A DNA stretch of 64,000 nt from assembly GCF_000383615.1 (NCBI RefSeq), contig NZ_KB911588.1, positions 62,001-126,000 of the forward strand. The letters are read 5' to 3'. Below the pieces are notes generated by a model that saw only the letters and a program-made list of their open reading frames with translations, did no database searches and was not told where the DNA came from. Below are positions 1-64,000 of the stretch, in pieces. How positions within the stretch are numbered: the stretch's first letter is position 1; each line of letters begins with the position of its first letter. Origin of the DNA: Streptomyces canus 299MFChir4.1 (lineage in GTDB: Bacteria > Actinomycetota > Actinomycetes > Streptomycetales > Streptomycetaceae). The position numbers and the translations under genes are program-made.

Positions 1-169
<169 letters not shown>

Positions 170-173
170 CAGA

Positions 174-194
174 CCTGAGTCGTACGGGCTCAAC
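174..194. promoter_or_regulatory. HAIR box 2 (second HspR operator)
   Basis: CCTGAGT, 7 nt, GCTCAAC: a weaker HAIR match just upstream of the dnaK -35 box. Several HAIR repeats are known in the Streptomyces dnaK promoter. It ends only 3 bp from the stop codon of the neighbouring gene. Confidence 0.8.
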
Positions 195-196
195 TC

Positions 197-1216
197 TTAT
201 CCGTTCCTTACACGCAACTGGCCTCTGACCTGCGTCGATACCGGACGCGGGGCACTGTGGCCTTTGACACGAAGGAGTGCGAGTACGACGACCAGGGCGC
301 CCCCGGCGACCCAGAGGGCGCCGGTCGCGGCGATCCACCCGAGGTGCACCAGGACCCCGACGAGTACCCCGCCGAAGGCCGCGACACCGAGGACGACGCA
401 CACCCCCTGCGGAGTGAGCCCGAGCCGCCGCAGCCGGTGGGCGAGATGGTCGGGGGCGGCCCGCAGCAGCGGCCGCCCGGACAGCCCCCGGGCCAGGACG
501 ACGAGCACGACGTCGGCGCTCACCACCGCCGTCAGCGCGAACAACACCCCCGCACCGGAGCCGAGTTCCTGCCCCGCGCGGGTCGTCACGGCCGCGGCCG
601 CGAGCACGAACCCGGTGAACAGCGACCCGCACGCACCGAGCCCCGCGCGCGCGGGATGCCAGTTGTGCATCAGGAACCCGGTCAGCGCGGCGGCCAGCAC
701 GCTCAGCAGCACGGCGAGCCCGTCCATCACCTCGGCCGCCGCACAGGCCCCCGCCCCGAAGGCGGTGACGACCCCGACGGTCCCGGCGAGCCCGTCGGCG
801 TGGTCCAGCGCCTTGAACCCGAGGGCGACGAAGACGATCCAGCCGACCGCGAGGAGCCCGGCGGCCACCCCCGTCTCCTCGTACGGCACGACACCGGCCG
901 CCGCCACGGCCGTACCGCCCACGAGGAACCGCGCCTTGACCCGGCGCACGTCGGCGACGAGCCCGAGAAGGGCCACGCAGGCCCCGGCGACGAGCAGGCG
1001 TCCCACCTCGGGCCCGAGCGGGGTGACGCCCCGCCAGTCCCCGACGAACGCCACCCCGCAGGTGGCGGCCACCATCGCGACGCCGCCGGACAGCGGCATC
1101 GGCCGTCGCCATCGCCGGTCGACGATGCCGAGGCGCAGAGCGGCCACCCGCAGCACGGCGGTGAGCACGGCGGCGAGGAGCAGGGCGGAGGTGGCGGCAA
1201 GGATCCCGTAGAGCAC
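197..1216 (-). CDS. WecA/MraY-like glycosyl-1-phosphate transferase family membrane protein
   Basis: A 339-residue polytopic membrane protein. A loop reading VDRRWRRPMPLSGG near residue 40 corresponds to the family's D-x-P-x(n)-P-x-P-x-GG element, and ALDHADGLAGTVG near residue 138 matches the NxxDGL motif. Family members transfer a sugar-1-phosphate from a UDP-sugar to undecaprenyl phosphate. In the later HPAR segment, where active enzymes have G-D-x-G-S, this protein reads GLGACGS, so a key Asp is missing. The start is GTG; a TAATTT box 6 nt upstream suggests a leaderless transcript. Substrate and activity are unknown. Confidence 0.7.
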   Translation of the reverse strand: MLYGILAATSALLLAAVLTAVLRVAALRLGIVDRRWRRPMPLSGGVAMVAATCGVAFVGDWRGVTPLGPEVGRLLVAGACVALLGLVADVRRVKARFLVGGTAVAAAGVVPYEETGVAAGLLAVGWIVFVALGFKALDHADGLAGTVGVVTAFGAGACAAAEVMDGLAVLLSVLAAALTGFLMHNWHPARAGLGACGSLFTGFVLAAAAVTTRAGQELGSGAGVLFALTAVVSADVVLVVLARGLSGRPLLRAAPDHLAHRLRRLGLTPQGVCVVLGVAAFGGVLVGVLVHLGWIAATGALWVAGGALVVVLALLRVKGHSAPRPVSTQVRGQLRVRNG

Positions 1217-1432
1217 GAGCCTAAATTAGCGCCGTATGTACCAATTCATCACGAATAACACGATCGGGTTTTAAGGTAACCCTCAGCGATTCAGATCACG
1301 GCGTGCCCGGCTACAGTGCGGCGGAAGATGGGGGTAGTCTCAGACGGACTGCATAAGTTACCGCTTAGTAATGACGAGGATCCCTCCTCACGGATCACTC
1401 GTAGACCCCTCGCAGGCCCGAGGAGCCCCGAA

Positions 1433-3715
1433 ATGCAACTCGCCGCGATCATCGTGTCGCTGGTTCTGATCGTGGTCGGCGTGGCCCTGTTCGCCCGCGC
1501 CCTCCTCCAGATCTACACCTTCATGCGGCTCGGTCAGGACGTGCCCGCGGGCACCCGCACCGACGAACCCGGCCGGCGCACCGTCACCGTGGCCAAGGAG
1601 TTCCTCGGCCACACCCGGATGAACCGCTGGGGCATCGTCGGTGTCGCGCACTGGTTCGTGGCGGTGGGCTTCTTCACCCTGCTGCTGACGATCGTCAACG
1701 CCATCGGCCAGCTGTTCCAGGCCGACTGGATCCTGCCGGTCATCGGCGACTGGGCGCCGTACAACGTCTTCGTCGAGTTCATCGGCACGATGACCGTGCT
1801 CGGCATCCTGACCCTGATCGTGATCCGCCAGCTGAGCCACCCGCGCGACCCGGGCCGCAAGTCCCGCTTCGCCGGCTCCAACTTCGGCCAGGCGTACTTC
1901 GTCGAGACCGTCATCCTCGTCGTCGGCGTCTGCATCTTCATGCTGCACGCCCTGGAGGGTGCCCAGCACCACGTGGACGGCTACGAGGCCTCGTTCTTCA
2001 TCTCGTACCCGGTGGTCCACTGGCTCGAGGGCATGGACGTCTCCACGCTCCAGAACCTCACGTACTTCTTCGCCGGCCTGAAGATCGCCACCTCGTTCAT
2101 CTGGATGATCGTGGTCGCCCTGAAGACCGACATGGGTGTGGCCTGGCACCGCTTCCTCGCGTTCCCGAACATCTGGTTCAAGCGGAACGCGACGGGTGAG
2201 ACCTCGCTCGGCGCCCTGCTCCCGATGACCTCCGGCGGCAAGCCGATCGACTTCACCGACCCCGGTGACGACGACGTCTTCGGTGTCTCCCAGGTCGAGC
2301 AGTTCTCCTGGAAGGGCCTGCTGGACTTCTCCACCTGCACCGAGTGCGGCCGCTGCCAGTCGCAGTGCCCCGCCTGGAACACCGGCAAGCCGCTCTCCCC
2401 CAAGCTCCTGATCATGTCCCTGCGCGACCACGCGCACGCCAAGGCCCCGTACCTGCTGGCCGGCGGCGGCAAGACGATGGAGGGCGAGGAGAAGGCGTCC
2501 GAGGAGCAGCTGGCCCAGGTGCCCGCCGCGGCCCTCGCGGAGGCCGAGCGCCCGCTGATCGGGACGCTCGAAGAGAACGGCGTCATCGACCCGGACGTCC
2601 TGTGGTCCTGCACCACCTGCGGTGCCTGTGTCGAGCAGTGCCCGGTGGACATCGAGCACGTCGACCACATCGTCGACATGCGCCGCTACCAGGTGATGAT
2701 CGAGAGCGCGTTCCCGTCCGAGGCGGGCACGATGCTCAAGAACCTGGAGAAGAAGGGCAACCCCTGGGGCCTGGCCAAGAAGCAGCGCCTGGAGTGGCTC
2801 AAGGAGGTCGAGTTCGAGGTCCCGGTCGTCGGCCAGGACCTCGAGGACCTCACCGAGGTCGAGTACCTGTACTGGGTCGGCTGTGCGGGCGCCCTGGAGG
2901 ACCGGGCCAAGAAGACCACGAAGGCCTTCGCCGAGCTGCTGCACATCGCGGGCGTCAAGTTCGCGATCATGGGCGGCGACGAGAAGTGCACCGGTGACTC
3001 CGCCCGCCGCCTCGGCAACGAGCCCCTGTTCCAGGAGCTCGGCATGGAGAACGTCATGGCACTGAACATGGCGTTCGGCGAGGAACTGGACGACGACGGC
3101 AAGGTCGTGGCCGAGTCCGCGAAGCCGAAGTCGGCCAAGAAGATCGTCGCGACCTGCCCGCACTGCCTCAACACGATCGGCAACGAGTACCCGCAGCTCG
3201 GCGGCGACTACGAGGTCATCCACCACACCCAGCTGCTCCAGCACCTCGTCGACGAGGGCAAGCTGGTCCCGGTGACCCCGGTCGAGGGCATCATCACCTA
3301 CCACGACCCGTGCTACCTGGGCCGCCACAACAAGATCTACACGCCCCCGCGCGAGATCATCGCGAACGTGCCCGGTCTCCGGAACGAGGAGATGCACCGC
3401 CACAAGGAGCGCGGCTTCTGCTGCGGTGCCGGTGGCGCGCGGATGTGGATGGAGGAGCGGATCGGCAAGCGCATCAACAACGAGCGCGTCGACGAGGCTC
3501 TTTCGGTGAACCCCGACATCGTCTCGACGGCCTGCCCGTTCTGCCTGGTCATGCTGACCGACTCGGTCAACGGCAAGAAGAACGACGGCAAGGCCAAGGA
3601 GTCGATCCAGGTCGTCGACGTCGCCCAGCTGCTGCTGGAGTCCGTCAAGACCCCGGGCGACCCGCAGGACTCGGCGGAGCCGGAGAGCGCTCCGGAGCCG
3701 GAGCCGGTGAAGTAG
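1433..3715 (+). CDS. EtfD-like membrane Fe-S oxidoreductase
   Basis: 760 residues. The N-terminal third has several membrane helices resembling a haem b (NarI-type) module. Two ferredoxin-type 4Fe-4S motifs follow: C302-TECGRCQSQCP and C393-TTCGACVEQCP. The C-terminal half has two CCG-type cysteine-rich modules (CPHCLN at 575; CCGAGG at 663-668), as in heterodisulfide reductase HdrD and glycolate oxidase GlcF. This layout matches mycobacterial EtfD (Rv0338c), proposed to pass electrons from the electron-transfer flavoprotein in beta-oxidation to quinone; there too the gene lies near dnaK. I chose the ATG at 1433 because AGGAG sits 7 nt upstream and the hydrophobic segment starts at once; an in-frame extension back to 1316 looks non-coding. 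The exact partner is inferred. Confidence 0.85.
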   Translation: MQLAAIIVSLVLIVVGVALFARALLQIYTFMRLGQDVPAGTRTDEPGRRTVTVAKEFLGHTRMNRWGIVGVAHWFVAVGFFTLLLTIVNAIGQLFQADWILPVIGDWAPYNVFVEFIGTMTVLGILTLIVIRQLSHPRDPGRKSRFAGSNFGQAYFVETVILVVGVCIFMLHALEGAQHHVDGYEASFFISYPVVHWLEGMDVSTLQNLTYFFAGLKIATSFIWMIVVALKTDMGVAWHRFLAFPNIWFKRNATGETSLGALLPMTSGGKPIDFTDPGDDDVFGVSQVEQFSWKGLLDFSTCTECGRCQSQCPAWNTGKPLSPKLLIMSLRDHAHAKAPYLLAGGGKTMEGEEKASEEQLAQVPAAALAEAERPLIGTLEENGVIDPDVLWSCTTCGACVEQCPVDIEHVDHIVDMRRYQVMIESAFPSEAGTMLKNLEKKGNPWGLAKKQRLEWLKEVEFEVPVVGQDLEDLTEVEYLYWVGCAGALEDRAKKTTKAFAELLHIAGVKFAIMGGDEKCTGDSARRLGNEPLFQELGMENVMALNMAFGEELDDDGKVVAESAKPKSAKKIVATCPHCLNTIGNEYPQLGGDYEVIHHTQLLQHLVDEGKLVPVTPVEGIITYHDPCYLGRHNKIYTPPREIIANVPGLRNEEMHRHKERGFCCGAGGARMWMEERIGKRINNERVDEALSVNPDIVSTACPFCLVMLTDSVNGKKNDGKAKESIQVVDVAQLLLESVKTPGDPQDSAEPESAPEPEPVK

Positions 3716-3734
3716 CGGTCACCACGGTGCTGTT

Positions 3735-3770
3735 CGGCGCCCTCGGGTCCTGACGGGCCCGAGGGCGCCG
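3735..3770 (+). terminator. Intrinsic terminator after the Fe-S oxidoreductase gene
   Basis: Perfect 13-bp stem (3735-3747 with 3758-3770), 10-nt loop, then CGTTTT. It starts 20 bp after the stop codon. Confidence 0.9.
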
Positions 3771-3797
3771 CGTTTTCCGGCCGGTCGCGCTCCGTGG

Positions 3798-4013
3798 ACT
3801 CGACTCGTACCCCTGGTGGAAGTAGGCCTGTTGCCCGGCCGAGAGACAGGGGACGGCCCTCCCGCCGACGGTCCCGGTCACGGAGGCGGATGCCGGGTAG
3901 GTGAAGGGCCGCTCCAACTCCCCGGACGCCCGAACGGCGGAACCGTCCCCGGCGAAGACCAGCGGATGCAGATCGATCTCCCGTCCGCCTGGAGCGGTGA
4001 CCGCGAACCGCAC
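3798..4013 (-). pseudogene. Remnant of an aminoglycoside/lincosamide-type nucleotidyltransferase
   Basis: The minus strand reads about 70 residues resembling the middle and end of LnuA/LinA-type nucleotidyltransferases: GGREIDLHPLVF, then ERPFTYP, then GRAVPCLSA and FHQGYE. Such enzymes adenylylate small-molecule antibiotics. The N-terminal part with the GS-x(n)-D catalytic motif is absent, and similarity stops after GYE, running on into the terminator of the neighbouring gene. The piece is too short to fold as an enzyme, so it is a gene relic. Its upstream boundary meets a second relic head to head. Confidence 0.6.
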
Positions 4014-4017
4014 CGGC

Positions 4018-4255
4018 CGCAGGTCGAGATCTCCAGCGGCTCGCGCCTGTGCGTCTTCCAGGGCCGTACGACGGGCCCCTCCACCAAGGCGACGGTCACC
4101 GTCGATCCCCCCGCCACCGGCACCACCCAGGTGGTCGCGGTCGGCGACTTCGACGGCGACGGCCGGGCGGACCTGGCGGTGCGGACGTACCCGAGCGAGA
4201 CGAAGGACACCGTCGCGGTCTTCCCCGGTTCCGTACGGAAACCCCGTAGGGGACG
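4018..4255 (+). pseudogene. Fragment of an FG-GAP/VCBS repeat protein
   Basis: The frame reads VAVGDFDGDGRADLAVRT, the calcium-loop signature of FG-GAP (integrin-type propeller) repeats, in a stretch of about 75 coherent residues ending near VAVFPGS. There is no start codon with a ribosome site, signal peptide or further repeats, and the frame then runs into the next gene. It looks like an orphan internal piece of a secreted repeat protein. Confidence 0.55.
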
Positions 4256-4356
4256 GACGACACCTCCCTTAAGGGATGTCACAGCTCGGCAGCAAAGCCG
4301 TCCCCGAAACGCCGGGCCGCACACGTCACTCCCCGGGACCAGGTACGTTCGAAGGC

Positions 4357-5226
4357 GTGGCTGGATTCAGGATCGGACGCGGCCGGGACAACGGCGCTCC
4401 TCACGCGCGACCGCAACAACCTCCGTACGGGCAGCAGGCGCCCCAGGGACAGCCGTACGGCTATCCCCCCGCGCCGCAGCCCCACCCGGGCCAGTGGACC
4501 CAGGGCGGCGGCGGGGGTTACGACGAGCCGGAGTACTTCGGCGACGGCAGTGGCGCCCCACAGGGCGGCCACGACCCGTACGCGGCGAACAACCCGGGCC
4601 ACACCCAGGCGTTCTCCGTCGGCGAGGACCCCTACAACCAGGGCGGCACCTACCGCGCGGGCTCGGCCCCGGCGGCCCCCGTGGGCCCCCGCCTGCACTG
4701 GAAGGAACTCCTGAAGGGCATCCTGCTCTCCCCCAAGCAGACCTTCCTGCAGATGCGCGACTACACGATGTGGGGCCCGGCCCTCATCGTGACCTTCCTG
4801 TACGGCCTCCTCGCGGTCTTCGGCTTCGAGGGCGCCCGACAGGACGCGATCAACGCCACGCTGTCGAACGCGATCCCGATCGTCCTGACGACAGCGGTCG
4901 CCATGGTCCTGTCCGCGTTCGTCCTCGGCGTCGTCACCCACGCCCTGGCCCGCCAGCTCGGCGGCGACGGCGCGTGGCAGCCCACGGTCGGCCTCTCCAT
5001 GCTGATCATGTCCCTGACCGACGCCCCCCGTCTGATCGTGGCCATCTTCTTCGGCGGCGACGCCTCCTTCGTCCAGCTCCTCGGCTGGGCGACCTGGGTG
5101 GCGGCCGGCGCTCTGCTCACCCTGATGGTGTCCAGGTCCCACGACCTGCCGTGGCCGAAGGCACTAGGCGCCTCCGCGATCCAGCTGATCGCCCTGCTGT
5201 CGATCGTGAAGCTGGGGACGTTCTAG
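4357..5226 (+). CDS. Yip1-domain membrane protein
   Basis: 289 residues from GTG 4357 (AGFRIGRGRDN follows). Residues 1-110 are a Pro/Gly/Gln/Tyr-rich, probably disordered cytoplasmic tail. Residues 115-289 carry about five membrane helices in the Yip1 pattern, beginning with the amphipathic GILLSPKQTFLQMRDY segment. Yip1 proteins are membrane organisers of unknown role in bacteria. An upstream ATG at 4276 is in frame, but the intervening residues look non-coding and it has no better ribosome site. Confidence 0.75.
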   Translation: MAGFRIGRGRDNGAPHARPQQPPYGQQAPQGQPYGYPPAPQPHPGQWTQGGGGGYDEPEYFGDGSGAPQGGHDPYAANNPGHTQAFSVGEDPYNQGGTYRAGSAPAAPVGPRLHWKELLKGILLSPKQTFLQMRDYTMWGPALIVTFLYGLLAVFGFEGARQDAINATLSNAIPIVLTTAVAMVLSAFVLGVVTHALARQLGGDGAWQPTVGLSMLIMSLTDAPRLIVAIFFGGDASFVQLLGWATWVAAGALLTLMVSRSHDLPWPKALGASAIQLIALLSIVKLGTF

Positions 5227-5264
5227 CCGCTCGGCGCACGATGCCCTCCGGTACGGTCCCGGCC

Positions 5265-5672
5265 ATGACGAGTGGCAACGGCGTACCGGAGAAGGTGGCG
5301 TGGGTCCTGGTGCGGGACGGCCGGGTGTTGGTGACGCGCAGTCACGGCAGGGACCGCTTCTACTTCCCGGGCGGTCATCGCGAACCGGGCGAGTCCGACA
5401 GCGAGACCCTGGTACGGGAGATCGACGAGGAACTGCGGGCGGCGATCGACCCCGCTTCCATGGTGCACTTCGGCACGTTCGAGATCGGCGAGGGCCATCC
5501 GGAGCACGGCCCCTTCCGGATGATCTGCTACACCGCCGATCACCGCGGCGAGCTGACCCCGTCACGGGAGATCGCCGAGAAGGCGTGGTTCCGCCACACC
5601 GACCGGGACCGTGTCTCGGCGGTCGACGCGATGGCCTTCGACGCGCTGCACGAGGCGGGCCGGCTCACCTGA
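5265..5672 (+). CDS. Nudix hydrolase
   Basis: 135 residues. The Nudix box is complete: GGHREPGES at its start and REIDEEL at its end, giving GX5EX7REUXEE with the metal-binding glutamates. The family hydrolyses nucleoside diphosphates linked to another moiety; the substrate cannot be read from sequence. The ATG at 5265 follows TACGGT by about 8 nt, which suggests a leaderless mRNA. An alternative ATG lies at 5241. Confidence 0.85.
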   Translation: MTSGNGVPEKVAWVLVRDGRVLVTRSHGRDRFYFPGGHREPGESDSETLVREIDEELRAAIDPASMVHFGTFEIGEGHPEHGPFRMICYTADHRGELTPSREIAEKAWFRHTDRDRVSAVDAMAFDALHEAGRLT

Positions 5673-5705
5673 TCCCACGGCCGGACCGTTGGGAGAACTC
5701 CCGGC

Positions 5706-6221
5706 TCAGACCGCTTCTCGGTTCTCCTTGGGCGCGTCGCCCGACCTGTGTACGGGAGGCAGAACGCTCCACGGGAAGTTGATCCAGTCGTCCGTGCGCT
5801 TCCAGACGTACTCGCACTTCACCAGGGACTGCGACTTCTCGTAGACGACCGCGGAGCGGACCTCGGCGACGGCGTCGAGGCAGAAGTCGCGGACCAGTTT
5901 GAGCGTCTTGCCGGTGTCGGCGACGTCGTCGGTGATGAGGACCTTCTTGTCGGAGAAGTCGATGGCGTTGGGGACGGGGGCCAGCATGACCGGCATCTCC
6001 AGGGTGGTCCCCACGCCGGTGTAGAACTCGACGTTCACCAGGTGGATGTTCTTGCAGTCGAGGGCGTACGCGAGACCCCCGGCGACGAAGACTCCGCCGC
6101 GGGCGATGGAGAGCACCACGTCGGGCTCGTAGCCGTCGTCGGCGATGGTCTGCGCGAGCTCGCGCACGGCGGTGCCGAACGCCTCGTACGTGAGGTTCTC
6201 CCGCACGTCCGCGCCGCTCAT
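5706..6221 (-). CDS. Phosphoribosyltransferase (type I PRT fold)
   Basis: 171 residues. [14 protein letters not shown] near residue 95 is the PRPP-binding loop (hydrophobic-DD-x-x-DTG-T) and VLSIARGG near residue 36 is the other PRT-fold loop. This suggests a purine-type phosphoribosyltransferase; C-terminal residues such as DDWINFPW are typical of actinobacterial xanthine/hypoxanthine PRT-like proteins. Its ATG overlaps the dcd stop by 4 bp, so the two are translationally coupled in a nucleotide-salvage pair. Confidence 0.85.
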
Positions 6222-6793
6222 ACCTGGGTCCGGTGGAAGTTGAGGAAGGACCGGGAGGCGGTGGGTCCGCGCTGGCCCTGGTAGCGGGAGCCGTAGCGCT
6301 CACTGCCGTAGGGGAACTCGGCCGGCGAGGACAGCCGGAACATGCACAGCTGGCCGATCTTCATGCCCGGCCAGAGCTTGATGGGGAGGGTGGCCAGGTT
6401 GGAGAGTTCGAGGGTCACGTGGCCGCTGAAGCCGGGGTCGATGAAGCCGGCCGTGGAGTGGGTGACGAGTCCGAGCCGGCCGAGGGAGGACTTGCCCTCC
6501 AGGCGGGAGGCGAGGTCGTCGGGGAGCGTGATGACCTCGTACGTGGAGGCGAGGACGAACTCCCCGGGGTGCAGGATGAACGGCTCGTCGCCCTCCGGCT
6601 CCACGAGCCGTGTGAGGTCGGCCTGCTCGACCGCGGGGTCGATGTGGGGGTAGCGGTGGTTCTCGAACACCCGGAAGAAGCGATCGAGGCGCACGTCGAT
6701 GCTGGACGGCTGCACCATGGATTCGTCGTAGGGATCGATCCGTACCCGCCCGGCGTCGATCTCGGCCCGGATGTCCTTGTCTGAGAGAAGCAC
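6218..6793 (-). CDS. dcd: dCTP deaminase
   Basis: 191 residues, the normal length. Start [12 protein letters not shown], the substrate-binding [10 protein letters not shown] segment, and [18 protein letters not shown] with the catalytic Glu are all present. It converts dCTP to dUTP for dTMP synthesis in the cytoplasm. It is first in a two-gene operon with the phosphoribosyltransferase gene. Confidence 0.96.
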
Positions 6794-6862
6794 GCACCGA
6801 GGATACGCAAGGCGCGCGGACCGACCATCATCGGACGGACCCGCGCGCCTGGTACCGATCTC

Positions 6863-7021
6863 TCAGTGCTTCTCCAAGGTCACCGGAACGACGCTGCGAA
6901 GCCGGGCACAGCGAGGACACCGGACGAGCCGTCCGGGGCCGAGGCGCTCGGCCTGCTGCATCGGGAACGAAGCGGTACTGAACACGTGCCCATCGGCACA
7001 ACGGACGACGGTGCGCTCCAT
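6863..7021 (-). CDS. Small zinc-ribbon protein
   Basis: 52 residues, MERTVVRCADGHVF at the start and LVRCPRCARLRSV later. C8 and the CPRC pair (35-38), with H12, could form a zinc site. AGGA sits about 5 nt before the ATG. The frame is cleanly closed and GC3-rich, and it fills the gap between dcd and the tRNA gene. Function is unknown. A short zinc ribbon of this type in Streptomyces is often annotated as hypothetical. Confidence 0.7.
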   Translation of the reverse strand: MERTVVRCADGHVFSTASFPMQQAERLGPGRLVRCPRCARLRSVVPVTLEKH

Positions 7022-7293
7022 CAAGTCCTAGAGTCCCTTCCCCAAGAGCCGCGTCCGGCTGCTACTCGCCTGACGACAAAAGCCACATTACGGGATGGGC
7101 GGGACGGCCCTCCAGGCGGCACTCCGGTCCCGCGCGGACCCTCTCCCACCCCTCCACCGTACGCCCCAACTCCCGCGCCCCGCAGCCCCCGTCCCACCCC
7201 GCGAACGCAGTCAGGCCCCACGGCTTCAGCGCCGGGGGCCTGGGATGAGGTAAGGTGACGTTGCGTTCGGACGGGTTCCGTCCGGCGTCTTAC

Positions 7294-7364
7294 GCGGGTG
7301 TAGTTTAATGGTAGAACATCAGCTTCCCAAGCTGAGAGCGCGAGTTCGATTCTCGTCACCCGCT
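7294..7364 (+). tRNA. tRNA-Gly (anticodon CCC)
   Basis: A full cloverleaf can be folded: acceptor GCGGGTG/CACCCGC, D arm with GGTAGA, anticodon stem TCAGC/GCTGA with loop TTCCCAA (anticodon CCC at 7326-7328), T arm GCGAG-TTCGATT-CTCGT, discriminator T. CCA is not encoded. Confidence 0.95.
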
Positions 7365-7371
7365 CTTCTTA

Positions 7372-7398
7372 AAGCCCCAGGTCAGCGACCTGGGGCTT
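7372..7398 (+). terminator. Terminator after tRNA-Gly
   Basis: Perfect 11-bp stem (7372-7382 with 7388-7398), 5-nt loop. It begins 8 bp after the tRNA and has only a weak T run. Confidence 0.8.
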
Positions 7399-7664
7399 AC
7401 TTGCGGTCCAGACCATCTGTCGACCCTCGCGCCCCTGACACGCCCCGAGATAGGGCACGCGGAGGGCACGGGGTCCCCCTCGGTGCATTTGGTCACGACC
7501 TACTCCCCCTCCTCAACTGCGCGGCCTGGTACGCCCCTTAGCGCACGGAGCCCTGGCAAGACGCGCGGCCGAAGCCATCAGCTTGCCGATCCCTTGGCGA
7601 AGAGGGCCGGATGTTCGGAGTGGCGCGGGCTCGACAGCCTCCCGAACCGTTCTCGTTTCACTTG
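7399..7664. other. Gap without a gene, possible relic of an integrated element
   Basis: About 270 bp with no convincing frame on either strand. It lies between a tRNA gene (a common integration target) and an excisionase-like gene, so it may be the worn end of an integrated element. No second copy of the tRNA 3' end was seen in the window. Confidence 0.35.
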
Positions 7665-7693
7665 TTGCGTTTACTTCGATTGTTTCGAATAAT
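7665..7693 (+). promoter_or_regulatory. Promoter of the antitoxin-toxin pair
   Basis: TTGCGT and AATAAT with a 17-nt spacer, in an unusually AT-rich pocket. The spacer holds TTCGATTGTTTCGAA, a partial dyad that could be an autoregulatory operator. Confidence 0.65.
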
Positions 7694-7742
7694 GGGTACA
7701 CGCAGACTCGACGCCTGCCTCCCGCACCGACAGGGGCACACC

Positions 7743-8201
7743 ATGACCAAGACAGACATCCGACCCGTGAAGCTGCCACCCGAGAAGGCTGCGGCCGCAG
7801 CTCACGCGCTCGCACAGGTCCGCAGCTACCTGGCGGCGCACCAGGACCTCGCAGAGATCACCGTGACGGTCGAGGACGGAGAGCGCGAGCCCCTCGCCCT
7901 ACCCCGCGAGGCCGTGGAACTGCTCGCCGGCATGCTGGCCCACCTGGGGGCCGGCCGCGCTGTCTCGGTCGTCCCATCCGACGCCGAGCTCACCACACAG
8001 CAGGCAGCGGACATGCTCAACGTGTCGCGGCCATTCCTGATCGGGCTGCTCGATGCCGGAGAAATCGAATACCGAACCGTCGGCACACATCGGCGGATCA
8101 CCGGTTCATCGCTCCTGCGGTACAAGCGCAAGGACGACCAGCGTCGCCGCGAAGCCGCCGACGAGCTCACCCAGCTCGGCCAGGAAATGGGAATGATCTA
8201 G
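7743..8201 (+). CDS. Excisionase-type helix-turn-helix antitoxin
   Basis: 152 residues from ATG 7743 (MTKTDIRPVKLPPEK). The C-terminal half has an excisionase-family winged HTH: LTTQQAADMLNVSRPFLIGLLDAGEIEYRTVGTHRRI. Proteins of this build precede PIN-domain toxins in actinobacteria and act as DNA-binding antitoxins. The next frame starts 3 bp after this stop, as in toxin-antitoxin operons. An in-frame extension to 7611 would cross the promoter and is rejected. The gene looks intact although its toxin is broken. Confidence 0.75.
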   Translation: MTKTDIRPVKLPPEKAAAAAHALAQVRSYLAAHQDLAEITVTVEDGEREPLALPREAVELLAGMLAHLGAGRAVSVVPSDAELTTQQAADMLNVSRPFLIGLLDAGEIEYRTVGTHRRITGSSLLRYKRKDDQRRREAADELTQLGQEMGMI

Positions 8202-8204
8202 CGC

Positions 8205-8771
8205 ATGGCCTTCGTCGCCGTCTACGACGCCAACGTCCTCTACCCCAGCACCCTGCGCGACGTCCTCATCCGAATCGCATAGGGCGGCCTCGTCCAAGCC
8301 AAGTGGACCGATCAGATCCTCGACGAGACATTCCGTAACATCCTCAAGAACCACCCGGACATCCCGCCCGAGAAGCTCGGCCGTGTCCGCACCTTGATGA
8401 ACGCTGCAATCCGGGACTGCCTCGTCAAGGGACACGAACCACTGATCGATGCAGTGGAGCTGCCAGACCCGGACGACCGGCATGTCCTGGCCGCGGCGAT
8501 CCGGGCCAAGGCACAGGTCGTCGTCACCTTCAACCTGAAGGACTTCCCTACCGATGCCCTGGCCCCCTGGGACATCGAAGCTGTGCATCCAGACGCCTTC
8601 CTGGAGGCACAGATCGATCTAGCTCCGCAGGTCGTCTGCGGCGCGGTGCAGAGGATCGCAGACAGCTGGCGAAAGCCGCCGGGCACAGTGGACGACGTGA
8701 TCGCCAAGCTGGAGCGGCAGGGCCTGGTCGCTTCGGCGGCAGCCCTACGAACGCTTGCAATCACGCCCTGA
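8205..8771 (+). pseudogene. PIN-domain toxin interrupted by a stop codon
   Basis: Reading through gives 188 codons: MAFVAVYDANVLYPSTLRDVL, a TAG at codon 26 (8280-8282), then GGLVQAKWTDQILDE and a PIN core with DPDDRHVLAAAI and VVVTFNLKDF. The acidic residues D8, the E of LDE and the DxxD near residue 90 fit a PIN RNase. The stop sits in a helix where related proteins usually have Gln, one base (CAG to TAG) away. The frame is otherwise clean, so the mutation looks recent. Restart at ATG 8394 would lack the first catalytic Asp. Confidence 0.75.
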
Positions 8772-8915
8772 CTGCCGTTCCCAAGCACGCAAGGTGGTGG
8801 CCGTGCACGCCCCGCTGCGTCCGTCAGCCGTCGGACGCGCAAATCGGCGATGCGTACGCGGCACCACGCTACTGGCAAGCACATGGAGTTCGGCTTCACC
8901 AAGATCGTCATCCAC

Positions 8916-10007
8916 TCAGGAACGACAACTCCGGGGAATCGCAGCGCCGGGTTCACCCTCCCCTGCAGGGAGCACCTGTACAGCATCGGAGGGCAGTGGG
9001 AAGGCGTCGCCCGATTCGGGGTCCCACAATGTCACCTCACCACCGACCACGCCGAACGTGCAGTACACCCGCATGGGGTCCAATCGGTGCCCGTACGACG
9101 GAAGTTCGTCCAGGGAGCCGGTCGGAGTGACGCAGACGGGTCGGGGATTGGCACCGTAGTAGTGATCCGGTACTCGGTCCGATCGCCACTGCCGTACCGC
9201 ATCATCACCGGCCGCGTCGGCGCCGTCCAGTACGGTCGCCGCCCATGCCAACGTAAGTGCCATGGCACCGGTCAGGGCGGCGATCGGGAGGAACAGGCGC
9301 AGCGTACGGTGGCGGAACAGGGGCAGCCGCAAGTAGCCCCAGCAGGCCAGGAAAAAGAGCGTCAGCGCTACCGAGATCCCCAACACGTACACCGAGGCCA
9401 GGAACTGCCACACCTCCGCAACGTCCATCTCCTCCGCGCGGACGTGGAACGCGGCACCGTAGAAGGTGAAGAGCACAGGGCTGAGCCCGCCAAGTGCCGG
9501 AACGACTACCGGTAGCAGAGCGACGAACACCGCCACCAGAAACGGTCTCCGGCCACCCTCGCGGGCCAGGCGTCGGATGCCGCCCGTGACGAACACCGCG
9601 CCTGCCAGGAGGAGGTGCAGGCGTACAGCGGCAGTGGGATCAGCGATCCAGGTCACCCAAGCCGTGACCGCGAAGAGCGCTCCGCTGGTCGCCAGCGCCG
9701 CCAGCCATGCGGGATTGCGCTGGCGCCGGTAGACCACCACCGCGTCCCCGTCCCGCGGGGCATCGCCCCTGGCCCCGGCTGCCGTGCGACGGCCATCCGA
9801 CGTGAGCGAGCTGGTGCGGCGCCGGCGGACGACTCGACGTCGACGGACGAACGGAAGCATGATGGTCGCGCACCACCAACTCAGCAGCGCCCACGCCACC
9901 AGCGCAGGCAGAGCCAGCCACCAAGGCCCAGAAGCAGCCGGGATGCCGAGCACACCCGCAGCCCAACTCAGCGCCGTCGCTCTCACCACCCACCGGTGGC
10001 TTTCCAC
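8916..10007 (-). CDS. Hypothetical polytopic membrane protein
   Basis: Up to 363 residues from ATG 10007. About six hydrophobic helices occur in two blocks, with an Arg-rich cytoplasmic loop (FVRRRRVVRRRR) near residue 55 and a polar C-terminal domain of about 90 residues containing two Cys (VCVTPTG and VYCTFG) that may form a disulfide outside the membrane. No family is recognised. The N-terminus lies against an IS fragment, so the start is uncertain and may be an accident of the insertion. Confidence 0.55.
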   Translation of the reverse strand: MESHRWVVRATALSWAAGVLGIPAASGPWWLALPALVAWALLSWWCATIMLPFVRRRRVVRRRRTSSLTSDGRRTAAGARGDAPRDGDAVVVYRRQRNPAWLAALATSGALFAVTAWVTWIADPTAAVRLHLLLAGAVFVTGGIRRLAREGGRRPFLVAVFVALLPVVVPALGGLSPVLFTFYGAAFHVRAEEMDVAEVWQFLASVYVLGISVALTLFFLACWGYLRLPLFRHRTLRLFLPIAALTGAMALTLAWAATVLDGADAAGDDAVRQWRSDRVPDHYYGANPRPVCVTPTGSLDELPSYGHRLDPMRVYCTFGVVGGEVTLWDPESGDAFPLPSDAVQVLPAGEGEPGAAIPRSCRS

Positions 10008-10172
10008 GCCTGCGGTGATGCGGGATGAGCGGGCCGGTGCCCCGGTAGCCGCCGTCCCCGATCACCGTGGCCCTGCCGGCAACCTCTTTCGCGCCGTACA
10101 GCTTCCATGCCTCGCAGGAGTTGCGGTTGCCCGCGGCGGCCGGCCGACGGTGACGACGACAATCCCGGCGTC
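9992..10172 (-). pseudogene. IS5-family transposase fragment
   Basis: The minus strand reads GNRNSCEAWKLYGAKEVAG, then ATVIGDGGYRGTGPLIPHHRR. These match the region around the second catalytic Asp (DGGY-x-GTG) of IS5/IS112-type DDE transposases. The preceding VVVTVGRP is one frame off, so at least one frameshift is present. Both ends and the terminal repeats are missing. It lies upstream of the xyloglucanase gene and touches the start of the membrane protein gene. Confidence 0.7.
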
Positions 10173-10302
10173 GTCGAGGTGAAAAAGTTCCCGGCGCGAG
10201 GCAACCCTTTGCGGAGCCTGTGACCACTAGGGATCGGATCCGGCCAGTTCGGTGTCTGGATCCTGACCTCCGGTGAACGGCATGCAAGGAGAGCACCTCC
10301 CC

Positions 10303-12984
10303 ATGAACAACCCCACGAACGGCGGGCGCCGCGGGCGTCACCGCCGTCGCTGGACCGCCACTGCTCTGCTGCTCGGCGTGCCCCTCGCAGTCGTGCCGTA
10401 TCTCCTGTTCGCGCAGGAGGATTCGCAGGCCGCGACGGTCGACGGTGATGCCTACTACAGACTGGTCTCCGTGCGCAGCGGCAAGGTGATGGACGTCAAC
10501 GGCTTCTCCACTGCCGACGGCACCCGTATCCAGCAGTGGGCCGACCAGAACACCGCCAACCAGCAGTGGAAGCTGAAGCCCACCGGGGACGGCTACTACG
10601 AACTGGTGAACCGCAACAGCGGCAAGATGCTCGGCATAGCGGGCGATTCGACCGCCCAGGCGGCCGCCGCCGAGCAGCAGACCGACAGCTCCTCCACCTC
10701 CCAGGAGTGGCGGATCGACGATGTGAGCGGTTCCGACGCCGTCACCTTCACCTCCCGCAGGAGCGGCCAGGTCCTGGACGTCTCCGGAGGCTCCACGGCC
10801 CAGGGCGCGCCGATCATCCAATATCCCAGCAGAGGCAGCACCAACCAGCAGTGGAAGCTGGTGAAGACGGCCGGGACCCAGACGGCCGGGACCCAGGCGA
10901 CCGGGACCCAGACGGCCGGGACCGGCGGTGCGCAGACCACGGCCGCGGCCGGACCGTATGTGTGGAAGAACGCCCAGGTGGTGGGCGGCGGTTACGTCAC
11001 CGGGCTGGTGTTCAACCAGAAGGAGAAGGGCCTGCTGTACGCGCGCACCGACATGGGCGGCGCCTACCGCTGGGACACCGCGGCCGAGCAGTGGATCCCG
11101 CTGACCGACTGGCTCGGCGAGAAGGACTGGAACCTGCTGGGCATCGACTCGCTGGCCACCGACCCCGTCGACCCGGGACGGCTCTATCTCGGGACGGGTA
11201 CGTACACCAACGAGTGGGCCGGGAACGGGGCGATCCTGCGTTCCACCGACCGGGGCCGTACCTTCCAGCGGACCGATCTGCCGTTCAAGCTGGGCGGCAA
11301 CGAACCCGGCCGCGGGGCGGGCGAGCGGCTCGTGGTCGACCCCGCGAACCACGGCACCCTGCTGCTGGGCACCCGCAAGAACGGCCTGTGGCGCAGCACC
11401 GACTACGGCGTGACATGGAGCCAGGTCTCCGCGTTCCCCGTCAAGGGCGGGGCGAGCAGCGGCGCGGGCATCTCCTTCGTGACGTACGGCCCGTCCGGCA
11501 GCAACACGGTGTACGTCGGCGTCAACGACACGTCCACGTCTTTGTACCGCTCCACCGATGGCGGCAGCAGCTGGCAGGCGGTTTCCGGGCAGCCCACCGG
11601 CCAGACGCCGCAGCACGGTGTGGTCACCGGTGACGGGACGCTGTACCTGTCCTACAGCAACAGCATCGGTCCCATGGACGCGACGGCGGGCTCGGTGTGG
11701 AAGTACACGCCGGCCGGCGGCGCGTGGAAGAACATCTCGCCGTCGCAGGGTGGTTACGGGTTCTCCGGTCTGGCCGTCGATCCGCAGAAGCCGTCCACGG
11801 TGATGGTCACCACCCTGGACCGCTGGTGGCCCGAGGACGAGATCTACCGGACCACCGACGGCGGCACGACCTGGAAGGCCCTGGCCGACAAGTCACAGCG
11901 CGATGCCTCCGGCGCTCCGTACGTCGGCACCAACACCGGGCACTGGATGACCGCGCTGGCCATCGACCCCTTCGACTCCGGGCACGTGCTGTACGGCACC
12001 GGCAACGGCATCTGGCGCAGCAAGGACGCGAACGCCTCCGACAGTGGTGGCACCAGCCACTGGGCCTCCGGGGCCCGCGGGCTGGAGGAGACCTCGCTGG
12101 CGGACGCGATCGCGCCTCCCGGCGGCGCCACCGTCATCACCTCCATGGGCGACCAGGGCGGCTTCCGCCACGACTCCCTGACCGAGGTACCCGCCGGACG
12201 GCTGAAGAACCCGCTGATGAGCAGCAGCACCGACATCGACTTCGCCCAGTCGTCCCCCGCGGTGATGGTCCGCGTCGGCACTGGCGGCGCGCAGGACGGC
12301 GCCTACTCCACCGACGGCGGCAGCACCTGGAACGGCTTCACCGCGGAACCGGTCCCCAGCGCGAACAGCGGCCATGTCGCCCTCTCCGCGGACGGCTCCA
12401 CCATCGTCTGGGCCGAATCAGGCCAGGCCCCGTACCGCTCGACCGACAAGGGAGCGAGCTGGTCGAAGGTCAGCGGCCTGGGCACCGACGCCGTGGTCGT
12501 CGCCGACCGGTCCTCGGCCAATACCTTCTACTCCCTGTCCGGCGGCACGCTGTACGCCAGCACCGACGGCGGCGCGACCTTCACCGCCCGCGCCGGCAAC
12601 CTGCCCTCGGGGCGGCTCGCGGCCGTCCCCGGCATCGCGGCGGATCTGTGGATCGCCGGTGGTGACAAGGGGCTGCTGCACTCCACCGACGGCGGGCGCA
12701 CCTTCACCACGCTCGGGTCGGTGAAGTCCGCCTCCGCCCTCGGCTTCGGCAAGGCCGCATCCGGCGCCAACTACCAGGCCCTCTACCTGATCGGCACCGT
12801 CGACAACGTCACCGGAGTCTTCCGCTCCACCGACAAGGGCACCACCTGGCTCCGCGTCAACGACGACGCCCACCAGTGGGGCGCCATCGGCAGCCTCGGC
12901 ATGATCACCGGCGACCCCGACACCTTCGGCCGGGTCTACATCGGCACCAACGGACGCGGCCTCCAGTACGGCGACCCGTCCTGA
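10303..12984 (+). CDS. Secreted GH74 xyloglucanase with ricin-type (CBM13) domain
   Basis: 893 residues. A basic N-terminus and hydrophobic stretch (residues 20-44) form a signal peptide. Residues 47-190 are a ricin-B beta-trefoil with three Q-x-W motifs (NQQWKL, SQEWRI, NQQWKL). A repetitive TAGTQ linker of about 20 residues follows. From about 222 to the end is a GH74 double seven-bladed propeller with many STDGG/STDKG blade motifs. The two catalytic Asp candidates are D250 in YARTDMGGAYRW and D555 in AIDPFDSGH. GH74 enzymes cut xyloglucan. AAGGAGAG lies about 10 nt before ATG 10303. The trefoil is N-terminal, and no CBM2 domain is seen at the C-terminus. Confidence 0.9.
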   Translation: MNNPTNGGRRGRHRRRWTATALLLGVPLAVVPYLLFAQEDSQAATVDGDAYYRLVSVRSGKVMDVNGFSTADGTRIQQWADQNTANQQWKLKPTGDGYYELVNRNSGKMLGIAGDSTAQAAAAEQQTDSSSTSQEWRIDDVSGSDAVTFTSRRSGQVLDVSGGSTAQGAPIIQYPSRGSTNQQWKLVKTAGTQTAGTQATGTQTAGTGGAQTTAAAGPYVWKNAQVVGGGYVTGLVFNQKEKGLLYARTDMGGAYRWDTAAEQWIPLTDWLGEKDWNLLGIDSLATDPVDPGRLYLGTGTYTNEWAGNGAILRSTDRGRTFQRTDLPFKLGGNEPGRGAGERLVVDPANHGTLLLGTRKNGLWRSTDYGVTWSQVSAFPVKGGASSGAGISFVTYGPSGSNTVYVGVNDTSTSLYRSTDGGSSWQAVSGQPTGQTPQHGVVTGDGTLYLSYSNSIGPMDATAGSVWKYTPAGGAWKNISPSQGGYGFSGLAVDPQKPSTVMVTTLDRWWPEDEIYRTTDGGTTWKALADKSQRDASGAPYVGTNTGHWMTALAIDPFDSGHVLYGTGNGIWRSKDANASDSGGTSHWASGARGLEETSLADAIAPPGGATVITSMGDQGGFRHDSLTEVPAGRLKNPLMSSSTDIDFAQSSPAVMVRVGTGGAQDGAYSTDGGSTWNGFTAEPVPSANSGHVALSADGSTIVWAESGQAPYRSTDKGASWSKVSGLGTDAVVVADRSSANTFYSLSGGTLYASTDGGATFTARAGNLPSGRLAAVPGIAADLWIAGGDKGLLHSTDGGRTFTTLGSVKSASALGFGKAASGANYQALYLIGTVDNVTGVFRSTDKGTTWLRVNDDAHQWGAIGSLGMITGDPDTFGRVYIGTNGRGLQYGDPS

Positions 12985-12992
12985 CCCCGACG

Positions 12993-13036
12993 CCAGAGCG
13001 GGACCGCAGCCACAACGGCCTGCGGCCCCGCTCTGG
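12993..13036 (+). terminator. Terminator after the xyloglucanase gene
   Basis: 17-bp stem (12993-13009 with 13020-13036) with one A-C mismatch and a 10-nt loop, starting 9 bp after the stop. No T run. Confidence 0.75.
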
Positions 13037-13247
13037 CCGAGGGTCCTCGCTTCATCCGCACGAGCTCCTGGCGCCGGGCTGTCCGGGCGATACGCAAGGC
13101 GGCCCGGCATCGTCAGGGCGAGGACGAGCAGCAGACCCAAGACGATCGAGTCACCACAGTTCCGCAGGCGACTGCCCGCCCCCACCGCCGCCGTCACTCG
13201 TGAAGGCAGGCAGCGGCGATCGGGCCCGGGTTGGTGTACGAGGCAGT

Positions 13248-13982
13248 TCAGGTCCCCCCGTACTCGTCGTGGCGGCGCAGCCAGTGAGTCTCCTCGTCCT
13301 GCTCATGGCGGCCCGACGGGGTCCGGTCGAGGAGGCCGTAGTAGGCCATGGCGGGCTCAAGGCCGCGCGCCGTGGTGACGTACGTCCGGTAGACCATGTC
13401 GTCGGACAACGCGTAGGCGCTGAGCCCGGGGCCCTCGGTGACATACCCGAACACGTCCGTGCCCGTCGCCTGTGCCATCTGGCTCACCGTCGGTGGGATG
13501 TCACCCTCGAGAAACGGTCTCAACTCGTCCTCGGTGTACAGGAAGCCGAGGTCCCGGTGGAAGTCGCTGCCGACCGTGGAAACCCAGTCGAAGCTCCAGC
13601 CCATCCGCTCCCGGTAGGCGAGGAGCTTGTCGAGTGGTGCCCGTGAGGAGCAGATCAGCGTCACGTCCCGGGCCCTGAGATGGATGGCGTTGGCGTCGAG
13701 GGTGTCCGCGATCGAGGAGCAGACCGGGCATCCGGCCTCGTACGACGGGCCGAACATGAAGTGGTAGACGAGCAGTTGGGCACGCCCCTGGAAGAGGTCC
13801 GCAAGCGCCCTGGTGCCGTTCTCGGTCTCGAAGCCGTAGTCCTTGTCGACCGGCACCCAGGGAAGTTCCCGCCGCTTCCGCGCGAGTTCGTCGCCGCGTC
13901 GGGTGAGCGCCTTCTCCTCCGCGAGGAGTTCCTGTCGAGCTGTCTCGAATTCCTCCAGGGTGCCGACTCTGTGCTCCGGCAT
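13248..13982 (-). CDS. DUF899 family thioredoxin-like protein
   Basis: 244 residues from MPEHRVGTLEEF. The middle reads LVYHFMFGPSYEAGCPVCSSIADTL, the family's CxxC-like segment in a thioredoxin fold, followed by DVTLICSSRAPLDKL and the C-terminal HDEY. The role is not established; a redox function is inferred. AGGAGG is placed better for the ATG at 13982 than for the one at 13988. It is monocistronic and converges on the xyloglucanase gene. Confidence 0.85.
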   Translation of the reverse strand: MPEHRVGTLEEFETARQELLAEEKALTRRGDELARKRRELPWVPVDKDYGFETENGTRALADLFQGRAQLLVYHFMFGPSYEAGCPVCSSIADTLDANAIHLRARDVTLICSSRAPLDKLLAYRERMGWSFDWVSTVGSDFHRDLGFLYTEDELRPFLEGDIPPTVSQMAQATGTDVFGYVTEGPGLSAYALSDDMVYRTYVTTARGLEPAMAYYGLLDRTPSGRHEQDEETHWLRRHDEYGGT

Positions 13983-13988
13983 GGCCAT

Positions 13989-14580
13989 GCCCTCCTGGCG
14001 TGGAAGGGGAACACCGCCCCGCGACGGGCGGTCGCCCGCAACGGCTGCGGTGGCTGTCAGTAGTCGCCCGCACCGACGTGCCCATCCGGCCCCACGTTCC
14101 ACGCTACGCGCCCGGCGGCGGCGGTGCTCGTCAGGGATGCCGTCGGTCGCCACGAGGTGGGACGGGTGCTCGCACTCGCTGACGCTGAGCGCGCCGTCAG
14201 ACACCGCCCCCGCCGTCACCACCGGCCCGGACCGCTGTCTGCCACGCCTCGCAAGAGGCACAGCATCTCGGTGGACCACGCACGTACGCGCGGGAGGGCC
14301 GCCGCCCGGGCCAGGAGGAACTGGCGACCATCCCTTGGTGCTCGCCAGGAAAGGCGTCGCCCGACCGCCTCACCGGCCCGGTTCCGGCGCGCCAACCCCC
14401 CGTCAGGACGCTACGGGCCAGGGACGCTTGCGTCCAGGCGATCTCTCTTCCAACCCCCCGTGACCTGCGGCGAAAGTAGTCACTGCCACCGGGCGTCACA
14501 CCCCCGACATCCTTCACAGCTGCACCTGCAGGGCAGCTGTCTGGGCCAGGGCTGTGCCTTCGCCCGCTCGACTTCCATGC
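13989..14580. other. Intergenic region, about 590 bp
   Basis: No frame with convincing start and codon pattern. It should hold the divergent promoters of the DUF899 gene and the propeller-NlpC gene; no clear consensus pair was found. Confidence 0.4.
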
Positions 14581-14594
14581 CGCAGGAGAGACTC

Positions 14595-15884
14595 ATGAAG
14601 CTGAGCAACACCATCCGCCGTACATCCGCCGCGCTCGCCGTCGGCGCGATGTCCCTCGGGCTGGTCACTGTCGCCGGCGGAGCCGCGCAGGCCGTCGCCT
14701 CGTGCACCGGCAACGTGTCGATCTACGGCACGCTTTCGGACGGCAAGCTGACGTACACGCAGGTCGAGCCGAACACCGGGGACCGCGTCAAGACGCTCAT
14801 CGGCCCGAACCTCGGCTTCACGCCCAAGGCGATGGCGACCCTCAACTTCAACACGGTGCTGGTCACTTCGACCGCCGGTGACCTCTACCGCGTCGACGTC
14901 CAGACCAACAACACCTCCCTCACGGTGGCCGGCGTCGCCAAGATCTGGGACGGCGGCTGGACCTTCGACAAGATGGTCTACGACGGCGCCGGCCACCTCT
15001 ACGGCACGGTCGACGGGCAGCTCCACCAGTACCTGGTGTCGCAGGACAAGCCCACAGGGTCGGCCCACATAGGCCAGCACGTGGTGATCGACACGGGCTT
15101 CGTCCTCAAGACGCTGGCCGCCGCGGGCGACGATCGCATCATCGCCTCGACCTCGGACGGCCGCCTGCTCAGCTACAAGATCAACGGTGTGAACGACTGG
15201 GACCGCGCGGTCCTGAAGTCGAGCGGCTGGTCGGGGGTGGACTCGCTCTCCTCACCGGGCGGCGGCCTCTACTACGGCCGTACCAACGGCGGCATGTACT
15301 GGTACCACGACTCGGACCCGACCGACGGCGACGGCAGCGACATCGCGTACCACCCCAGCGACCCGGTGGACGCGTCCGGCTGGACCCAGAGCCTGCTGTC
15401 GGCCTACGCGGACAACTGCGCCTACGTGGCGCCGGCCCCGCCGAAGTCCGTCCAGGGCGGCACGATCTACCGCAACGAGGTCATCGCCCGAGCCAAAAAC
15501 TGGTACAGCCGCAACGTCCAGTACAGCCAGAGCGCCTACGCGAGCGATGTCGACGGCGACCACTCCTACCGCACCGACTGCTCCGGCTTCGTCTCCATGG
15601 CCTGGCACCTCACCACCTCGCTGACGACACAGTCACTCCCCGGCGCGGGCACGCAGATCTCCAAGGCCGACCTCCGGCCCGGTGACGCGCTGAACTCCAG
15701 CAGCGAGGGGCACGTGGTCCTCTTCGCGGGCTGGAAGGACCAGGACGCCGGCTCCTTCTACTACTACTCCGAGGGCAGCCCGTCCTCGGACATGAACTAC
15801 TCGACCGCGAACGTCTACAGCGGCACCATCGACAGCCACCCGGCCTCGTCCTACATCGCCCTGCGCTACGACAAGATCGCCTGA
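14595..15884 (+). CDS. Secreted tachylectin-type propeller fused to an NlpC/P60 peptidase
   Basis: 429 residues. A signal peptide ends near AQAVA (about residue 35). Residues 36-275 form a tachylectin-2-like beta-propeller with repeated motifs such as GxLYxxDxxTN and LKSSGWSG. Residues 290-429 are an NlpC/P60 domain with catalytic Cys329 (TDCSGF) and His373 (EGHVVLF). Such domains cut peptidoglycan peptides, so the protein probably binds a wall or glycan ligand through the propeller and cuts nearby peptides. AGGAGAG lies 4 nt before ATG 14595. Its propeller is close to that of the convergent gene at 16321-17508. Confidence 0.88.
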   Translation: MKLSNTIRRTSAALAVGAMSLGLVTVAGGAAQAVASCTGNVSIYGTLSDGKLTYTQVEPNTGDRVKTLIGPNLGFTPKAMATLNFNTVLVTSTAGDLYRVDVQTNNTSLTVAGVAKIWDGGWTFDKMVYDGAGHLYGTVDGQLHQYLVSQDKPTGSAHIGQHVVIDTGFVLKTLAAAGDDRIIASTSDGRLLSYKINGVNDWDRAVLKSSGWSGVDSLSSPGGGLYYGRTNGGMYWYHDSDPTDGDGSDIAYHPSDPVDASGWTQSLLSAYADNCAYVAPAPPKSVQGGTIYRNEVIARAKNWYSRNVQYSQSAYASDVDGDHSYRTDCSGFVSMAWHLTTSLTTQSLPGAGTQISKADLRPGDALNSSSEGHVVLFAGWKDQDAGSFYYYSEGSPSSDMNYSTANVYSGTIDSHPASSYIALRYDKIA

Positions 15885-15906
15885 CGCGCCCCCACTGCCT
15901 ACCTCG

Positions 15907-15934
15907 AAGGCCCCGCCGATCCCGGCGGGGCCTT
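15907..15934 (+). terminator. Terminator after the propeller-NlpC gene
   Basis: Perfect 11-bp stem (15907-15917 with 15924-15934), 6-nt loop, then CTC. Confidence 0.85.
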
Positions 15935-15951
15935 CTCGCGTCTCCCCTACC

Positions 15952-16258
15952 GTGCTCGCGATCCGCCCGTCCAGGACCCGCGTCGGCTTCCAGACGGGCG
16001 CGTGCGCAACGCCTGCGAGGACGCCCGGGTCGTGCCGGTGTGACGTACACGGAGAGCGCCAGGGCGGCTTCGGCACCTCCGCGCACGTCCCGGACCGCGA
16101 GTACGGGGCGTCGGTCGGCATACCCGACGACGGTGCCCGGACGTGCGACGGCACCGTCCGGATCACCGTGAGCAGTGCGGTCGAGTCCAAGGACTCGCCG
16201 AGGACCGACCGCGTCCAGGTCTCGGCGGACTCAATTCCCGTCCGCCTAGGCCGCACCC
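15952..16258. other. Gap between two terminators with an unexplained open frame
   Basis: The plus frame is open throughout and reads fairly natural-looking residues (for example GFGTSAHVPDREYGASVG), but there is no ribosome site, no stop before the next terminator and no recognised family. It may be a decayed gene end. Confidence 0.3.
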
Positions 16259-16311
16259 ACGCGAAAAGGGCGGTGCCCCCTCGGTTCGAGGGGGCACCGC
16301 CCTTTTCGCGT
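16259..16311. terminator. Bidirectional terminator between convergent genes
   Basis: Perfect 24-bp stem (16259-16282 with 16288-16311), 5-nt loop. A/T runs in both arms (AAAA and TTTT) allow termination on both strands. It ends 10 bp from the stop codon of the minus-strand gene. Confidence 0.93.
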
Positions 16312-16320
16312 CCGCCGGTA

Positions 16321-17508
16321 TCAGTACCAGTTGTTGGCCTGCCAGAAGTTCCAGGCGTTGCACGGGGAGCCGTAGCGGCCGTCGATGTAGCTCAGACCCC
16401 ACTTGATCTGGGTGAGGGGGTTCTGCTTCCAGTCGTCGCCCGCGACGTCCATCTTGGTGGCGGGCAGCGCCTGCGGAACGCCGTAGGCACCGGACGACGG
16501 GTTCGTCGCGTTCCAGCGCCAGTTGCTCTCGTGGTCCCAGAGCGTCTCCAGGCAGGCCCATTGCGCGGAGGTGGCCCAGGAGGCGTCCTTGTTGTTCATC
16601 AGCTGCCGGCCGGCGGCCTTGACCTCGGTGATGTTGTCGCGGTCGACCGTGTCCGTGGGGGTGGTGCAGGTGTAGGTGCCCGGCTGGGCGGACAGCAGCT
16701 TCTGCGTCCAGCCCCGGGTGTTGACCGGGTCGTCGAGGTGGTACGAGATGTCGGAACCGGAGCCGTCGGTCGGGTTGGCGTCCTTGTACCAGTACATGGC
16801 ACCGGTGGACAGGCGGCCGTAGTAGAGGCCGGATCCGGGCGAGACGAGCTGGTTGAAGCCGGACCAGCCGGAGGACTTGAGGGTGTTGCCCTTCCAGGAG
16901 CCGGCGCCGGCGATCGTGTAGTCGAGCAGCCGTCCGTCCTCGGTGGTGGCGCTGAGCCGGTCGTCGCCGGTGGCGGTGAGGGTCTTCAGGACGAACCCCG
17001 TGTCGATCTCGGTGCGCACGCCGATGTGCTGGGAGCCGGCCGGCTTGTCCTCGGTCACGTTGTAGCGCAGCAGCAGGCCGGCCGCGGTGGTGCCGTAGAG
17101 ATGGCCGTGTCCGTCGTAGGTGAGCTTGTCGTGGGTCCAGCCACTGTCGGCGATCTTCACCGGTGCGTTCATCAGGGCGAGGCTGGTGTTGTTGGTCTTG
17201 ATGTCGACGCGGTAGAGGGCGCCGGAGGTCGACGTCACCAGGACGGTGTTGAAGTTGAGGGTCGCCATGGCCTTCGGCTCGAAACCGAGGTCAGGCCCCA
17301 CGAGCACCTTGGCGAGGTCTCCGGTGGCCGGGTTGAGCTGGCTGAACGTCAGCCTGCCGTCGTCGAGTACGCCATAGATGTTGACGCCGCCCGAGCAGGT
17401 GGTGGCCGCCTCGGCCAGGGGCGCGGTCACCGTGAGGAGCCCGGTGGTGAGGGCGCCGACCGCCAGCAGGCCCGCGACTCTGCGGCTGGGTTTGCGGATG
17501 TTCTTCAC
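16321..17508 (-). CDS. Secreted tachylectin-type propeller fused to a lytic-transglycosylase-like domain
   Basis: 395 residues. A signal peptide ends near AEAAT (residue 36). Residues 37-280 are a beta-propeller very like that of the gene at 14595, with shared segments such as FEPKAMATLNFNTVLVTST. Residues 300-395 resemble a goose-lysozyme/SLT fold: LWDHESNW with catalytic Glu327, then SSGAYGVPQALP and a C-terminal ISYIDGRYG-like segment (read here as LSYIDGRYGSP). It should cleave glycan strands. The two genes converge on a shared terminator. Cys316-like and Cys residues near the C-terminus may form a disulfide. Confidence 0.88.
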   Translation of the reverse strand: MKNIRKPSRRVAGLLAVGALTTGLLTVTAPLAEAATTCSGGVNIYGVLDDGRLTFSQLNPATGDLAKVLVGPDLGFEPKAMATLNFNTVLVTSTSGALYRVDIKTNNTSLALMNAPVKIADSGWTHDKLTYDGHGHLYGTTAAGLLLRYNVTEDKPAGSQHIGVRTEIDTGFVLKTLTATGDDRLSATTEDGRLLDYTIAGAGSWKGNTLKSSGWSGFNQLVSPGSGLYYGRLSTGAMYWYKDANPTDGSGSDISYHLDDPVNTRGWTQKLLSAQPGTYTCTTPTDTVDRDNITEVKAAGRQLMNNKDASWATSAQWACLETLWDHESNWRWNATNPSSGAYGVPQALPATKMDVAGDDWKQNPLTQIKWGLSYIDGRYGSPCNAWNFWQANNWY

Positions 17509-17661
17509 TTTTCGTTCCCCCTGGGGCGGTTGCGGTCAGGCAGGCATCGGACGGTGGGAAGGGGCGTGGCCCGAGATCGGCGGAAAGGGCACGGCCGAGC
17601 ACCTACGGGCGGGCGTTGGTGCACGAAGGACCGTTTGGGGTGAGGGGCGGTCGCGAGCGGA

Positions 17662-17832
17662 CTACTGCCAGCCGGCATCCGCCGGGGTGACCTGCCAGCC
17701 GGCGTCAGCGAGAACGGAGGAGGTCACGGCCTCGTCGGCCTCGGACGGGAACGCGATGGCCGGGCCGGTGAGTGCCGCCACGATGACGAAGGAGGCGACC
17801 GCGGCGGCCTTGGCGATGCGGGTGCGAAGCAT
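17662..17832 (-). CDS. 56-residue secreted peptide with a repeated C-terminal motif
   Basis: Begins MLRTRIAKAAAVASFVIVAA, a basic N-terminus and hydrophobic core, with a likely cleavage site near AIAFP (residue 28). The mature part is acidic and ends ADAGWQ-VTP-ADAGWQ, an exact six-residue repeat closing the chain. GGAAGG lies upstream of the ATG. No family is recognised. It sits upstream of the propeller-transglycosylase gene on the same strand and 640 bp from a TrmB/LuxR regulator. A signal peptide or wall-associated peptide are both possible. Confidence 0.7.
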   Translation of the reverse strand: MLRTRIAKAAAVASFVIVAALTGPAIAFPSEADEAVTSSVLADAGWQVTPADAGWQ

Positions 17833-18002
17833 GGCTGTTTCCGTTCCTTCCGGAGGTGAACTGCGGTGTCCGGTCTGCCTCGCGTCCCGCGGTGACGCTT
17901 CGGCCGGCCGGTGATCGATAGCTTCGTCGCAGCTCAGGCCTGTGAACAGAGTTCAGGGATGGACGGAAAGGGCCTTGGACTCATGCGTCCACACGGGCCG
18001 CT

Positions 18003-18311
18003 TCAGTCCACCGGCTGCGGCGCGAAGGCCAGCGGCATCAGCGGCACCCCGGCCCCGGTCAGCCGGGCCGTCGACAACTGCGGTACCTCTCGCAGGAGTT
18101 GGTCGCAGACCCGAACCGCCCGCTCCTCCGCCTCTTCGAGCCCACCGGCCAGCACGTAGAAGCCGAGCGTGAGTCCGGGCCCGGGACGGGTGTGTACGGC
18201 GACGTGCTCGACGTGGTCGCCGGCGCTGATCGCGGAGCGCACCACAGCCGCGATGTTCGGGGGCAGTTGTTCACCCGAAGGCAGAGCCAGGTGCGCGTGG
18301 ACGAGGTACAT
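18003..18311 (-). CDS. Hypothetical 102-residue protein
   Basis: Starts MYLVHAHLALPSGEQLPP. No membrane segments or signal. The order of hydrophobic strands and two helices (EEAEERAVRVCDQLL) suggests a small ferredoxin-like alpha/beta fold, but no family is recognised. GGAG sits 4 nt before the ATG. The gene is divergent from the TrmB/LuxR regulator with 161 bp between starts, so a shared control region is likely. Confidence 0.6.
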   Translation of the reverse strand: MYLVHAHLALPSGEQLPPNIAAVVRSAISAGDHVEHVAVHTRPGPGLTLGFYVLAGGLEEAEERAVRVCDQLLREVPQLSTARLTGAGVPLMPLAFAPQPVD

Positions 18312-18472
18312 GGGCTCCAGAGTCTCAGCGGTTGCCGTCGGCCTGACAGTGCCGCGGCAGGCCGGTTGCGGCCGGGGCCCGTTCCGTCCTTCCCTGGTGA
18401 CGATCCCGCACCCCTCTGCGAAGATCTCGTCCGAGCAAGGGGATGTTCCGTGCAGGAATACTGGGGGACCAC

Positions 18473-19468
18473 ATGCTGACCACACTCGGACTCGACTCCG
18501 TCGGCGAGACGGTGTACCGCGCCATGCTCAGACAGCCGGCCGCCGGTGTCGCGGCCCTCGCCGATTCCGTAGGAGTGCCCGAGGAACAGGTGCGAGAGGC
18601 GCTCGACACACTCAGTGAGCTGGCTCTGGTGCGCCCCGCCGCCGGAGACGCGGGCCGGCTCCGGGCCGTCTCCCCGGACATCGGGATGGAGATCCTGATG
18701 GCCCGGCAGCAGGCACAACTGGCGGCCCACCAACAGCGCCTGGAGGCCTCGCGGGCCGCCGCGGCCCAGCTCATCTCCGAGTACGCAGAGCTCCGTCCGG
18801 CCACCAGCCATCCCGACGTGGAGCAACTGGTCGGCCTCGACCACATACGCGACCGGCTGGCCGTGCTCACCCGTGAGGTGAGCGAGGAATTCCTGGCCTT
18901 CGCCCCGGGCGGGCCGCAGACCGCCGAGAACATGGCCGCGTCACGGCCGCTCAACCAGGATCTGCTCGCCCGCGGGGTGCGCATGCGCACGATCTACCTC
19001 GACAGCGTCCGCACCAACCGGCCCACCGTGGAACACGCCGACTGGCTGGCCCGGCTGGGTGGCCAGGTCCGCACGGTGCCGTCGCTGCCGACACGGATGA
19101 TCCTCATGGACCGGCGGATCGCCATGATCTCGGTCAACAGCGACGACACCGCCGCCGGCGCGGTCCTCCTGACCGGGCAGGGCACACTCACCGCGCTGTG
19201 CGCGCTCTTCGAGGCCACCTGGGAGGCCGCCCAGCCGCTCGGGCAGGTCGTCCCCACCGATCCGAACGGGCTCACCGGCCAGCAGTCGACCGCCCTGCGC
19301 CTACTGGCCGAGGGGCACACCGACGAGGCGATCGCCAAACGGCTCGGGGTGTCGCATCGCACGGCCCGGCGGATCGCCTCCGAACTGATGGACCGCCTCG
19401 GCGCACGCAGCCGCTTCGAGGCCGGCGTACGCGCCGTGCAGCAGGGCTGGCTCCCGACCCGACCTTGA
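18473..19468 (+). CDS. TrmB-like/LuxR-type transcriptional regulator
   Basis: 331 residues. Residues 1-75 are a TrmB-like winged helix (ETVYRAMLRQPAAGVAALADSVGV). A coiled segment follows (about 80-110), then a PLD-like effector region. Residues 265-331 are a LuxR HTH: LTGQQSTALRLLAEGHTDEAIAKRLGVSHRTARRIASEL. The ligand is unknown. GGGGG precedes ATG 18473; an ATG at 18443 is in frame but less well placed. Regulators of this build are numerous in Streptomyces and often lie beside small secreted peptides; here a 56-residue one is nearby. Confidence 0.85.
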   Translation: MLTTLGLDSVGETVYRAMLRQPAAGVAALADSVGVPEEQVREALDTLSELALVRPAAGDAGRLRAVSPDIGMEILMARQQAQLAAHQQRLEASRAAAAQLISEYAELRPATSHPDVEQLVGLDHIRDRLAVLTREVSEEFLAFAPGGPQTAENMAASRPLNQDLLARGVRMRTIYLDSVRTNRPTVEHADWLARLGGQVRTVPSLPTRMILMDRRIAMISVNSDDTAAGAVLLTGQGTLTALCALFEATWEAAQPLGQVVPTDPNGLTGQQSTALRLLAEGHTDEAIAKRLGVSHRTARRIASELMDRLGARSRFEAGVRAVQQGWLPTRP

Positions 19469-19709
19469 CACCGGGCTCCCGGACGGACTCCTTCGGCAAC
19501 ACCGCGGACCCCGCAGGTCACCCGCCCGCCGCCTTCCCCGTCTCCGCGACACGGTGCCATCGCGTGCCCGCAGGAGCCGGGCGGGCGCCATCGCTTCCCA
19601 CGCTCGGCCGTGGGCGCGAGTCCCTTGTGGGAGTGGGCACTTGGCTGCGGAGGTCCTGGATCAACGTGGCTTCCGGGCCGTACGTCGTCCCGAGCGCTGT
19701 GAGGCCCGG

Positions 19710-22580
19710 TCAGCCGATGTAGCCCTCGAGGTCGGCGACGACGTCGAGGGAGCCGTTCGCGTTGCGGATGTGGATGGAGCCCTCGGCGTCGAGGGGGATC
19801 ACTGCCAGAACCGGCCTGGTCTCGCCGGTGCTCAGGTTGACGTCGGACACGTTCGGCACGCTGCCGGCGCCGTAGGCGGTCAGGTGGGTGGCGGTGGTCG
19901 GGGCGACGCCGGTGAGGTTGACCAGGACTGCGGTCGCGTCGGCCGGTACGCCGTGGACTCCGGCGACCTTCACGGTGAGGGTGCTGTTCGCGCCGAGCCG
20001 CCCGGCGCGGGCACCCGTGCCGTCGCGGGTGTCCAGGAAGCGGGTGGGGTCGGCCGGCACGAAGGGGCTGCCCCAGGGGGAGACGCCGTCGACGACGGAG
20101 TTGGTGTAGAGGCCCTGGAGGTCGGCGATCAGATGGACGTGTCCGCCGCTGTTGTAGAGCTTGATCCTGCCGCCCGTGCACACCTTCGTCACGACCAGGT
20201 TGGAAACGGTCTGCCCGGCGCGGTAGTTGAGGTTCGACGTGCCGGGGCGGCTGCCGCAGTAGACGGTGACCACGCCGCTGCCGGTGCCTCCCGTCACGGT
20301 GACGTCGAGGACGGCGCCGACGGTGCCCGTGCCCTGTCCGTTCTTCGGCAGGGTGAGGGTGGTCGTGCTGCCGGGCGCGACCTCGCCCTTGGGGGCGCCG
20401 GTGCCGTAGCGGGTGTCCAGGACCCGCGTCGGGGTGACGGGTGCCAGGTCGCTCATGAGGCTCACGTGGTCGTCGCTGGTGTCGGACCTGGTCGTGAAGT
20501 AGCCCTGGATGTCGGCGATGAGGTCGACGTGGCCGTGCGCGTTGTACAGGTCGACATAGCCGCCCGCGCCCACGCGTACCGTGACCAGGTTCGGGTTGGT
20601 CCGCCCGGCGGTGAAGTCGAGGTCGGACGCGGTCGGGCGGCTGGTGCCGTCCGGATACACCGTGACGTAGCTGCTCGCGGTCGCGTCGGTGTCGGTGACG
20701 TTCAGGGTGACCGCGGTCACCCCGGAGGCCGGGACGCCGCCCACGCCGAGGACCTTGAGACGGACCACTCCCGCGGGACCGACCTGCCGATCGGCGGCAC
20801 CAGTGCCCTTGCGCGTGTCCAGGATGCGGCGCGGGTCGGTGGCGACGTAGGACGGGCCGACGGTGGTCGGGGTGGTGTCGGTGAAGGTGCGTCCGCCGGA
20901 GTCCGTGAGCCGCTGGGTGACGGTGTACGTGCCGGCGGCGGCGTACGTGTGCCGGACCACGCCCTTGGAGCCTGTCGCGGAGACCGCTGTCGAGCCGTCG
21001 CCGAAGGAGATCAGGTCGCTGGTGATCGGGTAGCCGCTGAAGCCGGCGGCGGTGAAGGCGCAGCCCGCGGTGTCCGGCAGGGAGGGCGCGATCTGGATGG
21101 AGGCGCTCCGGCAGTCGAGGCTCCCGGTCAGCGCCGGCAGCGGACGTACGGGGAAGTAGTAGCTGGCCTCGGTGCCCATCGTGGTGCCGTCCGGCCGGTA
21201 CACCGTGACCGTGGCGTAGATGTTGTCGCCGGTGGTGGGCTGCGTGTACGTGTGCGCCACCGAACCCGTGGTGGACGTGGCCGTGGTGCCGTCGCCGAAG
21301 CCGAAGGTGTAGCGGTAGCCGTCGAGGGAGTCCGACCACGGGTTGTCGAAGCCGGCGGTGAAGGTGACGGGGACGCCGACGTAGGCGTTCTCGTACGAGC
21401 CGCCCGCGCTCCCCAGGCTCAGCGGGTCCTGTACCTCGGTCGCGCCCCGGTCGTAGTCGCCGGTGCCCGTGCCGGTGTCGGCGACCAGCGGGTCGTCGAC
21501 CCGTGGCGCCCCGTGCAGGTCGGTGGCGAGTTCACCCGGCGCGTCGGCGTCCGCGGAGTCGATCAGCGGCGTGCCGTCCGTGGCGAGCGTCGTGTTCGTC
21601 TGGTCCAGGTCGTGGGCTCCTTGACCGGTGGCGGTCCAAAACGCCTGGCTGGTCCCGTAGGCGGTGCCGGCCCACTCGTAGTCGGTTCCGGCCGACGAGG
21701 GGTTGACCGCGTTGTAGTCGGCGGTGACCTGCGGTGCGGAGGAGGCGTCCACCGTGATCTCGGCGGGGGTGCCGGTCTCCGGGCAGGATGCTGACGTGTC
21801 CGGGCGTACGACGGTGTTCTCCACGGATCCGGAGCTGCCGTCGGTCAGGCTGATGCCGCTGCCGCAGACCGTCACGAGGGTGTCGCCGGCCAGCCGGAGG
21901 CCCTTGGTGCCGGTGGCCGATATGCCTCCGCCGAGCGAAATCACGTCGTCGGCCAGGGTTATGTCCTGTGCTCCGGCCGCGCTCGCGAAGGCCGGACCGC
22001 CGGACTCGGGGGCGATGTGCAGCCGGGTGAGTGCGATGTCGGAGGAGGAACCGTCGACGACGATCGTCCCGTCGGCGCCGGCGGCCGCCTGGGCCGTGCT
22101 GACCCAGCCCGTGTCGTAGGAGATGTGCTGGGACTGGGAGAACACCAGCGTGCTCGTCCCGCTCGACGAGAGGTGGAACCCCGACACGTCGACGTACCGG
22201 GCGCCGGAGAAGGTCATCGCCGGTGTCGGGGTCTTGGTCAGAAGGACGACGGCGGCGGTGGCGGCCGCATTGTCGCCCGGAGCGCCGACGAAGGTGACCG
22301 GTGCGTCCGCGGTGCCGGCCGATCCGATGTTCGCGGGGGCGTACTGGGTCTTGTTCCGTGCCACGTGGACGGTGTCCCCGGGGTCCGCCGCGTCCGCGGC
22401 CGGCTGGATCTGGCAGAAGGGCTCCGCCGGTGTGCCGGGTCCGGTGTCGCTGCAACCGGCGGCGTCGTCGTCGACGTACAGGGCGGTGCCGCCGGCGGCG
22501 TGGGCGACGCCGGTACCGAGTCCGCCGATCAGTACGGCGAGGACGGCGGCGTATCTCACCAGCAGTCGCCTGCGGCTCAT
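19710..22580 (-). CDS. Large secreted beta-helix/PKD repeat protein
   Basis: 956 residues with a signal peptide ending AHAAG (about 30). Residues 40-390 are a right-handed parallel beta-helix. Residues 410-570 contain two PKD-like modules (FGFGDGTTATSTTGSVAHTY and FGDGSTAVSATGSK...HTYAAAGTYTV). From about 575 there are three repeats of about 125 residues, each starting with R-[IVF]-LDTR-x-GTGA and ending VDLIADIQGYF-like (V-x-LIADLQG, VVADLEGYIG). These resemble surface-attached repeat proteins of actinobacteria. Ligand and enzymatic role are unknown; no catalytic lyase residues could be assigned. GGAG lies 7 nt before the ATG. Confidence 0.85.
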   Translation of the reverse strand: MSRRRLLVRYAAVLAVLIGGLGTGVAHAAGGTALYVDDDAAGCSDTGPGTPAEPFCQIQPAADAADPGDTVHVARNKTQYAPANIGSAGTADAPVTFVGAPGDNAAATAAVVLLTKTPTPAMTFSGARYVDVSGFHLSSSGTSTLVFSQSQHISYDTGWVSTAQAAAGADGTIVVDGSSSDIALTRLHIAPESGGPAFASAAGAQDITLADDVISLGGGISATGTKGLRLAGDTLVTVCGSGISLTDGSSGSVENTVVRPDTSASCPETGTPAEITVDASSAPQVTADYNAVNPSSAGTDYEWAGTAYGTSQAFWTATGQGAHDLDQTNTTLATDGTPLIDSADADAPGELATDLHGAPRVDDPLVADTGTGTGDYDRGATEVQDPLSLGSAGGSYENAYVGVPVTFTAGFDNPWSDSLDGYRYTFGFGDGTTATSTTGSVAHTYTQPTTGDNIYATVTVYRPDGTTMGTEASYYFPVRPLPALTGSLDCRSASIQIAPSLPDTAGCAFTAAGFSGYPITSDLISFGDGSTAVSATGSKGVVRHTYAAAGTYTVTQRLTDSGGRTFTDTTPTTVGPSYVATDPRRILDTRKGTGAADRQVGPAGVVRLKVLGVGGVPASGVTAVTLNVTDTDATASSYVTVYPDGTSRPTASDLDFTAGRTNPNLVTVRVGAGGYVDLYNAHGHVDLIADIQGYFTTRSDTSDDHVSLMSDLAPVTPTRVLDTRYGTGAPKGEVAPGSTTTLTLPKNGQGTGTVGAVLDVTVTGGTGSGVVTVYCGSRPGTSNLNYRAGQTVSNLVVTKVCTGGRIKLYNSGGHVHLIADLQGLYTNSVVDGVSPWGSPFVPADPTRFLDTRDGTGARAGRLGANSTLTVKVAGVHGVPADATAVLVNLTGVAPTTATHLTAYGAGSVPNVSDVNLSTGETRPVLAVIPLDAEGSIHIRNANGSLDVVADLEGYIG

Positions 22581-22848
22581 GAACGTGCTCCGTTCAGATC
22601 CAGCCACCTGTCAGCCGGAGTTGGCGGAACCGTACGGCAGGTTCGGACGGCCAGACCATGGAAATCAGGATGTCCTGCCGACGATGAGGCATTGAGGGAA
22701 CAAGCTTGATCATTGGAAGAGCACAGCACGGCAGAAGCTTGAGCCTTCCATTACCTCGCCGCCGGCCGCTCACGCGGAACACCCCGGGCCCGGTCGCGCC
22801 GAGGGTGGCGAAATGCTCTCCTGGAAGGAGCCGCAGGAGAACACGCCG

Positions 22849-23685
22849 ATGCGTCACAGCCGGAGTTCCGCTCTCACAGCCGGCCGGTCGGTCGCCCCGA
22901 CCGGAACGGGTGGGGGGTTGCTGCCCACGCGGGATCTCGCGGCCGCCTGGTCGCTCGTGGTGCTGATCGCGGTGCCCGCCTGGGTGCTCACGATCGGCCA
23001 GGCCCGGGACATGGGGGTCGAGCCCGGCACGATGGGGATGGCGCTGCCGCTGTTCCTGCTGCTCTGGGTGACGATGATGGCGGCCATGATGCTGCCGTCC
23101 ATGGCACCGGTGGCCATCACCTGGGTCCGGGGCATCGGCCGGCAGTCCTCCGGCTGGGCCCGGACCGCCCGTACCGTCGAGTTCGTCGCCGGATACCTGC
23201 TGGTGTGGACGGCGTTCGGGCTGCTCGCCTACGTGGCGCTGGCCTTCACCGGCAGCCTGGTGGACGACCACCCCGCGGCCGGCCGCTGGATCGGTTCGAT
23301 CGCCTTCCTGCTCGCGGGCCTGTACCAGCTGGGCCCCCTGAAGACCGTCTGCCTGCGGCACTGCCGCGACCCCTTGGGCCATCTGGTGCGCTACTCCGGC
23401 TTCCGGGGGCCGACCCGCGACCTGCGGGTGGGCCTCCACCACGGCGCCTACTGCGTCGGCTGCTGCGTCGGGCTGATGGTCGTCCTCGTTCCGCTGGGCG
23501 TGATGAACGTGGCGGCGATGGCGGGGCTGGCCGTGGTGGTCTTCGTGGAGAAGCTGTGGTCCCGGGGCCCTCTGCTCGCCCGCGCCGTGGGCGTCGTATT
23601 CCTCGTCCTGGCCGTGCTCGCCCCCTTCCAGGACTGGCTGCTTCCCGGGCTGCGGGACTCGATGCCGTCGATGGACGACATGTGA
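22849..23685 (+). CDS. DUF2182 integral membrane protein
   Basis: 278 residues with about seven membrane helices. The family signature is present: MMAAMMLPSMAPV in the second helix, PLKTVCLRHCRDPL in a loop with paired Cys, and HHGAYCVGCCVGLM later. The conserved Met/Cys/His pattern suggests metal handling but the function is unproven. AGGAG sits about 10 nt before ATG 22849; an in-frame ATG at 22813 is possible. The next gene encodes DUF1326, a usual partner. Confidence 0.85.
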   Translation: MRHSRSSALTAGRSVAPTGTGGGLLPTRDLAAAWSLVVLIAVPAWVLTIGQARDMGVEPGTMGMALPLFLLLWVTMMAAMMLPSMAPVAITWVRGIGRQSSGWARTARTVEFVAGYLLVWTAFGLLAYVALAFTGSLVDDHPAAGRWIGSIAFLLAGLYQLGPLKTVCLRHCRDPLGHLVRYSGFRGPTRDLRVGLHHGAYCVGCCVGLMVVLVPLGVMNVAAMAGLAVVVFVEKLWSRGPLLARAVGVVFLVLAVLAPFQDWLLPGLRDSMPSMDDM

Positions 23686-23829
23686 TCCCTTGCCGGTGAA
23701 CGGGTTCCCCACCGGGGAAGACGGGTGCAAGCTGGAAGGGAGGCCGTCTCCCGTTCCCGGACCGGGCTCGGCACCCGCGGTCTCGCCACTCCGAGTGAGC
23801 CTCCCGGGGCTCGGCAGGAGGAAAGCGAG

Positions 23830-24486
23830 ATGACAGAACAGGCCACCACCGCGACGCGCTGGCATCTGACCGGCGACTGGTTCGATGTGTGCAACTGCGC
23901 CATCCCCTGTCCGTGCACGTTCGCGCAGCCTCCGACCTACGGAGAGTGCGAAGGCGTCCTGGTCTGGCACGTCCGGGAGGGCGGCTACGGCGACATCCGT
24001 CTCGACGGCCTCAACGTCCTGATGCTCGGCAGCTTCACGGGCAACGTCTGGGCCGCCGAGCACAGCGACCCCTACGCCGCGGTCTTCCTCGACGAACGCG
24101 CCGATGATCAGCAGCGCGGTGCTCTCGGGGCCGTCTTCGGCGGCGAGGCGGGCGGCTGGCCCGCGCGGTTCGGGCAGATGCTCCACCCCGAGATACGGGG
24201 CATGGACGTGGCACCCATCCGCGTCGAGATAGACGATGACCTCGCCACCTGGCGGGCCGAGATCCCCGGCCGTGTCACGGCGGCCGCCGAGGCGCTCACC
24301 GGCCCGACCAGCGCGGACGGCGCGCGGGTCCAGGTCCACAACGCCCCGGGTGCCGAAGTCGGACCCGGCCAGGTCGCCACCTGGGGCCGGGCCACCGTCG
24401 ACCGCGCGGACGCGTTCGGCTTCTCCTGGGACCGCTCGGGCAAGTCGAGCAAGCACTTCCCCTTCGACTGGAGCGGCCCCGACTGA
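23830..24486 (+). CDS. DUF1326 family protein
   Basis: 218 residues, soluble. The N-terminus has FDVCNCAIPCPCTFAQPP, a CxC-x(3)-CxC motif typical of the family that could bind metal. No signal peptide. It follows the DUF2182 gene by 144 bp on the same strand; the two families are commonly paired or fused. The biochemical role is not known. Confidence 0.85.
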   Translation: MTEQATTATRWHLTGDWFDVCNCAIPCPCTFAQPPTYGECEGVLVWHVREGGYGDIRLDGLNVLMLGSFTGNVWAAEHSDPYAAVFLDERADDQQRGALGAVFGGEAGGWPARFGQMLHPEIRGMDVAPIRVEIDDDLATWRAEIPGRVTAAAEALTGPTSADGARVQVHNAPGAEVGPGQVATWGRATVDRADAFGFSWDRSGKSSKHFPFDWSGPD

Positions 24487-24520
24487 CCCACCCGGCTGCA
24501 CGGAGCGCAGCGCTGCCGCG

Positions 24521-24730
24521 TCAGGACCTCAGAAGACGCCCTTTGTACGCCTGCCATCCCGTGGCGATCTTCGTGCGGGAGCCGAACGACCCGTTTCCGT
24601 TGCGGAACTTCACGCGAGCGGAGAGCTTGCCGGTGCTCGTGCCCTTGTAGAGACACACGGCCCCCGTCGACGAGTTGCGGGCGATCAGGCCCGGGCGGCC
24701 GTCGCCGGACATGTCGCCCGGCGAGGTCAC
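24521..24730 (-). pseudogene. C-terminal remnant of an FG-GAP/VCBS protein
   Basis: The minus strand reads GDMSGDGRPGLIARNSSTGAVCLYKGT, then KIATGWQAY, the typical last repeat of Streptomyces FG-GAP proteins. The calcium loop is degraded, no start or upstream repeats remain, and the frame upstream is unrelated. It is a relic about 65 residues long. Confidence 0.6.
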
Positions 24731-24868
24731 GGCGAGGACCGCCGGCGGAAAGGCGTGACGGAACGGCGGCGGCCGATCAGGCGCACGTCGACGGTGCTGT
24801 GAAAACGTCCAGCCCCCCGAGCTGCCCCCACGCACAGCGGCACGAAAGTATCAGCAGCCCCAGGCGCA

Positions 24869-25921
24869 TCAGGAGTAGTGCAGTTCGACGGTGATGTGCG
24901 GGGACAGTGCGCGGAGGAAGTCGGGCGCGTCGAAGACTTCGCCGGCCGAGGCGACACCGAGTGTGCGGGTCCGGCCGGTGAAGATGCGGTGGACCGCCTC
25001 CACCGCGAGGGGTGCGGTGACCACGTAGATGTCCCGGCCGCGTGCCACGGCGCGCCGTTCGGTGTGCCCGGAACGTATGACGGCTTCGACGAGGAACGTC
25101 TGGTCGGACCGCCCGTTGTCGTCGGCCGCGGTCGGCGCCGGGGTGTCCGGGGCCGAGAGGTCCCTGGCCGCTTCGCTCGCCATGTGGGTGCGTACCTCGG
25201 GGATGGAGAGGTGGCTGGGAAGGGTGACCACGTCGGCCATCGTGAACTCCGCGACGACCTCCCTGGTGCCCATCGGGTCGGGGAAGGGCCACTTCAGGAG
25301 CGTCGGCGCGTCGTCGTGGTACTCCAGCCGCCCCTGCGTGTAGCGGACCCGCCGGCCGCCTCGACGCTCGCCGGAGACCGCACCCGCGGTGCGCGTCCCG
25401 GGCGTGGGGTGCCAACTGCTCAGTCCGTACGCGATGGTCGCCTCGTCTGCCGCCGTCCAGTCCCCCATCGCGGCGGTGGCCAGCAGGTCGCCGAGGCCGC
25501 CGTAGAAGGCCATCGCGGGGACGACCGCCACTCCCGCCGCGCGGGCGCGGTCCGCGAAGTGCGTGAACGTGTCGAGGTTCGCCTCGATCTCGGCCGCAAC
25601 GTCGACGTACGGGATCCCGGCGCGCAGTGCCGCCTCGATCACCGGGGCGGCGGTCACCGCGAAGGGCCCGGCGCAGTTGATCACGGCGTCGGCGCCGTCC
25701 AGGGCGCGGTCGAGTGAGGCAGGGTCGTCGACCGACGCCGGCCGGACCTCGAGTCCCGGTTCGGATGCCGCCAGCGCCCGCAGCTTGCCGGCGTCGCGGC
25801 CGGAGAGGAGCGGGACGAACCCGCGCTTCCGCAGCTGTGCCACCACGAAGCGTCCGGTGTGTCCGTACGCGCCGAACACCGTCACCGTCCGGCCCGTTCC
25901 CGGTCCCAGTGCCAGTCCCAT
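24869..25921 (-). CDS. Saccharopine dehydrogenase-like NAD(P)-binding oxidoreductase
   Basis: 350 residues. VTVFGAYGHTGRFVVAQLRKRG near the start is a Rossmann nucleotide-binding loop. DAVINCAGPF and GIPYVDVAAEIE are typical of the trans-acting enoyl reductase/saccharopine dehydrogenase-like group. Substrate unknown. GGGGGAG lies 6 nt before the ATG; the frame open further back to 26032 is rejected because it crosses the promoter of the divergent GlxA-type gene. The two starts are 119 bp apart, suggesting local control by that regulator. Confidence 0.82.
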   Translation of the reverse strand: MGLALGPGTGRTVTVFGAYGHTGRFVVAQLRKRGFVPLLSGRDAGKLRALAASEPGLEVRPASVDDPASLDRALDGADAVINCAGPFAVTAAPVIEAALRAGIPYVDVAAEIEANLDTFTHFADRARAAGVAVVPAMAFYGGLGDLLATAAMGDWTAADEATIAYGLSSWHPTPGTRTAGAVSGERRGGRRVRYTQGRLEYHDDAPTLLKWPFPDPMGTREVVAEFTMADVVTLPSHLSIPEVRTHMASEAARDLSAPDTPAPTAADDNGRSDQTFLVEAVIRSGHTERRAVARGRDIYVVTAPLAVEAVHRIFTGRTRTLGVASAGEVFDAPDFLRALSPHITVELHYS

Positions 25922-26027
25922 GGGTTCTCCCCCGTGCTCGAAATGATCTGCTGATCTGCTTGATCTGCCACGACCATCGTGTCGGGGACGGTCACTTCCG
26001 CGTGAGTGTCCGGAACGACGTGCCCCG

Positions 26028-26033
26028 TACACT
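26028..26033 (+). promoter_or_regulatory. -10 box of a leaderless transcript
   Basis: TACACT lies 7 nt before the ATG of the GlxA-type regulator and there is no ribosome site, so transcription probably starts at the start codon. Confidence 0.6.
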
Positions 26034-26040
26034 TTCGGAC

Positions 26041-27009
26041 ATGGGTACCGTCGTCGCGCTGGCCGTCACCAAGGGGATGCTGCCCTTCGAACTGTCCATG
26101 GCGTACGAGGTGTTCGGCGCCGCTCCGGTCGGTGTGACGGTGCCCTGGTACGACGTGGAGCTCTGCGGGTCGGACGCCGTGGCGCTCGGCCGGTTCCGGC
26201 TGGAGCCCGACCAGGGGCTCGACCGGCTCCGGCATGCCGACACCGTGATCGTCCCCGGCTGGGCGGACACCGACGAGGAGCCGCCCGCCGAGCTCGTCGG
26301 CGCGGTGCGTGCGGCCCACGAGGCGGGTGCGCGCGTGGCCTCCCTGTGCACGGGCGCCTTCGTGCTGGCCGCCGCCGGTCTGCTGGACGGCAGGCGGGCG
26401 ACCACGCACTGGGTGCACACGGACGCCCTGGCCGCGCGCTACCCGCGGGTGGAGGTCGATCCGGACGTGCTCTACGTGGACAACGGCAGCGTGCTCACCT
26501 CCGCCGGCAAGGCCGCCGCGCTGGACCTGTGCCTGCACCTCGTCCGTCTCGACCACGGTTCGTCCGTCGCCAACGCCGTCGCCCGCCGCCTGGTGGTGCC
26601 GCCGCATCGGGCGGGCGGCCAGGCGCAGTTCGTGGCCGCTCCGGTGCCCGCCCGGGACGACCATCCGCTCGCCGCGCTGTTCCCCTGGGCGATCGAACGC
26701 CTCGACCGCCCTCTCACCGTGGAGGACCTGGCCCGCCAGGCCGGGATGAGCTCGCGCCATCTGGGCCGCCGGTTCAGGGCGGTGACCGGCACCACTCCGC
26801 TGCAATGGCTGCTGACCCAACGGATCCGCCGCGCACAGGAGTTGCTGGAGACCACCGACGACGTCGTCGACGCCATCGCGGCGGCCACCGGCATGGGCAC
26901 CGCCACGACACTGCGCCGGCACTTCAACCGCACGGTCGGCGTGCCGCCGGACACCTACCGGCGAACCTTCCGGTCACGGCCTTCGGGCGGGCGGCCGGGG
27001 GCTAGCTGA
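26041..27009 (+). CDS. GlxA-type AraC-family transcriptional regulator
   Basis: 322 residues. Residues 1-190 form a DJ-1/PfpI-like domain with the nucleophile-elbow segment VASLCTGAFVLAAAGLLDGRRATTHW. Residues 215-310 carry two AraC HTH motifs (LTVEDLARQAGMSSRHLGRRFRAVTG and VVDAIAAATGMGTATTLRRHF). It probably controls the divergent oxidoreductase; the inducer is unknown. Its last 8 bases overlap the end of the convergent gene. Confidence 0.9.
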   Translation: MGTVVALAVTKGMLPFELSMAYEVFGAAPVGVTVPWYDVELCGSDAVALGRFRLEPDQGLDRLRHADTVIVPGWADTDEEPPAELVGAVRAAHEAGARVASLCTGAFVLAAAGLLDGRRATTHWVHTDALAARYPRVEVDPDVLYVDNGSVLTSAGKAAALDLCLHLVRLDHGSSVANAVARRLVVPPHRAGGQAQFVAAPVPARDDHPLAALFPWAIERLDRPLTVEDLARQAGMSSRHLGRRFRAVTGTTPLQWLLTQRIRRAQELLETTDDVVDAIAAATGMGTATTLRRHFNRTVGVPPDTYRRTFRSRPSGGRPGAS

Positions 27010-27631
27010 GACGGGTGGGGCGATGGATGCCCGCGCGCTTCGCCTTCTCGACGCGCTCCGGGCCGGCCGTGTTGCGGTCCTCCTCCCTCTCCCTCCAGTC
27101 CCTTGGCTGGAGCAGGAGGAGTTCGCCGCCGCCCGGCACGATCATCGCGCCGCCGAAGGGCTCGTCCCCCGCGAACCAGACGCCGTCGACGATGCCGACA
27201 GGCCACCGACGTCGCCCCAGGACGTCCTTCGCACGCAGGGTGAAGGGGGTGCCCTTCTGGTCTCCCAGGCGGAAGTAGAGCGTGTGGGTCGACTCCATGC
27301 CGATCTTCTCGACCGGGGTGCGGAATTCGAGGGGGTAGGTCCGGAAGATCTTCGAGCACTTGTGGGTCGAACTCAGGCGGCCGTAGAGAAGGACCAGCGT
27401 GAAGACCGTGCCGAGCATTCCGACAATGGCCACCGGAAGCAGATATCCGATCTTGGTGAAGAAGATCTGGACCCACAGCAGCAGGAACACAGGGAAGTAC
27501 TTGAGGAACTTCTTCAGCGCGTTGCGGTAGTGATAGCGCACCGCGCCCTGGAAGTCCGACCCGTCCGTCGCGTACGGCGCCGGCGGGGTGTCCGACTCCA
27601 GACCGTCCTTCCACCGTTCTGGCACCGTCAT
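27002..27631 (-). CDS. Hypothetical membrane protein of the WXG100 operon
   Basis: 209 residues. Two adjacent membrane helices (about 43-85) follow a polar N-terminus; the rest is a soluble domain with TLYFRLGDQKGTPFTLRAKDVLGRR. No family recognised. It is the last gene of four; its ATG overlaps the previous stop by 4 bp, so it is translated with the WXG100-type genes and may be an accessory or immunity-like membrane factor. Confidence 0.7.
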   Translation of the reverse strand: MTVPERWKDGLESDTPPAPYATDGSDFQGAVRYHYRNALKKFLKYFPVFLLLWVQIFFTKIGYLLPVAIVGMLGTVFTLVLLYGRLSSTHKCSKIFRTYPLEFRTPVEKIGMESTHTLYFRLGDQKGTPFTLRAKDVLGRRRWPVGIVDGVWFAGDEPFGGAMIVPGGGELLLLQPRDWREREEDRNTAGPERVEKAKRAGIHRPTRLS

Positions 27632-28323
27632 CCGAACGGGCTCCTTTCGACTGTCCCTGGGCCCACGTCCGAGGACGGACCGGACCCGTTGTCCACCTCG
27701 CCCGGCGCGGCCGGGTCGTCGAACGTCACCGTACGGGCGACGCCGAGCAGCACACCGCGGTAGTCGTCGGCCAGCTCCAGCGCCGGGGTGACCAGCTGCA
27801 CGGTGACGATCGAGGAGGTCCGGGCGACCGGAATGGCGACCGTGCCCTGCCAGACGGTCCCCTCAGCGGGCTCGTCCTGTCCCTCGGGCGGAGCGGTCGG
27901 CGCGAGTGTGGTCCGTTCCGTCTCCAGCAGGTACCCGGTGCCCGCGGGCAGCTCCACGGGCACGATGCCGTTGTCCGGGCCGGTGCCCAGCATCTGGAGC
28001 AGCACGGCGGCTGGATTCGCCCCCGAGGCCGCGACGGTCGAGACCGTCAGGACGGACAGCGAGGCCCCGCCCTGTTCGTCCGGGTGCATGCCGAGCGCGC
28101 ACCCCATGACGTCCTGGCTCCGCAGCATCGTCAGGACGATGGCGTACAGCCGGAACACCTGGTCCGCCCGGTCGCGAAGGTCGTCGGGAAGTGCGCTGAG
28201 CTGCCGGGCCACCTCCTGGATGCCCTCGGGCGACGGCTGGAGGTCCACCTGGGCATACCCGTAGGGAAGCCCGTACCAGAACTCCGGTTTCGGCTTCTCT
28301 CTCTGGTCGAGCAACGCGTTCAC
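27628..28323 (-). CDS. Hypothetical protein of the WXG100 operon
   Basis: 231 residues, no signal or membrane helix. It starts MNALLDQREKPKPEFWYGLPYGYAQVDLQP, a motif-like segment seen in proteins coded next to WXG100 genes in Streptomyces. No fold is recognised. It is coupled by 4-bp overlaps to both neighbours. A chaperone or specificity role for the secreted partners is a guess. Confidence 0.7.
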   Translation of the reverse strand: MNALLDQREKPKPEFWYGLPYGYAQVDLQPSPEGIQEVARQLSALPDDLRDRADQVFRLYAIVLTMLRSQDVMGCALGMHPDEQGGASLSVLTVSTVAASGANPAAVLLQMLGTGPDNGIVPVELPAGTGYLLETERTTLAPTAPPEGQDEPAEGTVWQGTVAIPVARTSSIVTVQLVTPALELADDYRGVLLGVARTVTFDDPAAPGEVDNGSGPSSDVGPGTVERSPFG

Positions 28324-29606
28324 AGGCGGACCCCACTCATCAGTTCGCCGAAGTCCTTGATGAGCTCGGCCGTTCCGCCCTTCAAGCCGGTGGAGGCGGC
28401 CGCGCCCTTCGTGAACTCGGAGGCGTCGTGTCCGGGGCCGTTCTTCGGGAACACACCCAGGCTCTCCATGGACGACGCCATGTTCGCCGCCACATTGACG
28501 CCGTTGATGGCGTACTGGAGCGCTCCCGTCTGGGGTGACGTCGCCACGTCGAGAGCCTTGTAGCTGAAGGCGGGCACGATCTCCTTGCCGAACGCACCCA
28601 GCCTCGAACCCAGCGACAGGGCCTCGCCGCCCTCACGGGCGACCGCCACCGCGAGACCCGCCTCACTGCCGGCCCTGGCGAGGGCACCGACGCCGGGCAC
28701 CATGCCGAGGGTGTCTCCCGCCACGGAGGCCCAGGCGAACACGCCTTCCTTCAGGCCGTACTCGCCCATCAACGAGTCCCTGAAGTCCTCACTGGACAGG
28801 TTCTTGGCCATGGAGACCGCGCTCGCCGCGACCGCGATACCGAGGAAGACCGGCGCCAACGGGGTGGGGAGCAGGGCCAGCAGACCCGCGATGGCGCCGA
28901 TGGTTCCGGCGTGCTCCACGAGGAACTCGCCGACCGCCTTCAGGCCCTCACCGATGGCGCTGAGGGCCTTGTCGAACCACCCAGGCTCCTTGGGGGCGAG
29001 CTTGTCGTCGGCCTCGTCGAGGCTGCGGGCGACGGTCTCGGCCGCGTCGGTGTGGGTGCCCTCGAGTTCCTTGGCCTTCGCGATGACGTCGTTGTAGGCG
29101 GTGTTGGCGTTGTTGAGGTGAGTGGTGGCCTCGTTCAGTTCGCGCTCGGCGGTACGCAGGCGCTCCGTCGCGGCGTCCGCCTCCGCCTGGCTGGGGTATT
29201 CCTTGCCGGCGAGCTTGAGGTCCGGGTTCCCCGCGGCCTGGTCGTAGCGGGCCCGGGCCTTGTCGGCGTCGGCCTTGTTCTCGCGCGCGGCATCGTCGTA
29301 CTTCTTGGCCAGTTCGCGGTGGGAGGTCAGGTCGCCTTCCCATGTACCGAGCGCCGCGGCGGCTTTGTCGAGTGAATGCCCGGCGTTCATCATGGCGGTC
29401 TTGAGGTCGCCGTCCAGCGTGTCCCGGAACGCGCTCGCGGCGTCTCCGTGCCAGCTGGAGCTCGCTCCGAGCAGATACTCGATCTGACGGTGGCAGTTGT
29501 TGAGCGTGTCGGCCGCGGACTTCACCTTGCGGTAGAGGGAAGTGACCTGCTCGGGTACTCCGGGTACCGGATTCCAGCCGAGGCTCGGGAACGGGTTGTC
29601 AGCCAC
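28320..29606 (-). CDS. WXG100/LXG-like secretion-substrate protein
   Basis: 428 residues. Residues 1-100 are helical with SSWHGDAASAFRDTL, a W-x-G turn. Residues 100-205 are a long charged coiled coil. Residues 225-285 contain a hydrophobic Gly/Ala-rich hairpin (GTIGAIAGLLALLPTPLAP). The C-terminal 140 residues are helical with no recognised toxin motif. This matches proteins exported by type VII (ESX-like) systems. The gene is second in the operon, 3 bp after the small WXG100 gene. Confidence 0.8.
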   Translation of the reverse strand: MADNPFPSLGWNPVPGVPEQVTSLYRKVKSAADTLNNCHRQIEYLLGASSSWHGDAASAFRDTLDGDLKTAMMNAGHSLDKAAAALGTWEGDLTSHRELAKKYDDAARENKADADKARARYDQAAGNPDLKLAGKEYPSQAEADAATERLRTAERELNEATTHLNNANTAYNDVIAKAKELEGTHTDAAETVARSLDEADDKLAPKEPGWFDKALSAIGEGLKAVGEFLVEHAGTIGAIAGLLALLPTPLAPVFLGIAVAASAVSMAKNLSSEDFRDSLMGEYGLKEGVFAWASVAGDTLGMVPGVGALARAGSEAGLAVAVAREGGEALSLGSRLGAFGKEIVPAFSYKALDVATSPQTGALQYAINGVNVAANMASSMESLGVFPKNGPGHDASEFTKGAAASTGLKGGTAELIKDFGELMSGVRL

Positions 29607-29609
29607 CGG

Positions 29610-29933
29610 TCACTTACCCCCGGTGTTCGCGGCGTTGGTCTCTTCCATCTTCTTGAGGGCCTTCGAGAGGTTCTCCTCGAACTGCCGGTAGCTCAGCGCG
29701 GTCTTCTCCACGCCTTCGTCCACGGCTTTGATCATGTCCTTCAGCTGGCCGGTTCCGTACTTCCATCTGTTCTGGAAGGTCTCGCACGCCTCGTCCAGCC
29801 GCGGAGTTCCGATCTGTTCGGCACTGACAGCGGAGAGCGCCGAGCGCGCTTCCTCCAGGTCGGTGACGGACTGTTTCAGCACCCGGCCAAAAGAGTTCAA
29901 TTGACCCAGATCGACCTTGAATTCATCCGCCAT
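29610..29933 (-). CDS. WXG100-like small protein
   Basis: 107 residues, all helical: FKVDLGQLNSFGRVLKQSV, then a turn at NRWKYGTG (W-x-x-G rather than strict WxG), and a Lys-rich end. Size and pattern fit the Esx/WXG100 helical hairpin group, which dimerise and are exported by type VII systems. It is the first gene of the four-gene operon. I chose ATG 29933; the frame open further upstream lacks coding character. Confidence 0.8.
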   Translation of the reverse strand: MADEFKVDLGQLNSFGRVLKQSVTDLEEARSALSAVSAEQIGTPRLDEACETFQNRWKYGTGQLKDMIKAVDEGVEKTALSYRQFEENLSKALKKMEETNAANTGGK

Positions 29934-30337
29934 GAGGCGGCCCCCTGTCTTCGACTGCGAGCGAGGCGACACGGACGCACGGGGAATGGAACGGGACAGC
30001 TGTTCCCACCGGGCTGCCGGCGCGGCACCAGACTAAAGTATGGGCAAAGACGCGTTGTCGCCGTTCCCGCTGCGAATCGGCAACTCCCGCACGATGAAGC
30101 CGAGTCGAGCGGAAACCGGCTCGCTTTCCGCCCACCGTCTCCTTGATCTCCACAGGTTCGCCAACTCCGGCACTCGTGTTGTGCGGCCACCCTTGAGGCG
30201 TTCTCTGTGTGCTCCGGCAATGGAGCTCTGACAGGTCGGCCGCGGTCACGCCGCTTTTCGGGCTTCTGGTGGGTAAGTTTCCCTACGGCCCCTACAGCCC
30301 CCTACGGCCCCCGGCGCCCCGGAATACCAGGGTCCGG
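29934..30337. other. Intergenic region between the WXG100 operon and the M56 gene
   Basis: 404 bp, no gene seen. It should hold the promoter of the WXG100 operon on the minus strand; CATACTTTAGTCT near 30030-30042 (minus strand) is the best -10 candidate. Nothing else stands out. Confidence 0.4.
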
Positions 30338-31279
30338 TCAGCGTGGCTCCTCGCCCTGCGCCACCTCCACCTCGTGATGGAAGGTGATCACGCCGGTCGT
30401 CGCGGCACAGGCCGAGAACGCCGTGCAGACGGCGAGCAGCAGGGCGACCCCCGAGGCCGCGCGGGGCCGCTGCGCGCGAGGCGCGAGGAGGGCCGCGACG
30501 CGATGCGGCACGGGGCCGGTGGCCGCGGCGGCGGCGAAGTCCGGGCGGGTGGAGCGCGAGGCGTGGGTGGCGAGGGCGGCGCGGGCGATCGCCCTCGCGG
30601 TCAGGCGGCGGTCGCCGACGGCGGTCGCGGCGGCCTCGTCGGCCGCGCGTTCCGCCGCGAGTCGCACGATGTCACGGAGGTGGCGCAGGCCGGGGTGGCA
30701 GTGCGCCGCCAGTTCCGCGGCGAGCAGGAAGCGGTGGTGACTGCCCGCGTTGTGGGCGCGCTCGTGGGCGAAGAGGGCTTCGCGCTCGGCGGGGCCGAGG
30801 CTGCGGAGCATCGCGGTGGTGACGACGATGCGGTGCGGCCGGCCGGGCAGGGCGTACGCGTCCGGGTGAGGCGAGTCGACGACGCACAGGTCGCCCGCGG
30901 TGGGGCTGCGGTCCGCCTGTCCGCGGGCGGTGCGGAAGGCGTGGTACTGGCGCACGGCCGAGCGCAGCAGGGCCCAAGCGGTCACGGTGAGAAAGCCGGT
31001 GGCCGCCGCGGCCACGGGCAGGACGAGGGTGTCCGGCGGTGTGGGCAGGGGGCGGACGAGCTCGCCGAACGCGGCGAAGAGCGGCAGTTTGAGCAGGCCC
31101 GTCAGCACCAGCGCACCGAGCGCGGACACGGAGGCGCAGGCCAGCACGAGCGCGTTGAGGGTCAGCGTCCACAGCGCGGCGACCGGGCCGAGGCGGTCGA
31201 CCGCCCGACCGGCCGGCGGACGCACGGCGAAGGGCAGGAACAGCGGGACGAGCAGCAGGGCCAGCTGCGGAGCGGTCAT
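30338..31279 (-). CDS. M56 (BlaR1-like) membrane metallopeptidase
   Basis: 313 residues with three N-terminal membrane helices, a cytoplasmic zincin domain with HERAH (FAHERAHNAGSHH) and ERAADEAA as the third-ligand region, and a C-terminal hydrophobic helix. There is no penicillin-binding sensor domain, unlike BlaR1. It would cleave or control the BlaI-type repressor encoded just upstream; the two genes overlap by 4 bp. Confidence 0.88.
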   Translation of the reverse strand: MTAPQLALLLVPLFLPFAVRPPAGRAVDRLGPVAALWTLTLNALVLACASVSALGALVLTGLLKLPLFAAFGELVRPLPTPPDTLVLPVAAAATGFLTVTAWALLRSAVRQYHAFRTARGQADRSPTAGDLCVVDSPHPDAYALPGRPHRIVVTTAMLRSLGPAEREALFAHERAHNAGSHHRFLLAAELAAHCHPGLRHLRDIVRLAAERAADEAAATAVGDRRLTARAIARAALATHASRSTRPDFAAAAATGPVPHRVAALLAPRAQRPRAASGVALLLAVCTAFSACAATTGVITFHHEVEVAQGEEPR

Positions 31280-31647
31280 TGCTCACCCGATTCCAGGAGT
31301 TCGCGCAGGATCCGCTCGTCGTCGGTGCTGAGCCGGGCGACGAAACGGGCCAGGACCGTCTCGCGGTCGGTGTCCCGGTCGAGTTCGCTGTGCATGCGGC
31401 GGGCGGTGAGGCCGGGGGCGTCCTCGACGGGGAAGTACGCATAGCCGCGTCCCTGCCGCTCGCGGCCGACGACGCCCTTGTCGTGCAGGCGGGTCAGGAT
31501 CGTCGTCACGGTGGTGCGGGCCAGGTCCATGGCGAGGCCGACCTGCACCTGCCCCGGCGTGCGGGGCACGCCCGCGGCCCACAGGGCGGCCATCACGGTG
31601 GCTTCGAGCTCACCGGCCGGCCGTCGTTCGTCCTTCGCGTCGGTCAT
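31276..31647 (-). CDS. BlaI/MecI/CopY-family repressor
   Basis: 123 residues. Winged-helix domain: LEATVMAALWAAGVPRTPGQVQVGL, then RTTVTTILTRLHDKGVVGRERQGRGYAYFP; a dimerisation helix region follows. I prefer ATG 31647 (MTDAKDERR) to 31662. It is first in the operon with the M56 peptidase, and two dyads matching BlaI-type operators lie just upstream, so it probably represses itself. Confidence 0.9.
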   Translation of the reverse strand: MTDAKDERRPAGELEATVMAALWAAGVPRTPGQVQVGLAMDLARTTVTTILTRLHDKGVVGRERQGRGYAYFPVEDAPGLTARRMHSELDRDTDRETVLARFVARLSTDDERILRELLESGEQ

Positions 31648-31671
31648 GGGAACGATCCTCACCCCGCCGTC

Positions 31672-31708
31672 GTCTACAGTGCAGTAGACCGTCTACAGAA
31701 TTGTAGTC
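31672..31708. promoter_or_regulatory. Two tandem BlaI-type operators
   Basis: GTCTAC-N6-GTAGAC (31672-31689, perfect) and GTCTAC-N6-GTAGTC (31691-31708). They agree with the TACA/TGTA-type dyads of BlaI family repressors. They lie 25 bp upstream of the repressor start and 80 bp upstream of the PAP2 gene, so both directions could be controlled. Confidence 0.8.
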
Positions 31709-31787
31709 ACTCGGGCGCCGTGTCCTGCACGCGTGTCCCGCACGCACGTGCTCCCGTCCGTCCAGTCAAACAGAAGGGGTTCTAGGG

Positions 31788-32393
31788 ATGCTGCTCGCCT
31801 TCGACGGGGCCGCGATCGACGGTTCCGCCTACACCGACGTGGTGGACCTGGCCCACCGCTCCCCCGCCTGGCTGGACGAGCTCGTGTCGGCCTGGTCGAC
31901 GTACGGGCTCGCGCTGTTCGCCGTCCTCATGGTCGTGGGCTGGTGGCGGGCGCGGCACGTCGGCTCCCGTGCGGCGGTGATCGCGCTGACCGCGCCGGTG
32001 ACCGTCGTCGTGGCGTACGCGGTCGACGACGCGCTGAAGCTGGTGGTGCGGGAGGACCGCCCCTGTCAGAGCCTGCGGGTGGCGACGCTGGAGGCGTGTC
32101 CGGCGCCGGGCGACTGGTCCTTCCCCAGCAACCACGCGGCGACAGCCGCCGCGGCCGCCGTCGCCCTGCTCTTCGTCTCCCGCCGGCTCGGCGCGGTCGC
32201 CTCATCGGCCGCCGTCGCGATGGCCGCCTCCCGGGTCTGGGTCGGTTCCCACTACCCGCACGACGTCGTGGCCGGTCTCGCGGTCGGGGCGCTCGTCGCT
32301 CTGCTGCTCACCGCGGCCGTACGATCCCGACCGGACACGCTCGTACGACGGCTCAGCGCGACGTGGCTACGGCCACTGCTGGTGGACCCGTGA
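31788..32393 (+). CDS. PAP2-family phosphatase
   Basis: 201 residues, about five membrane helices. All three acid-phosphatase motifs are seen: KLVVREDRP, PSNHA and SRVWVGSHYPHDV. Such enzymes dephosphorylate lipid phosphates such as undecaprenyl pyrophosphate or phosphatidic acid. The next PAP2 gene starts at a GTG overlapping this stop by 4 bp. It is divergent from the BlaI/M56 pair and could belong to its regulon. Confidence 0.9.
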   Translation: MLLAFDGAAIDGSAYTDVVDLAHRSPAWLDELVSAWSTYGLALFAVLMVVGWWRARHVGSRAAVIALTAPVTVVVAYAVDDALKLVVREDRPCQSLRVATLEACPAPGDWSFPSNHAATAAAAAVALLFVSRRLGAVASSAAVAMAASRVWVGSHYPHDVVAGLAVGALVALLLTAAVRSRPDTLVRRLSATWLRPLLVDP

Positions 32394-33085
32394 ACCGCCG
32401 GGACGTCGCCGACCTGGCCGGGTCCGTCGGGGCGGGTGCCCTGACGGCGTTCGCCGTGCTGGCCGCCGCCGTGGCCGGTGGCGACGGCGGCACGCTGTTC
32501 ACCGACGAGGACCTGCACACCTGGTCGTCGGGCCACCGCCCGGCCGTCGCGCTGGCACTGGCCCGCGGGCTCACCGCCACCGGTACCGGCGCGGTCCCGT
32601 ACGTGCTGGCCGTGCTGGCGGGCGTCATCGCCGCGCGGACCGTACGCGGCCGCGTGGTCGCCGCCGCCCTGTGCGCCGGCTGCCTGGGGACCGGACAAGC
32701 CGTCCGGTACGGCGTGATGGACCTGGTCGCCCGGCCCCGGCCACCCCGCCCGGACTGGGCGGCGCATGCGTCGGCGTGGGCGTTCCCCTCCGGGCACGCC
32801 ACCACCGCGACCCTCGCCGCCGGGCTGCTCGTGATCGCCCTGTGCGTGCGCGCACCCCGCGGCAGAACCCTGCTGGTCCTCGCCGCCTGCTGCTGGGGGA
32901 CATCGGTCGGGCTCACCCGCGTCTACCTCGGGGTGCACTGGTTCACCGACGTCATCGGCGGCTGGCTGTTCGGCATCGGCTGGCTGGGGCTGTGGCTCGC
33001 GGCGACGGCGAGATGGCTGCCAGGGGAGGCCATCGGCGGCACGGCGGACACGGCAGACCCGTCAGGCACGGCAGACCCACCATGA
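32390..33085 (+). CDS. Second PAP2-family phosphatase
   Basis: 231 residues from GTG 32390, about six membrane helices. Motifs: a degenerate first motif (VARPRPP), PSGHATT, and TRVYLGVHWFTDVIGG. It is translationally coupled to the preceding PAP2 gene. The two are different subtypes, not a recent tandem duplication. Substrate unknown. Confidence 0.9.
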   Translation: MNRRDVADLAGSVGAGALTAFAVLAAAVAGGDGGTLFTDEDLHTWSSGHRPAVALALARGLTATGTGAVPYVLAVLAGVIAARTVRGRVVAAALCAGCLGTGQAVRYGVMDLVARPRPPRPDWAAHASAWAFPSGHATTATLAAGLLVIALCVRAPRGRTLLVLAACCWGTSVGLTRVYLGVHWFTDVIGGWLFGIGWLGLWLAATARWLPGEAIGGTADTADPSGTADPP

Positions 33086-33134
33086 GGCTCGCGGCCCTCA
33101 CTCGTGCGGGCGGGCGACGTAGCCGTCGCCGGGC

Positions 33135-34427
33135 TTACCTGCGCGTCCTGGTCGTAGGCACAGGCTCGGGGCCGTCGGCGCGCAGGGGGGCACGACCGGG
33201 CTTCTGGGGGTCGGCGACCACGGCGCCCTTCTTCTTGTGGTGGCGGGGCACGACGTCCTGGGGGAACGTCAGCTGCTGGTTCATCCACTTCAGGGCGGGG
33301 GGCATCTCCTGCACCCAGGTCGGGAAGTTGTGGCTGCCGTGCTCGGGCAGGATCGACACGACCCGCATGGGTGCCCTGACGGCCTTGATGAAGGCCTGCG
33401 TCTGCGGGTAGCCGCGCTCACCGTGCTTGCTCTCGGCCACCAGGACGGAGACGTCGGGGACCGGCAGGTGCTTGAGCCGCCACATCAGGTCGTGGCCGTT
33501 GATCCGCTCGATGCGGCTCGGGCCGTTGCCGAAGAGGTTGCCGGTCGTCGGGTCGTCCTTGACCTTGTAGTCGGGCGACAGGGCGGCGGCCGTCGTGAAC
33601 ACGTGCGGATTGCGCATCGTCAGCTGGAGGGCGCAGCTGCCGCCGGAGGAGTAGCCCATGGTTCCCCAGGCACTGGCGTCATGGCCGACCCGGTAGGCGG
33701 ACTTCAGGGCTTCGGGAAGGTCCTTGGCGAGGAAGGTCTCGGTCTGCGGGCCGCCCGGGACGTCCACGCACTCGGTGTCGCGCGGCGGGGCGATCGTGGG
33801 CCGGATCATCACCATGATGGTCGGCTGCATCTGGCCGCTCTTCTGCAGTGCCCCGGCCGTCTGTGACACCCGCAGGTACTGGGCGAGGTTGAAGATGCTG
33901 CCCGGGTAACCACTCAGCGCGACGATCACCGGGAAGCGCTGCCGCTGGTACGCCTTCTGGAAGTACTGCGGCGGCAGGTAGACGAAGGCCGGGTCGATCA
34001 CACCCGTGCGGCGGCCGATGACCTTCACCGACTCCACGCGCCCGTTCACCGCGGCGGGGCCGGTGGGCAGTCCGCTGACCCGGCTCAGCTGCTCGTCGGT
34101 GGCGGGCCGGACCAGCGACCCCTTCACGGCGACGCCGTTCACCGAGCCGGTGCCGCCGTAGCCCCCCGCCTGCGTGACGCCGACGGGGGCCGTCTCCACG
34201 TGGCCGAAGAGTTCGCCCCACGAGCCGAAGAACTGGTACGACGAGTTCAGCCAGCAAGCGAACGCCGCGATGATCACCACCTGGGTCGTCCCGAGGGCCA
34301 CCAGGCGTCCGAGCACCGGCAGCAGGCCCTGCCGGGCGAACCGTGGCCACCACCAGACCAGCAGTGCCACGGACACGGCGGCGAGTGCCGCCATCACATA
34401 CACGGTCGTCTCGCTGGTCAGACCCAT
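33135..34427 (-). CDS. Membrane-anchored alpha/beta-hydrolase (esterase D/mycolyltransferase-like)
   Basis: 430 residues. Two N-terminal membrane helices (about 8-60) are followed by an external domain. GYSSGGSCALQL holds the nucleophilic Ser and HGSHNFPTW the catalytic His; the region between resembles antigen-85/esterase D. Residues such as VIVALSGYPGS form the oxyanion side. The C-terminal tail is basic. In Streptomyces, which lack mycolic acids, the substrate is unknown. Confidence 0.85.
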   Translation of the reverse strand: MGLTSETTVYVMAALAAVSVALLVWWWPRFARQGLLPVLGRLVALGTTQVVIIAAFACWLNSSYQFFGSWGELFGHVETAPVGVTQAGGYGGTGSVNGVAVKGSLVRPATDEQLSRVSGLPTGPAAVNGRVESVKVIGRRTGVIDPAFVYLPPQYFQKAYQRQRFPVIVALSGYPGSIFNLAQYLRVSQTAGALQKSGQMQPTIMVMIRPTIAPPRDTECVDVPGGPQTETFLAKDLPEALKSAYRVGHDASAWGTMGYSSGGSCALQLTMRNPHVFTTAAALSPDYKVKDDPTTGNLFGNGPSRIERINGHDLMWRLKHLPVPDVSVLVAESKHGERGYPQTQAFIKAVRAPMRVVSILPEHGSHNFPTWVQEMPPALKWMNQQLTFPQDVVPRHHKKKGAVVADPQKPGRAPLRADGPEPVPTTRTRR

Positions 34428-34507
34428 ACCGGTTGATCCCCGATTTCCCTACCTGTGCGGTTTCCTTCATACAGAAGGAGGGCTGAGGGATCCTCCGCGT
34501 TCCCCAA

Positions 34508-34546
34508 TTAGTGCAAAAGGGGTGCGCTTCTTAGTGCAAAAGGGGT
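34508..34546. repeat. Tandem 16-bp direct repeat
   Basis: TTAGTGCAAAAGGGGT occurs at 34508-34523 and 34531-34546 (23-bp period). It stands next to a gene relic. It could be a site for a DNA-binding protein or a recombination scar. Confidence 0.6.
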
Positions 34547-34593
34547 ACGGGGCGTCGCGACCGGCACCACGGGCAGCGGCCCGCAGGGGGGTG

Positions 34594-34735
34594 CGCGAAG
34601 GACTACGAGTACGACACCGGCCGCGTCGTCGTGGACCTCCTGGACGGACAGGACCAGCGGGCCGTCGAGGTCCCCGCCGCCCTCGTCGCCGGGCACGGCC
34701 CCTTCACCTGGGGCAGCACCGCCCGCACGTCCCCG
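34594..34735 (+). pseudogene. Fragment of an AraD-type L-ribulose-5-phosphate 4-epimerase
   Basis: The frame reads KDYEYDTGRVVVDLLDG, then PAALVAGHGPFTWGSTA, matching the aldolase-class-II segment of L-ribulose-5-phosphate 4-epimerase (the G-HGPF-W-G motif). Only about 45 residues remain; the metal-binding His cluster upstream and the C-terminus are absent. It is a relic without start or stop of its own. Confidence 0.65.
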
Positions 34736-34785
34736 CGGAGGCGGCGCGCTCCCCACAGTGACCGGCCCGGCCCCGCGGCCCCGGC

Positions 34786-35160
34786 CTACCGGTCGAAGTA
34801 GCTGAGGTCACCCACGGTCCATGCGCTGACGTCCTTGATCGCGACCCGGTACATGCCCCCCGTCTCCGGGATGCCGAGGCTCCCCTGCAGGATCCGGGCG
34901 AGATGGAAGTGCAGATGTGTGGGCGCCTCGTCGCGGTCGGGCCGGTCCCCTCGCGGGTCGCGGGCGAAGACGTCGGAGAACGGGCCGAGGCGGTCCGAGT
35001 CCTTCAGGACCTCCGCCACACGCTCCCGCCACACGGCCTCGGGAGCCAGCCGGCCGGTGATGACGGCCCCGCCGACGACCACGGTCAACGACATCTGATT
35101 GCTTCGTTCGGACTCCACCGCGGCGGAGAGCGCGACGAGCAGCTCGTCAGGGTTCGACAT
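34786..35160 (-). CDS. Small protein resembling gas-vesicle accessory GvpU
   Basis: 124 residues: MSNPDELLVALSAAVESER, then MSLTVVVGGAVITGRLAPEAVW and a C-terminal LHFHLARILQG. The MSLT-x-x-VGG-x-V-x-G segment recalls proteins annotated as GvpU, but no other gvp genes are in the window. No membrane segment. Treat the name as tentative. Confidence 0.55.
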   Translation of the reverse strand: MSNPDELLVALSAAVESERSNQMSLTVVVGGAVITGRLAPEAVWRERVAEVLKDSDRLGPFSDVFARDPRGDRPDRDEAPTHLHFHLARILQGSLGIPETGGMYRVAIKDVSAWTVGDLSYFDR

Positions 35161-35285
35161 GAGAGCAGATCCTATTCAGTCCCGGAACCGTCCCGCGGTC
35201 CGGGCGGCGGATTCGGGGCAGAAGGAGGGCTCCTACCGACCCGCCGCACAGGGGCAAGGGTTTCTCCTCTGCCATAGGAGTGAAA

Positions 35286-35330
35286 TCTACTCTTGCCAGA
35301 GTAGACATCCTCTTCCGGCATGGTTACGCT
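35286..35330 (+). promoter_or_regulatory. Promoter of MerR-like gene copy A with overlapping dyad
   Basis: TAGACA (35302-35307) and TACGCT (35325-35330) are 17 nt apart. A perfect dyad, TCTACTC-TTGCCA-GAGTAGA (35286-35305), runs into the -35 box and is a likely operator. Copy B has the same arrangement at 53370-53414. Confidence 0.7.
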
Positions 35331-35336
35331 TCATCA

Positions 35337-35730
35337 CGTAGAAACGGTCGAACGAGACCCGGCAGACACGAACTGTCGGGGAGCAGTACACGAAGTTCGC
35401 AGGTCAGTGCGGCTCTAGAGCCTCGAAGCCAAGGTGTTCCCAGACGGTGACGAGACTGAGAGCCGCACTGGGCGGCTCGCACGTCGAGGAGCTGCCACAC
35501 AGCAGTACCGCCCGGCCGGACGCCCTTGGCCGGGTACCGCACGACCCCGGAATGGATGGTGGTCCCCGGTCAGGCAGTTGCGATCCCCCCGCACCCCGCT
35601 CTGCCGGGCCGGGTAGCGGAAACAGAAGGTCGGCACCGCAGTCAGGGCCGACAGATGGTGTTCGCTTTCCCTCGGGGCCCCGATGCCGTACGGCGTCGGG
35701 GCCCCTCGACGCGTTGCACTACGAGGTCAC
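35337..35730 (+). ncRNA. Long structured leader RNA of MerR-like gene copy A
   Basis: About 390 nt lie between the predicted start point and ATG with no conserved frame. Segments are shared with the leader of copy B: CGAGACCCGGCAGACACGAACT, GGATGGTGGTCCCCGGTCA and CAGAAGGTCGGC. Two hairpins are shared: GTCGGC/GCCGAC (35629-35634 with 35647-35652), and a 14-bp stem with GTAC loop (35674-35687 with 35692-35705) ending 25 nt before the start codon. The stems survive substitutions between copies. It may be a cis-regulatory RNA. Confidence 0.55.
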
Positions 35731-36075
35731 ATGACACCGGACAAGCCTCTGCGCGATCGCCTGGACGACGACGACTACCCCGCGTACACGATGGGCCGGG
35801 CAGCAGAGATGCTCGGCACAACCCCCGGCTTCCTGCGAGCCATCGGCGAAGCCCGACTCATCACACCCCTGCGCTCGGAAGGCGGACACCGCCGCTACTC
35901 CCGCTACCAACTACGCATCGCCGCCCGCGCCCGCGAACTCGTCGACCGCGGCACCCCCATCGAAGCCGCCTGCCGCATCGTCATCCTCGAAGACCAACTC
36001 GAAGAAGCACAACGCATCAACGCCGAATACCGCCGCGCCGCCAACGCCGGCACACCCGGCCCCGGCCCCCACTGA
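35731..36075 (+). CDS. MerR-like HTH regulator, copy A
   Basis: 114 residues. MerR-type winged helix at 16-85: YTMGRAAEMLGTTPGFLRAI, then EARLITPLRSEGGHRRYSRYQ. A short coiled-coil helix (ILEDQLEEAQRINAEYRR) follows, with no effector-binding domain. Only the first 8 residues differ from copy B at 53759; the remaining DNA looks identical. It probably dimerises and binds DNA without a small ligand. The dyad at its own promoter suggests autoregulation. Confidence 0.85.
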   Translation: MTPDKPLRDRLDDDDYPAYTMGRAAEMLGTTPGFLRAIGEARLITPLRSEGGHRRYSRYQLRIAARARELVDRGTPIEAACRIVILEDQLEEAQRINAEYRRAANAGTPGPGPH

Positions 36076-36095
36076 CCAACCGGACTCCGCCGTCC

Positions 36096-36555
36096 TCAGG
36101 CCACCCCGAGAAACCGCAGAACGGCGAGCACCCGGCGGTGGTCGGCATCGGCCTTCGGCAGGTCGAGTTTGGCGAGGATGCTGTTGATGTGCTTGGCCAC
36201 CGCGCTCTCGCTGACGACGAGCTGCGCGGCTGTCCCGGCGTTGGACCGACCGCCCGCCATCAGCTCCAGGACCTCGCGTTCAGCGCGGGGTGAGCCGGTC
36301 CAGCGGGTCGCTGTGTCGGCGCACCAGCAGCTGGGAGACCACCTGTGGATCCAGTGCGGTGCCACCCTCGGCCACCCGGCGCAACGCGTCGGCGAACTCC
36401 TCTACGTCCGCGCCCCGTTGCTTGAGCAGGTAGCCGATCCCGGAGGTGTGGGCGGACAGCAGATCGGCCGCGTACCGCTCCTCCACGTACTGGGAGAGCA
36501 GCAGTACCGCCGTCCCGGGCCACTGCTGCCTGATGACCAGCGCGGCCCGCACCCC
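36096..36555 (-). pseudogene. Broken NarL-type response regulator
   Basis: The minus strand reads RAALVIRQQWPGTAVLLLSQYVEERY and GIGYLLKQRG (end of a receiver domain), then DPLDRLTPR and, one frame over, EREVLELMAGGRSNAGTAAQLVVSESAVAKHINSIL (LuxR HTH). An extra T after LTPR (near 36289) shifts the frame into a TGA. The first half of the receiver, including the phospho-acceptor Asp, is deleted. It resembles the intact regulator at 56209-56853. Confidence 0.8.
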
Positions 36556-36727
36556 CTAGGTGGTACGTGAGCTGCCGGCGGACCGCCGGGAGGATGGCCG
36601 CCGTCGCTTCCGGGACGAACAGGAGCCACGGCAGAGCCAGGACGAACAGGACGCCGAGCTGGATCAGGACTCCCGTGGCGAGGAACGCGACCGTTCGTCC
36701 GGCTCCCCGGAACGGCCACAGGATCAC
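36556..36727 (-). pseudogene. N-terminal stub of a sensor histidine kinase
   Basis: About 57 residues beginning MILWPFRGAGRTVAFLATGV with two hydrophobic stretches, as at the start of NarL-partner kinases, ending LPAVRRQLTY. It then joins directly to the middle of the response-regulator relic. One deletion of about 1.3-1.5 kb in an ancestral kinase-regulator operon would explain the join. Confidence 0.65.
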
Positions 36728-36895
36728 GCGCCGGGGTAGGTGCCGAGGTCAGGGGCGGTCCATGGCACTGGCCCCCGTCCTGGGGGTGCAAGTGGTGCCA
36801 CCCCGGAACGGACACCTGCGTTACTGACGGTGACCGTCGTGCCGGTGAGGCTGGAGGCCATGAAGGAGAGCCGGGAACGCGAGGAGTCCGATGCG

Positions 36896-37336
36896 ATGAG
36901 CACGCTGATCGACCGTCAGCCGCGGGGTGCCGAGCGCGTGTCGGCGGTGCCGCCGGGGCGCCGACGGCACCGGACGGAACACGTCCTGGTCGGCTGCGGG
37001 CTGGTCCTGCTGCCCTGGCTCTTCGTGCCGACGGCCGCTCTGCCCGCGACGGCCGTCGCCGCGAACTGGCGCACCGTCTGGATCGGCCTGGACTCCTCGG
37101 AGGCCGTGGGCCTGATCGCGACGGGACTGCTGGCCCGGCGCCGCCACCACCTGCACCCCCTCACCGCCGTCGCCACGGCCACACTGCTGGTGGTCGACGC
37201 CTGGTTCGACACGCTGATGGCGGCACCGGGTGCGGACCGGGTCTCGGCGGTGGCGATGGCACTCGGCGCGGAGCTGCCGCCGGCGGTGATGTGCGTCGTC
37301 CTGGCGGCGAGGGGGCACGCCCGCGCGGCGGGCTGA
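36896..37336 (+). CDS. Hypothetical small membrane protein
   Basis: 146 residues from ATG 36896 (GAGGAG 9 nt upstream); an in-frame ATG at 36860 would add 12. Four hydrophobic helices: VLVGCGLVLLPWLFVP, the NWRTVWIGLDSSEAVGLIATG region, TAVATATLLVVDAWFDTLMA and ELPPAVMCVVLAA. The W-x-G-LD-x-E-A-x-G and DAWFD elements recall small membrane proteins common in actinobacteria, with no known function. Confidence 0.7.
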   Translation: MSTLIDRQPRGAERVSAVPPGRRRHRTEHVLVGCGLVLLPWLFVPTAALPATAVAANWRTVWIGLDSSEAVGLIATGLLARRRHHLHPLTAVATATLLVVDAWFDTLMAAPGADRVSAVAMALGAELPPAVMCVVLAARGHARAAG

Positions 37337-37464
37337 CCGCCGACTCGGGGAACCAGGCGTGTTGAGCGGGTGAAGCCTGTGCCCGTGATCGTGTCGCGGG
37401 GCATGCATGAAGCTCCCCGCCGTATCCGGACGAGTCGGCGGACACGACGCGCTGGAGGCGAGTG

Positions 37465-39120
37465 ATGAACCAGAAAGCTGCCCACCCCGACCCCACGACC
37501 CACCGGGTCCCTGTCCTCATCGTCGGCGGTTCCCTCGTCGGCCTGTCGACCTCGGTGTTCCTGGGCCGGCTGGGCGTACCGCACACGCTGGTCGAGCGGC
37601 ACGCCGGGACCTCCATCCACCCCCGCGGCCGCGGCAACAACGTCCGCACGATGGAGCTGTTCCGTACGGCCGGTGTCGAGCCGATGATCCGTCAGGCCGC
37701 CGCAACCCTGGCCGACAACCACGGCATCCTGCAGACCCCCACCCTGGTCGGCGACGCGGGCGAGTGGCTGTTCCGGGAGATCGACGCGGGCGGCGGACTG
37801 GCCCGCTTCAGTCCCAGCTCATGGTGCCTGTGCAGCCAGAACGACCTGGAGCCGGTGCTGCTCGACCACGCCACACGGCTCGGCGGCGATCTGCGGTACG
37901 CCACCGAACTGCTGTCCTTCGACAGCGGGCCCTCCGGCGTCACCGCGATCCTCAAGAGCCGGGAGACCGGCGAGCACACCACCGTCCTCGCCGACTACCT
38001 GGTCGCCGCCGACGGCCCCCGCAGCCCCGTCCGCGAGCAGCTCGGTATCGGCCAGAGCGGTCCGGGTGACCTGTTCAGCAACGTCAGCATCACCTTCCGC
38101 TCCCGCCGCCTCGCCGCGGTCGTGGGCGAGCGCCGCTTCATCGTCTGCTATCTGACCGACCCGGCGGCCGACGGCGCCCTGCTGCCCGTGGACAACCGTG
38201 AGAACTGGGTCTTCCACGCCCCCTGGCACCCCGAACGCGGCGAAACGCTGGAGGAGTTCACCGACGAGCGGTGCGTCGCCCACATCCGCCGCGCGGTCGG
38301 CGTCCCCGATCTCGACGTGGAGATCACCGGCCGGGCCCCCTGGCACGCCGCCCAGCGCGTCGCCCGCAGCTACCGGTCAGGGCGCGTCTTCCTGGCCGGC
38401 GACTCGGCCCACGAGATGTCCCCCACCGGGGCGTTCGGCTCCAACACCGGTATCCAGGACGCGCACAACCTCGCCTGGAAGCTCGCCGCGGTCCTCGGCG
38501 GCTGGGCCGGGGACGGGCTCCTCGACTCGTACGACGCCGAGCGCCGCCCGGTGGCGGAGGCGACCAGCGCCCGCGCCGCGGCCCGCTCGGCCGAGCACAG
38601 CCACCCCGGCTACGCCCCGGCCCCCGGCACCGGCGGCGGCCCGCAGCGCGGCATCCTCAACGTGGCCCTCGGCTACCGCTATCCGCAGGGCGCCGTGGTG
38701 GGCGCCGACCCCGCGACCCCCGTCGTCCCGGACCGCCTCGACCTGTCCGGTGAACCCGGCAGCAGGGCACCCCACATGGCGGTACGGCACCAGGGCGAGC
38801 GGATCTCCACGCTGGACCTCTACGAACGCTCGCTCGTCCTGCTCAGCGGCGCCGACGCGCCGAGCGGCTGGCACGAGGCCGCCGTCCGCCTCGCCGCGCG
38901 GACGTCCGCCCCGCTGACGTCGTACCGGCTGGGCGAGGGACCGGACGCCGAGCTGACGCCCGAGGGCGAGACGGACTGGTCGGCCGTGCACGGTACGACG
39001 CCCGAAGGGGCCGTACTCGTGCGGCCCGACGGGTTCGTGGCCTGGCGGTCGGAGGGGCCGGTCCCGGACGCCGAATCGGTGCTGCGTCAGGTCCTGGACA
39101 CCCTCCTTGGATCGGTCTGA
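37465..39120 (+). CDS. FAD-dependent aromatic hydroxylase (polyketide-type)
   Basis: 551 residues. Rossmann motif VLIVGGSLVGLSTSVFLGRLG at 14-34, the DG motif (LVAADGPRSPVR) near 188, and the GD motif with RVFLAGDSAHEMSPTGAFGSNTGIQDAHNLAWKLA near 308-345. The C-terminal thioredoxin-like domain is present, as in PgaE/MhpA-type hydroxylases. This group hydroxylates aromatic polyketides. It lies 3.2 kb upstream of the type II PKS genes on the same strand and is probably the counterpart of the whiE hydroxylase. GGAGG lies about 6 nt before ATG 37465. Confidence 0.88.
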   Translation: MNQKAAHPDPTTHRVPVLIVGGSLVGLSTSVFLGRLGVPHTLVERHAGTSIHPRGRGNNVRTMELFRTAGVEPMIRQAAATLADNHGILQTPTLVGDAGEWLFREIDAGGGLARFSPSSWCLCSQNDLEPVLLDHATRLGGDLRYATELLSFDSGPSGVTAILKSRETGEHTTVLADYLVAADGPRSPVREQLGIGQSGPGDLFSNVSITFRSRRLAAVVGERRFIVCYLTDPAADGALLPVDNRENWVFHAPWHPERGETLEEFTDERCVAHIRRAVGVPDLDVEITGRAPWHAAQRVARSYRSGRVFLAGDSAHEMSPTGAFGSNTGIQDAHNLAWKLAAVLGGWAGDGLLDSYDAERRPVAEATSARAAARSAEHSHPGYAPAPGTGGGPQRGILNVALGYRYPQGAVVGADPATPVVPDRLDLSGEPGSRAPHMAVRHQGERISTLDLYERSLVLLSGADAPSGWHEAAVRLAARTSAPLTSYRLGEGPDAELTPEGETDWSAVHGTTPEGAVLVRPDGFVAWRSEGPVPDAESVLRQVLDTLLGSV

Positions 39121-39266
39121 CGTCCCCCGGATGCGGGCGGGTTCACCCGGCTGACCGCCTTGAGTGGTGGCGAACGCCAAGCTGACTGACGGTGGATCAC
39201 GTCGGGGGCGGGTCACCTCAGCTGACGAAGCACCAGCTGCCCTGCCACCGGCGGAAGGAACGTCAC

Positions 39267-39656
39267 ATGCGCTCTGCTCGCATCCTCCTGACCACGGCGG
39301 CGGCCTCGGCCGTCCTCGTTCTCGGCGCTCCCGGCGCGCACGCGGCCGGGAACGACTGGGACTCGTCGGACTCGTCGGACTCGTCCTACAGCAAGGAGCA
39401 CACCAACCCCAAGTACGACCCGGAGACCTACAAGGACAAGGACAAGGACAGCGAGCAGGGACGGGAGTCCGGCGGCGGCAAGCACGACGGCGGCTGGAGC
39501 GGCAGCCACGAGAAGCCCAGCGGTGGAATGCACACCGGGGGCGGCGGGTTGGCCTCCTCCCCGGCGGTGACGACGGGCGGGCTCGCCATGCTGATGGTCG
39601 CCGGCACCGGACTGTACGCGGCACGCCGTAAGAGGGTCGCCGGAAGCCTGGCCTGA
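39267..39656 (+). CDS. Secreted, C-terminally anchored protein next to a sortase
   Basis: 129 residues. Signal peptide to about residue 27 (GAHAAG). The middle is hydrophilic: a DSSDSSDSS run, then KDKDKDSEQGRE and Gly/Ser/His-rich stretches. The C-terminus has the order of a sorting signal: HTGGGGLAS, a hydrophobic helix (LAMLMVAGTGLY), then AARRKR. No LPXTG or LAXTG is present. The class F sortase gene follows 119 bp later, so it is the likely substrate. Confidence 0.75.
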   Translation: MRSARILLTTAAASAVLVLGAPGAHAAGNDWDSSDSSDSSYSKEHTNPKYDPETYKDKDKDSEQGRESGGGKHDGGWSGSHEKPSGGMHTGGGGLASSPAVTTGGLAMLMVAGTGLYAARRKRVAGSLA

Positions 39657-39775
39657 CGCATGCCGGATGCGATAGCCGCCGTGGCCGCCCCGCGCGTGGC
39701 GCGTGGCGGCCCGGCCGGCCCGGCCCGAGCCCCGTCCGTCCGCTTTGCTGCCGTGCCCTGGTGAGGTGGTGCCCG

Positions 39776-40480
39776 ATGGCAGTTGGTCCTCCGTCCCCCG
39801 CAGACAGTCCCGGCCCCGACGATCCCGCCCCGGGCGGCGAGGGGGGATCCCACACCAAGGTGATGCTGGGCGCCGCGGCGGTCCTGGTGCTGGCGGTGAG
39901 CCTGTTCGGCGGAAACGGGGGATCCTCGCCCGAGGCCTCCCGGCCGCCGCTGGCCGTACCCGCCTCCGTGCCGGTCGCGTCGGCCCGACCGCCCGGACAG
40001 GCGGCCGGACAGCCGGCGGGCAGGCAACTCCCGCGCTCGCGACCGGTACGTCTGCTCATTCCGAAGATCTCGGTCGACGCGCCCTTCACGGATCTCGCCA
40101 TCGGCCCCACGGGCCGTCTCGAACCTCCTCCCGCCCACGACACCAACCTCGTCGGCTGGCACGCCAAGGGCGTGTCCCCCGGGGAACCGGGCACCGCGAT
40201 CATCGCCGGGCACGTGGACACCGCCACCTCGGCGGCCGTGTTCGTGAACCTCGGCGAACTGGAGGAGGGGGACGTCTTCCACGTCGACCGGGCCGACGGG
40301 CGCAGAGCGTCCTTCGTGGTCGACAGCGTGGAGACCTTCGAGAAGGACGACTTCCCCAGCCGGCGGGTGTACGACGACACGGCCCGGCCCGAGGTCCGGC
40401 TCATCACCTGTGCGGGTGACTACGACCACACGGCCAAGGACTACAAGGACAACCTCGTGGTCTTCGCCCACCTGCTCTGA
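39776..40480 (+). CDS. Class F sortase
   Basis: 234 residues. One membrane helix near 38-56, a Pro/Ala-rich linker, then a sortase barrel from about 92: PVRLLIPKISVDAPF, IIAGHVDT (catalytic His) and LITCAGDYD (catalytic Cys in a T-C motif). Class F enzymes of actinobacteria are transpeptidases with poorly known substrates. The preceding gene supplies a candidate. The pair interrupts the pigment region and may be unrelated to it. Confidence 0.9.
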   Translation: MAVGPPSPADSPGPDDPAPGGEGGSHTKVMLGAAAVLVLAVSLFGGNGGSSPEASRPPLAVPASVPVASARPPGQAAGQPAGRQLPRSRPVRLLIPKISVDAPFTDLAIGPTGRLEPPPAHDTNLVGWHAKGVSPGEPGTAIIAGHVDTATSAAVFVNLGELEEGDVFHVDRADGRRASFVVDSVETFEKDDFPSRRVYDDTARPEVRLITCAGDYDHTAKDYKDNLVVFAHLL

Positions 40481-40631
40481 ACCCGCTCGCCCCGCCGCCG
40501 GACCGCCGGTCACCCCCACGGTGCATCCGAGTCGCGCGCTTCCCGGGGCGGGCTGACGATCGAGGAACGCCGACGTCACGCCCCGTGGCCGACGTTCGTC
40601 CGCCCCTGCCCCCGAAGGAGATGTGCGCAGG

Positions 40632-41789
40632 ATGACCACCACGTCCGACCGTGTTTCGAAAGCGCCCGCACAACAGGCGTCGCAGCGGGTCTCCCAGTCC
40701 GTGTTCGACGGCTCCAGGCTCCGTGTCGTCCTGCTGGTGGACGTCTACGACGGGGCCCAGCAGCAGTTCCTGGAGGCGTACGAGAGCCTGTGCAGCCAGG
40801 TCGCCTCCGTACCCGGACATGTCAGCGACCAGCTGTGCCAGTCCATCGAGAACCCCTCCCAATGGCTCATCACCAGCGAGTGGGAGAGCGCCCCGCCGTT
40901 CCTCACCTGGGTCAACAGCGAGGAACACGTGCGGATGGTGCAGCCGCTGCACAGCTGCGTCCGGGACACCAGGTCGCTGCGCTTCCACATCGTCCGCGAG
41001 ACCGGCGGCCCCGCGGTGCCGACCGGACCCGAGAAGCGCCGGCTCCAGGCGGCGCCCAGGATCGGTGACGGAGTCATCCGCCACGCGCTCACCTTCACCG
41101 TCAAGCCGGGCAGCGAGGCCACCGTCGCCGAGATCCTCGCCGGCTACACCTCGCCGGAACCACGGGTCGACGACACCACCCGGCTGTGCCGCACCTCCCT
41201 GTTCATGCACGGCAACCGGGTGGTCCGGGCCATCGAGGTGCGGGGCGACCTGCTCGCCGCGCTGCGCCACGTCGCCCGCCAGCCCGAGGTGCGGGCCGTC
41301 GAGGAAGCCATCAACCCCTATCTGGAGCAGGACCGGGACCTGGACGACCCCGAGTCCGCCCGGGTCTTCTTCACCCGCGCGGCGCTGCCCGCCGTCCACC
41401 ATGTGACGGCCGGACAGGAGAGCCCGGAGGCGGTGCGGCACGCGCTGTACTACCCCGCCCGCGAGGGGTGCGGCATGCAGCTTGCCGAGCTGCTCGCCCG
41501 GCAGGACGAGGCGGCGGCGGACGATCCGCGGGGACCGGTGCTGCGCAGCACGATCTTCCAGCGCGACGACGTCGTGATGCGGCTGGTCGATGTGCGCGGC
41601 CCCCTCGACAGCGACCCCGGCCCCGTCCTCGGTCTCACGGATCACGGCCGGGCGGCCGAGCTGACGGCCCTCCTCGACGCCGAAGCCCTCGGGGTGGACG
41701 GTCCGGCGCTGCGGGACAGCTCCCCCGCTCACCTCCTCGCGGTCTCCCGCATGGACCTCGTCACCGACCGCCGCGCGCCCGACGCCTGA
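40632..41789 (+). CDS. SchA/CurD-like protein of spore-pigment clusters (whiE ORFI type)
   Basis: 385 residues in two halves. Residues 25-125 are a dimeric alpha/beta-barrel (monooxygenase-like) domain: [32 protein letters not shown]. The rest is the SchA/CurD domain with two internally similar parts ([34 protein letters not shown]). Homologues open spore-pigment clusters (whiE ORFI, curD, schA); the step is unproven. ATG 40632 chosen; GTG 40623, closer to GAAGGAG, is possible. Confidence 0.85.
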
Positions 41790-41856
41790 TCCACCGGCCC
41801 CGGGCCGTGACCGGCCACGCCCTCATGTCGATGCAGCACCTGTTCGGAGGAACGTC

Positions 41857-42309
41857 GTGATCAAACGTCATCCCGGAGTTGTGGATCTCAGCGAGGTCGA
41901 GCCCAACACCCGGCGCGGGGGCGACCTGCGCGCCATGCTCACCCCTGCCACGGTCGGCTCCACCAGCGGTTTCATGGGCGTGGCCATCGTGCAGCCCGGC
42001 GACCGCATCGCCGAGCACTACCACCCGTACTCCGAGGAGTTCATCTATGTGGTGTGCGGGCAGCTCGAGGTGGACCTGGACGGCGAGCCCCATGAACTGC
42101 GGCCCGAGCAGGGGCTCCTGATCCCGTCCCACATGCGGCACCGCTTCCGCAACGTGGGCAACGTGGAGGCCCGCATGGTCTTCCACCTCGGCCCGCTGGC
42201 CCCGAGCCCGCCGCTCGGACACGTCGACACCGAGGACGCCGACGGTATGCCGATCCCGGAGGCGGTCCACGCCGGCGGGGCGGCCGAGCGATCCGGGTTG
42301 CGCTCATGA
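41857..42309 (+). CDS. Cupin protein of the pigment cluster (whiE ORFII type)
   Basis: 150 residues, GTG start with AGGAACG upstream. Cupin motif 1 is [19 protein letters not shown] with the metal-binding His and Glu residues, motif 2 [10 protein letters not shown]. It resembles cupins between ORFI and the ketosynthase gene in whiE-type clusters, possibly a cyclase or oxygenase helper. It overlaps the ketosynthase start by 4 bp. Confidence 0.88.
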
Positions 42310-43574
42310 GGAGGCGCGTCGCGGTCACCGGCATAGGGATCGTCGCCCCGGGCGGCATCGGTGTCCCGGCGTTCTGGGATCTGCTGACCAGCGGTCGTAC
42401 GGCGACCCGCGGCATCACGTTCTTCGACCCGTCCGGGCTGCGTTCGCAGATCGCCGCCGAGTGCGACTTCGACCCGGCGGCCCACGGGCTGGACGCGGAG
42501 CAGATCGCCCGGTGCGACCGCTACCTGCAGTTCGCCCTGGTCGCCGGGGCGGAGGCGGTGCGGGACTCCGGTCTCGACCTGGCCGCGGAGAACCCGTGGC
42601 GGGTAGGGGTCTCCCTGGGCACCGCGGTCGGCGGAACCACCCGGCTGGAGAACGACTACGTCCTGGTCAGCCACGGCGGGCAGCGCTGGGACGTGGACCA
42701 CCGGGAGGCCGGTCCGCACCTGCACCGGGCGTTCTCGCCGAGCACCCTCGCCTCGGCGGTGGCGGAGCGGTTCGAGGCCCGCGGGCCGGTGCAGACGGTC
42801 TCCACCGGCTGCACCTCGGGTCTCGACGCCGTCGGCTACGCCTTCCACACGATCGAGGAGGGCAGGGCCGACGTGTGCATCGCCGGCGCCTCGGACTCGC
42901 CGATCTCACCGATCACCATGGCCTGCTTCGACGCGATCAAGGCCACCTCCCCGAGCAACGACGACCCCGCCCACGCCTCACGCCCCTTCGACGCCCGGCG
43001 CAACGGGTTCGTCATGGGCGAGGGCGGAGCGGTGCTCGTCCTGGAGGAACTGGAACACGCACGGGCCCGCGGCGCGCACGTGTACTGCGAGATCGGCGGC
43101 TACGCCACGTTCGGCAACGCCTACCACATGACCGGTCTGACCGGTGAGGGCCTGGAGATGGCCCGGGCCATCGAGGACGCCCTCGGCCAGGCCCGGCTCG
43201 ACGCCACGGCGATCGACTACGTCAACGCGCACGGGTCGGGCACCCTGCAGAACGACCGGCACGAGACGGCCGCGGTCAAGCGCGCTCTGGGCGCGCACGC
43301 CTACGACACGCCCATGAGCTCCATCAAATCCATGGTGGGCCACTCCCTGGGCGCGATCGGGGCGATCGAGGTGGTGGCCTGCGCGCTGGCCCTGGCCCAC
43401 CAGGTGGTCCCGCCCACCGCGAACTACGAGACCCCGGACCCCGACTGCGACCTGGACTACGTGCCGCGCGTCGCCCGTGAGCGCAAACTGCGCAGCGTGC
43501 TCTCGGTGGGCAGCGGGTTCGGCGGCTTCCAGTCCGCGGTGATCATGACCCTGCCGAGGGAGAAGACCGAATGA
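42306..43574 (+). CDS. Type II PKS ketosynthase alpha
   Basis: 422 residues. Active-site Cys169 in [11 protein letters not shown], the two catalytic His in [11 protein letters not shown] and [13 protein letters not shown]. With KS-beta it forms the minimal PKS that builds the polyketide chain on ACP from malonyl units. Genes overlap by 4 bp on both sides, so subunits are made in step. The cluster layout points to the grey spore pigment. Confidence 0.97.
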
Positions 43575-44821
43575 GCGCACCGCACCCCCGGCGCGCGGCC
43601 GTCACCGGAATCGGCGTGGTCGCGCCCAACGGAATCAACACCGAGGCCTTCTGGAAGGCCACCATGGAGGGTGTCGCCGTCCTGGACCGGATCACCCGTG
43701 ACGGGTGCGAGCACCTGCCGCTGCGGGTGGCCGGCCAGATCCGGGACTTCGATCCGCAGTCGGCGATCGAGGAGCGCTACCTCGTCCAGACCGACCGGTT
43801 CACGCACTTCGCGATGGCCGCGGCCGACCTGGCGCTGGACGACGCCGGGCTCGGCCGGTCCGACACCGAGGCCGCGCCGTTCTCCGTGGGCGTGGTCACC
43901 GCCGCCGGGTCCGGCGGCGGTGAGTTCGGGCAGCGCGAGCTGCAGCAACTGTGGGGCAAGGGAAGCCGGTTCGTCGGGCCGTACCAGTCCATCGCCTGGT
44001 TCTACGCGGCGAGCACCGGCCAGATCTCCATCCGGCGCGGCCTCAAGGGCCCCTGCGGGGTGGTCGCCTCCGACGAGGCGGGCGGTCTGGACGCCCTGGC
44101 GCACGCGGCGCGGGCCGTGCGGCGCGGCACCGACGTGATGGTGGCCGGCGCGACCGAGGCGCCGCTGGCCCCCTACTCGATGGTCTGCCAGCTCGGTTAC
44201 GAGGAGCTGAGCAGCGTCGACGAACCGGACCGCGCCTACCGCCCGTTCACCACCGCGGCCTGCGGATTCGTGCCCGCCGAGGGCGGTGCGATGCTCGTCG
44301 TGGAGGCCGAGGGCTCGGCCCGGGAACGGGGCGTGCCCGTGCGGGCCACGCTGGCGGGACACGCGGCGACGTTCACCGGCGCCTCCCGCTGGCAGGAGTC
44401 CCGGGAGGGACTGGCCCAGGCGATCCGGGGCGCCCTGGACGAGGCCGGGTGCGCGCCGGAGGAGATCGACGTGGTCTTCGCCGACGCCCTCGGGGTCCCG
44501 GAGGCCGACCGCGCCGAGGCGCTGGCGATCGCGGACGCCCTCGGCCAGCACGGCACCCGCGTGCCCGTCACGGCGCCGAAGACCGCCGTCGGCCGGGCCT
44601 ACGGCGCGGCTCCCGTGCTGGACGTCGCGACCGCGGTGCTCGCGATGGAGCACGGGGTGATCCCGCCCACCCCGAACGTCTTCGACGTCTGCCACGACCT
44701 CGACCTCGTCACCGTCCGCGCGCGGGCCGCCGAGGTGCGCACGGCGCTGGTCCTCAGCCGAGGACTCATGGGGTCGAACGCGGCGCTGGTGCTACGGCGC
44801 GGTGCCGCCGGCGCCTCGTAG
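43571..44821 (+). CDS. Type II PKS chain-length factor (ketosynthase beta)
   Basis: 416 residues. It lacks the nucleophile: where KS-alpha has Cys169, this protein has Glu169 ([10 protein letters not shown]); classical chain-length factors have Gln here. It heterodimerises with KS-alpha and sets chain length. It is coupled by a 4-bp overlap. The Glu at this site is worth comparing with other spore-pigment factors. Confidence 0.95.
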
Positions 44822-44877
44822 CGAGGCCTCTCGACCACCCGTCACCACAGAACATCACGACCCAAGGAGAGAACCCC

Positions 44878-45616
<739 letters not shown>

Positions 45617-45630
45617 GCGGGACGGAGGAC

Positions 45631-45969
45631 ATGACGATGCACCAGTCCCTGATCGTCGCCCGCATGGCCCCGGAGTCGGCCCTCGACATCGCCAAGGTGT
45701 TCGAGGAGTCGGACCGCGGCGAACTGCCGCACCTCGTGGGGGTCGCCCGGCGCAGCCTCTTCCAGTTCGACGACGTGTACCTGCACCTCATCGAGTCCGA
45801 GCAGGACCCCGGGCCCGCCATCGCGAAGGTGGCCGGACACCCGGAGTTCCGGGACATCAGCGAGCGCCTCGCGGCGTACGTCAGCGCGTACGACCCGGCG
45901 ACCTGGCGGTCACCGAAGGACGCGATGGCGCGGTGCTTCTACCGCTGGGAGCGCGACGCCGGCTCCTGA
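45631..45969 (+). CDS. TcmI-type polyketide cyclase
   Basis: 112 residues, ferredoxin-like dimeric barrel: SLIVARMAPESALDIAKVFEESDRGELPHLVGVARRSLFQF, and RCFYRWE at the end. This is the TcmI/WhiE ORFVII family, which closes later rings. GGAGG is placed better for the second ATG (45637), so the true start may be two codons downstream. Confidence 0.92.
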   Translation: MTMHQSLIVARMAPESALDIAKVFEESDRGELPHLVGVARRSLFQFDDVYLHLIESEQDPGPAIAKVAGHPEFRDISERLAAYVSAYDPATWRSPKDAMARCFYRWERDAGS

Positions 45970-46046
45970 ACCGCCGTACGACCGCCGCTCGCCGGGCACG
46001 TGAGGGTCACGTGCCCGGCGAGGCGCGTCCGCGGGATCCGCCGCCG

Positions 46047-47075
46047 TCAGGCGGGGACGGTGCAGTCGAACGCGTGCAGATACGGGTTGACCGGGCGGAC
46101 GTCGTCGATGACCAGGCCCGCCTCCGTCAGCCTGCCGGTCAGGCTCTCGGTGGTGTGCTTGGCCCCTCCGACGTTGAGGAGCAGCAGCAGGTCCATGGCG
46201 GTGCTGAACCGCATCGACGGCGAGTCGTCGACGAGGTTCTCGATGGCCACGACCCGCGCTCCGGGTCCGCCGGCCTCGATGACGTTGCGCAGGGTGCGGG
46301 TCGTGCTGTCGTCGTCCCACTCCAGGATGTTCTTGATGACGTACACATCGGCCTTGACCGGGACGGCCGCGCGGCAGTCGCCGGGCACCAGGCGCATCCG
46401 GTCCGCGAGCGCGCCTCCCGGACGCAGCCGGGGGTCGGCGTTCTCCACCACGCGTGGCAGGTCCAGCAGGGTGCCGTGGAGCGTCGGGTACTTCTCCAGC
46501 AGGCTCGCCACCACATGGCCCTGCCCGCCGCCGATGTCGGCCACCGACGCGCATCCCGACAGGTCGAGGAAGTCCGCGACGTCCCGCGCGGACTGCACGC
46601 TGGAGGTCGTCATGGCGCGGTTGAAGACGTCGGCCGATTCCGGGGCGTCCTCGTTGAGGTACTGGAAGAACTCCTTGCCGTAGAGGTCCTCCACGACGTT
46701 ACGGCCGGAGCGCACCGCCTCGTCCAGCATCGGCCACGCGGCCCAGGTCCACGGCTCGGTGCACCACAGCGCGATGGAGCGCAGGCTGTTCGGGTCGTCC
46801 TCGCGCAGCAGCCGGGACATGTCGGTGTGCGCGAACGTCCCGTCCGGCTGCTCGGCGAAGACGCCGTAGCAGGACAGGGCACGCATCAGCCGGCGCAGTG
46901 TCCTGGGCTCGGTCTTCACCGCGGCCGCGAGGTCCTCCACGGTCTGGGGGCTGTCGTCGAGGGCGTCGGGGACACCCAGCCGGGCGGCCGCGCGCAGGGC
47001 GGCCGCGCAGGCCGCGCCGAACACCAGCTCCCTGAGCCGCATGGACGGCGGCGGGGCGGTCTGAGCGGTCGTCAT
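46047..47075 (-). CDS. SAM-dependent O-methyltransferase
   Basis: 342 residues. An N-terminal winged-helix dimerisation domain (LVFGAACAAALRAAARLGV) is followed by a Rossmann methyltransferase: VADIGGGQGHVVASLLEKYP is the SAM loop and NILEWDDD aligns with the catalytic His-containing segment (hxWxD), with Glu in place of His. This matches DmpM/TcmN-type O-methyltransferases of aromatic polyketide pathways. It converges on the pigment operon and may tailor its product. ATG 47075 chosen. Confidence 0.88.
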   Translation of the reverse strand: MTTAQTAPPPSMRLRELVFGAACAAALRAAARLGVPDALDDSPQTVEDLAAAVKTEPRTLRRLMRALSCYGVFAEQPDGTFAHTDMSRLLREDDPNSLRSIALWCTEPWTWAAWPMLDEAVRSGRNVVEDLYGKEFFQYLNEDAPESADVFNRAMTTSSVQSARDVADFLDLSGCASVADIGGGQGHVVASLLEKYPTLHGTLLDLPRVVENADPRLRPGGALADRMRLVPGDCRAAVPVKADVYVIKNILEWDDDSTTRTLRNVIEAGGPGARVVAIENLVDDSPSMRFSTAMDLLLLLNVGGAKHTTESLTGRLTEAGLVIDDVRPVNPYLHAFDCTVPA

Positions 47076-47117
47076 GGGCCGCCTTTCTTCTTCGAGTTCC
47101 TGGGTGACCATGGCCGG

Positions 47118-48191
47118 TCAGCACATTCCGGCGGGCTGGGAGGCCCGGCACGTGTTGTGGGTGAAGGTGTTGTCCTTGCCGGTGTCCGTGTTGACGAGGT
47201 CCGCCGGGGCGTTGCCCTCCAGCGTGTTGTCGGTGATCCGGTTCCGTTCGCTGGTGGTGCCCACGAAGCTCTTGAACAGGACGATGCCGCCCGACAGCGG
47301 CGAGGCGCCGACGTTGCCGATGACCCGGTTGTGTGTCACCAGGGTGTCCTCGGCGCCGGTCAGCACGATGCCGGAGCCCTGCAGCGCGTCCAGCCGCGCG
47401 GTCTTCGGGCAGGACTTGTTGTTCTTGACGAGGGTGTTGTCGCGCACGGTCAGCGCACCGGCCTTCGGCTTGTTCTCGTCGCCCACGACGAAGACACCCG
47501 CGCAGTTGCCGGTGAGGTGGTTGTTCGCGACGGTGAGGTTCCTCAGGCGCCGGACGGTGATGCCGATCCGGTTGCCCTCCAGGCGGTTGCGTTCGACCAG
47601 GGTTCCTCCGGTGTCCGCGGCGCCCGCCTCCTCTTTGATCGTGTTGGCGAGGAACAGGCCGGCGTCGCCGTTGTCCCGGGCGGTGTTCTTCCGGAATACC
47701 CCGCGCACCGAACGCTCCTGGGCGATTCCCCACACCCCGTTCTTCACGGCGGTCACGTTCCGCACGGTCAGCCCGTCGGTCGCCATGGCGAACACGCCCG
47801 TACTGGTGAAGCCGGTCACGGTGAGGGAGGCGATGGTGACGCCCTCGATGTCGTGCTCCTTCGTCCCCATCACGCAGATGCCGTTGCCGGCCTCGGCGCA
47901 GCGGTTGGCGGCCTTGTCCGTGCCCGGCTCGATGACGGTCTCGCGGCCCGTGCCGCTCAGGGTGAGCCCGGGCGTGCTCACCGTGACGCTCTCGCGGTAG
48001 GTGCCGGGGGTCACCAGGACGGTGTCGCCCGGCTCGGCGGCGTTCACCGCCCGCTGGATCGACTGACCGGGAAAGACCACATGGGTCATCTGGTCGGCGG
48101 CGGCGACGGGCGGGGCGGCCCCGAACACCGCCCCGATGATCGCCACGGTGCATGCCAGGCGGGAGATATGAAATCTCATCATATTCAGCAC
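47118..48191 (-). CDS. Secreted right-handed beta-helix protein
   Basis: Up to 357 residues (starts at 48191, 48182 or 48179). The signal peptide ends near VAAAD. The rest is a parallel beta-helix with many N-x-[LIV]-x-x-N repeats (NRITDNTLEGN, NNHLTGN), of the NosD/periplasmic copper-binding type. Cys residues pair in loops (CAEAGNGIC; SCPK). No lyase residues could be assigned. It sits 42 bp upstream of the methyltransferase gene on the same strand and may be co-transcribed. Confidence 0.8.
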   Translation of the reverse strand: MLNMMRFHISRLACTVAIIGAVFGAAPPVAAADQMTHVVFPGQSIQRAVNAAEPGDTVLVTPGTYRESVTVSTPGLTLSGTGRETVIEPGTDKAANRCAEAGNGICVMGTKEHDIEGVTIASLTVTGFTSTGVFAMATDGLTVRNVTAVKNGVWGIAQERSVRGVFRKNTARDNGDAGLFLANTIKEEAGAADTGGTLVERNRLEGNRIGITVRRLRNLTVANNHLTGNCAGVFVVGDENKPKAGALTVRDNTLVKNNKSCPKTARLDALQGSGIVLTGAEDTLVTHNRVIGNVGASPLSGGIVLFKSFVGTTSERNRITDNTLEGNAPADLVNTDTGKDNTFTHNTCRASQPAGMC

Positions 48192-48281
48192 GTTATGTCC
48201 TGAAAGGTCACAAACGGCGGGATAGACCGTCCGGGGGCGTGTCTCGGGTGCGACATGTCACGGGTGCGGGCCCGGTGTGCG

Positions 48282-48902
48282 CTACAGCCGTGTCGTGTGC
48301 CGGCCTTCGGCGGTGGACCCGAGGTCGTGCAGCCATGCTTCAAGGCCCGCGCCGAGGGCCGCCGTGGCGGTGGGGACGTCCGCCTCGACCTGGGCGCCGG
48401 TCCAGGTCTCCTCGGTGTGGACGTGCACACCGCCTCTGACCTTCCTGAAGGTCCACAGGTGCACGCCCTCGTCGATGCGCAGCCCCTCACCGACCGCGGG
48501 TCCGCTCCACAGGACGCAGTCGTGGCGCCGCAGTTCCTGGACCGTGGAGGTGATGCCGAGGGTGGTGGCGGGGGTCGTGGGGGTGGCGGGCGCGGGGGTC
48601 GTCCACCGGAACCGCGACCCCTCGGCGAGCCGGCCGGCATCGAGCCGTTCGGCCGTGAGCACCGGGGGCTGCCAGGTCGGCCAGTGTTCGACGTCGGTCT
48701 GGAGCTTCCATACGGTGCTCAGCGGCGCCTTGATCACGGCGTCGGACTCGTAGCGGATGCGGGCGCCCGCGTCGACGCCGCGTCCGCCGCACCGGGACGG
48801 TTCGCCGTGGTGGGCCGCTTGCGCCACCGGGGCGGTGCTCACGAGGACACCGGCGACGGCGAGCGAGACCGCGAGCACGCGGGACCGGGAGATGCGGGAC
48901 AT
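48282..48902 (-). CDS. Secreted SRPBCC (polyketide-cyclase-like) protein
   Basis: 206 residues with a clear signal peptide (to AQAAH, residue 31), then a START/SRPBCC domain: SDAVIKAPLSTVWKLQTDVEHWPTWQPPV and a C-terminal helix GAGLEAWLHDLG. SRPBCC proteins bind hydrophobic ligands; an exported one is unusual. It lies near a pigment cluster, which could be coincidence. Confidence 0.8.
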   Translation of the reverse strand: MSRISRSRVLAVSLAVAGVLVSTAPVAQAAHHGEPSRCGGRGVDAGARIRYESDAVIKAPLSTVWKLQTDVEHWPTWQPPVLTAERLDAGRLAEGSRFRWTTPAPATPTTPATTLGITSTVQELRRHDCVLWSGPAVGEGLRIDEGVHLWTFRKVRGGVHVHTEETWTGAQVEADVPTATAALGAGLEAWLHDLGSTAEGRHTTRL

Positions 48903-48948
48903 GGGGTTCCTTTCGTGGTGACGGTCGGTTCGGCCTTGCGTCTGCTCG

Positions 48949-49983
48949 CTACGGGTTGAGGACGACCTTTCCGGCGACGGTGCCGGACTCGGCCAGCCGC
49001 AGGGCGTCGGCGGCGCGGGCGAGCGGCAGCTGGGCGGCGATCCGGGCGGTGACCTCGCCGCGCTGGAGGGCGGCGAAGACCTGGGTGAGGTCGGCGCGCA
49101 GCCGGGACCGGAACCGGTTCCTGGCCAGGGCGCGGCCGGCCCACACGTTGAAGAAGCAGGCGCGGCGGCGGTTGGGCAGCGTGTTCCACAGCCACACCCG
49201 GCCGAGGAGCTTCAGCACGGGCCACTGCTTGGAGCCCTCGGCGTCACGGGTGGCGGCGCTGCCGTACGACACGAGGGTGCCGCCGGGGGCGAGGAGGCGC
49301 CAGGAGTCGACGATGCCGTGGCCGCCGACGTGGTCGAACACGGCGTCGACACCCTCGCGCGGGGCGAGGGCGCGGATCCGTGCGGCCAGGTCGTCGGCGC
49401 GGTAGTCGACGGGGACGACTCCCCGCTCCCGCAGGGCGTCGTGGTGGCGCGGGGACGCCGTACCGATCACCTGGGCGCCCGCGGCCCGGGCGAGCTGGAC
49501 CAGGACCGAGCCGACGCCGCCGTTGGCGCCGTGCACGACGACGGTCTGGCCGGCGCGGACGCGGGCCTTGCGGTGCAGCATCTGCCAGGCGGTGATGCCG
49601 TTGACGACGAGGGTCTCGGCCTGCGCCGCGCCGATGCCGTCGGGCACCGGCACCACGTCGGCGGCGTCGACGCGCACGTGGCTGGCCCAGCCGCCGACCT
49701 TGACCAGGGCGGCGACCCGGGTGCCGGCCAGGTCCGGATCGACGCCCTCGCCGGTCGCCTGCACGGTGCCGACAAGGTCGTAGCCGGGGACGAAGGGGAA
49801 GGGCGGCTGGTCGTAGTAGCGACCGCGCCGCATCTGCTGCTCGGCGAAGGAGACGCCGGTCGCCTCCATGCGGATCACGACCTGGCCGGGGCCCGCGGCG
49901 GGGACGGCTCCGTGCCGGATCTCCAGCCCCTCGGGCTCGACCTTGCCCGGCAGGACGACCTCGACGAGTCCTTCGCTGTTCAT
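48949..49983 (-). CDS. Zinc-independent quinone-oxidoreductase-like MDR enzyme
   Basis: 344 residues. GroES-like N-terminus, VVHGANGGVGSVLVQLARAAG (NAD(P)H-binding) near residue 148, and GGTLVSYGSAAT. No structural or catalytic zinc Cys set is seen. Such enzymes reduce quinones or enones with NADPH. It is divergent from the TetR gene with 101 bp between starts containing dyads, so TetR repression is likely. GGAGG lies 5 nt before ATG 49983. Confidence 0.88.
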   Translation of the reverse strand: MNSEGLVEVVLPGKVEPEGLEIRHGAVPAAGPGQVVIRMEATGVSFAEQQMRRGRYYDQPPFPFVPGYDLVGTVQATGEGVDPDLAGTRVAALVKVGGWASHVRVDAADVVPVPDGIGAAQAETLVVNGITAWQMLHRKARVRAGQTVVVHGANGGVGSVLVQLARAAGAQVIGTASPRHHDALRERGVVPVDYRADDLAARIRALAPREGVDAVFDHVGGHGIVDSWRLLAPGGTLVSYGSAATRDAEGSKQWPVLKLLGRVWLWNTLPNRRRACFFNVWAGRALARNRFRSRLRADLTQVFAALQRGEVTARIAAQLPLARAADALRLAESGTVAGKVVLNP

Positions 49984-50023
49984 GACGACCTCCACAGACG
50001 GTTTGTTACTCGGCTTCGCGTTC

Positions 50024-50083
50024 GTTAGAAGTTATAACTCGACGGGATCGAGAGTGTCAATAACTTCAGTGATACCCTCTAAC
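50024..50083. promoter_or_regulatory. Control region with nested dyads between MDR and TetR genes
   Basis: GTTATAAC (50031-50038) is a perfect palindrome. GAAGTTAT (50028-50035) pairs with ATAACTTC (50060-50067), and GTTAGA (50024-50029) with TCTAAC (50078-50083). The AT-rich block stands out and probably holds both promoters and the TetR operators. Confidence 0.65.
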
Positions 50084-50084
50084 A

Positions 50085-50750
50085 ATGGTGAATCAGGAAG
50101 CGAAGACCCCGCGCGAGCGCTACCGCGCCCAGGTGCGGACGGAGATCAAGGAACGCGCGTGGGAGCAGATCGCCACGGCGGGCGCGTCCGCGCTCTCCCT
50201 CAACGCGATCGCCAAGCAGCTGGGGATGAGCGGACCCGCGCTGTACCGGTACTACGCCGGGCGCGACGAGCTGATCACCGAGCTGGTCAGGGACGCGTAC
50301 CGCAGCCTCGCCGACACCCTCCGCGCCGCCTCCTCCCGGCCCGGCGCCGACGTGAGCACGCTGGCGAGCGCCCTGCGGACCTGGGCTCTGGAGGACCCCC
50401 AGCGCTACTTCCTCATCTTCGGCACGCCCGTCCCCGGCTATCACGCGCCCGACGACATCACCGCGATCGCGTCCGAGGTCATGGCGACGATCCTGGACGC
50501 CTTCGCCGAGCTGCCGCCGAACGGCACCGCGACAGCGTTCGACGCCCACCTCGAAGAGCACCGGGACTGGGCGGACGGCCACCCCGCCCCGGCCGCGACC
50601 CTGCACCGGGCCCTGGCCTTCTGGACCCGGCTGCACGGCGCCCTGTCCCTGGAACTCGCCGGCCACTTCACCGGGATGGGATTCGACCCCGCGCGGTTCT
50701 ACGCCGCCGAACTGGACGAGCTGACCGGCCCGAAGGGCGACGGGATGTGA
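50085..50750 (+). CDS. TetR-family regulator
   Basis: 221 residues. HTH near 35-55: [29 protein letters not shown]. The C-terminal part is the WHG/TetR_C type ([23 protein letters not shown]). The ATG has no ribosome site, so the mRNA may be leaderless. It is divergent from the MDR oxidoreductase and probably represses it. Confidence 0.88.
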
Positions 50751-51120
50751 TGTTCGTCGTGATCACGGAGTTCCGGTCCCTCCACCGCGCTTCCGTGCAC
50801 CGGCGCCGATGTCGGCGGCACAACGCCCGTCACCGGAGGTCACAGGGGTGCGGCGGGTCTGCGCGGGAGGTAGGCCACGTCCAGGGGATCGCAATATCTG
50901 TGCCCACGAAATGAGAAATAGCTCCGGGGCACGGCCCGTATTCCCCGAACACCGACCGGGTCGAAAATCATCGTCCGCACAGGGCCGATCGCACCGTGCT
51001 ACTGTCGATCTCAGTTGCAGGTGTGGTTGCCAGAAGGTTTATTTCCGACGGGTTAATCAGCACGGCGACACGGAATTCACGCAGGGTGAATTCCGAAACC
51101 GCCTCCGAAGGAGATATGAC
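50751..51120 (+). other. Upstream region of cspA (first block)
   Basis: 370 bp with no gene. The last 150 bp, less GC-rich than the surroundings, probably include the cspA promoter and a long 5' UTR as is usual for cold-shock genes. GAAGGAG lies 8 nt before the cspA ATG. I could not fix the promoter. Confidence 0.4.
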
Positions 51121-51324
51121 ATGGCTACTGGCACCGTGAAGTGGTTCAACTCGGAAAAGGGCTTCGGCTTCATCGAGCAGGACGGCGGCGGCGCCGACGT
51201 CTTCGCCCACTACTCGAACATCGCCGCGCAGGGCTTCCGTGAGCTGCTCGAAGGCCAGAAGGTGTCCTTCGACATCGCGCAGGGCCAGAAGGGCCCGACG
51301 GCCGAGAACATCGTTCCCGCCTGA
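51121..51324 (+). CDS. Cold-shock protein (CspA family), first copy
   Basis: 67 residues, full cold-shock domain with RNP1 KGFGFIEQ and RNP2 DVFAHYS. These small OB-fold proteins bind single-stranded RNA and act as RNA chaperones. It is followed by a terminator hairpin and a DEAD-box gene, the same order as at 62736. The two CspA copies differ at about 8 positions. Confidence 0.96.
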
Positions 51325-51351
51325 TCACCGGCACTGCCGCGCATATTTCGC

Positions 51352-51387
51352 AGCTGGGGCCCGCACCTAGGGGTGCGGGCCCCAGCT
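51352..51387 (+). terminator. Hairpin between cspA and the DEAD-box gene
   Basis: Perfect 16-bp stem (51352-51367 with 51372-51387), loop TAGG, no T run. It could end most cspA transcripts and let some read through to the helicase gene. A shorter homologous hairpin sits after the second cspA. Confidence 0.85.
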
Positions 51388-51464
51388 CGCGCATTTCAGG
51401 GCGCATCTCCCATCGCCTTCGGTTCGTTCTCGCGATTCTCTGCGCCGCTCATCGGCTGCGTGAA

Positions 51465-51491
51465 TTCCTTGATACGCGCCGCATCAAGGAA
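51465..51491 (+). promoter_or_regulatory. RNA hairpin that covers the DEAD-box Shine-Dalgarno, copy 1
   Basis: TTCCTTGAT (51465-51473) pairs perfectly with ATCAAGGAA (51483-51491), 9-nt loop. The right arm contains most of the ribosome site AAGGAAGG (51486-51493) of the gene starting at 51500. The equivalent hairpin before the second DEAD-box gene keeps 8 pairs with one compensated change. Confidence 0.7.
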
Positions 51492-51499
51492 GGTTTCGC

Positions 51500-52972
51500 A
51501 TGAATCGCACACGCTCGAACTCCACCCGTGGCCGCTCCGGCGGTCCGAACCGTGGTTCCGGTTCCAGGACGCACGGAAACCGGCAGACCGTACAGGGCGA
51601 GTTCGCACCGCCCAGGACGATCACGCCCGCGCTGCCCGCGGTCGAGTCGTTCGCCGATCTCGCCATGCCCGCCCAGCTGTTGGCCACGCTGGGCCACGAA
51701 GGCGTGACCGCGCCGTTCCCGATCCAGGCGGCCACGCTGCCGAACTCGCTGGCCGGCCGTGACGTCCTCGGCCGCGGCCGCACCGGCTCGGGCAAGACCC
51801 TGGCCTTCGGCCTCGCCGCACTGGCGCGTACGGCGGGACGCCGGGCCGAGCCGCGGCAGCCGCTCGCTCTCGTCCTGGTCCCCACCCGTGAGCTCGCGCA
51901 GCAGGTCACCGACGCGCTCACCCCCTACGCCCGCTCCGTGAACCTGCGGCTGGCCACCGTCGTCGGCGGTATGTCCATCGGCAGGCAGGCCGGTGCGCTG
52001 CGCGCCGGGGCCGAGATGGTCGTCGCGACGCCCGGGCGGCTCAAGGACCTCATCGACCGGGGCGACTGCCGGCTGAACGAGGTCGCCATCACGGTCCTCG
52101 ACGAGGCCGACCAGATGGCCGACATGGGCTTCATGCCGCAGGTCACCGCACTGCTCGACCAGGTGCGTCCGGGCGGGCAGCGGATGCTGTTCTCCGCCAC
52201 CCTGGACCGCAACGTCGACCGGCTGGTGCGGAGCTACCTGCACGACCCCGTCGTCCACTCGGTCGACCCCTCCGCGGGAGCGGTCACCACGATGGAGCAC
52301 CACGTCCTCCACGTGCACGACACGGACAAGAACCGGACCACCACCGAGATCGCCGCCCGCGACGGCCGGGTGATCATGTTCCTGGACACCAAGCACGCGG
52401 TGGACCGGCTGACCAAGCACCTGCTGAGCAGCGGTGTCCGTGCCGCGGCCCTGCACGGCGGCAAGTCCCAGCCGCAGCGCACGCGCACCCTCGCCCAGTT
52501 CAAAACCGGGCACGTGACCGTGCTGGTGGCGACCAACGTCGCGGCCCGCGGCATCCACGTCGACAACCTCGACCTGGTCGTCAACGTGGACCCGCCCACC
52601 GACCACAAGGACTACCTGCACCGCGGCGGTCGTACGGCCCGCGCCGGTGAGTCCGGCAGCGTCGTCACCCTGGTGACCCCCGGCCAGCGTCGTGGCATGA
52701 ACCGGCTGATGATCTCGGCGGGCATCACCCCTCACGTCGCCCAGGTGCGTTCGGGCGAGGCGGAGCTGAGCCGCATCACCGGGGCCCAGGCCCCTTCCGG
52801 TATCCCGGTCGTCATCACCTCGCCGCCGGCGGAACGCCCCCGCGGCGCCTCCTCCTCGTCCTCGTCCCGGGGCCGTCGTGGGCGCCGGGGCCAGGCGGGA
52901 CAGGGGCGCACCGCGGGCGCCGCGCCCCGTCGCGGTGCGCCGCGGCGGACCGGCTTCGGTTCCGCCGCCTAG
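51500..52972 (+). CDS. DEAD-box RNA helicase
   Basis: 490 residues. Basic N-terminal tail, Q motif (FPIQAATLP), motif I GRTGSGKT, PTRELA, TPGRL, DEAD in VLDEADQ, SAT (LFSATL), and domain-2 motifs TNVAARGIH and HRGGRTARAG. The tail from about 445 is Ser/Arg/Gly-rich and likely RNA-binding. Such helicases unwind RNA and are often cold-induced. The ribosome site is buried in a predicted hairpin. The position after cspA suggests a shared stress response. Confidence 0.94.
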   Translation: MNRTRSNSTRGRSGGPNRGSGSRTHGNRQTVQGEFAPPRTITPALPAVESFADLAMPAQLLATLGHEGVTAPFPIQAATLPNSLAGRDVLGRGRTGSGKTLAFGLAALARTAGRRAEPRQPLALVLVPTRELAQQVTDALTPYARSVNLRLATVVGGMSIGRQAGALRAGAEMVVATPGRLKDLIDRGDCRLNEVAITVLDEADQMADMGFMPQVTALLDQVRPGGQRMLFSATLDRNVDRLVRSYLHDPVVHSVDPSAGAVTTMEHHVLHVHDTDKNRTTTEIAARDGRVIMFLDTKHAVDRLTKHLLSSGVRAAALHGGKSQPQRTRTLAQFKTGHVTVLVATNVAARGIHVDNLDLVVNVDPPTDHKDYLHRGGRTARAGESGSVVTLVTPGQRRGMNRLMISAGITPHVAQVRSGEAELSRITGAQAPSGIPVVITSPPAERPRGASSSSSSRGRRGRRGQAGQGRTAGAAPRRGAPRRTGFGSAA

Positions 52973-53021
52973 GGCGGCCGCGCCCACCGACCAACCCACC
53001 CCTTTCCCGTAGGAGGCACCC

Positions 53022-53270
53022 ATGACGCCGAGCCGGACGCCCCACGTGGTCCTCGACAGGCAGGGGACCGGACCCCAGGTCAGTGACGACATGACGGTCG
53101 AGGTGGCGCTGTCCCTCATGGCCGGTGCCGGCGTCGATCACCTCGTCCTCTGCGACGGCGACGAGCAGCGCACGGGCCTGGTCACCCTGGCCGGACTCGC
53201 CGTCCTCCGGGACAGCACCTCCTACACGGACCGGCTCCGACTGCGGGACGTCCTCAGCCTCGCCGGCTGA
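53022..53270 (+). CDS. Small single CBS-domain-like protein
   Basis: 82 residues: DDMTVEVALSLMAGAGVDHLVLCDGDEQRTGLVTLAGLAVLRDS has the beta-alpha-beta order of one CBS motif, followed by a short helix. A lone CBS motif would have to dimerise to bind a nucleotide. AGGAGG lies 6 nt before ATG. It follows the helicase gene by 49 bp and ends before a strong palindrome, so it is likely the last gene of the unit. Confidence 0.75.
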   Translation: MTPSRTPHVVLDRQGTGPQVSDDMTVEVALSLMAGAGVDHLVLCDGDEQRTGLVTLAGLAVLRDSTSYTDRLRLRDVLSLAG

Positions 53271-53301
53271 TCGGTCCCACCCCGGATCCACCGCACAGGC
53301 C

Positions 53302-53341
53302 CGATGGGGCCCTGCCGACGCGCGTCGGCAGGGCCCCATCG
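53302..53341. terminator. 40-bp perfect palindrome after the CBS gene
   Basis: Two 20-base arms are exactly complementary with no spacer, giving a stem of about 18 bp with a tetraloop. No T run. It should stop transcription in both directions. Confidence 0.85.
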
Positions 53342-53369
53342 TCGTATCTGCGACTCTCGAACGCCAAAA

Positions 53370-53414
53370 TCTCCTCTTGCCAGAGTAGACATTGGCTCCT
53401 GGCGCGGTTACTGT
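53370..53414 (+). promoter_or_regulatory. Promoter of MerR-like gene copy B with overlapping dyad
   Basis: TAGACA (53386-53391) and TACTGT (53409-53414), 17-nt spacer. The dyad is TCTCCTC-TTGCCA-GAGTAGA (53370-53389), with one mismatch relative to the perfect copy A dyad. Confidence 0.7.
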
Positions 53415-53420
53415 TTTTCT

Positions 53421-53758
53421 CGTAGACATGGTCAAGCGAGACCCGGCAGACACGAACTGGCGGGTGGCAGTACCGCAGTACCCGTTCACGAGTAAGTGGT
53501 TCAGAGGAAGGACGGAGGAGCAGACGCCATCAGGATCGCCCGGCCCGACGCGTTCGGTCCGGGTACCGCAAGACCCCGGATTGGATGGTGGTCCCCGGTC
53601 ACGCAGCCGCGATCCCCGCACCCCTCCCGTCACCGGGCCGGGTAGCGGACACAGAAGGTCGGCGCAGCATGAGGGCCGACAGATGGTGTTGAATTCCCTT
53701 CGGGGCCCTGGTGCCGTACGGCATCGGGGCCCCTCGACGCGTTGCACTACGAGGTGAC
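53421..53758 (+). ncRNA. Long structured leader RNA of MerR-like gene copy B
   Basis: About 340 nt from predicted start to ATG. The 5' and 3' thirds align with the leader of copy A, while the middle differs in length and sequence. Hairpins: GTCGGC/GCCGAC (53658-53663 with 53675-53680) and a 14-bp stem with GTAC loop (53702-53715 with 53720-53733). Within that stem, copy A's A-T, T-G and C-G pairs become G-T, T-A and T-G, so pairing is kept. Confidence 0.55.
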
Positions 53759-54103
53759 ATGGCAGCAGATATTCCACTCGGCGATCGCCTGGACGACGAC
53801 GACTACCCCGCGTACACGATGGGCCGGGCAGCAGAGATGCTCGGCACAACCCCCGGCTTCCTGCGAGCCATCGGCGAAGCCCGACTCATCACACCCCTGC
53901 GCTCGGAAGGCGGACACCGCCGCTACTCCCGCTACCAACTACGCATCGCCGCCCGCGCCCGCGAACTCGTCGACCGCGGCACCCCCATCGAAGCCGCCTG
54001 CCGCATCGTCATCCTCGAAGACCAACTCGAAGAAGCACAACGCATCAACGCCGAATACCGCCGCGCCGCCAACGCCGGCACACCCGGCCCCGGCCCCCAC
54101 TGA
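53759..54103 (+). CDS. MerR-like HTH regulator, copy B
   Basis: 114 residues, MAADIPLGDRL then identical to copy A from residue 9. DNA from 53781 to 54111 shows no difference from 35753-36083 by eye, including synonymous sites and 8 bp after the stop. This points to recent duplication or gene conversion. It lies just after the cold-shock block. The HTH and coiled-coil are as in copy A. Confidence 0.85.
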   Translation: MAADIPLGDRLDDDDYPAYTMGRAAEMLGTTPGFLRAIGEARLITPLRSEGGHRRYSRYQLRIAARARELVDRGTPIEAACRIVILEDQLEEAQRINAEYRRAANAGTPGPGPH

Positions 54104-54320
54104 CCAACCGGGCGTGAGCGGGCGTGGGGCCGGTCCCCCCTCGGGCGATGGGACCCGACCGCCCGCGGGGTTCCCTGCGGAAAACCGCGGGGTCGAGGGT
54201 GCGGAGAACCGCGCGCGTGCGACGGTCTTCCTCATACCGGAGCTGATCAGCGGTTTCTAGCGTGGTCGACGGATCGCGGGGCCTGCCCGCGGCGACCGTC
54301 ACCGCAGCCGGAGACCTCGC

Positions 54321-54983
54321 ATGGACCTCATGACCCTGGCCCTGCCCCAGGAGCCCGCCGACGGTGTCGCGGGCTGGGCGGCCGACCTCGTGGACGCCCT
54401 GGGCGGCCCCGGAGCGGGCCTCGCCATCGCCCTGGAGAACCTCTTTCCGCCCCTGCCCAGCGAGGTCATCCTCCCCCTGACCGGCTTCGCGGCCGGGCAG
54501 GGTGTCATCAGCCTGTTCTCGGCCCTGTTCTGGACGACCCTCGGCTCGGTGGCCGGCGCCGTCGTCCTCTACTGGATCGGCATGCTGTTCGGCCGGGAGC
54601 GCATGCACGCGATCTGGGCCAGACTCCCGCTGGTCAGGAACTCCGACCTGGAGCGGACCGAGAGGTGGTTCGCCGCGCACGGCACCAAGGCCGTCTTCTT
54701 CGGCCGCATGGTCCCGATCTTCCGCAGTCTCATCTCCGTACCGGCCGGCCTGGAACGCCTGCCGCTGCCGACCTTCCTGCTGCTCACCGCCCTGGGCAGC
54801 CTGGTCTGGAACTCGGCACTCGTGATGGCCGGCTACTGGCTCGGCGACCGCTGGGACCTCGTCGAGACCTACGTCGGGATCATCAGCAAGGGCGTCCTCG
54901 TCCTGGTCGTGGCGGCCCTGCTCCTCTACGTCGTGGTCCGTCTGCGCTCCCGCGGTACCGCCCAGCACCGCCGCACCTCGTGA
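54321..54983 (+). CDS. DedA-family membrane protein
   Basis: 220 residues, with a re-entrant loop and several membrane helices. Family motifs: ENLFPPLPSEVILPLTGF and FFGRMVPIFRSLISVPAG. DedA proteins flip or transport lipids such as undecaprenyl phosphate or phosphatidylethanolamine and affect envelope homeostasis. The 217 bp upstream contain no gene. Confidence 0.9.
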   Translation: MDLMTLALPQEPADGVAGWAADLVDALGGPGAGLAIALENLFPPLPSEVILPLTGFAAGQGVISLFSALFWTTLGSVAGAVVLYWIGMLFGRERMHAIWARLPLVRNSDLERTERWFAAHGTKAVFFGRMVPIFRSLISVPAGLERLPLPTFLLLTALGSLVWNSALVMAGYWLGDRWDLVETYVGIISKGVLVLVVAALLLYVVVRLRSRGTAQHRRTS

Positions 54984-55014
54984 CCGGCTCCGTCCTCCCC
55001 CCGATCGAGCGATC

Positions 55015-55043
55015 TTGCCCTGGCTGTACGGCCCGGCTAGCCT
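55015..55043 (+). promoter_or_regulatory. Promoter of the two-component operon
   Basis: TTGCCC (55015-55020) and TAGCCT (55038-55043), 17-nt spacer, 8 nt before GTG 55052. With no ribosome site, this fits a leaderless transcript. Confidence 0.6.
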
Positions 55044-55051
55044 CGGCGACC

Positions 55052-56218
55052 GTGCAGGGGGACTCGGCGGACCACACCGGCTCGACGCCGTCCGCGGCGT
55101 TACCGAGGCGGGTCGCGGGCATCCTGCTCGGCTGCCTGACCGCGCTGCTGGGACTGCTGTACTTCACGGTCGTCGGCACCCTCCTCGGTCCCCTCCTGCT
55201 GTGGCCGCGCACGCGACGACACGCCTTCGTCGCCCTGATCGCGGGCCCCCGCCGGCTGACGGGGCTGGAACGCCGGCGCCGCTCGGTCTTCTTCGGGGAC
55301 CGCTTCCCCGACCGCCCCGTCCCCGACCACCGGATCCTGCGCCATCTCGCCTCCCGCACCTGCGCCGGTCTGGTCACCGGCATCGTGGTCGGCCTCTTGG
55401 CCTTCGGCACCGTCCTGGCGGGGCTGCTCGTCGCGAGCCTCGCGCGGGGCACCCTCGGCTGGCGGGAGATGCTCACCCAGGGCCTGCTCGGCGGGGTGCT
55501 GCTCTTCCTGGACGTGCAGGGCCTGCTCTCGCTGGAGGCGTTCGAGGCCCGGCTGGCCCGCGAACACTTCGGCCCCTCGGAACGCGAGCTGATGCAGCGG
55601 CGCATCGAGGAGCTCGCCCACAGCCGCGCGGCGGTGCTGCGGGCCGTGGACACCGAACGCCGGCGTATCGAGCGGGACCTGCACGACGGGGTGCAGCAGC
55701 GTCTGGTGGCGCTGGCCATGCTTCTGGGGCGCGCCCGCCGGGGCCGTACGCCCGAACAGGCGGACAGCCTGCTGGAGCAGGCCCACCGGGAGTCCCAGGA
55801 GGCGGTCACCGAACTGCGGGAGGTGGCCTGGCGGGTCTACCCGACGGCGCTGGACAACCTGGGGCTCCAGGAGGCGCTCGCCGGGGTGTCCGAGCGGTGC
55901 GCCGTCCCCGTCCGGACGGAGTTCGCCCTCACCGGTCCGCTGCCCGCCTCCGTCGAGACCGCCGCGTACTTCGTGGTGTCGGAGGCCGTGACCAACGCGG
56001 CCAAGCACTCGGCCGCCACGCGGATCCTCGTGAGCGTCCGCGCCCACGGCCCCGTCCTCGTCGTCCGGGTCGAGGACGACGGCGTCGGCGGCGCGGATCC
56101 GGCGGGCAGTGGACTGACCGGCCTGCACAGCCGGGTCGGCGCGCTGGACGGCCGGCTGCACATCCACAGCCCCGCCGGGGGACCCACCACGATCACCGCG
56201 GAGCTGCCGTGCGCGTAA
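55052..56218 (+). CDS. Sensor histidine kinase (NarL-partner type)
   Basis: 388 residues from GTG 55052. Two pairs of hydrophobic helices in the first 160 residues (sensor part). H-box at about 206: RRRIERDLHDGVQQRLVALAM with the phospho-acceptor His. The ATP-binding domain has VVSEAVTNAAKHS (N-box) and VEDDGVGG (G1). It phosphorylates the regulator encoded next. The stop overlaps the regulator's GTG start. The relic at 36096-36727 derives from a similar pair. Confidence 0.9.
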   Translation: MQGDSADHTGSTPSAALPRRVAGILLGCLTALLGLLYFTVVGTLLGPLLLWPRTRRHAFVALIAGPRRLTGLERRRRSVFFGDRFPDRPVPDHRILRHLASRTCAGLVTGIVVGLLAFGTVLAGLLVASLARGTLGWREMLTQGLLGGVLLFLDVQGLLSLEAFEARLAREHFGPSERELMQRRIEELAHSRAAVLRAVDTERRRIERDLHDGVQQRLVALAMLLGRARRGRTPEQADSLLEQAHRESQEAVTELREVAWRVYPTALDNLGLQEALAGVSERCAVPVRTEFALTGPLPASVETAAYFVVSEAVTNAAKHSAATRILVSVRAHGPVLVVRVEDDGVGGADPAGSGLTGLHSRVGALDGRLHIHSPAGGPTTITAELPCA

Positions 56219-56853
56219 TGCTGGCCGAGGACTCGACCCTGCTGCGGGAGGGGCTGGTGCGGTTGCTCACCGAGGAGGGGCACGAGGTCCCGGCCGCCGT
56301 GGGTGACGGCGTCGCCCTGCTGCGGGAGGTGACGGCCCGGCCGCCGGACCTGGTCGTGGTCGACATCCGGATGCCCCCCACCCACACGGACGAGGGGCTG
56401 CGGGCCGCGCTGGAGATCCGCGAGCGGTGGCCCGGTGTCGGGGTGCTGGTGCTGTCCCAGCACATGGAGCGCAACTACGCGGCACAGCTGCTGACTTCGA
56501 GCGCGGAGCGGGTCGGCTATCTGCTCAAGGACCGGGTCGCCCAGGTGGAGGAGTTCCTCGACGCACTGGAACGGATCCACGCGGGCGGCGCCGCCATCGA
56601 CCCGGAAGTGGTACGGCAGTTGGTGATCCGTACCACGCACAGCGACCCGTTGGCCCGCCTGACGCCCCGCGAGCGCAGCGTCCTGGAGACGCTGGCCCAG
56701 GGGTACACCAACGCGGCCATCTCGCAGCAGCTGCACATCTCCATGAGCACGGTCGAGAAGAACCTCAACGCGATCTTCGACAAGCTCGACCTCGCCCACG
56801 CCACCGGCTACAACCGCCGGATCCTGGCCGTGCTGCGGTATCTGGAGTCGTGA
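56209..56853 (+). CDS. NarL/LuxR-type response regulator
   Basis: 214 residues from GTG 56209 (RVMLAEDSTLL follows). Receiver domain with the acidic pair ED near 7-8, phospho-acceptor Asp in LVVVDIRMPP and Lys in YLLKDR. HTH: LTPRERSVLETLAQGYTNAAISQQLHISMSTVEKNLNAIFDKL. Targets are unknown; the neighbouring dedA and DUF4232 genes are candidates by position only. Confidence 0.93.
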   Translation: MRVMLAEDSTLLREGLVRLLTEEGHEVPAAVGDGVALLREVTARPPDLVVVDIRMPPTHTDEGLRAALEIRERWPGVGVLVLSQHMERNYAAQLLTSSAERVGYLLKDRVAQVEEFLDALERIHAGGAAIDPEVVRQLVIRTTHSDPLARLTPRERSVLETLAQGYTNAAISQQLHISMSTVEKNLNAIFDKLDLAHATGYNRRILAVLRYLES

Positions 56854-56860
56854 CCGGAGG

Positions 56861-57598
56861 TCACCAGGTGACGGCGTCGTCCATCGACTGCTGCCAGTAC
56901 GTGACCTTGAGGGCGTCGTCGACGTACGTGCCCTGCGCGGGCAGCGAGGGGTGGGCGCTCCTGCCGACGGTCCCGTTGCCGGAGCGGCCCTGGAAGTAGA
57001 CGGTCAGGGTCTTCGCGGTGTAGCCGTTGGCGCTGCTGCCGTCGGTGGCGGCGAGGTTCACGGAGGCGTAGCCCGACTCGCCCGGTGCGAGCGTGACGAC
57101 CGCCTGCGGCTGCGAGGCCTCGATGACCGGGGGCACGGCCTGCGCCTCGCCGAAGCGGACGACCGGGTAGCCGTACAGGTAGCAGCTCTTGCCGCCGGTG
57201 TTGGTCACCGTGAGCAGCATGTGGTTCACCGGGCGGGTCAGCGGGGCGGCGACCGTCCTGACGGTGGAGCCCTCGCAGGTGACCGGCCTGCCGGAGGAGG
57301 AGGGCGCCTTCGACACGGGGGTGCGCTTGGCGGAGGTGGCCGCGCCGCCCGTGGAACCGGTGCCGGTGCCGGTGCCGGACGAGCCCGTGCCGGCCGAGGA
57401 GCCCGTGGAATCCGTGAGGGACGACTGGTCCGTGGCGGCCGAGGGCGCCGGCGAGTGGGAGGCCGCGGTGGAAGGGCTCGTGCCGGTCGCGCGGCCCTCG
57501 TCCTGGGTGCCTGTCCCGTCGCTGCACGCGGTCAGCGAGAGCGCGGCGAGGACGGTGGTCGCGGCGGCGACGAGACGGGTGCGGGAGGTCCTGGACAT
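56861..57598 (-). CDS. DUF4232 lipoprotein
   Basis: 245 residues. Lipobox LTAC with Cys25. Residues 26-105 are a Ser/Thr/Gly-rich linker. From about 107 the DUF4232 domain: PVTCEGSTVRT, VTNTGGKSCYLYGYPVVRFG, with two Cys. It is anchored on the outer face of the membrane; function unknown. It is divergent from the XRE membrane regulator with 188 bp between starts; this pairing suggests shared control. Confidence 0.87.
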   Translation of the reverse strand: MSRTSRTRLVAAATTVLAALSLTACSDGTGTQDEGRATGTSPSTAASHSPAPSAATDQSSLTDSTGSSAGTGSSGTGTGTGSTGGAATSAKRTPVSKAPSSSGRPVTCEGSTVRTVAAPLTRPVNHMLLTVTNTGGKSCYLYGYPVVRFGEAQAVPPVIEASQPQAVVTLAPGESGYASVNLAATDGSSANGYTAKTLTVYFQGRSGNGTVGRSAHPSLPAQGTYVDDALKVTYWQQSMDDAVTW

Positions 57599-57786
57599 GT
57601 CGATGTGCCCCTTCGGAGTTCGGGTGGCGGTGGTGATTGGATGACCGAAGCTTGTGAGGTGATCCGTCCCGACCGCCACGCTCAGCGGGCAGTTGGGGAC
57701 ACTGGAACGCCGAAACGGGCTCTGACCAGGGGGAACGCACTGACCCTGGAATGCGGGACTGGGATGCGGGGGGTTGAGGGGAACGG

Positions 57787-59121
57787 GTGTCAGGGGCAAC
57801 GGGGACCGAGCGGACGGAGGCGTTCGCGCAGCTGCTGCGGGAGCTCAAGGACCGGTCGGGGCTGAGTTACGGGACGCTCGCCAAGCGTCTGCACATGAGT
57901 ACGTCGACGCTGCACCGCTACTGCAACGGCACGGCGGTACCGGTCGACTACGCCCCGGTGGAGCGTCTCGCGCGGGTCTGCCGGGCCACACCGCAGGAGC
58001 TGGTGGAGCTGCACCGGCGCTGGATCCTGGCGGATGCGGAACGGGGGCGCAGGCCGGACCAGGCCGCCGCGGCGAAGGAACCGGACCAGGAGGGGGGTTC
58101 GGACGGCCCAGCCGGTCCGGAGGGGGCCGAGTCGGAGGCCGAGGACCGCGAGCCGGTGGTCACCGACATGGCGGCCGAGGCCACGCCGTCTCGTCACGTC
58201 TCCTGGCTCCGCCGTCGCCGTACCGCGCTGATCGCCTCCGTCGCGGTGGTCGCCGCGCTGGGCGTCGGCACCTACGCCCTGCGTCCGACGAGCATCCGCG
58301 CCGGGGACACCTCGCTGCCGGCGTCCACCGAAACCCTGGGCGTGGGCGCCCCCCGGCAGCCCTCCGCCGGCCCGTCCGCCGACCGGAGCGGACACGAGCC
58401 GTCCGTGTCGGCCACCGCCTCCCCGACCCGGACCGACGGGTCCGGGGGCGGGCGGTCCGGCGCCTCGAAGGGTGACGGCAAGCAGGGCGCGGACCGGTCC
58501 GCCGACGGCGGCGCCACCGACGCCGTACCGCTCACGGTCGGTGTCCGCCCCTACGTCTACGACAGTCCGTGCAGCCAGCACTTCCTCGTCGACAGCGATC
58601 CCGAGCAGGTCGGGCCGCCGGCGTCCGAGCAGGACGCGCCGCGCTGGGCCGCCGCGTACGGGGCGGTCTCCTCGGGCGAGCAGCGGATCGCGCTCACCGT
58701 CCAGGGCACCGGCGAGGAGACCGTCGTCCTGAACGCCCTGCACGTCCGCTTCCTCAGCAAGGGCGCGCCGCCCGCCTGGAACGACTACTCGATGGGCGTC
58801 GGCTGCGGAGGAGGTGTCGGCACCAAGTCGTTCGACATCGACCTGGACGACGGCAACCCCAGGGTCACCGTGAAGAACGGCCAGCGCGACTTCCCGTACA
58901 AGGTCAGCGAGTCCGACCCGGAGGTCTTCTACGTCACCGCCCGCGCCAGGGCGCACGACGTCCGCTGGGACCTCGGCCTGGACTGGTCCAGCGGCGACCG
59001 GAGCGGCACCGTCCACATCGACGACGACGGCAGGCCGTTCCGGACCAGCGCCGACGTGGGCCGCCCCGGCTACGACTATCCGCTGGGCAGCAGCGAGTGG
59101 ATCGCGCGGACGGGCGGCTGA
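57787..59121 (+). CDS. Membrane-spanning XRE-type regulator with external domain
   Basis: 444 residues from GTG. Residues 10-75: HTH (LSYGTLAKRLHMSTSTLHRYCNG). Residues 85-140 are an acidic linker, about 142-162 a single membrane helix (TALIASVAVVAALGVGTYAL), 165-245 a Ser/Gly/Pro-rich linker, and 250-444 an external beta-rich domain with Cys residues. A DNA-binding head and a secreted tail suggest a one-component envelope sensor. GAGGGG precedes the start. Confidence 0.82.
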   Translation: MSGATGTERTEAFAQLLRELKDRSGLSYGTLAKRLHMSTSTLHRYCNGTAVPVDYAPVERLARVCRATPQELVELHRRWILADAERGRRPDQAAAAKEPDQEGGSDGPAGPEGAESEAEDREPVVTDMAAEATPSRHVSWLRRRRTALIASVAVVAALGVGTYALRPTSIRAGDTSLPASTETLGVGAPRQPSAGPSADRSGHEPSVSATASPTRTDGSGGGRSGASKGDGKQGADRSADGGATDAVPLTVGVRPYVYDSPCSQHFLVDSDPEQVGPPASEQDAPRWAAAYGAVSSGEQRIALTVQGTGEETVVLNALHVRFLSKGAPPAWNDYSMGVGCGGGVGTKSFDIDLDDGNPRVTVKNGQRDFPYKVSESDPEVFYVTARARAHDVRWDLGLDWSSGDRSGTVHIDDDGRPFRTSADVGRPGYDYPLGSSEWIARTGG

Positions 59122-59140
59122 GCAGGGCGTACGCCGTGGT

Positions 59141-60499
59141 TCACAGCAGTTCGGGCTGCGGCAGCGGCGCTCGCTCCGGCACGGTCACCGGCTCCCACCG
59201 GGCGACGGTCCGTGTGTAGCCGTAGATCACCGAGGCCATCGCCAGGAGGACGAGCGGCCCGGCCAGCCAGGGGTACTCGGCCATCCGCACCGGCAGGAAG
59301 CGGTACGACACCAGGAGCGCGACGAAGACCGCCGTACCGTAGGCGGTCAGCCGGAGCCCGGCCCGGTCCCAGCCGCGGTCGAAGGAGCGCACTCCCGCCT
59401 CGATGGTGAGGGTGAACACCACACCGGCGACCAGGTCCACGCCGTAGTGGTAGCCGAAGCCGAGCGTGGCGCAGAGGGTGGCGATCAGCCAGAAGGTGCC
59501 CGCGTACCGCAGGAATCGGGAGCCCTTGCGGGAATGGATGAAGATCGCGGTGGCCCACGCCGTGTGCAGGCTGGGCATGCAGTTGCGGGGGGTGACCCCG
59601 TCGAACGGTATGGAGTGCGGGGCGGATATCGGCGGCGGTGTCCGCGGCCACAGGTTCGCCACCGCCCAGTGGCCGTCGCTCGGTATCTGCGGCGACCACA
59701 GGGCGATCGACGCCCAGTGGTCGGTGCCGGTGCCGTACGCGAAGACCGGACCGACCACCGGGAAGATCATGTAAATGGCCGGTCCGAGCAGGCCTATCAG
59801 CAGGAAGGTGCGCACCAGGTGGTGGCGCGGGAAGCGGCGCTCCGCAGCCACGTGGCGCAGTTGGTACAGCGCGACGACCACCGCGGCCACCGCGAGCTGG
59901 CCGTAGATGGTGTCGAGGAAGTTGAAGCCGACCGCTCCGGTGGCCGTGACGAGCCGGCCCATCAGCCACGACGGGTTGCCCAGGGCGTGGTCGGCGTTCG
60001 CCAGGTACGGGTCGAGCACCAGCGGCCGGCTCTTCGCGGTGATGAGCAGCCAGGTGTCACCGGTCTTGCGGCCGGCCACGAGCAGCAGGCCCAGCCCGAC
60101 GCCCTTCAGCAGCAGGACGCGTTCGGGGCCGGTGCGGCGGGTGAGGGCGATGACCGCGCAGCCCACGATCACCCACAGCGCGCCGTTGCCGAAGGGGTGG
60201 CCTTGGGTCACCTTGATGTCGCACGCCCACCGGACCCCGGCGATGACAAGGTCGATGCCGACCGCGGCACCGATCGCGAGGAAGCGTTGCCGCCAGGTGA
60301 GCACCACCATCATCAGGGCCAGGCCGGCGTACAGCAGGGGGCCCGACTTGGGCGGGTACACGAACTCGCGCATCTGGGTGCCGAGCGGTCCCGGCAGGCC
60401 GTAGCGATGTGCGGTGAGCTCCATCGCGACGAAGAAGCCGAGGGCCACGACGGCCGCCACGGCCCAGAGTCTCGCCCGCGAACGAATCTGCGGTGGCAT
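59141..60499 (-). CDS. PAP2-family (inositol phosphorylceramide synthase-like) membrane protein
   Basis: About 452 residues with some 12 membrane helices. The PAP2 core is C-terminal: NCMPSLHTAWATAIF and GFGYHYGVDLVAGVVF, with the catalytic His residues. The first motif is degenerate. Streptomyces proteins of this group are candidates for phospholipid head-group exchange. ATG 60499 chosen; TTG 60508 is possible. No ribosome site is obvious. Confidence 0.83.
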   Translation of the reverse strand: MPPQIRSRARLWAVAAVVALGFFVAMELTAHRYGLPGPLGTQMREFVYPPKSGPLLYAGLALMMVVLTWRQRFLAIGAAVGIDLVIAGVRWACDIKVTQGHPFGNGALWVIVGCAVIALTRRTGPERVLLLKGVGLGLLLVAGRKTGDTWLLITAKSRPLVLDPYLANADHALGNPSWLMGRLVTATGAVGFNFLDTIYGQLAVAAVVVALYQLRHVAAERRFPRHHLVRTFLLIGLLGPAIYMIFPVVGPVFAYGTGTDHWASIALWSPQIPSDGHWAVANLWPRTPPPISAPHSIPFDGVTPRNCMPSLHTAWATAIFIHSRKGSRFLRYAGTFWLIATLCATLGFGYHYGVDLVAGVVFTLTIEAGVRSFDRGWDRAGLRLTAYGTAVFVALLVSYRFLPVRMAEYPWLAGPLVLLAMASVIYGYTRTVARWEPVTVPERAPLPQPELL

Positions 60500-60670
60500 T
60501 TGTATCAATTTCGGCCAATTTCACTAGATGCTCGTCAGAGAACCGCCCGCCCGACTGAGGAAGAGGGAAGGATCGCGGTCCGGGTTCCTGTGTCCCCCCT
60601 GAGAAGCCCGGCTCACCGAAAATGCAGGGTATGACATACGGCGGTAATCGAACACCGCGCGGTGCCCACG

Positions 60671-61507
60671 TCAGGAGATGGCGCGCAGCCCGCCGTGGGC
60701 CGGGCGGCGGAGTTCCTCGACGTTCCGGTCCGTCGCCTCGTCGGCGGGGAGGAGAACGACCAGCTGTTGTGCGTCCGCGGTGAGTTCGAGGGTCTCGCGG
60801 ACCAGCCGGAGTTCGCGTCCGGAGGGGTGCCGGAGCCGGAGGTCCCCGCGCTGCGGGACGACGTGCCGGTGCAGGCGGCGGGTGAGGTCGGGGCCGGCGA
60901 CGGGGGCGAGTTCCGCGGTGAACCACTCGTAGGAGTCGAGGGACGGGCCCAGCCACAGATCGAAGGCCCGCTCGTCCGCGACGGCGTCCCAGTCGGCGAA
61001 GAAGGATCTGGCGCGAGGGTCGGTGAAGACGTACCGGGTGAGGTTCGGGGTGTCGGAGTCGAGCAGTCCGGTCCCGCTCGTCACCGCGTCGAACGCGCCG
61101 GTGCGGGCGAGGACGTCGCCCATCCGGTTGGTCACCAGGGCAATGCCCGGCTCCAGCAGGCGCAGCGTCCGCAGCACGGACGGCCGCACCTCGCGCGACA
61201 GCGGGGCGGGCCGGGTGTGGGTGACGCACTCACCGCCGCTGATCTTCGCCAGGTAGCGCAGGTGGTCGCGCTCCGCGGGGTCGAGGCTGAGCCCGTCGGC
61301 CAGGGCGTTGATCACCGCGATCGAGGGATGGCGGTCGCGGCCCTGCTCGATGCGGGTCAGATACTCGACGCTGATGCCCGCCCGGCCGGCGAGATCCGAT
61401 CGCCGAAGCCCCGGTGACCTGCGGCGGCCGTGGTCCGGCAGGCCCAGCGACGCCGGCTGGACACTGTCCCGCTTGGCCCGGACGAAATCCCCCAGTGGTG
61501 TCCCCAT
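60671..61507 (-). CDS. MmyB-like XRE-family regulator
   Basis: 278 residues. HTH near 33-62: LRRSDLAGRAGISVEYLTRIEQGRDRHPS. The rest is the MmyB ligand-binding PAS-like domain: NRMGDVLARTGAF, NLTRYVFTDPRARSFFADW, LRHPSGRELRLVRETLEL. It is divergent from the FMN reductase gene (113 bp between starts); regulators of this type typically control an adjacent oxidoreductase. Confidence 0.9.
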   Translation of the reverse strand: MGTPLGDFVRAKRDSVQPASLGLPDHGRRRSPGLRRSDLAGRAGISVEYLTRIEQGRDRHPSIAVINALADGLSLDPAERDHLRYLAKISGGECVTHTRPAPLSREVRPSVLRTLRLLEPGIALVTNRMGDVLARTGAFDAVTSGTGLLDSDTPNLTRYVFTDPRARSFFADWDAVADERAFDLWLGPSLDSYEWFTAELAPVAGPDLTRRLHRHVVPQRGDLRLRHPSGRELRLVRETLELTADAQQLVVLLPADEATDRNVEELRRPAHGGLRAIS

Positions 61508-61620
61508 GGCCCGAGCATAGGTTGCTGTCCCGCCGTCCGCGGAGAGCTCAGCCTGGCCCTGCGGGGGCCAGCCTCAGCCCGGTCTGGCTGCGGCCGCGGC
61601 GGGGTTCGATCGTGGTGGGC

Positions 61621-62217
61621 ATGGCAAACGACACATACAAACTGGTGGTCATCGTCGGCAGCGTCCGGGAAGGGCGGTTCGGGCCGGTCGTGGCCTCGTG
61701 GGTCGCCGAACAGGCCGCGGCGCACGGGGGTTTCGAGGTGGAGGTCGTCGATCTGGCCGGGATCGACGTCCCGTTGTCGCTGCCCGCGGTGTCGCCGAAG
61801 TACGCCGGGGACGACTACCCGCGGCCGGCCGGGATGGCGCCGCTGACGTCGGCTCTGGAGAGCGCCGACGCGTTCATCGTGATCACGCCGGAGTACAACC
61901 ACAGCTACCCGGCGTCCCTGAAGGCCGCGATCGACTGGCACTTCACCCAGTGGACGGCCAAGCCGGTCGCCTTCGTCAGCTACGGCGGCGCTGCGGGCGG
62001 GCGGCACGCGGTGCTGCACCTGGAGAACGTGCTGACCGAACTGCACGCGGTCACCGTCCGCGACGGACTCGCCTTCCCCAACTACTTCACCGCGTGGCAG
62101 GACGGCCGCCCCCTCGACCCCGAGGCCCCCGTATACGCCAAGACCCTGCTGGAGCAGCTGTTCTGGTGGGCGGGCGCCCTGCACTCGGCACGGGGGACGA
62201 CGCCGTACCCGGTGTGA
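61621..62217 (+). CDS. NADPH-dependent FMN reductase family protein
   Basis: 198 residues, flavodoxin-like: LVVIVGSVREGRFGPVVASWV (FMN phosphate loop) and ITPEYNHSYPASLKAAIDW (family signature), with AFVSYGGAAGGRHA. It reduces FMN or quinones with NAD(P)H. Probably controlled by the divergent MmyB-type regulator. Confidence 0.92.
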   Translation: MANDTYKLVVIVGSVREGRFGPVVASWVAEQAAAHGGFEVEVVDLAGIDVPLSLPAVSPKYAGDDYPRPAGMAPLTSALESADAFIVITPEYNHSYPASLKAAIDWHFTQWTAKPVAFVSYGGAAGGRHAVLHLENVLTELHAVTVRDGLAFPNYFTAWQDGRPLDPEAPVYAKTLLEQLFWWAGALHSARGTTPYPV

Positions 62218-62735
62218 GCGCGGGCGGAGGTTCGCGGAACGGCAGCGGGGTCCACCGGGAGGGAGGACGCGTGTGATGGATCACGGTGGCGTCCGGGGTG
62301 GGTTTTCGGGCGGTTCGGTCGGGTGCGAAAATCTGGTGTGACGGCGTTATATATACGGGGACACCGACGCCAGGATTGGGACCGCCTCGACGTCACAACC
62401 CTGCTCGCCCCCCAATCGGAGGCGCCGGGCCCGCCGAAGCCTCTCGGCGGTGAAGACCACCCCACGTCGACAGCCCGACGAATAACTGTCGCCGCCGCGA
62501 CAGAATCACGTGCGGGACGCGACGAAGTTTTCGGAGTGGTCGCCACCAGGACTCGGGGCGCCGTAGATCCGTCCGCCTACCATGTGTTACCGTGATAAAA
62601 GTTGCAGTTTTGGTTTCCGGCGAATTTCTATGAGATTCACCGGCGTCTTTCCGGGTCTTCCGGAGGGGAGTCCATCGCGGCGACTCGGGGTCCGTACAGT
62701 GCGGGTCCCGGCACTGCCCCCTAGGGAGATTCAAT
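62218..62735 (+). other. Upstream region of the second cspA
   Basis: 518 bp, no gene seen. TTATATATAC near 62347-62356 is a marked AT-rich spot. The stretch 62580-62640 (TTACCGTGATAAAAG region) is also less GC-rich and may hold the promoter and a long cold-shock 5' UTR. GGGAG lies about 8 nt before the cspA ATG. Confidence 0.4.
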
Positions 62736-62939
62736 ATGGCATCTGGCACCGTGAAGTGGTTCAACGCGGAAAAGGGCTTCGGCTTCATCGAGCAGGACGG
62801 CGGCGGCGCCGACGTGTTCGCGCACTACTCGAACATCGCCACCTCCGGCTTCCGCGAGCTTCAGGAAGGCCAGAAGGTTACCTTCGACGTCACGCAGGGC
62901 CAGAAGGGCCCGCAGGCCGAGAACATCGTTCCCGCCTGA
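62736..62939 (+). CDS. Cold-shock protein (CspA family), second copy
   Basis: 67 residues: [23 protein letters not shown]2 DVFAHYS, ending AENIVPA. RNA-binding OB fold. It is nearly the same as the product at 51121 and is also followed by a hairpin and a DEAD-box gene. Promoter sequences differ between the copies, so their timing may differ. Confidence 0.96.
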
Positions 62940-62963
62940 CGCTGACGCGTATCTTCACGGCTG

Positions 62964-62990
62964 GGGCCCGCACTCTTGGGGTGCGGGCCC
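62964..62990 (+). terminator. Hairpin between second cspA and DEAD-box gene
   Basis: Perfect 10-bp stem (62964-62973 with 62981-62990), 7-nt loop. Sequence of the stem is shared with the hairpin at 51352-51387. Confidence 0.8.
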
Positions 62991-63100
62991 TGTCCCATTG
63001 CCCCGAAGAATCAGATGGTCCTCAGGAATCTGATTTTCTTCTTTTTTCCCCGGCTCTTTCTTGCGAATTCTCGCGCGGTTCAATCGCGCCTTCGGAGGAA

Positions 63101-63131
63101 TTCCTCGACACGTGCCGCACGCATCGAGGAA
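63101..63131 (+). promoter_or_regulatory. RNA hairpin that covers the DEAD-box Shine-Dalgarno, copy 2
   Basis: TTCCTCGA (63101-63108) pairs perfectly with TCGAGGAA (63124-63131), 15-nt loop. The right arm overlaps the ribosome site GAGGAAGGG (63127-63135 region) of the gene starting at 63145. Relative to copy 1, one T-A pair has become C-G, keeping the pairing. A palindrome GAGGAATTCCTC (63095-63106) overlaps the left arm and could compete. Confidence 0.7.
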
Positions 63132-63144
63132 GGGTTCCCCTCCC

Positions 63145-64000
63145 ATGAACCGCACCCGCCGTACCGGGAACAACGGGAACAGCGCGTCCCACCTGCGCTC
63201 CCGGGGCGCGAGCCACCAGCGCTCCCGCCCGGCCGCCGCTCCCCGCGGCGAGTTCACCCTCCCCACCACCGTCACCGAGGCCCTGCCCGCGGTGGAGGCG
63301 TTCGCCGACCTCGACCTGCCCGAGCGTCTGCAGGCCGCGCTCCTGGCCGAGGGTGTGACCACGCCCTTCCCCATCCAGGCGGCCACCCTGCCGAACTCCC
63401 TGGCCGGCCGTGACGTCCTCGGCCGTGGCCGCACCGGCTCGGGCAAGACGCTCGCCTTCGGTCTGCCGCTGCTGGCCCGCCTCGACGGACAGCGCGCCGA
63501 GCCCCGGCACCCGCTCGCCCTGGTCCTGGTCCCGACCCGCGAACTGGCCCAGCAGGTCACCGACGCGCTCACCCCCTACGCGCGGGCGCTGCGCCTGCGC
63601 GCGGCCACCGTCGTCGGCGGCATGTCGATCGGCCGCCAGGCGTCCGCGCTGCGGGCCGGCGCCGAGGTCCTCGTGGCGACGCCCGGCCGGCTCAAGGACC
63701 TCATCGAGCGCGGCGACTGCAGCCTGAGCCAGGTGACGATGACCGTCCTGGACGAGGCCGACCAGATGACCGACATGGGCTTCATGCCCCAGGTCACGGC
63801 CCTGCTCGACCAGGTGCGCCCCGACGGCCAGCGGATGCTGTTCTCCGCCACGCTCGACCGCAACATCGACCGGCTGGTGCGCAACTACCTGCACGACCCG
63901 GTGGTGCACTCGGTCGACCCGTCCGCGGGCACCGTCACCACCATGGACCACCACCTGCTGCACGTGCGGGACGACGACAAGCACGCCACCGCCACCGAGA
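63145..64000 (+). CDS. DEAD-box RNA helicase, second copy, cut by window end
   Basis: 285 codons are in the window. Q motif FPIQAATLP, GRTGSGKT, PTRELA, TPGRL, VLDEADQ and LFSATL are all present, so helicase domain 1 is complete and domain 2 lies beyond. The product is very close to the helicase at 51500 except in the N-terminal tail. The ribosome site is inside a predicted hairpin. Confidence 0.94.
   Translation, partial: MNRTRRTGNNGNSASHLRSRGASHQRSRPAAAPRGEFTLPTTVTEALPAVEAFADLDLPERLQAALLAEGVTTPFPIQAATLPNSLAGRDVLGRGRTGSGKTLAFGLPLLARLDGQRAEPRHPLALVLVPTRELAQQVTDALTPYARALRLRAATVVGGMSIGRQASALRAGAEVLVATPGRLKDLIERGDCSLSQVTMTVLDEADQMTDMGFMPQVTALLDQVRPDGQRMLFSATLDRNIDRLVRNYLHDPVVHSVDPSAGTVTTMDHHLLHVRDDDKHATATE

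Follow-up and report, generated by a model that had tools for sequence, protein, structure and literature searches.

A conserved hairpin covering the Shine-Dalgarno sequence of csp-linked DEAD-box helicase genes in Streptomyces: a probable translational control element

Autogenous translational leaders are a familiar feature of genes for RNA-binding proteins, the ribosomal-protein leaders being an example. The category is described in the main text of PMC11109978. The element analysed here resembles these leaders in that it is a structured leader of the gene of an RNA-binding protein, covers the Shine-Dalgarno (SD) sequence and carries a conserved loop. It differs in that the gene encodes a DEAD-box helicase, in its small size (one hairpin, 48 model positions) and in having a candidate ligand only. 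In the main text of PMC11109978 the word 'helicase' appears once, in the definition of the category, and 'DEAD' and 'cold shock' are absent; its supplements may hold unnamed candidates. S. avermitilis is among the genomes screened there. The Streptomyces motifs dauA, livJ and pntA, as presented in that main text, are likewise leader structures that include the SD, but they precede other genes and were proposed as riboswitch candidates. CrhR of Synechocystis is a DEAD-box helicase whose effect on its own expression is linked to temperature, although it belongs to a cyanobacterium and the effects are on transcript and protein stability (PMC3485376); the words 'Shine-Dalgarno' and 'untranslated' are absent from the accessible part of that text. 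The cspA thermoregulator of Rfam (RF01766) shares the cold-shock gene context. It has no match at gathering score at the element and none in the window, by which we mean the whole 64,000-nucleotide stretch of Streptomyces canus 299MFChir4.1 DNA analysed (assembly size 10.5 Mb). Weak matches in two of the five loci searched (35.6 and 28.1 bits against a gathering score of 78) lie at 1179–1612 of L037 and 605–1036 of L043, clear of the hairpins at 1953–2000 and 1280–1327. In an Rfam search of the window the hairpin has no gathering-level match to any family; the only match at that level is a tRNA gene at 7294–7364. The accessible parts of PMC8079986 and PMC12096830 contain nothing on the hairpin, nor does that of the latter on an RNase III site. 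The titles and abstract openings that we surveyed, a scope outside which subscription papers and supplements fall, do not name the element, and in the same material we found no account of what determines the amount of these RNA helicases in actinobacteria.

The window contains two DEAD-box helicase genes, each located 3' of its own gene for a 67-residue cold-shock-domain protein, and the features of both sites are on the forward strand. At site 1, csp1 (51121–51324; Pfam CSD, 1.4e-29) is followed by a GC-rich, terminator-like hairpin of 14 bp noted by eye (51354–51385). It has no T run, and a terminator scan found no T-tailed site at this position. The helicase 1 gene (51500–52972; 490 residues; Pfam DEAD, 2.3e-43, and Helicase_C, 1.3e-27) is preceded by the inverted repeat TTCCTTGAT/ATCAAGGAA at 51465–51491, which forms 9 bp in sequence and in the predicted fold. 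Its 5' arm (the anti-SD, 51465–51473) and its 3' arm (51483–51491) enclose a 9-nucleotide apical loop, ACGCGCCGC (51474–51482). The 3' arm includes AAGGAA of the SD AAGGAAGG (51486–51493), so that six of the eight SD bases are paired and the last GG is bulged; six nucleotides separate the end of the SD from the ATG at 51500. A weaker outer stem, seen in folds and counts, has its 5' side at 51458–51463 and its partner bases within 51494–51499. Site 2 repeats this layout. There, csp2 (62736–62939; Pfam CSD, 5.1e-31) precedes an inverted repeat of 8 bp (63101–63108 and 63124–63131, again in sequence and fold) around a 15-nucleotide loop, CACGTGCCGCACGCA, with CGTGCC (63109–63123). The 3' arm carries SD bases and, as at site 1, ends inside AAGGAAGG. 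The ATG of helicase 2 is at 63145; its reading frame (63145–64000) extends past the window end, and over query residues 1–470 its product shares 75% identity with helicase 1. An earlier note on this DNA had stated that a hairpin buries the SD of the helicase at 51500 and that the pairing is kept at the paralogous site, and both repeats are confirmed exactly as it gave them. The compensated C-G versus T-A pair that it saw between the two sites is also present. The csp1 leader has a hairpin of its own, GGAATTCAC-N5-GTGAATTCC, at 51072–51094, upstream of the csp SD.

To the counterpart of this locus in S. coelicolor we presumably can assign SCO3731–SCO3732. The names are those used in PMC6009599 and PMC10148868, and SCO3732 is given as a DEAD/DEAH helicase in the accessible part of the latter.

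The distribution of the hairpin was followed with covariance models. A contig scan of relatives kept the best 80 of 561, 78 of them titled Streptomyces and two 'Actinobacteria bacterium'. Together with both window sites and the third and fourth helicases of the source genome these make 84 loci, of which model R1 matches 82, failing only with the third and fourth helicases. R1 was built from 42 leaders that are among the 82 matched hairpins, so that 40 matches lie outside training. A csp gene is recognized upstream in 80 of the 82 loci, and one of the two misses has just 322 bases upstream. In the source genome only the two window leaders score well; a weak fifth match, L099, was rejected, with no csp matched and no helicase visible by eye in the frames. 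With one genome per species, 134 of 150 genomes of Streptomyces matched the model (E <= 0.01, one to four matches each) in a search whose stricter filters lose weak matches. A first class-wide draw gave a match in 32 of 296 genomes, namely 25 of the 28 listed Streptomyces and seven others, of which three have csp and helicase and four are false. A second gave 46 of 394, and the 12 outside the genus comprise five true and seven false matches. With a second model, R2, 18 of 150 genomes of family f17 were matched (17 of 22 matches precede a DEAD-box gene), as were 14 of 101 of family f37 (all 14 precede a DEAD-box gene and have csp upstream); 132 and 87 genomes of these families, respectively, have no match. 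A word search found the helicase in 69 of the 76 loci examined. The other seven are the four false non-genus matches, one terminator-like match, one locus at a contig end (L116, not judged) and one missed helicase (L172) that tblastn recovers with 58% over 86 residues. By their context we rejected as false the model matches L154, L155, L162, L168, L169, L185, L190, L192, L193, L197 and L213–L218. The predicted hairpin, usually placed between a csp gene and a DEAD-box gene, is thus conserved in Streptomyces and, beyond this genus, in some members of two further families of actinobacteria.

Information content over the 82 leaders peaks at the hairpin, where ten-base means are 1.77, 1.46 and 1.76, compared with 0.26–1.38 upstream and 1.60 and 1.39 at the start codon. 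Within it the apical CGYGCC reaches roughly the conservation of the SD. YGYGCC, most commonly in the form CGYGCC, is present in the apical loop of 71 of 82 hairpins, and the G, G, C and C of GYGCC are invariant in 73 leaders. The earlier note was right that the loops of the two window sites differ in length (9 and 15 nucleotides), but its description of them as different in sequence misleads: they share ACGYGCCG, and few other stretches of the element are conserved so strongly. Loop length varies by insertions behind the CGYGCC motif, with up to 11 bases inserted between the arms (L175). In three loci of a diverged f17 helicase (L194–L196), where no csp was recognized, the stem is rewritten to CCGAG/CUCGG and ACGUGCC is retained. 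This retention is hard to explain by hiding of the SD alone, and the conservation of the loop suggests that a factor recognizes it.

A second conserved block, CGGYTCGTKCTTGYGA, lies upstream. Best-match placement puts it 15–92 nucleotides 5' of the hairpin in three families; a best match always exists, and not all of these placements are real. Leader comparison places blocks of this type upstream of both window hairpins, at 51420–51438 and, with three mismatches to the typed pattern, at 63051–63069, and at variable distance also in f17, f37 and another helicase group. A simple promoter scan gave no site at either block in the window. Pairing of the loop with an upstream GCGC, and the block as an alternative anti-SD or a boxA, are ideas obtained by eye. 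A stretch of 16S helix 18, which we take to read UACGUGCC, raises rRNA mimicry as an idea only. The conservation of CGYGCC at about the level of the SD and the shared upstream block are the main points that the earlier note missed.

In the 73 leaders from the source genome and the scan of its best 80 relatives, 94.7% of the cells of the nine stem pairs are paired; over the 82 hairpins of three families the figure is 87.4%. Deviations in the five core pairs of these 82 hairpins are G·U in 22 cells and C·A in two, while at the stem ends they are G·U in 13 cells and C·A in 34; the cells come from related sequences and are not independent events. The predominance of G·U in the core favours RNA pairing, and the difference between core and ends indicates a preserved core of five pairs, CCUYG/CRAGG, with free stem ends. 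The pair that differs between the window sites follows the same pattern. It is UA in 22, CG in 21, UG in seven and CA in none of 50 diverse hairpins. On a tree of 96 helicase proteins it is CG in 42, TA in 28, TG in 15 and CA in none of 85 rows, 11 rows that were unclassified or odd having been set aside. There it undergoes 13 state changes, with seven changes counted on each side, and reconstructed events keep the pairing in 11 cases, break it in two and are unpaired throughout in one. Both breaks are C·C in rows that apparently carry a one-base deletion. A test of independent pairs on this tree gives four supported pairs, too few for significance.

Covariation, for which the earlier note had proposed a test with a covariance model, is moderate. 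The observed score is reached by none of 500 shuffles of the 82 hairpins and by no shuffle of the 50 diverse hairpins. Within Streptomyces it is not clearly beyond shuffles, of which 110 of 500 reach the score of the nine-pair stem and 23 of 500 that of a 17-pair structure. In the wide alignment a slide by +3 scores 0.148 versus the observed 0.163. This proximity and the lack of clear covariation in Streptomyces mean that much of the signal may reflect shared descent. The selection for structure proposed earlier gains support from the wide conservation and from a pair that switches repeatedly via G·U, no C·A having been seen there. As judged from alignments and folds, an anti-SD arm located upstream pairs with the SD, and the core of the stem is kept through G·U and compensated changes.

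We consider the hairpin, with a probability of roughly 60%, to be a conserved element that acts in cis to control the translation of csp-linked DEAD-box helicase mRNAs and whose loop is read in trans. Counting against this are the covariation results within Streptomyces and for the +3 slide, the loci and the many f17 and f37 genomes in which the hairpin is missing, and the shuffle control of SD accessibility at the window sites, given below. Pfam matches in the window and helicase words elsewhere assign the downstream genes to an RNA-binding or RNA-remodelling protein, and the leader is possibly autogenous, the encoded protein binding its own leader and altering its translation.

Folding alone is no proof of the hairpin, and the case for it rests on conservation. 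The isolated inner hairpins have predicted energies of -10.6 kcal/mol (site 1) and -15.2 kcal/mol (site 2), and none of 200 shuffles is as good. With the outer stem included, six (site 1) and one (site 2) of 200 shuffles are as good. Inverted repeats of 9 bp with loops of 3–15 are common in the window, with 57 overlapping matches. Folding both leaders, as the earlier note advised, sets site 2 apart from shuffles (z -2.58) and not site 1, whose whole leader folds no better than they do (z -0.12). Using ViennaRNA, the energy of the site 1 hairpin is -17.7, -12.9, -10.6, -9.4 and -6.3 kcal/mol at 10, 28, 37, 42 and 55 °C, and it is predicted to be closed throughout 10 to 65 °C. In 98 leaders the median unpaired probability of six SD bases is 0.153 at 37 °C, 0.131 at 28 °C and 0.116 at 10 °C. 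At 28 °C it lies below 0.2 in 83 of them, and a few are open, with 0.78 as the largest value. When the upstream sequence is shuffled, 14 of 30 leaders have no more than six of 60 shuffles that are as closed, and the window sites have 13 and 24 of 60. Cooling would only close the hairpin further, and the temperature switch that had been suggested for it is not supported.

The strongest rival is a switch opened by the helicase: the hairpin would hold back translation until the helicase unwinds it, a positive feedback that perhaps operates in the cold. Opening of its own mRNA by the helicase, as the earlier note also proposed, is possible. In its favour, the gene encodes a DEAD-box RNA helicase, and the predicted hairpin is stable, more so at 10 °C, which implies that something may have to open it. 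Such a switch needs no conserved loop, yet the loop rivals the SD in conservation and is left unexplained. DEAD-box proteins, moreover, usually lack sequence-specific targets. On balance we regard this reading as rather doubtful, though worth keeping in view.

Somewhat less probable still is a passive constraint, with a strong SD and a mildly inhibitory inherited leader but no regulator, the effect being a fixed low translation rate or protection of the mRNA 5' end. The surrounding leader is highly conserved, covariation is weak inside Streptomyces and the hairpin is lost in some lineages, all of which agree with it; a loop motif that stays conserved in three families despite changes in stem letters and loop length does not. 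The losses emerge from 14 genomes without a model match, six of them Streptomyces, that were searched by protein. Orthologous loci that do not keep the complementarity, against which the earlier note had staked its proposal, exist in part: four of the six Streptomyces genomes have csp-helicase loci without the canonical hairpin (L229, L230, L232 and L234). The other two have a sub-threshold hairpin (L231) and a long helicase only (L239). In the other families of this search there are different SD-adjacent hairpins or none. The hairpin is common but dispensable. One Streptomyces locus, L219 (1490–1525), speaks for the control element instead. Downstream of its csp gene the block and the stem are intact, but the loop has decayed and the SD is mutated, and no helicase was detected in the 3 kb by tblastn; this single case is suggestive of a relic.

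A DNA palindrome that acts as a transcription-factor operator and overlaps the SD by chance is improbable. The dyad is near-perfect in DNA and a conserved block lies upstream, but one arm falls on the SD and the arms tolerate the long insertion of L175. An operator calls for symmetric half-sites and no preference for G·U over C·A, and the 22 to two ratio in the core is a difference that is relevant to RNA and not to DNA. Slightly less probable still is a plain RNA thermometer that melts in heat and frees the SD: the SD is paired in the predicted closed form, and the accessible part of PMC6009599 reports heat-shock translational induction of six S. coelicolor csp genes including SCO3731, but that concerns csp genes and not the helicase, SD accessibility is almost flat from 10 to 37 °C, and the predicted stability, with the hairpin still folded at 42–65 °C, argues against melting in the physiological range, which the folding model does not lead us to expect.

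Other helicase leaders carry hairpins as well. A third helicase paralogue (2840–2890 of L003, minus strand; L242) carries a leader hairpin, CCUUCC...GGAAGG, that has diverged but still covers the SD, and no csp was seen upstream in these two loci. In the long Streptomyces DEAD-box helicases (L004, L246, L248 and L249) a leader hairpin abuts the SD and contains GGCGCGTGCCGA.

Among 20 protein-selected leaders YGYGCC is found in 12, versus about three expected from shuffles; three of an original 23 lack an assigned start, some starts are doubtful, orthologues are not independent and at least two of the 12 look like chance upstream matches. It is a long shot that separate groups of actinobacterial DEAD-box helicases share a CGYGCC code with one common reader and hence cross-regulate each other. 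Such a code would sit on SD-covering or SD-abutting hairpins with wholly different stems, some with GGYTCGTNCTTG upstream, an arrangement that we hold to be unlikely. That the common reader is a helicase, a Csp or another RNA-binding protein is equally speculative. Leads are L194–L196/L235, L236/L238, L240 and L004/L246/L248/L249.

For the preferred reading, a translational control element whose loop is read in trans, the closed hairpin would keep ribosomes off, and the loop would be recognized by an RNA-binding factor that acts in trans and either holds the hairpin closed or opens it. The most economical guess for this factor is the helicase or the cold-shock protein encoded next to it. The level of RNA-remodelling activity would then feed back on helicase synthesis. 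Negative feedback, in which an abundant factor clamps the hairpin, is our tentative first choice, at clearly less than even odds.

With its near-invariant loop, its lack of an Rfam match and its presence in 134 of the 150 Streptomyces genomes, the hairpin is a short, testable RNA target. Binder and mutant tests on it would reveal any feedback of RNA-remodelling enzymes on the translation of their own mRNAs, and the hairpin would also serve as a compact translational control part for Streptomyces.
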